Shown here: positions 1-34,487 of the stretch, in pieces | How the letters are laid out: each line of letters starts with the position of its first letter | Position numbering within the stretch: position 1 is the first letter of the stretch | DNA from: an uncultured Roseibacillus sp. | GTDB taxonomy: Bacteria > Verrucomicrobiota > Verrucomicrobiia > Verrucomicrobiales > Akkermansiaceae | NCBI GenBank assembly: GCA_937949965.1 | Contig: CALFBF010000071.1 | Location: 1-34,487 of the forward strand | Length of the DNA: 34,487 nucleotides | Direction: 5' to 3' | Notes under the pieces: generated by a model | Databases searched by the model: none | What the model was told of the DNA's origin: nothing | Seen by the model: the letters and a program-made list of their open reading frames with translations, nothing else | Translations under genes and position numbers: made by a program

Positions 1-2
1 TC

Positions 3-500
3 ACCTCGGTCACTATACCGCCCTCGGGCGCACGGAGGCACGATGTCAAGGGCAAGCTCCTCCACGACGGCACGCGAGCCTATCAGCGGGGTAGTAAGAA
101 CCGCCTCCTCAAAGTCTCTCGCCAAGATCTCTGTGGCAGAGCAGGCCGAGACAGCTACCGCTACGACGCCTTCGGCAACATCTTAGTAACGCAAGGCGAA
201 AAAGCCATAGAGAATGAATACCGCTTTAGCACCAAACCATTGAATGAAGTAAATGGCCTCTACTACTACAGCTACCGTTACTATGATCCAGTGACAAGCC
301 GCTGGCCAAGTAGAGACCCCTTGGAAGAAGAAATGTTGGATTGGGGTGAAGAACAAGGTTTTGCCGATAAGATTGGAAGTTACTCTGTAAAAGGGGCTAG
401 AGGAGCTACGCCTTATGAACAGTTGCCGGGTGATACTGTTGAGATGGCAAAGGATTTTGCGGGAGATATCGAGAAAGCTTGCTCAGGAGAAGAATGGTAG
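3..500 (+). CDS. RHS/YD-repeat protein, C-terminal fragment (5' end outside window)
   Basis: Frame 3 is open from the window edge. Translation contains SYRYDAFGNIL...ENEYRFSTKPLNEVNGLYYYSYRYYDPVTSRWPSRDPLEEE, the RHS-repeat-associated core signature, followed by a ~57-aa unique tail. Confidence 0.85.
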   Translation, partial: TSVTIPPSGARRHDVKGKLLHDGTRAYQRGSKNRLLKVSRQDLCGRAGRDSYRYDAFGNILVTQGEKAIENEYRFSTKPLNEVNGLYYYSYRYYDPVTSRWPSRDPLEEEMLDWGEEQGFADKIGSYSVKGARGATPYEQLPGDTVEMAKDFAGDIEKACSGEEW

Positions 501-936
501 TTGCTGCGATGAAGAAGTGTTTTATGTTTTTGTGTTTTTGTGTTTTTGTGTCTTCCTTGAGATTCAAGTTGAGGGAGGTGTCAGGGTATACCCAACAGTA
601 AATGATAAACTAAGTGAAGGTTTTATCAATGTTTTAGCAATGGTGTGTTTTTCTGAACAAGTTAAAATTGATGAAGAATTAAGAAGCCACTATGAAGAGG
701 ATCTTCTTTTTTCATGTTTTGGTTATTGGTTAAGTAGTAGGAATGACTTAATTCCTAAGAACGATAGAACTGAAAAACGTATCAAAATAATATTGAAAAA
801 GTTTTCGGTAAAGAGTTGGGAGTCTCTGATGTCGTTACACGAGCAAGGAGGCAAGATTGTTTACTTATGGTGGTACGATTATAATCAATGGGAAAAAGAC
901 GCAAAAAATTTTCGGGTTTATTATGAGAAAAAGTAG
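415..936 (+). CDS. Hypothetical protein downstream of RHS tip; N-terminal portion uncertain (alternative start ATG 509 is in another frame)
   Basis: Open frame with non-random composition after ~560 (VYPTVNDKLSEGF...). It overlaps the 3' end of the RHS frame, so the annotated start is doubtful. Confidence 0.5.
   Translation: MNSCRVILLRWQRILREISRKLAQEKNGSCCDEEVFYVFVFLCFCVFLEIQVEGGVRVYPTVNDKLSEGFINVLAMVCFSEQVKIDEELRSHYEEDLLFSCFGYWLSSRNDLIPKNDRTEKRIKIILKKFSVKSWESLMSLHEQGGKIVYLWWYDYNQWEKDAKNFRVYYEKK
525..551 (+). repeat. Short tandem repeat, 8-nt unit TGTTTTTG x ~3.4
   Basis: Direct reading: tgtttttg tgtttttg tgtttttg tgt. Confidence 0.9.
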
Positions 937-1097
937 CCCGCAGCCACATTCAAAAATGCCGAGGGAAGGCAAAGGCGTCTGTTCGGAAAGGCAGACGGGG
1001 TCAGCAATTGTCTGATCAAGCGTGCATATTGCAGGCGCTCACGCCGATGAAGAGGCCCATGCTGATAGCGGAGAATTTAGAATGCATCGTCCTAAAA

Positions 1098-1607
1098 ATG
1101 AAATTTTTGAGAGAAGTTTTGCTTTTACTGATTTGCTCATGCTCCTGTAGCAAAGCAGTTGAGATTAAGATGGCTGTGTTGGTGAACGAACATAGTAAAA
1201 GCGAAATTTTTTTAGGTTATAAGAAAAATAAATTGGTAATGTGGGCATCTCAAAAGCCTTGGTCTTTGGGCGGCGATTCGCTTGTATCTAAGTCTAAATT
1301 TGTAAGTTTTAAATTGAGCGAAGCAACTATAATGCTATTGGAAACATTAAGTGAAACGGTAAATTGCCTGTTGTCTGACGATGAGAATTTTAGTTTTACA
1401 CCTTTAGGTGCTGATATTCCTGTTTTTTCTTTTTCTGAAGAGGGTGAAGAGATTAGGAGGTTTATAAGACCAACAAATTTGGATTCAAAAAATGTAATTG
1501 TTACTAGTTTTTATCGATGGCACAATGATATTGTGTTTGGAGTTTTTCAGTATGAAGAATTTGTATCCGATTTAGCGAAGCTGGCTTGGTTAGGCAATCA
1601 AGATTAA
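1098..1607 (+). CDS. Putative lipoprotein / secreted hypothetical protein (RHS-associated cassette)
   Basis: Within ORF 1008-1607. An internal ATG gives MKFLREVLLLLICSCSCSKAVEI, a lipoprotein-like signal. Confidence 0.55.
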   Translation: MKFLREVLLLLICSCSCSKAVEIKMAVLVNEHSKSEIFLGYKKNKLVMWASQKPWSLGGDSLVSKSKFVSFKLSEATIMLLETLSETVNCLLSDDENFSFTPLGADIPVFSFSEEGEEIRRFIRPTNLDSKNVIVTSFYRWHNDIVFGVFQYEEFVSDLAKLAWLGNQD

Positions 1608-1796
1608 ACAGTAGGACACGCCTGAATGGCGTTAAGTTAAGTCACGTTTCGTTGATTTTCAACGCGTTCATCGGTGTCCAAGAATAGGCTGAAATTGCAC
1701 GGTTTCCATTCGGTTTAATTGCTCTAGTTCGCTTTCTTAGAAGTCTATTGAAGTGCGCGAGAATTCTGGACCGCGAGCAAACCAAATCAGAAACTA

Positions 1797-2113
1797 TGCA
1801 AGTGAAGTCCAAGAAGAAGTATGCGCAGGAATTTAAGGATCAAGTTGTCGCCCTATTAGACCTCGGAAAGTCTCCCGGAGAAGTGGCTCAAGACATGGAG
1901 ATCAGCAAGGATCTCGTTTACTTCTGGAGAAGAAAAGCCGCGCAACTCCCGCAGAGAGGGAGTGAAGGTGCGGGAGCCGTAGGCGACCAAGCCGTAACGG
2001 ACGAACTGCGGGAGCTGCGCGGGCGGCTGGCCGACCTCCAGCTCGAAAACGATATTTTAAAAAAAGCCGCGGTGATTTTAGGCACCAAACCCCAGTCCAA
2101 ATCAGGCAGATGA
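1797..2113 (+). CDS. IS3-family transposase OrfA (HTH + leucine-zipper-like C-terminus)
   Basis: MQVKSKKKYAQEFKDQVVALLDLGKSPGEVAQDMEISKDLVYFWRRKA...ELRGRLADLQLENDILKKAAVIL is typical OrfA. ORF track start is 1748; the likely start is ATG 1797. Confidence 0.85.
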
Positions 2114-2951
2114 TCCAGTCCCTTAAAAAACGCACCGGGGCCAGTATCCGTAAAATTTGCACCGTGTTGGAATATCCCTGTAGCTCCTATCATGCGGCCG
2201 CAAAGCCCACTCCTACCAAAGTGAAGGACGACCTCATGGCAGAACAGATTGAGCTCATTTTCCGCCAGCATCGTCGTCGTTATGGCTACCGCAGAATCCT
2301 TGGTGAGCTTTATGATCTCGGCATCGTTTGCGGTGCGGCACGAGTGCGTCGACTCATGAAAGAACGGAGTCTGCACGCGATCCAGCCCAAGAACTTTGTC
2401 CCCAAAACCAGCGATGGTAGAGCGGATCAACCTTCGCTGAATCTTCTCTCAGAACAGGCCCTTCCAGACGGTCCGAATCAAGTTTTGGCTGGAGACATCA
2501 CCTTCATTCCCACCTCCAAAGGATGGCGCTATCTTGCCGTTGTGATTGATCTCTATTCCCGTAAGGCCGTGGGCTGAAGTCTGGCCAATCACATGCGTGC
2601 AAAGCTTGTCTGTGAGGCCTTTGAACAAGCCGTGGGGTCGCGCCGAAATGGATCTTTCACAGTGACCGAGGCAGTCAATATGGCAGCAAGAAATTCCGGG
2701 CGCTGCTTGAGAAAACCAAAGCACAGCAAAGTATGTCAGCGAGGGCCAATCCTTACGATAATGCCTGGACCGAGTCCTTCATCGGAACTTTAAAAAATGA
2801 ACTCCTCCAAGAAGGGGAATTCATCGATGAATCAGACGCGCGAACCGAACTCTTTGCTTACATTGAGAGCTATTACAACACCCAACGTAAACACTCCTCG
2901 ATCGGCTATAAAACCCCGGTCCAATTCGAATCCCAGTTCTACCAAAACTAA
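2110..2951 (+). pseudogene. IS3-family transposase OrfB (rve integrase core), disrupted
   Basis: 2110-2577 encodes HTH_21 plus the start of rve (LAGDITFIPTSKGWRYLAVVIDLYSRKAVG) and ends in TGA where the family normally has Trp. Coding resumes in the same frame, then shifts near 2636-2655 into FHSDRGSQYGSKKFRALLEKTKAQQSMSARANPYDNAWTESFIGTLKNEL... Confidence 0.85.
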
Positions 2952-2993
2952 CCAAATCGTGGTCCAGAAATCAGTTGCATCTTATGTTCCAAT

Positions 2994-3017
2994 AAAAAAG
3001 GCACTCGAGAGAGTGCC
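2994..3017 (-). terminator. Rho-independent terminator of rpsU
   Basis: On minus strand: GGCACTC-tctc-GAGTGCC-TTTTTT. Confidence 0.85.
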
Positions 3018-3047
3018 TTCGTATGAGAGATTTTAGTTTGAGAAGAA

Positions 3048-3305
3048 TTAATCTTCAGTAGTTTCGCTGTCTTTCTCAGCAGCAGACTTGTTATTATACT
3101 GCCAGCGCACTTTATTACGCTTAGAAGCAGTCCGCAATTTCCGCTGGAAACGTTGGGTCGGAGTTTCGAAAGCACGGCGACGACGCATTTCCTCAAGGAT
3201 ACCTTCGCTATCCAGTTTAGTTTTGAGTCGCTTGAGAGCTCGATCGACGGGCTCTCCTTTTTTCATCTCGACTCCGCGGAAATTATCGTTTGCCATAGTT
3301 GCCAT
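3048..3305 (-). CDS. rpsU: 30S ribosomal protein S21
   Basis: NDNFRGVEMKKGEPVDRALKRLKTKLDSEGILEEMRRRRAFETPTQRFQRKLRTASKRNKVRW matches the bS21 pattern. Confidence 0.92.
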   Translation of the reverse strand: MATMANDNFRGVEMKKGEPVDRALKRLKTKLDSEGILEEMRRRRAFETPTQRFQRKLRTASKRNKVRWQYNNKSAAEKDSETTED

Positions 3306-3428
3306 CAGTTTTTCTTAAGGGCGCGGAGGCTAGTGAGGGAGAAACAAACCGTCAAGCGGCGATTTTGTGCTTTTTCTGTCTTCTTTTCCCAAAAGTAGCC
3401 GCAAAAGGCTTCTTTTCACTTTTTTCGG

Positions 3429-4511
3429 TCAGGAGATGGGCTTTGCTTGCAGTGCTGGGTGCCCAAGTTCTTGCGCAAGTCGGTTGAAGCCATTGACTTC
3501 TTCTTGTGTGAAGAGAAGGGCGTCTACTTGATCCGATTGATGGCGGAACTGAGCTTCCATTTGTCCTGGGATATTCGATTCGGGATTTCCGCGTAGAATG
3601 TCGGCGAGGACGTGCTTCAGGTTATCGAGCTGATTGCGTTCCATTCCGAAGTTATTTGAGGAAAGGGCCTCCGGGTGAATGACTTGGAAGTAAAAAGTAG
3701 CGGTGTTCTTTTCCCGCGGATCTTCGGTTAAGCGACCTCTTAGTGAAGGAAGAGAGCCCCCGATAAAGGCGGCAAGAACTTCGTTAATCAACGAAAGGCC
3801 ATAGCCCTTGTGAGTGCCGAAAGGTAAGAGGGCATGGACTGCATTAGGATCAGTGGTCACCTGCCCGTTGTTGTCGATAGCAGACTCTGGTGGGAGTTCT
3901 TTTCCTGCATTGCGTGCGCTTTCGACACGGTACATGTCGATATTGGAGGTGATCCAATCAACGAGGAGAGGAAAGCCTAAAGCGGGAGAGGTTGGGAAGG
4001 CCCACGAGTGCGGATTGGTCCCTAGTGTTGGACGATTTCCACCCAGAGGAGCGACCTCGGCCAAGGGTGAGGTGGCATGGGTGTAGGCGATGAAACCACG
4101 TTCTGCTGCAGCCATTACATAGCCAGCACCCCAGAGATAAGGGGAAGCGTTATCGACTGAAATTTGGGCAATCCCGTGTTGATCGGCCAGTTCAATCGCC
4201 CGATCAATTGCACGATAGGCGACTGCGGGGCCGAATTTCTTGTTGGCATTCCAAGTTTCGGACGCGGCGAAACGGGAAGAAACAACTTCAACCTCTGCTC
4301 CTGGGACGCAACCGCCCGTTTTGGACCCAAAGTAATGATCGTTGTAAAGGGCTCGAAGGGCGATATGTGGCCGAACACCGTGCCGGGCCGCTTCGGCACA
4401 AAGGTAGGTTCCTGGTGCGACCTCGTCAGCTTTGAAGCCACGCTTCAGGAAGGCATTCGCGACTAAGGCATCATGATCCTTGCGGGGAACTGCGAGAAAG
4501 TCAGACATCAT
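3429..4511 (-). CDS. Malate/L-lactate dehydrogenase family (Ldh_2) oxidoreductase
   Basis: AYTHATSPLAEVAPLGGNRPTLGTNPHSWAFP and GTHKGYGLSLINEVLAA motifs of the YlbC/ComC-type malate/lactate DH family. Confidence 0.88.
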   Translation of the reverse strand: MMSDFLAVPRKDHDALVANAFLKRGFKADEVAPGTYLCAEAARHGVRPHIALRALYNDHYFGSKTGGCVPGAEVEVVSSRFAASETWNANKKFGPAVAYRAIDRAIELADQHGIAQISVDNASPYLWGAGYVMAAAERGFIAYTHATSPLAEVAPLGGNRPTLGTNPHSWAFPTSPALGFPLLVDWITSNIDMYRVESARNAGKELPPESAIDNNGQVTTDPNAVHALLPFGTHKGYGLSLINEVLAAFIGGSLPSLRGRLTEDPREKNTATFYFQVIHPEALSSNNFGMERNQLDNLKHVLADILRGNPESNIPGQMEAQFRHQSDQVDALLFTQEEVNGFNRLAQELGHPALQAKPIS

Positions 4512-4568
4512 TATTAGTGCTTAGCTAAAACCCTAGAGACTAGGAACGGAAGTGCGATCTCTGGCAAA

Positions 4569-5270
4569 GTGACAATTATCCGTGTCAGGAAAAGTAGTCG
4601 CCATCATGAGGGCTTCATGTCGGTTCAATCTCATCTCAGGGTTGACGATCAGCCTGCTTGGGTTATGGAGAGCGACGTGAACGAAGAATTGGAAGAAGTT
4701 GTCACCGAGGAGAACACTGTCCCTCTCGAGGAGGAGGCATCGCAAAACGCGTCTGATGCGTCTGCAGGGGAGAGTGCCAAAGAGGTCGATCCCATGGTTG
4801 CTCTGGAAGCCGAAGTGCAGAAATACAAAGACGAGTCCCTCCGTCGTGCGGCTGAGATGGATAATTATCGTAAGCGGATGGCGAAAGAGTTGGAGCAAAG
4901 TCGCAAGTTTTCGAACCAAGGTCTCTTGATGGAGCTTCTTCCTGTTCTTGATAACTTCGGCATGGGAATGCAAATGGCTGAGAAGGAGCAGGGCTCGATG
5001 CTCTATCAAGGTATGGCCATGGTGCAGGGGCAGTTGAGCGAATTTTTTGCCAGCCAAGGGGTGAAGGCTATCGAGCTCGATGCGGGCGCAGACTTTGACC
5101 CCAATTTCCACGAAGCAGTCAGCCAGGAGGAAACGACTGAGGTGGCGGAAGGCAAGGTGCTTCGTGTTGTTCGTAAAGGTTACTTTGTCGGGGACCGTCT
5201 CTTGCGTCCCGCTAATGTGATTGTCGCGAAGCTTCCTGAGAACGAGGCCGGAGAGGAGGAGGCGAAGTAA
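4569..5270 (+). CDS. grpE: Nucleotide exchange factor GrpE
   Basis: RRAAEMDNYRKRMAKELEQ...LLPVLDNFGMGM...FDPNFHEAVSQEET...GYFVGDRLLRPANVIVAK. The true start is probably an internal ATG (e.g. MESDVNEE). Confidence 0.93.
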   Translation: MTIIRVRKSSRHHEGFMSVQSHLRVDDQPAWVMESDVNEELEEVVTEENTVPLEEEASQNASDASAGESAKEVDPMVALEAEVQKYKDESLRRAAEMDNYRKRMAKELEQSRKFSNQGLLMELLPVLDNFGMGMQMAEKEQGSMLYQGMAMVQGQLSEFFASQGVKAIELDAGADFDPNFHEAVSQEETTEVAEGKVLRVVRKGYFVGDRLLRPANVIVAKLPENEAGEEEAK

Positions 5271-6437
5271 ATGGCTGAGCGCGATTACTACGAAGTCCTC
5301 GGAGTTTCCAAAGGGGCGTCGGCGGCGGAGATTAAGAAATCTTACCGCAAGATGGCGATGAAGTTTCATCCCGATCAAAATCCGGATGATCCTCAGGCCG
5401 AAGAAAAGTTTAAAGAACTTGGCGAAGCTTATCAGGTCCTCAGTGATGAGGATAAGAAGGCGGCCTACGATCGCTACGGACATGCGGCCTTCAAGCAAGG
5501 TGGCATGGGCGGCGGCGGTGGCGGCTTCGGAGGAGGTGGTGGCTTTGGTGACCCGATGGATATCTTTTCCCAAGTCTTTGGTGGTGCTTTCGGCGGTGGA
5601 GGAGGTGGTTTTGAAGACATTTTTGGAGGCGGTGGTGGCCGTCGTCGCGATCCTTCGGGTAAGCAACGGGGCAGTGACCTTCGTTACGATCTCGAGATTA
5701 CTTTGGAAGAAGCTGCGCGTGGTTCTGAAAAGGAATTGGAAATCGAGCGCTCGATGCCTTGTTCGACTTGTAAGTCGAGCGGTTCACGAGGGGGCGGGAC
5801 CAAGGCTTGCACCACGTGTGGTGGCCGCGGAGCGGTGACTCGGCAGGCTGGTATCTTTGTGCAGCAAACCACTTGTCCAGAGTGCCGAGGCGCAGGGCAG
5901 ACTATCTCTGATCCTTGTAACGATTGTCATGGTGATGGCCGTGTGGAGCAGGAAGACCGGATCAAGATTAAGATTCCGCCCGGGGTAGATGATGGCATCC
6001 GTCTTCGTTCTTCTGGTAATGGGGATGCCGGGATGCGTGGGGGACCTTCGGGGGACCTCTATGTCTTTTTGCATGTCCGGGCTCACGATGTTTTTCAGCG
6101 CGAGGACGACGACCTTTTCTGCGAAGTGCCGGTGCCTTTTGCGGTTGCCGCGCTGGGTGGCGAGATTGATGTCCCGACCCTCGAAGGGAAGGCCTCCATC
6201 AAGGTTCCTGCCGGGACCCAAGGGGGCACCGTTTTCCGTCTCCGTGGACGGGGCATGCCAGAAGTCGGTGGCGGACGTAAGGGTGACCTCCATATCCAAG
6301 CCAGCGTCGAAGTGCCGACTAATTTGGACGCTGGTCAGAAGGAAAAGCTTCGCGAATTTGCGGAATCCATTGGTGAGAAAAACTCACCGATGCAAGAGGG
6401 CTTCCTCGAGCGGGCGAAGAAGTTTTTTGGTAAATAG
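5271..6437 (+). CDS. dnaJ: Chaperone protein DnaJ
   Basis: J domain with HPD, Gly-rich region, four CxxCxGxG-type zinc repeats and C-terminal domain; directly follows grpE. Confidence 0.97.
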
Positions 6438-6446
6438 ACTCGGGTC

Positions 6447-7175
6447 ATGGACCGCTTCTTTCTTCCTCCAGACCAGTGGACTACGACATCGCTGTCGCTC
6501 ACGGGGGAGGAGGCACATCATGCCGTGCGCGTGATGCGTAAGAAGGTTGGCGACGAGGTGGAAGTCTTCGACGGGCAAGGTCGATGGGCTCGTGGCGAAG
6601 TGGCGGAGGCTCGTAAAAGCAGTCTCGTAATCGTGGTGAAGGAGGAGGGGCAGAGTGAACCTCTTTCTCCACAACTCACCCTAGCAGTAGCTGTTCCTAA
6701 GGGTAAGACGATGGACCTAATCGTTCAAAAGGCTGTCGAGCTCGGAGTGAATCGTCTCCAGCCTCTCCAAACTACTAATAGCGTCGTAAAAGTCGATCCC
6801 AAGGAAGCAAAGGAGAAGTCTCGGAAGTGGCAGCGTGTTGCATTGGAAGCTTGCAAACAATGTGGACAAAACTTTTTGCCGCAAGTAGCTCCGATCGCGA
6901 CTTTGCGAGATTATGTGACGGCCGAGAAAGCTGAGCATCGTCTCATCGCCTCGCTAGCCCCTGGTGCTCGGAATACGAGGATGACCTTTAAAGATTTGCC
7001 AAAAGAAATGACCGATTTGGCACTCTTAGTCGGACCTGAAGGAGATTTCACTAATGAAGAAGTAGAAGAGGCTCTGAACCGACAGTTTCTTCCTGTAACT
7101 CTCGGGAAGATTGTTCTAAGAGTAGAGACTGCGTGCTTCTTTCTCGTCTCGGTAGCGAGTAGCTATTTCAGGTGA
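6447..7175 (+). CDS. rsmE: 16S rRNA (uracil1498-N3)-methyltransferase, RsmE family
   Basis: HHAVRVMRKKVGDEVEVFDGQG...VQKAVELGVNRLQPLQT...EACKQCGQNFLPQV...LLVGPEGDFTNEEVE...LRVETA. Confidence 0.93.
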   Translation: MDRFFLPPDQWTTTSLSLTGEEAHHAVRVMRKKVGDEVEVFDGQGRWARGEVAEARKSSLVIVVKEEGQSEPLSPQLTLAVAVPKGKTMDLIVQKAVELGVNRLQPLQTTNSVVKVDPKEAKEKSRKWQRVALEACKQCGQNFLPQVAPIATLRDYVTAEKAEHRLIASLAPGARNTRMTFKDLPKEMTDLALLVGPEGDFTNEEVEEALNRQFLPVTLGKIVLRVETACFFLVSVASSYFR

Positions 7176-7373
7176 CAAGAATTGTTAAGTTTTTGCTGTT
7201 CGATTATCGTCTTAGGTAATTTTTGTATTAAGGTTGTCAATGGTTGCCGAAATTTTATGAAGCCTTCTTGTTTGGTTTTTTTAAACAAATCCTTGTCGGT
7301 TTTCGTTTTTTTTGTAATCTGGCTTTGTTCTAGTTTCGGAATCATCCGTAATTTTAATTAAAGGCACCTCCGA

Positions 7374-7520
7374 TAACCTCATTCCAAGAAAATACTCCCT
7401 AATTTCCTCAACTCTTTGTTGGTTCGAAATCTGATGAACTCGTTCAGCAGACTTTCAAACCGCCTCGATTTGAGAAAGTTTGGAATCATTTTTCCGAAAA
7501 CAGGTTCGTGGAGGCACCCT
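7374..7520 (-). repeat. Intergenic 147-nt repeat, copy A (paired with 22053-22199)
   Basis: Ungapped alignment to 22053-22199 with 110/147 identical positions by manual count; exact blocks include TAACCTCATTCC and TTCCTCAACTCTTT. Confidence 0.85.
7379..7489 (-). CDS. Putative small basic protein, 36 aa (MIPNFLKSRRFESLLNEFIRFRTNKELRKLGSIFLE)
   Basis: Minus-strand ORF inside repeat copy A. Conserved against copy B with many synonymous codon differences. Confidence 0.45.
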   Translation of the reverse strand: MIPNFLKSRRFESLLNEFIRFRTNKELRKLGSIFLE

Positions 7521-7605
7521 AAAGTGATTCAATCGTTGCTTAATTAAGTTGCGTTAACACGTAAGCGGTAAATCCGAATTAATTTTAAAAGTTTAATCCA
7601 GTAAA

Positions 7606-10600
7606 ATGTCTCTCTTTATTCGTAATTCTCTAAAATTAGTAGGATTGTCCATTCTGCTACTTGTTTCAGCAAATGCGCAACATGACGAGCACGAAGCGGT
7701 GCTCAATTTAGCAGATGCAGCAGATGCAACTCATACTGCGGTAGTAAATGGTCGATGGTTTGATGCGACGACTTGGAGTGGAGGACGGGTTCCTGATGCA
7801 AATGCGAGAGTTTACATCCCAGAGGGGATTCGCGTTACGTATCAAGGAGTGTCTTCAGTACCGTTAAAAACGTTACGAATTGATGGAACGCTTTTTTTCG
7901 CTTACTGGCGGAACACAAGAGTCGTTGTTGACACGATTCTTGTTTCTCATGAGGGAACTCTCATTATCGGTGATCGAACAAATCCTATTGGTAGCGCGTT
8001 TACAGCTGAGATTCAGTTTGCAGACAACGGTGATATCGATACGGATTGGGATACTGAACTCCTCTCTCGTGGACTTGTGAGCCTCGGAAGAGTCAATATC
8101 TACGGTAGCAAGAAGGATTCTTTTCTTAAAGTTGCCCAAGCTCCAATGGCTGGAGCAAATCGATTGATTTTATCAAGAATTCCTGAAAATTGGCAGGTTG
8201 GCGATACTATCGTCATTACTGGAACTCATAAGCGGGGTTACGATGTCGATGAGCTGCGAACCGCAGCGGATTCAGATTGGAGAGGAACCGAAGATGAAGT
8301 TGTTACGATTACCGAAGTTAATGATAATGAAATTATTATTGATCGGCCACTACAATACGATCACGACACACCAGCGTCAGATTTAAGGGCTTATGTTGCT
8401 AACCTTTCTCGAAATGTCGTATTTTCTAACGAGGGAGGAAGAGATTTGCCAGTGCATCAACGAGGTCATGTTATGCTAATGAATAGTGATTCTGACGTTC
8501 GTTACGCAGAGTTCGACGAACTCGGTCGGACTGATAAATCTGTGGTTTCAGCGCCAGTAGAGACATTCGACCCAGTAGACTCTACAAGTAATGCACAGGG
8601 ACGTTATGCCATCCATCTTCATCGTACAGGGATTACTTCTTGTGGCAGAGCCTTGGGCGCGTGTGATTGCCTGCAAAGTCCAATTTACTTAGTGGGTAAT
8701 GCTGTGAACGGCTCACCTGGTTGGGGAATGGTGCAGCATTCTGCCAATGCCAATTTTACTGAAAATGTTGTCTATAACGCTTTTGGAGCCTCTTTCGTAG
8801 CCGAGAGTGGAAACGATGTTGGTAATTGGCTGCGTAACATTGCAATTAAGTCTCGTGGTGTTGGTTGGGGGATTCTGAAAGCACAGGATACTGTTGTAAT
8901 TAGAGATGCGGCCCGCACTGGTGATGGGTTTTGGTTTAGTAGTCGCTTAGTGGAAGCTTCAGAAAACGTGGCGGCTAATACAACGCATGGATATTCGTAC
9001 GTTTCTCGAACAGGAATCCAGGCAGATGGTTCAAATGATTTACTGGAAGCAAAATCTATCGATCAACCCGAAACTGTGCGAGGTGGCTCAAGGACTCGAC
9101 AAACGACCCCAAATATTCCCGAATTTCGTGATAATGAGGCTTTTGGAAACCAAACTAGTTTTCAAGCGATTCGAAATGCAGCAGCTCAAAATCATGATTT
9201 ACGCTCAGTGATTAAGAACTTTACGGCATGGGAATCATTTCGTGGGGTTATAGGTCGTTACTCTCCTCACTATACACTTATTAATTTGCGCCTCATCGGG
9301 ACAAATACCCCTCATCCAAATACTGATGGTCCACCGGTAGGGGTTGTCTTTGAGAGAAAGGCATTTGACTGGACTATTAACGGTGCTGACATTGAGAATT
9401 TTGAAATTGGAGTTAAGGCAGCAGTCTCTACACGAGTGTTACGAAGGCTCGACTTTAGAGTTGGAATGAATTTTATTGATATGTCGTTTACTGATGTTGA
9501 TCAGCACTACACGAGAATTAATTCAGAAGGGCATTTTTTCCACGATTCTTCAGATTTGGTGCCCAATCGCTTAGCTGTTAGTTATCGTCCCATTGAACCA
9601 ATTGGGTTTGGAGAGGATCGTGATCTTGATTGGTTAAAGGTTGATTCAATTGGTGTTATTGACCGTGTTTGGGAGTTTGATCGAGCTAATTTAGACTGGA
9701 ATCGGATGACGAGTCAGATTCTTAATAACGATGGTTATTATCGAGATGTAAATGGAGAACCTTTTATAGTTGTCGAAGACTTAGTAGCAGATCGAGCAAC
9801 TGGTGATATGGAAAAACTCCTTTTACCGATTTCTCTTAATTTTACTGATGCTGAACTTTCTCGGTATGATGATAATGGTCGTTTGACTTTTGAAGCACCT
9901 GCTCCAGTAGCACTTGGAGACCAGTTCAGAATTCAAGTAGATACCCCACAAGAACTTGATTTAATAGGTAATGATCATGATCCTGATGGTGGTCGGATCT
10001 GGTTGAGTGGGACCATTCAGCCAACGTATGGAGATCTTTTTCTTTCTGACGACAATAAGGTGCTCTACGTTCCAGATATTGGTTACAGTGGAGATGATTT
10101 TTTCAGCTATTGGGTTCGAGACGAAGAAGGTAATCTCACTCGTGGTGAAGTTTCCTTACGGGTAGGGTCAGGTGCAATTCCTGAGGTGAAGGATACCGAC
10201 TTTTTTGAACCCGCAAACTTCGTCGATATTCTTAATGATAATATCCGACCGTTAGCTATTCAGAATCGTGAGGCGATTCCTACCGGAGAAACTACCATTA
10301 CAGTCGACCCGGTTGAAAATGATCACGACATTAATGGAGATGAACTTTTTCTAACAACAGTTCATCGTGGTCTAGGGATTGCCGCTATTGACATCCGATT
10401 GGATAATGAAGGGGTTGTAACTGCAACTACATCTTCAACCAGCGCCAGTGGGGGAGTTGAGTTTTTCTATGCCGTCAGCGATGGAGATAGCGTCGATGGT
10501 GCCGATGATGGTTATTTCCCAATTTTCATTGGCAGAAATAATGCGAGAACAGCCCCTGGACAAGAAATGTTTGGACCTAATATTGGTAACGAAGCAGGAA

Positions 10601-11832
10601 GTTACCTCCCTTATCGAATTGAAGGGCCAACCGGTTCAATTGAACATTTGGGGGTTTACGGTGAAAGCGAATTATCGAGAATTCGGGTTGAAAGTGATGA
10701 CTATGAAATAGGTTCGGTTGCCTTCTACGTTAATGGCGTATTAGAAAGAACAGATAATAATCCTCCTTTCATGTTTGTAGACGCTGATTTGGAGTTTGGT
10801 GAGAATGTTTTGCGTATCGTTGCCACGAGTGAGAGTAATCAGGGAGGATTCTTTCTCTTCGATGATCGGAAGAAAATTCAGATGGCAACACCGATTCCTC
10901 CTCTAGTACCAGTTGCAGATAGTTTTGTCCGTGGAGGGCGATTTGGGGATATCAATTATGGCGCAGACAGTGTGTTGACCACTAAGATGGATGATCGAAA
11001 CGAGGACTTTGAGCGTAGATCATATCTTAGATTTGATGTTCCCCGGTTCTCTGGATCAGACGTTGTTAGTGCCACCTTACGTTTGCGAGCAGAACGCTCG
11101 AACCTGTTGGGCGATATTCACTCAGTTTATGCAGTTAGTGATGATAGTTGGGGTGAGACTGCAATTACTTGGAATAATCGCCCTGATTTAGGTAGTTTTC
11201 TTAATTCTAGTCCTGTTCCGGATATTGATGGTTGGTTCGAAGTTGATGTGACTGATTTTGTTCAGACTGAACTAGGCAATGACGGCATTGTGTCCTTCGC
11301 AGTCGAGTCAGAAGGGCAAGAGTTGATCCGCTATCATTCTCGCGAAGCATCGACAGAGAATCAGCCTCAACTTATTATCGAGACCTTAGCTGGATCTGTT
11401 CCTGCTGCTCCATCATATCCAGACTGGGTGGCACGTAATGGTCTTACTGGTCGGGACAGACGTGCGTTAGCGACTCCGAATAATGATGGGATTCCAAATC
11501 TATTGAAATATGCATTTAATATTGAAGATGTATATGCTCCTCCGGCGCGCATTAGTCCGGGCCAGAGACAGAGTGGGTTACCCAATATCTTCCTTTCTAA
11601 TGGAGTTAACAAGCGCCTTAGGGTCTCTTTCATCCGAAATAAAAATGACCCGACTCTCACTTACCGAGTTCAATTTTCTTCAACTTTGAGAGCGGGTGAT
11701 TGGAGTGAACTAGGAAGAGAGATTTCGGTAAGTTCTATTAATAGCGATTGGGAACGAGTGGTTGTTCAAGATAATTTCTCGACCGCTACCGCAAATGCTC
11801 GTTTTGGTCGTGTCCTAGTGGAGCAAAATTAG
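7606..11832 (+). CDS. Large secreted multidomain protein: G8 domain, beta-helix-like region, cadherin/Ig-like regions, DNRLRE-type domain
   Basis: Signal peptide MSLFIRNSLKLVGLSILLLVSANA. G8 region NGRWFDATTWSGGRVPDANARVYIPEGIRVTY...LKTLRIDGTL. DNRLRE-like PVADSFVRGGRFGDINYGADSVLTTK...RSYLRFDVP...WGETAITWNNRP. Confidence 0.85.
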   Translation: MSLFIRNSLKLVGLSILLLVSANAQHDEHEAVLNLADAADATHTAVVNGRWFDATTWSGGRVPDANARVYIPEGIRVTYQGVSSVPLKTLRIDGTLFFAYWRNTRVVVDTILVSHEGTLIIGDRTNPIGSAFTAEIQFADNGDIDTDWDTELLSRGLVSLGRVNIYGSKKDSFLKVAQAPMAGANRLILSRIPENWQVGDTIVITGTHKRGYDVDELRTAADSDWRGTEDEVVTITEVNDNEIIIDRPLQYDHDTPASDLRAYVANLSRNVVFSNEGGRDLPVHQRGHVMLMNSDSDVRYAEFDELGRTDKSVVSAPVETFDPVDSTSNAQGRYAIHLHRTGITSCGRALGACDCLQSPIYLVGNAVNGSPGWGMVQHSANANFTENVVYNAFGASFVAESGNDVGNWLRNIAIKSRGVGWGILKAQDTVVIRDAARTGDGFWFSSRLVEASENVAANTTHGYSYVSRTGIQADGSNDLLEAKSIDQPETVRGGSRTRQTTPNIPEFRDNEAFGNQTSFQAIRNAAAQNHDLRSVIKNFTAWESFRGVIGRYSPHYTLINLRLIGTNTPHPNTDGPPVGVVFERKAFDWTINGADIENFEIGVKAAVSTRVLRRLDFRVGMNFIDMSFTDVDQHYTRINSEGHFFHDSSDLVPNRLAVSYRPIEPIGFGEDRDLDWLKVDSIGVIDRVWEFDRANLDWNRMTSQILNNDGYYRDVNGEPFIVVEDLVADRATGDMEKLLLPISLNFTDAELSRYDDNGRLTFEAPAPVALGDQFRIQVDTPQELDLIGNDHDPDGGRIWLSGTIQPTYGDLFLSDDNKVLYVPDIGYSGDDFFSYWVRDEEGNLTRGEVSLRVGSGAIPEVKDTDFFEPANFVDILNDNIRPLAIQNREAIPTGETTITVDPVENDHDINGDELFLTTVHRGLGIAAIDIRLDNEGVVTATTSSTSASGGVEFFYAVSDGDSVDGADDGYFPIFIGRNNARTAPGQEMFGPNIGNEAGSYLPYRIEGPTGSIEHLGVYGESELSRIRVESDDYEIGSVAFYVNGVLERTDNNPPFMFVDADLEFGENVLRIVATSESNQGGFFLFDDRKKIQMATPIPPLVPVADSFVRGGRFGDINYGADSVLTTKMDDRNEDFERRSYLRFDVPRFSGSDVVSATLRLRAERSNLLGDIHSVYAVSDDSWGETAITWNNRPDLGSFLNSSPVPDIDGWFEVDVTDFVQTELGNDGIVSFAVESEGQELIRYHSREASTENQPQLIIETLAGSVPAAPSYPDWVARNGLTGRDRRALATPNNDGIPNLLKYAFNIEDVYAPPARISPGQRQSGLPNIFLSNGVNKRLRVSFIRNKNDPTLTYRVQFSSTLRAGDWSELGREISVSSINSDWERVVVQDNFSTATANARFGRVLVEQN

Positions 11833-11883
11833 AATTAGAGTCACTGGAGAGCTTTCAAGTTGGCGGGGAGTGCTGCATAAGCG

Positions 11884-12723
11884 ATGGTTTTCGATATGCA
11901 CACTTTGCCTCCGCTAGACAAACCAAACGGAATTCTTGCCTTTGATTTTGACGGCACTCTTCATTGGCCGACTCATCAGCCTCCAGTTGATCTAAAGATG
12001 TTAGAATGGATTTCGTCCTTGCGGGAGAAACGAGACATGATTTGGGGAATTTGCACTGGACGATCCATGATGCATCTCATTGAAGGTTTTTCGGGGGCGA
12101 TTCCTTTTCTCCCCGATTTTGTCGTGGCGCGTGAACGCGAAATTTATTTTCCGAATCAGTTTGGACGCTTCATTCCTGATCAAGGTTGGAACAAGCCGTG
12201 TGATAAGGCTCATAAGAAACTCTTCAAAAAATCGCGTAAAGAGCTACAGAAAGTACGCAAGTATGTGGAAGATGTTGCAGGAGGAGAGTGGGTGGAAGTC
12301 GAAGGTGATCTTGCGGGTGTTGTATTACCTTCAGAAGAGGATATGGAGGGGTTGTTAGCAGAGGTCGCCCAACACTGTGCCAAGTGCGAGGATCTAAGCT
12401 ATGAGCGAAATTCGGTTTACCTCCGCTTTAGCCATCGTGCTTATGGTAAAGGTCCCGCTCTCCGTGAAGTTGCTCAAAGGATGGGCATTGGGCCGGATCA
12501 GATTATTGCGGCAGGCGATAATTATAATGACTTCTCGATGCTGCAATCGGATCTAACAACACGTCCAATCTGCCCCGGAAATGCCGTGCCAGAGGTGAAA
12601 AAACGAGTGCGCGAATGCGGGGGAGTGGTAGGCAAGTCGCCAGCCAGTATAGGACTGGTAGAAGCCTTGGAAGAGTTATTTCCCTCGCACATTATTGAGC
12701 GTGAACCCTCGGTGGTTGTTTAG
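11884..12723 (+). CDS. HAD-superfamily hydrolase (Cof-like)
   Basis: AFDFDGTLHWPT near the N-terminus and AAGDNYNDFSMLQ near the C-terminus. Confidence 0.85.
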   Translation: MVFDMHTLPPLDKPNGILAFDFDGTLHWPTHQPPVDLKMLEWISSLREKRDMIWGICTGRSMMHLIEGFSGAIPFLPDFVVAREREIYFPNQFGRFIPDQGWNKPCDKAHKKLFKKSRKELQKVRKYVEDVAGGEWVEVEGDLAGVVLPSEEDMEGLLAEVAQHCAKCEDLSYERNSVYLRFSHRAYGKGPALREVAQRMGIGPDQIIAAGDNYNDFSMLQSDLTTRPICPGNAVPEVKKRVRECGGVVGKSPASIGLVEALEELFPSHIIEREPSVVV

Positions 12724-12937
12724 AACCTTTTCTAAAAAGTAATTGCCGCTATTCAATATGTTCGTTCAGTAACGGTTATGAGGTTTCGGCTGAGAGTCTA
12801 GATTCGTGCAGTAGCTTCATAGGAGTGATTGGATGCCAGCGGAGCCCAAAGCACAGTGCTGTGACCTTATCAGGAGAGAATTCAAGGTCCGAAAGACCGC
12901 AGGATGAATCTCAAGAAATACGGTATTGGAAGAGCTG

Positions 12938-13486
12938 TTAGACCAGTTTGAGCCTATCGTCTTCGTCCAAGATTTTACTCAGATTTTCCCAACCAGTAGG
13001 GGTCTGGAGGTTGAAGACTCGGAAGTAAAGAGTCACTAGTTTGGAATCAAACATTTCCAAAAGACGGTCAATCGTCTGCGCGAGTTTTGTGTCGTCGAGA
13101 GTCTCAGGCAGCTCGCCTACTACCTGACCGTTACCATCGTGTTCGATCTCCATCCGGTCACAGAAGGTGCGTAATAAGTCCTGTTGTCCCTTCATAAACC
13201 AGACCTGGAGCAAGTGTTCTCCTACGAGATCCTGATTCTTGAGTTTGAGCACCTTGTGCATGAAGATGATTTGATCGGGAATCGACTTCTTCTGCAAAAA
13301 CACCAAGCGTAGCTTACGAGCCTGACCTAGTGATGAGAGTGTTGTCTTGTAGAGATTACGTTCATCACGACGCATCCAGTTGAACATGTCTTCAATGAGG
13401 GCGGGATCGATTTCTTGGTAAATGGTGTGTGCTTTCACTCGGATATTTGGTTCCGCAGGATTGCGTGTGGAGGGTGCCCGATGCAA
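12938..13486 (-). CDS. Conserved-looking hypothetical protein
   Basis: Open frame with structured composition (YQEIDPALIEDMFNWMRRDERNLYKTTLSSLGQARKLR...). Likely start is downstream of the listed one. Confidence 0.65.
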   Translation of the reverse strand: MHRAPSTRNPAEPNIRVKAHTIYQEIDPALIEDMFNWMRRDERNLYKTTLSSLGQARKLRLVFLQKKSIPDQIIFMHKVLKLKNQDLVGEHLLQVWFMKGQQDLLRTFCDRMEIEHDGNGQVVGELPETLDDTKLAQTIDRLLEMFDSKLVTLYFRVFNLQTPTGWENLSKILDEDDRLKLV

Positions 13487-13624
13487 GCGTGAATGATGCC
13501 CACAAAGTCGAGAGGTTTACTATCTATCAGTTCGTTAGTGGATGAATCCGTGCAGAGAGATGAAAAAAGAACGCACACGTTTTAGTCACGCATTTACGAA
13601 CTGGATTCGCTACACTGATGAAAC

Positions 13625-14317
13625 ATGAGTTCGGAAGAATCCCCGCAGGCTCCTCGTCGAGGACGCAATCCTTTTCCTTTGTTAGCCGGATTAGCTCTCT
13701 TAGTAGCGGTCGCGGGAGGAGTGTGGTGGTTTGTGATGGTGAGGCCTGCGCAGTCGCTTGCCGAGAATACCATCAGTAAGGTGGAACGATTTTTGGGCGG
13801 ACTGATGGGAAATCGAGGTCAAATTACGCGCTTGGACTCCTCTTCGCTTCTCAAGGTCAGTGACGTCGGTGAGCTGGCTCTCATGGAATTTGATCTCAAG
13901 GTCAACAAGGAGATCCGTAGCGAACAAGTTGTCATTGGCCCGCTCACCAGCACCAAGAACCTGCGTATGGAAGGTCGGTTCAAGGTCAAGATCGGCTACG
14001 ATATCACAAGCGGTCTCACCGTCGGCTACAACGAGCAAGGACAAGCCATCATCCAGGGCTTAGGAGAGCCAAAGGTGCTTTCTGCCGAGATGGAATCGGT
14101 CAAAACAGTGGAAGATAAGAGTGGAATCTGGAACAAGGTGAACAAGAAAGACCGTGATCAATTAGTCAATCAACTGCGTCTCCAAGCCATCCGCGATGTC
14201 AAAGAGAGCGGGATGCTTAAGCAGATGGATTCCCTCATGCAACAGAACATGAAGGCTTTATTAGGCGTTGAGGATATACAGATTGAACCTGTATTGGAAT
14301 CATCGGTGATTCCTTAG
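13625..14317 (+). CDS. Hypothetical membrane-anchored protein (DUF4230-like pattern not verified)
   Basis: Single N-terminal TM segment (PLLAGLALLVAVAGGVWWFVMV) followed by a soluble domain. Confidence 0.65.
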   Translation: MSSEESPQAPRRGRNPFPLLAGLALLVAVAGGVWWFVMVRPAQSLAENTISKVERFLGGLMGNRGQITRLDSSSLLKVSDVGELALMEFDLKVNKEIRSEQVVIGPLTSTKNLRMEGRFKVKIGYDITSGLTVGYNEQGQAIIQGLGEPKVLSAEMESVKTVEDKSGIWNKVNKKDRDQLVNQLRLQAIRDVKESGMLKQMDSLMQQNMKALLGVEDIQIEPVLESSVIP

Positions 14318-14319
14318 AC

Positions 14320-15462
14320 TTACTCTGTCGATAGCTCCTCTCTGAGCCGGAGCTGTCCACAAGCGGCATCGATGTCGTGTCCTTTTTCTAACCGGAGGGT
14401 AGCGGGGACATCGTGCTTAGATAGGACATTACGGAAGGCGCGGCAGTGGTCTTCGGAGGGGCGCTCCCATTGGAGACCTTCTACGGTGTTGTAGGGGATG
14501 AGGTTGACGAAGGCACCTACGCTCTTGGCTCGTTTGGCTAAGATGCGGGCCTGTTCGAGGTCATCGTTGACTCCCTTGATGAGGATGTATTCGAGCGTGA
14601 GACGCTGCTTCTTTTTGGAAGTCCAGTACTTCAGCGCTTGGAAGAGTTCTTCAATTTTCCAGCGATCATTGACTGGCATGATCTGGGAACGCACTTCATC
14701 AGTCGCTCCATGGAGAGAGATCGCGAGGCGAATCTGCTTCGGATGGTCCGCTAATTTTTTAATCTGAGGCACCACTCCCGAGGTGGAGATGGTGAGGTGC
14801 CGTGCCCCAATATTAAGTCCTTGATGAGAGGTCATCAATTCCACCGCTTTGAGCAAATTCGGGAGGTTGGCGAGAGGTTCGCCCATCCCCATAAAGACGA
14901 TGTTGTTGACTTTGTCCTTCGCGATTTCTTCTGCCAAGAGAATCTGCGAGACAATTTCGTCTGCACTGAGATTGCGCGTAAAACCGAGAAGACCCGAGGC
15001 ACAGAACTTGCAGTCAAAGGCGCAACCGACTTGTGAGGACACACAGAGCGTGAGGCGGTCAGACTTGTTGCCATAAAAACCGACCGAGGCGGGAATGAGC
15101 ACGCACTCGACGAAGCGACCGTCATGGAGTTTGAGCAGAAACTTCCGGGTTGTGTCTTGCGAGCCCTGTGTGCGAACGACAGTAGGGACGGTTAGTTCAT
15201 ACTTATCTTTGAGAATCTCGCGAAGCTCAGCCGAGAGATTGGACATATCGTCGATGCTGTTCACGCGCTTCTTCCATAACCAATCAAGGAGCTGGGTCGC
15301 TCGATAGCTCGATTGACCGAGCGCGGCAAGGGAGTCGGTGAGTTCGGTTGCCGTGAGAGAGCGGAGATTAGGCTTGGTTGACACAATAGGAGAGTCCGGT
15401 TTTTGGGGTTTAAAATCAAGACTCGGCTGGTTTTCGAGCTTAAACGAGAGTTTTTTGCACAC
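14320..15462 (-). CDS. rlmN: Dual-specificity 23S rRNA/tRNA adenine C2-methyltransferase RlmN
   Basis: SSQVGCAFDCKFCASG radical-SAM motif, NIVFMGMGEPLANL, RLAISLHGA, EYILIKGVND, GHDIDAACGQLR. Confidence 0.95.
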   Translation of the reverse strand: MCKKLSFKLENQPSLDFKPQKPDSPIVSTKPNLRSLTATELTDSLAALGQSSYRATQLLDWLWKKRVNSIDDMSNLSAELREILKDKYELTVPTVVRTQGSQDTTRKFLLKLHDGRFVECVLIPASVGFYGNKSDRLTLCVSSQVGCAFDCKFCASGLLGFTRNLSADEIVSQILLAEEIAKDKVNNIVFMGMGEPLANLPNLLKAVELMTSHQGLNIGARHLTISTSGVVPQIKKLADHPKQIRLAISLHGATDEVRSQIMPVNDRWKIEELFQALKYWTSKKKQRLTLEYILIKGVNDDLEQARILAKRAKSVGAFVNLIPYNTVEGLQWERPSEDHCRAFRNVLSKHDVPATLRLEKGHDIDAACGQLRLREELSTE

Positions 15463-15530
15463 GGTGGGGTTCGATTTCTCTTGCGCGTATCAAGCTCCCG
15501 CCTTAGACCGCTTGCCACTCAAGAACCAAT

Positions 15531-15794
15531 ATGGGCCAGCAGCATAGAAAAGTTATCAAGCGTCGCCGGAGAAAAGATTATCTCAAGCGGAAGAAAGAAC
15601 TCGCCAAGACAAACGAGGTTCTCTCCAAGAAAGCGGACAAGCCGGCCAAGAAGGCAGCTAAAAAAGCAGCCAAGAAAGCGGTGAAAAAAGTAGCTGCTAA
15701 GAAAGTTGCTAAACCTGCAGAAGAAGCGCCTGCCGCTGCTGAAGAGGCTAAGGCCGCAGAAGCTCCCGCTACTGAAGAGAAAGGCGAGGAGTAA
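15531..15794 (+). CDS. Small basic protein with histone H1-like Lys/Ala-rich C-terminus
   Basis: MGQQHRKVIKRRRRKDYLKRKKELAKTNE followed by (K)KAAKKAAKKAVKKVAAKKVAKPAEEAPAAAEEAKAAE. Confidence 0.75.
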   Translation: MGQQHRKVIKRRRRKDYLKRKKELAKTNEVLSKKADKPAKKAAKKAAKKAVKKVAAKKVAKPAEEAPAAAEEAKAAEAPATEEKGEE

Positions 15795-15822
15795 GACTCT
15801 TTCTCATATCTACATTTTTACG

Positions 15823-15849
15823 AAAAGGCGGCCTTCAGGTCGCCTTTTC
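15823..15849 (+). terminator. Intrinsic terminator after the H1-like gene
   Basis: AAAAGGCGGCC-ttca-GGTCGCCTTTT stem-loop with a T run. Confidence 0.75.
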
Positions 15850-15931
15850 TGTGTTGGGATAGGGAAGACCTTCGGCATGACTCTCCCTGACAGTCTATTT
15901 CTCGAATAGCTCTTTTGGCAATGGGACGGCA

Positions 15932-16741
15932 GTGCTACCGTTCGGGCAGGTGTATTGGGAAGCTTTTCAGAATCATTGGCGGAACGGGATTGAGATTCTT
16001 GTCCTCTGGCTCGTGATCTATCAGCTCTATCGTGCTTTTAAGGCCACGCGGGGTGCTCGTATTTTGGTGGGGTTGGCGACGGTGCTGATCGGATTTATTC
16101 TCATCTCGACCTTTTTGGAACTCCCGGTCTTGGGCTGGATTTTACGCCAAGCGGTCTTCGTGCTCGCCTTTGCGATGCTCATTATTTTTCAGCCCGAGAT
16201 CCGCAGCGCCTTGGCTCGGATCGGGAGCACCCGTTTCTTTTCTTTTAACTCCGGTCAGCGGAAATTTCTGACTCTACTCGAAGACTCAGTCGTACAGTTA
16301 TCCAAGAAGCGCTACGGAGCTCTTTTTGCACTCGAACGCTCGATTTCGCTCAAAGAGATTCAACATACCGGAGTGGAGATCGGGGGTGAGTTGTCTGTTG
16401 AGTTGGCGATGAGTCTCTTTTTTCCCAAGTCTGCTCTTCATGATGGTGGTGTGGTTCTGGATGAGGAACGTATTGTTGCTGCGGGTTGTGTTTTTCCAGT
16501 GAGTCAGCGCGAGATGAGCGATCGTTCTCTAGGCTTGCGACATCGAGCGGCAATCGGACTGACCGAAGAAACTGATGCCGTTGCAGTAGTGGTGAGCGAG
16601 GAAACAGGAACGATTTCGATTGCGGTGGATGGTCAGTTAGAGCGCTTTAAGACGGAGGCCGAATTCCGAGAGCGCTTAGAAGCAATTTTCTTAAACGATG
16701 AGCAAAAAGAGGGTAATTCGAGTTCGGAATCTGACGGCTAA
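15932..16741 (+). CDS. cdaA: Diadenylate cyclase CdaA (DisA_N family, membrane-bound)
   Basis: N-terminal TM helices, ALHDGGVVLDEERIVAAGCVFPVS and RHRAAIGLTEETDAVAVVVSEETGTISIA (DGA-like and RHR motifs). Confidence 0.93.
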   Translation: MLPFGQVYWEAFQNHWRNGIEILVLWLVIYQLYRAFKATRGARILVGLATVLIGFILISTFLELPVLGWILRQAVFVLAFAMLIIFQPEIRSALARIGSTRFFSFNSGQRKFLTLLEDSVVQLSKKRYGALFALERSISLKEIQHTGVEIGGELSVELAMSLFFPKSALHDGGVVLDEERIVAAGCVFPVSQREMSDRSLGLRHRAAIGLTEETDAVAVVVSEETGTISIAVDGQLERFKTEAEFRERLEAIFLNDEQKEGNSSSESDG

Positions 16742-16922
16742 GGTTGCGTCACTATTCCTGGCAATGATTGTGTGGTTCCTGATTCAGGATCTACTCAACA
16801 ATCAGCGCTTTGCTGGTAAGCCGATTGAGGAACCCGCTATTCTAGGCCCTGCAATCAATCCTGATTTGCAAGGAGCAGGAGAAACGGTGGAGCCAAAGAA
16901 AGAGACTCCCACTGTTCATTAA
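16698..16922 (+). CDS. CdaR/YbbR-like N-terminal membrane stub lacking YbbR repeats
   Basis: Overlaps the cdaA 3' end. RVRNLTAKVASLFLAMIVWFLIQDLLNNQ resembles CdaR N-terminal anchors; total length only 74 aa. Confidence 0.6.
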   Translation: MSKKRVIRVRNLTAKVASLFLAMIVWFLIQDLLNNQRFAGKPIEEPAILGPAINPDLQGAGETVEPKKETPTVH

Positions 16923-16944
16923 TGAATTTAACTTCGAAGGAAAA

Positions 16945-17595
16945 ATGAAAGGTGGATTCGTGGTGACCGGGACGGATACCGGATGTGGCAAGACGTGGTT
17001 TTCATGGCTGTTAGTCAAGGCTCTACGGGCAAAAGGAATCGACGCCGTAGGGTGGAAGCCTCTCTGCTGTGGCGAACGAGAAGACGCCTATGCTTTAGAA
17101 AATGCTAACGAAGGCTGCCTCAGTATCGACGAGGTGAATCCAGTGTGGTTTCGGACTCCCATTGCGCCTTTTCCTGCTTCTGAGCTAGAGGGAGGTCATC
17201 TCGATTTAGATGATCTCGTTAATCGGGGTCGTATTCTAACAGAGCGCCATCGGGTTGTTATCTGCGAAGGGGTGGGAGGCTGGGAAGTGCCCTTGACCGC
17301 AAAGGATAATTTTTCGGATTTTGCTCACCGGCTTGCTTGGCCCGTGGTGATGGTCGTTGGCAATCGTCTCGGAGCGCTCAATCACACGTTTCTAACAGAG
17401 CAGGCCATCCGTGGAAAAGGGTGTAAGCTCAAGGCTACTGTGCTGAATCAAGTGATCGAAGAGCAGGACGTCGCTGGAGTGACCAATCGCGGTGTGATTG
17501 AACAGCGTATGTCTGGTCAGCTCATCGGAGAAGTAATGCACGGGGCAGAGGTGTTAGAAGAGGATCTTCTCAGTGCTCTTATGGATCGACTGTAA
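16945..17595 (+). CDS. bioD: Dethiobiotin synthetase
   Basis: GFVVTGTDTGCGKTWFSWLLVKAL, VGWKPLCCG, VICEGVGGWEVPL, VVMVVGNRLGALNHTFLT. Confidence 0.9.
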   Translation: MKGGFVVTGTDTGCGKTWFSWLLVKALRAKGIDAVGWKPLCCGEREDAYALENANEGCLSIDEVNPVWFRTPIAPFPASELEGGHLDLDDLVNRGRILTERHRVVICEGVGGWEVPLTAKDNFSDFAHRLAWPVVMVVGNRLGALNHTFLTEQAIRGKGCKLKATVLNQVIEEQDVAGVTNRGVIEQRMSGQLIGEVMHGAEVLEEDLLSALMDRL

Positions 17596-17603
17596 TCTCG
17601 CCT

Positions 17604-19073
17604 TTAGGCAATCAGGTCCTTAATGATCTTTGGGGAGGCGGTGGGACCGATGAGCCGTTGATTGAGCCCTTGGTAGGGGAAGTTGTGCTTGTGAGGATCG
17701 ATTCCGAGGAGGTGCTGAATAGTTGCTTGGAAGTCATGCACGTGCACGGGGTCTTTGACCACCGAGTAGCCCAATTCATCCGTGGCACCATAAGTAATGC
17801 CTGGTTTGACCCCACCGCCAGCCATCCAAGTGGTGAAACAGTCAGGGTGATGGTCGCGCCCGAGGAACTTGGACCCTCCGCGTGCTTCATGCATCGGGGT
17901 GCGTCCGAATTCTCCTCCCCAAACTACGAGCGTATCCTCTAACAGTCCGCGTTCTCTGAGATCAGTGAGAAGGGCCGAGATTGCTTGATCGGTTTCGCGG
18001 CATTTCTTCGGGAACTGATTTTCCATGTCGTCCAGTTTGGTGGTGCCATGGATGTCCCATCCCCAATCAAAGAGCTGCACAAAGCGAACTCCCTGCTCAA
18101 CAAGACGGCGAGCGAGAAGGCAATTATTTGCAAAAGAGGCTTCTCCGGGTTTGGCCCCATATTGCTCTAAGGTGCGGGTGGACTCATTTTTGATATCCAT
18201 CACTCCTGGAACGGCTACTTGCATCCGGTAGGCGAGTTCATATTGCTCAATGCGGGTAAGGGTCTCGGGATCCTGGTAGCTCTCCAGTTCGAGTCGATTG
18301 AGTTGGCTAAGGCTGTCGAGACTTTGGCGGCGGATGTTGCGTGACATTCCTTCCGGGTTCGAGACGTAGAGAATGGGGTCTCCCTTCGCGCGACACTGGA
18401 CTCCCTGATAAACTGAGGGGAGGAAACTGCTTCCCCAGAGCGATTTGCCCCCGGAAGGATTTTTGCCACCCGAGACCATGACCATGTAGCCTGGTAAATT
18501 ATTGTTCATACTGCCCAAGCCGTAGGTCACCCAAGCTCCCATAGAAGCACCCCCGAATTGGGAACTACCGGTGTGAAGAAGGAGTTGGGCTGGAGCATGA
18601 TTGAACTGGTCGGTGTGCATTGACTTCACAAAGCACATCTCGTCGGTGTGTTGGGCGAGGTGTGGCATCATCTCGCTGACCCATGCTCCTGATTGTCCGT
18701 GTTGCTTGAAGTCGTAAACCGGTCCCAAAAGCTTGGGATGACCTTTGATGAAGGCGAAGGTTTTCCCTTCGATGAATTCTTGCGGACAATCTTGGAGGTG
18801 ATTTTTGACGAGTTCTGGCTTGTAGTCCCAGAGATCGTGTTGCGGCGGAGAACCGGCCATGTGGAGGTAGATAACCTGCTTGGCCTTGGGTGCATAGTGG
18901 CGGAGGTAGTCCGGTTGTGCGCCAGGCTTTTCCGCTGCTGAGGCAGATTGACCGAGGAGCGAGTTGAGCGCAACCGCACCTAAGCCAGCGTTACAACGCT
19001 GGAGGAAGTGGCGACGGGTAAGAGCACTGGCTCGGGCCAGCTGCAGTTCGTTGTGAGGATCAAGTCGATTCAT
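17604..19073 (-). CDS. DUF1501 domain protein (Tat-exported, sulfatase-fold-like)
   Basis: N-terminal TRRHFLQRCNAGLGAVALNSLLG; DTLVVWGGEFGRTPMHEARGG...GRDHHPDCFTTWMAGGGVKPGITYGATDELGY. Confidence 0.9.
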   Translation of the reverse strand: MNRLDPHNELQLARASALTRRHFLQRCNAGLGAVALNSLLGQSASAAEKPGAQPDYLRHYAPKAKQVIYLHMAGSPPQHDLWDYKPELVKNHLQDCPQEFIEGKTFAFIKGHPKLLGPVYDFKQHGQSGAWVSEMMPHLAQHTDEMCFVKSMHTDQFNHAPAQLLLHTGSSQFGGASMGAWVTYGLGSMNNNLPGYMVMVSGGKNPSGGKSLWGSSFLPSVYQGVQCRAKGDPILYVSNPEGMSRNIRRQSLDSLSQLNRLELESYQDPETLTRIEQYELAYRMQVAVPGVMDIKNESTRTLEQYGAKPGEASFANNCLLARRLVEQGVRFVQLFDWGWDIHGTTKLDDMENQFPKKCRETDQAISALLTDLRERGLLEDTLVVWGGEFGRTPMHEARGGSKFLGRDHHPDCFTTWMAGGGVKPGITYGATDELGYSVVKDPVHVHDFQATIQHLLGIDPHKHNFPYQGLNQRLIGPTASPKIIKDLIA

Positions 19074-19074
19074 C

Positions 19075-22038
19075 TTATTTGCAGAGGAAAGCGTCTAGGT
19101 TCAGGAGGATATTAGCCACGACGGTGAGAGAGGCGAGTTGGGCCGCATTTTCGTCAGTAGCAGGGGTGGGAATCGTTCCTGCAAGTTCAAGTGCACTCGT
19201 AAGATCGTTCTCGTATTCGTGTAACGACTTTTCATAAAGTTCGCTCAGAATGGTGACTTGATCAGAAATTGGTTCGTCTAACAAAACAAGTCTTAAGCCA
19301 TGTCGAATTTGTTCTTCGACAGTGTCCGAATGAGATTTCATCTTACGTGCCAGTGCCTGCGAAGCTTCGACGAAGACGACATCATTGAGAGTCATGAACG
19401 ATTGCAAGGGAGTATTGGTGCGGAAGCGGCGCATCACGCAAACATCTCGCGAAGCCATGTCAAAGGTCTCAAAGAGTGGGTGTGGGTTACTCCGTTTTAA
19501 GTAAGTATAAAGTGCACGTCGGTAGCGATCTGTTCCTTGGCTTTCAACCCAGTGAGTGTATCCCGTGAAGGCGTTGGCAAATTTCTTAATCGGACTCGGA
19601 GGATAGACAGGTGGGCCGTAGAGTTCTTGATTGAGAAGCCCTGAAACGGCAAGGGCTTGGTCTCTCACCACTTCGGCAGAGAGTCGGTAACGAGGTCCTC
19701 GTGAAAGGAGAGTATTCCGAGGGTCGCGTTCCAGTCGCTCAGGACTCGCTTGTGAAGATTGTTGGTAAGCGGCGGAAGTGACGAGAGTTTTGAGAAATTT
19801 TTTGATGTCCCAGCCTCCTTCTTGCAATTCAACCGCAAGCCAATCCAGTAACTCGGGATGAGAGGGAAGAGTCCCTTGTGTGCCGAAGTCTTCCTCGGTT
19901 TCGACAATACCGATGCCAAAGAGACGGGCCCAGTAGCGATTCGCCGCTACCCGAGCAGTTAGAGGGTTTGTGTCTGCCGTGATCCACTGCGCGACTCCGA
20001 GGCGGTTCTTAGGAGCGTCGTTTGGTAATTCACCGAAGGCTGCTGGCAGACTGGCTGCTACTTTTTTTCCTAGTTGGAGAAAAGATCCTCGCGTCATGAT
20101 GTGGGTTTCTCGTTGCCGTTTTTGAGGTAACTCGACAGTGACCGGAACACGTATCGTAGCATTCAAGGTGTCTTGCATTTCGACGAGTTCACGTCCGAGC
20201 GGGTGCAGTGTTCTTTTCTCAAAACGTGAGGCGGCTTGCGGTGCGCTAGTTACGGAGAGGCGTATCCGGCCAGCAGTGACTCGGGGCAAGCTACTCTGGA
20301 AGTGGAGTTCGACTTCGAGAGTTGAGCCTCTAGGTGCGTCGATTGGTTTATCTAGGTCGAAGACTGCAATGCGGCGTGCTTTGAACCCTTGTTTAGGATG
20401 ATTCATTGCCCAGCCATTACGATGGGCCTCTTCACCAATGATGTTAGTGATTGAGTAATTGGGCTGTGAGTAATCAGCAGTAGCATGTGAAAAGTAGCGG
20501 CGTTCTCTCTGGCCGTCAGGAGTGACCACGAAGAGTTGGATATGGTTTAGAAAGACACTCCCGCTTGGTGAGCGGCCAATCATGTCATTGTGGCGAAGAT
20601 CGGGAATGAGTTCTAACTGCAAAGCTGTCGTCGTTTCTGCAGGAGCTGGTGCACGGAGGGTGTAAGTCGCGTTAGGAGGATTACTTCCTCCTGCTAAAAT
20701 AGAACGATCTGGTTTAGGGCTAAAAGTGACTCCATTCGTTGCGGTAGACTGATCAAGGGAGAGTGCGGTCCATGGAGACGTCTGTTCTGCTGCCTGCTTA
20801 ATTTGGGTGATTCGATTTTTCAGAACCTTTCGTTCCTTTTCTGTTCCCGGCGGAGTCACTGCCATCCGAGGGCGATCATCTCGGTGATCTCGATCGGCAC
20901 TCTGATTGAAGAAGGCATAGAACTCATAATACTCCTGAATAGTAATAGGATCGTATTTATGAGTATGGCATTCTGCACAGCGGATGGTTAAGCCCATCGT
21001 AGCATTGACTGTGGTGCTAAGCCGATCCTTGACTGCGATAGTACGAAATTCTTCATCATTCGTTCCTCCTTCGTTATTGTTAAGGGTGAGACGATGAAAA
21101 GCAGTAGCTAGCCGCTGATATTCGTCCGCTTCCGGGAGGAGATCACCAGCCACTTGTTCAGTGATGAATTGATCATAGGGCATGTTGTCGTTGAAGGCTT
21201 TGATCACCCAATCACGCCATGGCCAGATGTCGCGATGCTCGTCACCGGAGTAGCCAACGGTATCTGCATAGCGAGCGAGATCCATCCACATCGAGGCCCA
21301 ATGCTCGCCATAGGCAGGGGAAGCAAGGAGGCGATCTACGGCCTCACTCACTGCTTGAGCTGAGTTTTCATGGTAACTTTTCTGGAAGTCTTTGCTTTCT
21401 TCCCAAGAAGGAGGGAGACCTGTTAGATCGAGGGAAAGCCGTCGTAGCAGCTCTGAGGCTTTCGCTGGGGCTGAGGGCCGGAGGTTATTTTGCTCCAGTG
21501 CTGCGAGGATGAAGGAATCAATCTCGTTTTTACCCCAATCTGTTGTCGTGACTTCGGGTGCTGCTGGACGGGTAGGGGGAACGAAAGCCCAGTGAGTCTC
21601 ATAATGCCCTCCCTCTCGAATCCACTGCTTTAGCAAGGCGAGCTCTTCTTTGTTCAATGAGTGCCCATGCTCTGGTGGAGGCATCACTTCATCAGGATCA
21701 TTGGACTCGATTCGCTGAATCATGAGGCTGGCATCAGGATCGCCAGGAACAATACTGGCATCGCCGAATTCAGTCGAAGTTGCACCCTCGAAAGTATCTA
21801 ACCGCAAATCGGCCTTACGGTCTCCGGGATCAGGTCCATGGCACCCGATGCAATTCTTGGATAAAATCGGTCGGATCTCAAAATTAAAAGAAACCTCTTT
21901 ACTGTTAGCAGCAAGCGAAGAAGCGAGCCCAAGTAAGGCGATAAAGGATAAACGTATCAACATGGGTAATGAGATCGCAAAGTTTGAGGGGGTGCATAGT
22001 TTTACGGAAATTGTGCAATAGTCTGTCAGAAATAACAT
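19075..22038 (-). CDS. PSD1 / DUF1549-DUF1553 planctomycete-type cytochrome c domain protein
   Basis: NCIGCHGPDP heme-binding CxxCH; LDLTGLPPSWEE; RWMDLARYADT-like segment; ECHTHKYDPI; DFGTQGTLPSHPELLDWLA. Signal peptide suggests the true start is MLIRLSF, about 25 codons in. Confidence 0.9.
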   Translation of the reverse strand: MLFLTDYCTISVKLCTPSNFAISLPMLIRLSFIALLGLASSLAANSKEVSFNFEIRPILSKNCIGCHGPDPGDRKADLRLDTFEGATSTEFGDASIVPGDPDASLMIQRIESNDPDEVMPPPEHGHSLNKEELALLKQWIREGGHYETHWAFVPPTRPAAPEVTTTDWGKNEIDSFILAALEQNNLRPSAPAKASELLRRLSLDLTGLPPSWEESKDFQKSYHENSAQAVSEAVDRLLASPAYGEHWASMWMDLARYADTVGYSGDEHRDIWPWRDWVIKAFNDNMPYDQFITEQVAGDLLPEADEYQRLATAFHRLTLNNNEGGTNDEEFRTIAVKDRLSTTVNATMGLTIRCAECHTHKYDPITIQEYYEFYAFFNQSADRDHRDDRPRMAVTPPGTEKERKVLKNRITQIKQAAEQTSPWTALSLDQSTATNGVTFSPKPDRSILAGGSNPPNATYTLRAPAPAETTTALQLELIPDLRHNDMIGRSPSGSVFLNHIQLFVVTPDGQRERRYFSHATADYSQPNYSITNIIGEEAHRNGWAMNHPKQGFKARRIAVFDLDKPIDAPRGSTLEVELHFQSSLPRVTAGRIRLSVTSAPQAASRFEKRTLHPLGRELVEMQDTLNATIRVPVTVELPQKRQRETHIMTRGSFLQLGKKVAASLPAAFGELPNDAPKNRLGVAQWITADTNPLTARVAANRYWARLFGIGIVETEEDFGTQGTLPSHPELLDWLAVELQEGGWDIKKFLKTLVTSAAYQQSSQASPERLERDPRNTLLSRGPRYRLSAEVVRDQALAVSGLLNQELYGPPVYPPSPIKKFANAFTGYTHWVESQGTDRYRRALYTYLKRSNPHPLFETFDMASRDVCVMRRFRTNTPLQSFMTLNDVVFVEASQALARKMKSHSDTVEEQIRHGLRLVLLDEPISDQVTILSELYEKSLHEYENDLTSALELAGTIPTPATDENAAQLASLTVVANILLNLDAFLCK

Positions 22039-22052
22039 AGAGAGGCCTTTGC

Positions 22053-22199
22053 TAACCTCATTCCGAGATAATGCGGCCTTACTTCCTCAACTCTTTACTG
22101 GTTTGAAACCTGGTGAATTCGTGCAAGAATTTTCTAAATCGTCTCAGTTTGAGAAAATTTAGGATCATTTTTTCGAAAGCAGATTGCCGGAAATACCCT
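22053..22199 (-). repeat. Intergenic 147-nt repeat, copy B (paired with 7374-7520)
   Basis: Ungapped 110/147 identity to copy A. Confidence 0.85.
22079..22168 (-). CDS. Putative small basic protein, 29 aa (MILNFLKLRRFRKFLHEFTRFQTSKELRK)
   Basis: Minus-strand ORF in repeat copy B, 20/29 residues identical to the copy A ORF. Confidence 0.45.
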   Translation of the reverse strand: MILNFLKLRRFRKFLHEFTRFQTSKELRK

Positions 22200-22504
22200 T
22201 TAAAATAAGAACGTATCTTAAATTTCTTGAATTCGTCCTAGTGTTTTTTATTTCAAGGACTTGCAAGTTATTTTTAAAGTTAGAGAATCTTCGCTTTATA
22301 GGATCGCTGGTGGGAAGCACCTAGTGTTCCTATAGACTGAGCAAGCTTTCGTTCATGCCTCTCTATGCCAATTGGGAGAAGACTTTGGGGTTAAGAAAAA
22401 CCGTTGCAAAGTCATGTGTTGGTTTAATTCGTGACGGCTTTGTAAGCGAGTGGCGATGTTTATCTAGTTTGGCCACCTATTCGAATCCTTTGTTTTGTCA
22501 GGCT

Positions 22505-24880
22505 CTAACGAAAAGTAACGGGAAGGTTTTTTTGAAGGTGTTCGAGGAGGGCTTGGTGAGCAGCATCTACTTCCTTAGTCTTGAGCGTCTTCTTAGTAGA
22601 GCGGTAGTGGAGTGAGTAAGCCACCGATTTCTTGTCTGCGGCAATTTTCTCGCCAGAAGGATCGCTGAAGAGGCTGACACAGCGACTCGCGACAAGGAGT
22701 GGGTCCTTGAACTTAGCAAGAGCGTCCTCCAGTTCTGCGGCAGGAAGTTCGAGAGGTGCTTCCATGGCCACGTCTCGACTAGAGCCCGGGAACTGAGGGA
22801 GGTCAGCAACTGCTGAATCTTCTTGGACAATTTTCATCACTTTGGCCAAATCGAGTTCTGCAAGATGGGTTTCGAGAGGAAGATCGAGTTCGCGGCAACG
22901 CTTGGGCGCGAGACGTCCTACGACTCCAATATTGGCATCTCCTAGATGGATAGTAGCTGTGAGCAAGTAATCGTTTTTGAGATCCTTGGGCTTGAAGGTG
23001 AGAGGGAGGTTGGGCGCGAGAGATTGTAAGACCGCTTTCAAATCGTAGAGGTCACTCTGTGCGGGGGCTGGGTTGGCCCATGACGGTGGTGATTGAGGTC
23101 CTGTTTGTAAGAGAGCGAGCACAGGGAACTCGTTATCTTTCTTTTTTCCTCCTCCAAGGTGACGGAAGCATCGCCCCGATTCGAAGAGGCGAATCGACTT
23201 CGCTCCTTGGCGTGCGTTGTTAGCGGCGGAAGCAATCAGTCCTGGTGCAAGTGATGGGCGCATCAGGGAGTGATCTTCCGAGAGGGGCAGGGTGACGCGG
23301 ATGAAGTCTGCATCTTGCAAGGGCTTCAGCGGCAGGAGGTCTGCGATTTGGTTTTCCGCAATGAGCTTGATAGTCTGGCATTCGTAGAAGCCGAGGGCTG
23401 CGATCTTCTTTTTGAGTTCGAGCTCCGCATCGTAGAAGCGATCACTTGTCGAGCTGGGCACGGTATAGGCCAGCGTTGAAGTGGGAATTCGGTCAAAGCC
23501 AATCACGCGCACGACTTCTTCGATGAGGTCGATGGGGCGAGTGAGGTCAGGTCGGTTTGCAGGGATTTTCCAGTGGCTATTGCCATCATCTGTTAGACCG
23601 AGTCGGGTGAGACAGTCGTGTGCTTCTTCGGGGGTAATGCTGTTGGCACTCACCTGGGCGAGCTGTTCTTCCGAGAAGGAAATAGCTGGAAACTCTGCGG
23701 GGAGTTTACCTGCTACGGTGGTGGCTTCAACAGAGCCTCCCGCGAGTTCGAGAATGAGCTCGATAGCACGAGCCGCGGCAGGGATGACTTGCGTTGGGTC
23801 TGCTTGACGTTCGAAACGGTAAGAAGAGTCGGAGGTGAGGATGAGGCGACGCGAGGTGTGTCGAATTTCAGAGGGGGTGAACCAAGCTGATTCGAGGATC
23901 AGTTCAGTGGTTTCCTCGGTCACGCCAGAGTCCAATCCACCCATGACTCCGGCCAAGGCCAGTGCACTGCCGCTGTCATCGGAAATCACGCAATCAACGG
24001 AAGTGAGCGAATAAGAATTTTCATCGAGTGCCTGGAACGTTTCTCCCTCATTGGCATTGCGAACTTGCAACGAGCCGCTGACTTTCGCGGCATCAAAGGC
24101 GTGCAGCGGTTGTCCCAAGTCGTGTAGAACGTAGTTCGTGATGTCGACCACATTGTTAATCGGCCGGAGCCCGATCGCTTCTAACTTTCCTTTGAGCCAA
24201 GCGGGAGACTCCTTCACTTCCACGCCTGTGATGCGAGTAGTAGTGTAGTAAGGACAGGTTTCAGAGGAAAGAACGACTGAGCTATTTTGGATTTGAGGTG
24301 GAGTCGATTCGAGGGCTTTTAAGCTGCGCTTGGAAAGAACGGCCAGTTCACGTGCGACACCCCGATGACTGAGAGAATCTGGACGATTGGGGGTGACCTC
24401 TAGTTCGAAAATGGTGTCTGACGAAAAAAGCTCCTTCAGCTGCGTGCCGACTATAGCTTGAGAATCAAGAATCATGAGCCCGTCCTCTTCATCAGTCATC
24501 CCGATTTCAGACGCACCACACAGCATCCCGAGAGATGGAACGCCACGAAGTTTTCCCTCCTTAATCACAAAGCCTTCTCCGAGGTCAGCACCAGGGAGAG
24601 CGCAAGGCACCTTGTCGCCGACAGAATAGTTCTTAGCTCCGCAGACGATTTGGCGGAGATTTGCTTCTCCGGCATCTACCATGCAGACTTTCAGTTTATC
24701 CGCATCAGGATGAGGGGTAGCTTCCTTAATCTGCGCGACGACGATGAGCTCAGAGGGGATTCCTCGGCTGATGATTCCCTCTACTTCAATGCCTGAAAAG
24801 GTGAGGAGATCGGACAGCTCGGCAGTAGAAAGGCCAGAGAGGTCGAGATGGTCGTTGAGCCAGGAGAGGGAAGTGTTCAT
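22505..24880 (-). CDS. pheT: Phenylalanyl-tRNA synthetase beta subunit
   Basis: MNTSLSWLNDHLDLSGLSTAELSDLLTFSGIEVEG; VVAQIKEATPHPDADKLKVCMVDAG; C-terminal FDX-ACB-like YSLHYRSTKKTLKTKEVDAAHQALLEHLQKNL. Start moved from 25045 to ATG 24880. Confidence 0.96.
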   Translation of the reverse strand: MNTSLSWLNDHLDLSGLSTAELSDLLTFSGIEVEGIISRGIPSELIVVAQIKEATPHPDADKLKVCMVDAGEANLRQIVCGAKNYSVGDKVPCALPGADLGEGFVIKEGKLRGVPSLGMLCGASEIGMTDEEDGLMILDSQAIVGTQLKELFSSDTIFELEVTPNRPDSLSHRGVARELAVLSKRSLKALESTPPQIQNSSVVLSSETCPYYTTTRITGVEVKESPAWLKGKLEAIGLRPINNVVDITNYVLHDLGQPLHAFDAAKVSGSLQVRNANEGETFQALDENSYSLTSVDCVISDDSGSALALAGVMGGLDSGVTEETTELILESAWFTPSEIRHTSRRLILTSDSSYRFERQADPTQVIPAAARAIELILELAGGSVEATTVAGKLPAEFPAISFSEEQLAQVSANSITPEEAHDCLTRLGLTDDGNSHWKIPANRPDLTRPIDLIEEVVRVIGFDRIPTSTLAYTVPSSTSDRFYDAELELKKKIAALGFYECQTIKLIAENQIADLLPLKPLQDADFIRVTLPLSEDHSLMRPSLAPGLIASAANNARQGAKSIRLFESGRCFRHLGGGKKKDNEFPVLALLQTGPQSPPSWANPAPAQSDLYDLKAVLQSLAPNLPLTFKPKDLKNDYLLTATIHLGDANIGVVGRLAPKRCRELDLPLETHLAELDLAKVMKIVQEDSAVADLPQFPGSSRDVAMEAPLELPAAELEDALAKFKDPLLVASRCVSLFSDPSGEKIAADKKSVAYSLHYRSTKKTLKTKEVDAAHQALLEHLQKNLPVTFR

Positions 24881-24974
24881 CAGTCGGAGCAGTGAGGTTC
24901 CAGATTCCGCCTTCGCAGGCAAGATTTTTACCGTGAAATTAGGTCTCCTTACCCCGAAGCCAATGACCGTCTGA

Positions 24975-25325
24975 CTAACCCGGAGGCCATTGCAAAGGAC
25001 GGCCTGCCAAAAGGTGAATGTGCAGATGAGGAACCGTTTCGCCACCGTCAGGACCGTTGTTGATGACGACCCGGAAACCCGACTCGATGATTCCTAGTTC
25101 TTGAGCAATGAGAGGGATACGCGTCAGGAGGTGTCCTAGAACGGAAGAGTCTTCTGCTACCGCCTCTGCAATGCGGGGGATAGGCTTCTTGGGAATAAGC
25201 AGTAAATGAATCGGTGCTTGTGGTTGCGCGTCACGAAAACAAAGTGCTAGTTCATCTTCATAAACGATCTCAGCGGGGATCTCCCGATCCACTATTTTTG
25301 CGAAGATAGTTTTGTCATACATCAT
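24975..25325 (-). CDS. HIT family protein (HINT-like)
   Basis: TIFAKIVDREIPAEIVYEDELALCFRDAQPQAPIHLLLIPKKPI...VPHLHIHLLAGRPLQWPPG with the HxHxH motif. Confidence 0.95.
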   Translation of the reverse strand: MMYDKTIFAKIVDREIPAEIVYEDELALCFRDAQPQAPIHLLLIPKKPIPRIAEAVAEDSSVLGHLLTRIPLIAQELGIIESGFRVVINNGPDGGETVPHLHIHLLAGRPLQWPPG

Positions 25326-25493
25326 TCAAAAGTTGGGGGAATAAAGGACTGATTGCAGTGCTCAAATGTGTCTGTTTGCTTTTAGTTAGGGAGATAGCCA
25401 GTCCTGCTATGAAGAGTTTTCAATCAGAATAATGAATAGTAAAAAGAACTTAAATCATTCTTGAATTTTGTAAAATGACTGCCAATAATTTTT

Positions 25494-25829
25494 ATGAACA
25501 TGACCGACGAACTGAGAAAAAAAACAGCAAAACGTTATACTGATGAAGAGAAGTCCAAGATCTTGCGCTTCGTAAATCAAGTAAACCAAGATAAAGGACG
25601 TGGTGGCGTGACTGCAGCCGTACGTGAATTTGGGATCTCTCCAATCACCGTAAACGGTTGGTTACGAAACCAAAAAGAACTGGGCCCAACTTTACCGCTT
25701 CCAAAAAATGCAAGCGCAGTAGAAGTTTTCCAGCGCTTAGCTGATCTTCATTCTTCGATTGAGGCCAAGCGTGACGAATTGACACGCATGGAGAAGGAAT
25801 ACGAAGAGCTTAAGAAAAAAATTAAGTAA
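25494..25829 (+). CDS. Stand-alone transposase-like helix-turn-helix protein with coiled-coil C-terminus
   Basis: KRYTDEEKSKILRFVNQVN...GGVTAAVREFGISPITVNGWLRNQKE (OrfA-like HTH), then SSIEAKRDELTRMEKEYEELKKKIK. Confidence 0.7.
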   Translation: MNMTDELRKKTAKRYTDEEKSKILRFVNQVNQDKGRGGVTAAVREFGISPITVNGWLRNQKELGPTLPLPKNASAVEVFQRLADLHSSIEAKRDELTRMEKEYEELKKKIK

Positions 25830-25858
25830 GGCAAAATTTCACCATTATCTTTTTAGTT

Positions 25859-25894
25859 AGATGCGGTCTGGGGAAAAATCCTCAGGCCGCATCT
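25859..25894. other. Strong stem-loop spanning the 3' end of the minus-strand CDS (possible convergent-gene terminator)
   Basis: AGATGCGGTCTGGGGA-aaaa-TCCTCAGGCCGCATCT; 16 pairs with G-T wobbles. Confidence 0.6.
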
Positions 25895-26451
25895 AGTGTA
25901 AGGAGAAGTTGGCTGTTTGGAGTGGAGTTCCGTTCAGCTGTTTTTTCCAAAAAGGCGAGAATATCTCGTTGGAAATTGTCGCAGTCTGTATTCCAGCGTT
26001 TGGTCCCAACTAGAATGAGAGTCGCTTCCCGAATCTCGGTAAAATGAAGTTCTTCTGTCCCTAATTGATGAAGAGCATCCACCTCAGCTCGGAGTCTTTG
26101 GAAGAAGGCGAGTTCGAAGCCCGTGGGCATCTCGCGAGCAGTACGAGCAAGCGATAGTGTTACGGGCGGGGTTAGGATTTTAAGCTGGTCGGCGATAGCG
26201 GCACAACCAATCCGATCCAGCATGCGACTCATCCGCGCATAAAGGTCCTCGATTGGTAAGAGCCGCAGCGGACACTTATTTTCCAGATAGTGGATGATAC
26301 CGTCGCGGATATCATCGATGAAAGGGAAGTCGTCTCGATCCGCAGCGATGGAAGCTCGATTGAGCGCAGTCTCGATCCAGTCCACTCCGTAGCCGACAAT
26401 CTGATGACTGCCAACTTGGAGAACTGGGCGATTACCAACGAGACAAATCAT
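25882..26451 (-). CDS. Hypothetical protein in apparent operon with nrdR
   Basis: ORF starts 1 nt after the nrdR stop on the same strand; no family recognised. Confidence 0.65.
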   Translation of the reverse strand: MICLVGNRPVLQVGSHQIVGYGVDWIETALNRASIAADRDDFPFIDDIRDGIIHYLENKCPLRLLPIEDLYARMSRMLDRIGCAAIADQLKILTPPVTLSLARTAREMPTGFELAFFQRLRAEVDALHQLGTEELHFTEIREATLILVGTKRWNTDCDNFQRDILAFLEKTAERNSTPNSQLLLTLDAA

Positions 26452-26452
26452 A

Positions 26453-26989
26453 CTAGCTCACGCTTGGTTGCGTTGGGGTTTTGGATTTGGGTTTTGATTG
26501 CGTTGGTAAAAGCTCGCGCTGCATCGGGTCGCGCATCACACGCTTGGAAAGATTCTGGATTTCGGCGATGAATTCGCCCACGTCGTCGAATTCGCGATAA
26601 ACCGAGACATAGCGCACATAGGCCACTGGATCGATCTGGTGCAGCTTGTCCATTACCTTGGCTCCAATGGCAGCGGAAGGGATCTCGGAAGTGTTGTCGT
26701 GATGCAATTCGGTCAGGATTTCCTCCACAGCTCGATCGATTCGGTCCATCGAGACAGGCCGTTTTTCGCAGGCTTTGGTAAGACCACGGGTGAGCTTTTC
26801 GCGATTGAGAGGCTGTCGAGTCTTGTCCTTCTTCACCACCTTTAGTTCGGTGCGTTCGATTGTTTCGTAGGTTGTGTAGCGATACTCGCATTGTTCGCAG
26901 ATACGACGGCGTCGAATAGACGTCCCATCCTTCGACATTCGAGAGTCGAGGACTTTGTCTTTGAGAGAACCGCATTGAACGCATCGCAT
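26453..26989 (-). CDS. nrdR: Transcriptional repressor NrdR
   Basis: MRCVQCGSLKDKVLDSRMSKDGTSIRRRRICEQCEYRYTTYETIER zinc ribbon plus ATP-cone (KLTRGLTKACEKRPV). Start moved from 27082 to ATG 26989. Confidence 0.94.
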   Translation of the reverse strand: MRCVQCGSLKDKVLDSRMSKDGTSIRRRRICEQCEYRYTTYETIERTELKVVKKDKTRQPLNREKLTRGLTKACEKRPVSMDRIDRAVEEILTELHHDNTSEIPSAAIGAKVMDKLHQIDPVAYVRYVSVYREFDDVGEFIAEIQNLSKRVMRDPMQRELLPTQSKPKSKTPTQPSVS

Positions 26990-27115
26990 CGTTGTTTGGA
27001 GAAGCTTTGAGACCAGTCTTGGCAAGATTGATCGCGACAAAAGAGTAAATCGTGCAATCAAGCATTTATGACTCAGGTCCAAAAATTTTATGAACCAGAG
27101 AGGTGAGCTATCCCC

Positions 27116-27220
27116 ATGCTTTCGTTCTTTTTGAGACCAGACTTTAAAAAACTGATCTCGTCGAAGAGAGAATTGAGGGAGACGAGTAGTCTAGGTGAGC
27201 TAACTAAGTTTCCTTACTAG
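27116..27220 (+). CDS. Putative small protein, 34 aa (MLSFFLRPDFKKLISSKRELRETSSLGELTKFPY)
   Basis: ATG preceded by a purine-rich AGAGAGGTGAG (SD-like) about 8-9 nt upstream; below the ORF-track cutoff. Confidence 0.35.
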   Translation: MLSFFLRPDFKKLISSKRELRETSSLGELTKFPY

Positions 27221-27359
27221 ACGAACCGGGCAATCAGTTGTTCCTAGTTTCTGATGGAAGGATCGTGTGGATCGTTACAGACGGCTCAAGGACTAGCGTC
27301 CGCTACTAGCGACATTAGCTCGACGAAGGGGCTGTCGCTCTGGGGATGAGAAAACGAAA

Positions 27360-27812
27360 CTACGGGATGACTAACGGATTACCCGCTTCGTCTTGTTCTT
27401 CTCTATGAGCTAGCTGCCAAAGCCATCGATGATTCAAATACGCGAAGATCAAAAAAGGCCACAAGGTCACCACAAACGTCAGCGCCCACCACGATGCTAG
27501 CGCCGTCTCAATAATACTATCGAGCTGGAACCTGTTGCTAAATGACAGTGCAAGGGTGATGAAGCATCCGATGCTAAAATACATGGAGAGAGGAGCGATC
27601 CACAAAAGATGGGTGGGCTTAGCGATCCGATACGCAGGTCTCGATAGAATACCTACGGTAGTGCCGGTGATAGCCCCCGCTAGCATAGCGGCCCATGCTG
27701 GCATCTGTGAATTTACTCCAGTGGCATCATTAAGAAATATCTCCGAGACGGCAATCAGTCCCCAGCAACACCCTGAAAAAGCGGAGATGCAAATCAGTGT
27801 CTGGAGTTTCAT
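27360..27812 (-). CDS. Hypothetical integral membrane protein
   Basis: Several hydrophobic segments (CISAFSGCCWGLIAVSEIFL, MLAGAITGTTVGILS, APLSMYFSIGCFITLAL, WWALTFVVTLWPFLIFAYL). Confidence 0.65.
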   Translation of the reverse strand: MKLQTLICISAFSGCCWGLIAVSEIFLNDATGVNSQMPAWAAMLAGAITGTTVGILSRPAYRIAKPTHLLWIAPLSMYFSIGCFITLALSFSNRFQLDSIIETALASWWALTFVVTLWPFLIFAYLNHRWLWQLAHREEQDEAGNPLVIP

Positions 27813-27834
27813 GACTTATGGAGAACAAGGCGAT

Positions 27835-28899
27835 TTATGAGCGGAGCTTGTTGAGTAAGCTGAGCAAGTAATCCGCCAGGGTGAAGAGTGCTGCGCGATG
27901 GGCATTGTCAGGCAGGAAGTGCAAAGGATCTTTGGCGTCGTCAACGAGCTTGATGGCAGTCTCGATCGAGTAGTCAATCGCGCCCTCGTAGTCGGCAATG
28001 CCGCTTAAGATAGAGAGGTCGAGAGGCTCTTGATTGATGATCCGTGCTTGCAGTTTTTCTCGCTGCGCAGGGTTTGCTTTTTCGAGCAGGCGCAGGATAG
28101 GGAGGGTGAGTTTTCCTTTTTCTAAATCAGTGCGCAGTGTTTTACCAAACTCCTCTTCGTCGCCAACGAGGTCGAGGCAATCGTCATAGAGCTGATAAGC
28201 GGTCCCCAGCTTGAGCCCGAACTGATAGAGATCTTCCTGGGTTTCTTCATCAGCACCACTGAGGTAGGCAGAGAGACCCGTGGCTGCGGCAAAGAGCGCG
28301 CCAGTTTTCATCTCTAACAAGCGGAAATACTCCTTCCGAGTCATAGTCAGATCAAAGCGTCGCTGGGTCTGCAAGATTTCCCCTTGGCAGACTTCTCGTG
28401 CTGCTTTGGCAATCTCGCGACTGAGATGGAGGTCGTCGAAGTTGGTGCTCAGCATCAGCGCATGTGAGAAGAGGGCGTCTCCGAGGAGAACGGCGAGACC
28501 TTCACCCCACTTGGCATTAGGGGTTGCAACCTTGCGACGAATGTCAGCCCCGTCGATGATGTCGTCGTGCACGAGGCTAGCGACGTGAATCAGCTCAAGA
28601 ATGCTCCCTAACTGAACGTGGTCATCACTCACGGGCCCCAAAGCACCACCAGTGAGAACGGCTAGCGCGGGACGAAGACGTTTCCCTGAAGTATTACAAA
28701 CATAGTCGATGTAGGGTTCTACTCCCGGGTCAAAATCATTAACCTGTTCTTTCAAGAGGGACTCCACCTGCTTCAAATGGGGTTTTACCAATTCAAAGGG
28801 AGCCATCAAATGGGCTCGACTAGGTGTTTTTAATTTTCGGTTCATCTTGAAAGTTCCGGATTGCTTGTGAAACTTTTCACAAAGTCGGGGAGTGTGCAA
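27835..28899 (-). CDS. Polyprenyl diphosphate synthase (trans-isoprenyl synthase family)
   Basis: GKRLRPALAVL, LIHVASLVHDDIID, KWGEGLAVLLGDALFS, GTAYQLYDDCLDLVGDEEEFGKTLRTDLEKGKLTLPIL. The start may be an internal ATG (MNRKLK...). Confidence 0.93.
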   Translation of the reverse strand: MHTPRLCEKFHKQSGTFKMNRKLKTPSRAHLMAPFELVKPHLKQVESLLKEQVNDFDPGVEPYIDYVCNTSGKRLRPALAVLTGGALGPVSDDHVQLGSILELIHVASLVHDDIIDGADIRRKVATPNAKWGEGLAVLLGDALFSHALMLSTNFDDLHLSREIAKAAREVCQGEILQTQRRFDLTMTRKEYFRLLEMKTGALFAAATGLSAYLSGADEETQEDLYQFGLKLGTAYQLYDDCLDLVGDEEEFGKTLRTDLEKGKLTLPILRLLEKANPAQREKLQARIINQEPLDLSILSGIADYEGAIDYSIETAIKLVDDAKDPLHFLPDNAHRAALFTLADYLLSLLNKLRS

Positions 28900-28976
28900 T
28901 CGTTTTTTCAGTAATTAGTGAAAATGACGTCAGCAGCTCTCGTGCTAATCCGCGCGAGAGGGCTATAGGTCCTCTC

Positions 28977-31900
28977 TTATTCCAGAACGACTAATAGATC
29001 TCCGTTGTCCGCTTGCTTGCCTTTCGTAAGGTGCACTTCTTTAACTGTTCCTGCTTTGGAAGCGCTTACTGTAGTCAGCATTTTCATGGCCTCGAGCACG
29101 ACGAGTTTGTCTCCTTCTGCAACGGTGTCTCCCGGTTTCACTGCGACCTCACTTATCATTCCGGGTAGGGGAGCTGCGATGTGGTTCTCGTTGCTGATAT
29201 CTGCTTTGAGGTTGGCTGCGACTTCTTTCCCGAGCGCCTTATCTACGACTGTTGTTTCGCGAGGCATTCCGTTGAGTTCGTAGAAGACAGTGCGACGTCC
29301 TTCGTCATCAGGTTCGCCAATGGAGAGGAGCTTGATGAAGAGGGTCTTGCCGGGAGCAATGTCGACGTGGATTTCTTCTCCAATCGCCATCCCGTAGAAG
29401 AAGGCGGGGGTAGGGAGCACGGTGAGGCGATCGTAGTCTTTGAGCGTTGTCTGATAGTCAGCAAAGACCTGCGGATACATCAGGTGAGAGTAGAGATCGT
29501 CATCAGAGGCATCGCGTCCGAGAGTTTGCCCAAGTTCGCTCCGAGTTTCGTCGAGGTCAATCGGAGCTGCTAATTCACCAGGGCGCACGGTGTAAGGAGT
29601 CTTGTCACCCAAGACCGCTTTCTGGATGTCCTTTGGCCAACCACCATCAGGTTGTCCTAGCCCTCCCATCAACATGTCGATGACGGACTCGGGGAAGTCT
29701 AACTGACTGGTCTGCTCCAGCAGATCCTTGGCTTTCAAATTTTGTGTCACGAGCAGCATCGTGAGATCACCCACCACTTTACTACTAGGAGTGACCTTGA
29801 TAATGTCTCCAAAGACTTGGTTCACATCCGCATAAGTATGCGCGATCTCTTGCCAACGATGCCCGAGACCCATCGCGTTCGCCTGTTCCTTGAGATTGGT
29901 GTATTGGCCGCCGGGCATTTCGTGGAGGTAGACTTCGGCAGTACCACTCCGGGGAGCAGAGTAGAAGGGCTCATAATGGGTGAGCACTTCTTCCCAGTAG
30001 TCGGAGAACTCGTTGAGTGATTGGATGTCGATCGCGGGATCGCGTTCTTGTCCGTGCATAGCAGCGGCCACGGAGTTGAGGTTGGGCTGAGAAGTTGAGC
30101 CAGACATCGAGGCCAAGGCCATGTCTGCGATGTCCACTCCTGCTTCTGAGGCTGCCATGATGGAGGCCGCATTCAGGCCCGAGGTGTCGTGAGTGTGGAA
30201 GTGGATCGGTATCCCAATCTCATCCTTTAGGGTGGCAAACAGTTTGCTCGCCGCCGCAGGGTGACAGAGTCCTGCCATATCCTTGATGCAAAGAATATGA
30301 GCGCCCATCTTTTCTAACTCCTTGGCCTTATCGACATAGTATTTCAGCGAATACTTCGCTCGATCAGGGTTGGTGATGTCACCGGTGTAGCAGACTGCTG
30401 CTTCGCAGACTGCGGTGCCATGTTCCGCCGCAGCTTCCATCGCTACTTTCATGTTAGGAAGGTAGTTGAGGGAATCGAAGATGCGGAAAATATCCATTCC
30501 GGAGTCCGCAGCGTGTTTGACAAATCCCGCGACGACATTGTCTGGGTAGTTTGAGTAACCGACCGCGTTGGAGCCCCGGAAGAGCATCTGGAAGCAGATG
30601 TTAGGCACTCGTTCGCGGAGTTGGCGTAGTCGTTCCCAAGGATCTTCCTTCAGGAAACGCATCGCGGTATCAAAGGTCGCACCACCCCACATTTCGAGGG
30701 AGAACAGGTTAGGAGTGCGCTGCGAGATCGCTTCCGCGATTGCCAGCATGTCGTGAGTGCGCATCCGAGTCGCAATGAGTGATTGATGGGCATCACGCAT
30801 CGTGGTGTCGGTGATGAGGAGGCGCTTCTCATTCTTGATCCAGTTTGCGAATTCGACTGGACCCTTTTCTAACAGAATTGTGCGGGAACCTTTTTGAGCT
30901 TCAGCGCTTCCCTCGACAAGTCGGCTAACAGGCTTGGGCTGCGCAAAGGGCTTACTTGGTTTCCAGTTCTTGGCAGCAGGATTACCATTGATGGTGATGT
31001 CCGAGAGGTAGTTCAGCAGTTTGGTGGCGCGATCGCGCCGGGGGGTGAACTCAAAGAGGCTCGGCTTTTCGTCAATGAGCTTAGTGTGGGCGTCTCCATC
31101 GAGGAAGAGCTGGTCATTGATGATGTTCTCCAAGAAAGGAATATTGGTTTTGACTCCTCGGATGCGGAACTCGCGAAGGGCGCGGTCCATGCGTCGGCAA
31201 GCACCGTGGAAGGTGCGGGCAGTAGTCGTCAGCTTGACGAGCATGGAGTCGTAGAAAGGGGTGATGACGGAACCAGCATCACCAGAACCAGCGTCGAGGC
31301 GGACCCCAAAACCTGCTGCCGAGCGGTAGTTCACGATTCGGCCGTAATCAGGCGCGAAGCTTTTCTCTGGGTCCTCGGTCGTGATTCGACACTGAATGGC
31401 GTATCCGTTGCAGGGTATAGCGTCTTGTTCGGGAATCGCGATCTCTGCTTCATGGAGCTTTTTACCCAAAGAAACCATGATTTGGGATTGTACCAGATCG
31501 ATACCAGTCACGCACTCGGTCACGGTGTGCTCGACCTGAATGCGGGGGTTCATCTCGATGAAGAACCACTCCTTGCTATCCATATCGTAGAGGTATTCTA
31601 CCGTGCCTGCGTTATCGTAGCCGATGGACTTGGCGAGGTTTGCCGCCGATTGACAGAGCTCTTTGCGAAGGTCACCGGGAAGGTCTATGGAAGGCGCGAT
31701 TTCGACCACTTTTTGATAACGGCGCTGCACCGAACAATCGCGCTCGTGGAGATGAACCACATTGCCGTGTTGATCGCCGAGGATTTGGACTTCGATGTGC
31801 TTAGCCCGCTTAATGTAACGTTCTAAAAAGACGGCAGAGTTCCCAAAGGCGTTTTGAGCCTCGTCTTGTGCTTCTGCGAGTCGGTCTTGCAGTTCTGAGG

Positions 31901-32435
31901 GTTTTTCAACAATGCGCATTCCGCGGCCACCTCCTCCGAAGGCGGCTTTGATAATGAGAGGGAAGCCGATTTCCTGCGCCGTCGTGATCGCTTCGTCAGG
32001 GTCTGAGATGGCATCTTCGGTGCCGGGAAGAACAGGGACGTTGGCGGCGATCGCTTGTGCACGCGCAGCGGTCTTGTCACCCATCGAGCCTAGAAGATCG
32101 CTATTGGGACCGATGAAGATGATACCCTCGCGAGCGCAGGCGCGGGCGAAGTCAGGATTTTCGGAAAGGAATCCATAACCGGGATGAATCATGGTCACTC
32201 CCTTACTCTTGGCGAGTGCTACAATGCCTTCGTAATCGAGATAAGCGCCAACGGGACCTTTGCTGGCGTCGAGCTGATAAGCCTCATCTGCCTTAAAGCG
32301 ATGACGAGAGAAGCGATCTTCTTCGGCGTAAATCGAAACCGTGCGGATTCCGAGCTCGTTCGCCGCTCGGAAAATGCGGATTGCAATCTCTCCGCGGTTC
32401 GCGGCCATCAGCTTATGATCAGATAAGTCCATCAT
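28977..32435 (-). CDS. pyc: Pyruvate carboxylase, single-chain (biotin carboxylase + carboxyltransferase + biotinyl domain)
   Basis: N-terminal BC domain (ANRGEIAIRIFRAANELGIRTV), DTTMRDAHQSLIATRMRT, C-terminal VLEAMKMLTTV biotinylation motif. Confidence 0.97.
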   Translation of the reverse strand: MMDLSDHKLMAANRGEIAIRIFRAANELGIRTVSIYAEEDRFSRHRFKADEAYQLDASKGPVGAYLDYEGIVALAKSKGVTMIHPGYGFLSENPDFARACAREGIIFIGPNSDLLGSMGDKTAARAQAIAANVPVLPGTEDAISDPDEAITTAQEIGFPLIIKAAFGGGGRGMRIVEKPSELQDRLAEAQDEAQNAFGNSAVFLERYIKRAKHIEVQILGDQHGNVVHLHERDCSVQRRYQKVVEIAPSIDLPGDLRKELCQSAANLAKSIGYDNAGTVEYLYDMDSKEWFFIEMNPRIQVEHTVTECVTGIDLVQSQIMVSLGKKLHEAEIAIPEQDAIPCNGYAIQCRITTEDPEKSFAPDYGRIVNYRSAAGFGVRLDAGSGDAGSVITPFYDSMLVKLTTTARTFHGACRRMDRALREFRIRGVKTNIPFLENIINDQLFLDGDAHTKLIDEKPSLFEFTPRRDRATKLLNYLSDITINGNPAAKNWKPSKPFAQPKPVSRLVEGSAEAQKGSRTILLEKGPVEFANWIKNEKRLLITDTTMRDAHQSLIATRMRTHDMLAIAEAISQRTPNLFSLEMWGGATFDTAMRFLKEDPWERLRQLRERVPNICFQMLFRGSNAVGYSNYPDNVVAGFVKHAADSGMDIFRIFDSLNYLPNMKVAMEAAAEHGTAVCEAAVCYTGDITNPDRAKYSLKYYVDKAKELEKMGAHILCIKDMAGLCHPAAASKLFATLKDEIGIPIHFHTHDTSGLNAASIMAASEAGVDIADMALASMSGSTSQPNLNSVAAAMHGQERDPAIDIQSLNEFSDYWEEVLTHYEPFYSAPRSGTAEVYLHEMPGGQYTNLKEQANAMGLGHRWQEIAHTYADVNQVFGDIIKVTPSSKVVGDLTMLLVTQNLKAKDLLEQTSQLDFPESVIDMLMGGLGQPDGGWPKDIQKAVLGDKTPYTVRPGELAAPIDLDETRSELGQTLGRDASDDDLYSHLMYPQVFADYQTTLKDYDRLTVLPTPAFFYGMAIGEEIHVDIAPGKTLFIKLLSIGEPDDEGRRTVFYELNGMPRETTVVDKALGKEVAANLKADISNENHIAAPLPGMISEVAVKPGDTVAEGDKLVVLEAMKMLTTVSASKAGTVKEVHLTKGKQADNGDLLVVLE

Positions 32436-32629
32436 GAATTTTGAAAGAAACTAGGGGAGAATCCCCGAGCGAGTCCAGACTTCCTTGAATGAGAAATTTT
32501 CGATACCACTCAAATGCTCGGAAACAACGAATTCCTAACAGAGAATTTTTCTTTTAATACAGCTGAAGCCATTGGGGTATCGAAAACCGGTGTCATTGAG
32601 TTTCGGATGTTGTTTGTAAAGGGAGCTGT

Positions 32630-32657
32630 CTGCCGTGCCCGACCGGGCATGCGGCAG
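32630..32657. other. GC-rich REP-like hairpin
   Basis: CTGCCG-TGCCC-gaccg-GGGCA-tg-CGGCAG (11 pairs with a 2-nt bulge). Confidence 0.6.
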
Positions 32658-32771
32658 CGAGTCTCTCAAATCTATGGCGAATTACCTTAAATATTCTCAA
32701 GTCCGATAAAAAACGCCCAAAAGAAGCCCTCCGAGGAAGGCGATTATACGCCCTCATGGATAGTTTTTATC

Positions 32772-33209
32772 TTGAGTCACTTATGGGCATTTCTTAATTG
32801 GAGTTGCTCTGTATACTCGCAGGTTCTTCGACAGCTCCCCTCATTTGTCGGCATCATGACTTTGAAAACAAGATTTTACGCTATTATCTGTGGAGTCGCA
32901 GTTGTTCTCTTAGTATGGTCAGGCAGGAGGTTTGTAGTATCTCCATTGGGATTGTTTTGGCATCTGCCGCTTCTAATATCGGCTTTTGGTCTTGTTTGGT
33001 CTACGTGGCGGACAAACAATCATCGATTGGCTTTTGTCTCTGGACTTCTGTTAATTTGTTTAGCCTTTGTGTCGTGTATTTTAGGTATGATAGCGTTGGT
33101 CGCTGGCTCTGCGAATCTTACTACTGTTTCCTCTATTGTGGCTGTAGTGTTTGGCACGCTGTCGACGTTGCATGCTGGTATGAAGGATCTACAATCAAAG
33201 GAAGATTAG
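32772..33209 (+). CDS. Small integral membrane hypothetical protein
   Basis: Start probably the internal MTLKTRF. TM-like segments YAIICGVAVVLLVW, LPLLISAFGLVW, LAFVSGLLLICLAFVSCILGMIALVAGSA. Confidence 0.5.
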   Translation: MSHLWAFLNWSCSVYSQVLRQLPSFVGIMTLKTRFYAIICGVAVVLLVWSGRRFVVSPLGLFWHLPLLISAFGLVWSTWRTNNHRLAFVSGLLLICLAFVSCILGMIALVAGSANLTTVSSIVAVVFGTLSTLHAGMKDLQSKED

Positions 33210-33410
33210 GTCGAACAAGGTGCTCTATGTAAGAATGATATGCGCGTGGGTGACTCGTGAGCGGCGTCTCTTCGACAGGGTTTTTAGCCATTTGGAGGCT
33301 TTTAGCCTTAAGCATTAAGCCATCATTTTGAAGCGGAGGAATTTTTGTGCCGGAGGGTAAATGGAGGGTATGAATTTTTACCCTATAGGGCTTGAAAACT
33401 CAAAAATAAG

Positions 33411-34340
33411 ATGAAATTTGCTACTTTCGCTTATTGTTTCAGGTTTATTGACTATTTAATTTTAAAAAATATTTACATTTTCGAAAAGTTTTGTCATCTT
33501 CTTTACGCAGTGAGTGTTTTCCGAGTTATCCGTTCTTTCTTACTCTGCGGGATTTGTCTCGTCGGGATTCTAGCCAATGTTGAAGGGGCGCATATTGTAC
33601 GCAAAGGAGACACCTTTTACTCGATTGCTAGGGCGAATGGAGTGAGCGTACAGAGTCTGATGTCTGCTAATGGAATCAGCGATGCCAGTAAATTACCTGT
33701 TGGGAAACGGCTCACGATTCCCAGTAAGGTTAGTCAGGCGAGCGTTTCGAAGAAGGTGAATGTTTCTTTAAAGGCGACTTCCTCTCCTCGACGAAGTGCT
33801 TCCAAGAGCAAGACTGTCATCATTGATCCAGGACATGGTGGTCGCGATAAGGGTGCGATTTGGGGTGGTGTGAGAGAATCAGATCTCAATCTCAAAACGG
33901 CGTTCAAAGTGAAATCCTATCTGCAGCGAGCGGGGTATAAGGTGGTCATGACTCGCGAGAGCGATCGTTATGTCTCGTTAAGTCAACGAGCTGCCATTGC
34001 CAATCGTTACCGGAATGCCGTGTTCGTCAGTATCCATTACAATGCGGTGAGGCAGACCTGGGTTCATGGGGGAGAGACTTTTCACGCCGGAACCAGCGCA
34101 AGCCGTTACTTGGCGTCTTCTCTGCAGCGTAATCTTGTTTCGAAATGTAGCGTTAAGAACCGGGGCATCCGTTACGGAAAGTTTTCGGTGATTCACAATA
34201 CCAATTGTCCGGCAGCGTTGATCGAGTGTGGCTTCATGAGTAACTCCCGCGAGCGTTCTCGTTGTAATACCTCATCCTTTCAAGATGCCGCTGCACGCGC
34301 TATCGTCGCTGGGATCGAGCGCTGGGATCGTTCTTACTAA
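33411..34340 (+). CDS. LysM + N-acetylmuramoyl-L-alanine amidase (Amidase_3)
   Basis: LysM: HIVRKGDTFYSIARANGVSVQSLMSANGISDASKLPVGKRLTIP. Amidase: VIIDPGHGGRDKGAIWGGVRESDLNLKTA...VFVSIHYNA...ALIECGFMSNSRERS. True start is probably GTG near 33512, ahead of a signal peptide. Confidence 0.92.
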   Translation: MKFATFAYCFRFIDYLILKNIYIFEKFCHLLYAVSVFRVIRSFLLCGICLVGILANVEGAHIVRKGDTFYSIARANGVSVQSLMSANGISDASKLPVGKRLTIPSKVSQASVSKKVNVSLKATSSPRRSASKSKTVIIDPGHGGRDKGAIWGGVRESDLNLKTAFKVKSYLQRAGYKVVMTRESDRYVSLSQRAAIANRYRNAVFVSIHYNAVRQTWVHGGETFHAGTSASRYLASSLQRNLVSKCSVKNRGIRYGKFSVIHNTNCPAALIECGFMSNSRERSRCNTSSFQDAAARAIVAGIERWDRSY

Positions 34341-34487
34341 GAACGTAGGAGCAGTTTTTTAAGAAAGCTCCCGTTGCGATTTTTTAGGAGTAAGCCAAAT
34401 GGCTTGAAAAGCTCGTGCGTGCGCGGGGTCATTGAGAAGCAGTCCCGTAGGTTGCCGCTGCTTGCTTTGTAAACGATGGATGAGGAG

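What the first reader, a model, noticed from the sequence alone, without database searches (positions are those of the whole stretch)
7374..7520. Hidden 147-nt intergenic repeat pair (copy A) shared with 22053-22199, gapless over its whole length
The segment between rsmE and the G8 exoprotein aligns base for base, with no indels, to the segment upstream of the DUF1549/1553 gene 14.7 kb away. By manual count 110/147 positions match, and most mismatches look like transitions. Similarity starts at TAACCTCATTCC and fades after CCCT on both sides. No annotated feature explains it. Absence of indels over diverged DNA implies a selected element (coding, structural RNA or both) rather than decayed junk.
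Basis: seen in the sequence. Interest (0 to 1): 0.75.

Follow-up and report, generated by a model that had tools for sequence, protein, structure and literature searches.

The report
Miniature hairpin transposon of IS5 type
The two matching stretches are old copies of a 160-base non-coding 'hitch-hiker' transposon, present at about 40 or more places in this bacterium's genome and probably moved by an IS5-type transposase made elsewhere: a well-known kind of genomic parasite, here in a family that appears not to have been described.

Summary
Both copies belong to a dispersed family with about 40 distinct sites in the genome and 91 end-sequence sites against 2 in the control. The true unit is 160 bp, GGGCACCTCCGATAACCT...AGGTTACCGGAGGCACCC, a near-complete imperfect palindrome. 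It is flanked by 4-bp direct duplications resembling YTAR, mostly TTAA: 15 of 43 exact against 5.4 expected. The same ends bound IS5-family transposase genes: a 1312-bp IS and a decayed copy in this genome, a 1270-bp IS in G255, and an IS in G272 with an identical 18-bp terminal repeat. The element is therefore an IS5-derived MITE. Sister subfamilies occur in 9 of 261 genomes of its family, probably Akkermansiaceae. Single copies decay without excess compensatory change, have unbiased flanking genes and show no coding bias. Few indels therefore do not show selection on each copy. Across genomes the hairpin does covary, so its foldback may matter for the mobile lineage. This is a new family of a known kind.

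The parts
7362..7519 (+). Copy A of the 160-bp MITE (element proper, GGG/AGG...CCC)
   Evidence: Family alignment and paired terminal repeats
7358..7361 (.). Left target-site duplication of copy A (TTAA)
   Evidence: the right side is TAAA, 3 of 4 matching
7520..7523 (.). Right target-site duplication of copy A (TAAA)
7362..7393 (+). Left terminal inverted repeat and subterminal stem of copy A
   Evidence: 97% match to the consensus end
7489..7519 (-). Right terminal inverted repeat of copy A
   Evidence: 80% match to the right-end consensus
22041..22199 (+). Copy B of the same MITE, an older copy with a degraded left end
   Evidence: no intact target duplication (ATAG / TTTA)
6447..7175 (+). 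Upstream neighbour of copy A: RsmE-type RNA methyltransferase (not part of the element)
   Evidence: PF04452, 1.7e-45
7606..11832 (+). Downstream neighbour of copy A: G8-domain / CBM96 exoprotein (not part of the element)
   Evidence: PF10162, PF24517
19075..22038 (-). Neighbour of copy B: PSCyt1-DUF1549-DUF1553 protein, transcribed away from the element (not part of the element)
   Evidence: PF07583, PF07587, PF07635

Best explanation
[quoted passage not shown] It is a 160-bp non-coding palindromic DNA with about 18-bp terminal inverted repeats (GGGCACCTCCGRTAACCT) that an IS5-family DDE transposase, supplied in trans by an IS with the same ends, recognises. The transposase inserts it at YTAR-like sites (mostly TTAA), making 4-bp target duplications. 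Shown here: the common ends, the duplications, the dispersed copies and the IS5 transposase genes bounded by the same ends in several genomes. Inferred: mobilisation in trans, and that a formerly active IS close to the decayed copy at C99:41578-42215 drove the spread. After insertion the copies sit mostly between genes and decay neutrally; internal deletions give a 72-74 bp class and intermediates. The two copies in the window are one moderately young and one old insertion.
For: There are about 40 distinct genomic sites with shared borders and 91 terminal-repeat sites against 2 in the reversed-pattern control. Of 43 paired elements, 15 carry exact 4-bp direct duplications against 5.4 in shuffles (maximum 12 of 2000 shuffles), and only the 4-bp register shows identity at every position (0.70-0.84); non-TTAA exact pairs include CGAA, TTTA, TTGA, TTCA, AGAA, TCAA and TAAA. 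The target composition is T-T/A-A-A, and YTAR is the published IS5 target motif (PMC10359306). The IS at C118:4-1315 encodes a 353-aa IS5 transposase (NF033581 5.4e-77; PF01609, PF05598) between GGGCACCTCCGAGAAC and GGGCACTTCCGGTAACCG. The decayed IS5 copy at C99:41578-42215 starts GAGCACCTCCGACAACCTCATTCCAAGAA, 27/29 identical to the MITE end. In G272 an intact IS5 ORF has the exact 18-bp repeat GGGCACCTCCGGTAACCT 73 bp upstream. In G255 a 1270-bp IS with both repeats sits after CTAA.
Against: No recent transposition event or empty site was demonstrated. The intact IS in this genome shares only the terminal ~18 bp with the MITE, not its interior. The element interior is conserved at 67-79% over full length across five genera, more than end recognition alone would seem to need. 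Three of the IS copies (C118, G255:C235, G272:C107) touch contig edges, so their full ends and duplications are partly unseen.
Confidence: 0.93

Rival explanations
1. A dispersed structural RNA or regulatory hairpin (terminator, mRNA stabiliser, RNase III site), with each copy kept by selection for its stem-loop.
For: The consensus folds into a single long hairpin (-64.7 kcal/mol, z -8.2). Across genomes 25 of 56 pairs have changes on both sides, with a covariation score of 0.354 against 0.194 shuffled and at most 0.135 slid. Paired sites vary less than unpaired ones within the genome (0.111 vs 0.161 per site).
Against: Within the genome compensatory doubles match chance (20 vs 18.2) and the energy excess is small (mean z -0.7). 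One-sided changes give G.U and A.C about equally (118 vs 108). Flanking gene orientation is balanced (15/12/12/12). No Rfam hit. Target duplications and shared IS ends are not expected of an RNA gene.
Confidence: 0.05
2. A short coding element or conserved peptide gene.
For: One frame of the consensus is open through all 160 bp.
Against: Only 10 of 26 copies keep that frame open, and third codon positions carry the fewest substitutions (185/184/150).
Confidence: 0.01
3. A REP/REPIN-type palindrome mobilised by a RAYT (Y1 HUH) transposase.
For: An intergenic palindrome dispersed in many copies; GTAG-type REPs are reported in a verrucomicrobium (PMC3733652).
Against: Target duplications of 4 bp are present, the ends are 18-bp inverted repeats starting GGG with no GTAG or CGTC tag, and the same ends bound DDE IS5 genes.
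Confidence: 0.01

Closest known systems
SM3A, a 164-bp MITE of Sulfolobus (PMC3718332; its transposition depends on ISC1058, which I recall as IS5 family)
   Same: Nearly the same size, inverted-repeat ends, no coding capacity, dispersed, dependent on an IS transposase in trans
   Different: Archaeal host and different sequence; the present family is a full-length palindrome in Verrucomicrobiales with several diverged subfamilies
IS5-family insertion sequences (NCBIfam NF033581, PF01609 + PF05598)
   Same: Shared terminal repeats and 4-bp YTAR-like target duplication
   Different: The element lacks a transposase gene and its interior does not derive visibly from the intact IS in this genome
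Palindromic bacterial MITEs such as QMITE2 of Coxiella (PMC10969869), and Correia/NEMIS and ERIC (from memory)
   Same: About 100-200 bp, hairpin-forming, intergenic
   Different: Different ends, target duplication and cognate transposase

Membership tests
MITE | Short (<500 bp) repeat with terminal inverted repeats | tested here: met
   160 bp, repeats of about 18 bp extending into a full palindrome
MITE | Target-site duplications | tested here: met
   4-bp direct duplications, 15/43 exact vs 5.4 expected
MITE | Non-coding | tested here: met
   No codon-position signal; stops in five of six frames
MITE | Dispersed in many copies with common borders | tested here: met
   About 40 sites, 91 end sites vs 2 control
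MITE | Ends shared with an autonomous element | tested here: met
   IS5 genes at C118 and C99 of this genome, and in G255 and G272
MITE | Mobilisation in trans by that transposase | not testable with these tools
   Needs an experiment
IS5 family (as cognate mobiliser) | IS5-type DDE transposase above curated cut-off | tested here: met
   NF033581 258.9 bits (cut-off 140), PF01609, PF05598; relatives 269.5 and 255.6 bits
IS5 family (as cognate mobiliser) | 4-bp YTAR target | tested here: met
   Position counts T73/C8, T49/A21, A62, A72/G8 of 86; motif from PMC10359306; position 2 is looser than T
REP/REPIN | GTAG/CGTC-tagged short palindrome without target duplication | tested here: not met
   Duplications present; consensus ends GGGCACC
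Known Rfam structured RNA | Covariance-model match | tested here: not met
   No match up to E=1 in window 7300-7620

The most novel reading that the evidence does not exclude
The whole 160-bp foldback, not only the terminal repeats, is selected in the mobile lineage (for example as a cruciform or single-strand hairpin that helps IS5-type transposition or protects the element), which is why its arms have co-varied across five genera while resident copies decay freely.
Probability: 0.25. Interest if true: 0.45.

Novelty: new member of a known kind. Interest (0 to 1): 0.24.

Why it matters
It explains a group of otherwise unexplained intergenic sequences in these Verrucomicrobiales genomes, gives annotators the ends and the cognate transposase, and warns against reading gap-free similarity of intergenic repeats as evidence of function. 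The covarying stem across subfamilies makes testable whether hairpin shape matters for IS5-type mobilisation.

Tried and rejected
RNA gene: rejected for single copies. RNA-strand selection: the minus strand folds more stably in 28 of 29 copies, but with a strand-symmetric pairing the G.U excess is small (233 vs 180) and absent within the genome (118 vs 108), so it is left as unproven. Coding: rejected. Orientation bias or terminator role: none seen. An exact-pattern scan of genome contigs with the left end of this subfamily found nothing; a right-end pattern found 12 stretches in Verrucomicrobiales/Akkermansiaceae MAGs. The C40 and C55 long-distance end pairs enclose ordinary genes, not a transposase. 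The three sampled genomes of the same genus gave no match. Literature searches for a described MITE in this group gave none, which is not proof of absence.

Full report
Observation. The two segments align at 110/147 without gaps and 28 of 37 differences are transitions, so the hand count was exact. Searching the window's own genome (2.73 Mb, 166 contigs) with copy A gives 41 matches besides itself, about 40 distinct sites in all, most at 75-90% identity; copy B itself scores E=2.6e-23. The similarity is real and belongs to a family.

Anatomy. Aligned with flanks, the copies share sharp borders. The consensus unit is 160 bp, from GGGCACCTCCGATAACCTCATTCC to GAAAGCAGGTTACCGGAGGCACCC. It is an imperfect palindrome over its whole length, and the consensus with flanking TTAA folds into one hairpin of -64.7 kcal/mol (z -8.2 against shuffles). 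A pattern for the ends alone finds 91 sites in the genome against 2 for the reversed control. Of 43 paired elements, 25 are 158-162 bp, six are 72-74 bp and most others lie between, consistent with internal deletions.

Target duplication. Immediately outside the ends lie 4-bp direct repeats. Fifteen of 43 pairs are identical against 5.4 in shuffled pairings (maximum 12 in 2000), mean identity is 3.0 of 4 against 2.39 (sd 0.09), and registers of other lengths show no comparable identity. Exact pairs that are not TTAA, such as CGAA, TTTA, TTGA, TTCA, AGAA, TCAA and TAAA, argue against TTAA being simply part of the element. The site preference (T, T/A, A, A) resembles YTAR, the published IS5 target (PMC10359306).

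Cognate transposase. The end sequences at C118:4 and C118:1315 bound a 1312-bp IS with a 353-aa IS5-family transposase. At C99:41578-42215 a decayed IS5 copy, with broken transposase frames, starts with the MITE end for 29 bp (27 identical). In other genomes carrying the element, G255 has a 1270-bp IS5 element with GGGCACCTCTAAGAACC / GGGCACCTCTAAAAACC ends, and G272 has IS5 genes preceded by GGGCACCTCCGGTAACCT, which differs from the MITE right-end consensus of this genome only at the variable fourth and fifth bases and equals the end found in many sister copies. G261 and G248 have remnants in the same arrangement. The link between element and IS5 transposase is thus seen repeatedly. That the transposase moves the element in trans is inferred.

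Distribution. Full-length relatives at 67-79% identity occur in 9 of 261 genomes of the family (this one included) and 5 of its 16 genera; none was found in the three sampled genomes of the same genus. An exact right-end pattern finds named Verrucomicrobiales/Akkermansiaceae MAGs only; the family assignment of the window is inferred from these.

Does each copy do something? Twenty-six full-length copies differ from their consensus by 405 transitions and 111 transversions but only 19 indel bases, so scarcity of indels is the family's normal mutation pattern. If every copy needed its stem, changes on both sides that restore pairing should exceed chance: 20 observed, 18.2 expected. Paired sites are somewhat less variable than unpaired ones (0.111 vs 0.161), and mean folding energy is slightly better than simulated decay (z -0.7, 18 of 26 negative), driven by a few copies such as C59 that may belong to older subfamilies. 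One-sided changes produce G.U and A.C mismatches about equally (118 vs 108), so there is no sign of selection on an RNA strand. Gene orientation around the copies is even: two tandem classes 15 and 12, convergent 12, divergent 12 (genes called there by a simple longest-ORF rule). There is no coding signal.

What remains unexplained. Between genomes the stem covaries strongly: 25 of 56 pairs have changes on both sides, 92% of cells are paired, and the covariation score is 0.354 against 0.194 shuffled and 0.059-0.135 slid. Either the foldback is needed by mobile copies, or the two arms are corrected against each other from time to time. The within-genome result argues against strong correction or selection in resident copies. 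These possibilities cannot be separated with sequence alone.

Verdict. The finding is a real dispersed element, an IS5-derived MITE family, apparently undescribed in this group in the papers searched. It is ordinary in kind, with one mildly interesting feature, the conserved foldback.

Noticed in passing
L106:1-379 and L107:1-379 (G000:C104, G000:C111): Two contigs begin with a shared 379-bp repeat (93.7% identical) that ends at the outer end of a full MITE copy; the left border is cut by the contig starts. No third copy was found, so it may be a two-copy unit with the MITE at its edge.
   Followed up: partly
G000:C46:1906-2065 and 2348-2507 (L098): Two nearly consensus copies in direct orientation 282 bp apart, the youngest-looking in the genome.
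   Followed up: no
   Followed up: partly
window 21963-22038: The ORF called for the DUF1549/1553 protein may start too early: an ATG near 21963 followed by a signal-peptide-like stretch looks more likely, which would place copy B wholly in the 5' intergenic region.
   Followed up: no
G000, 72-74 bp class (e.g. L039, L041, L046): A discrete short size class retaining both ends, suggesting a separately amplified mini-subfamily rather than random deletions.
   Followed up: no
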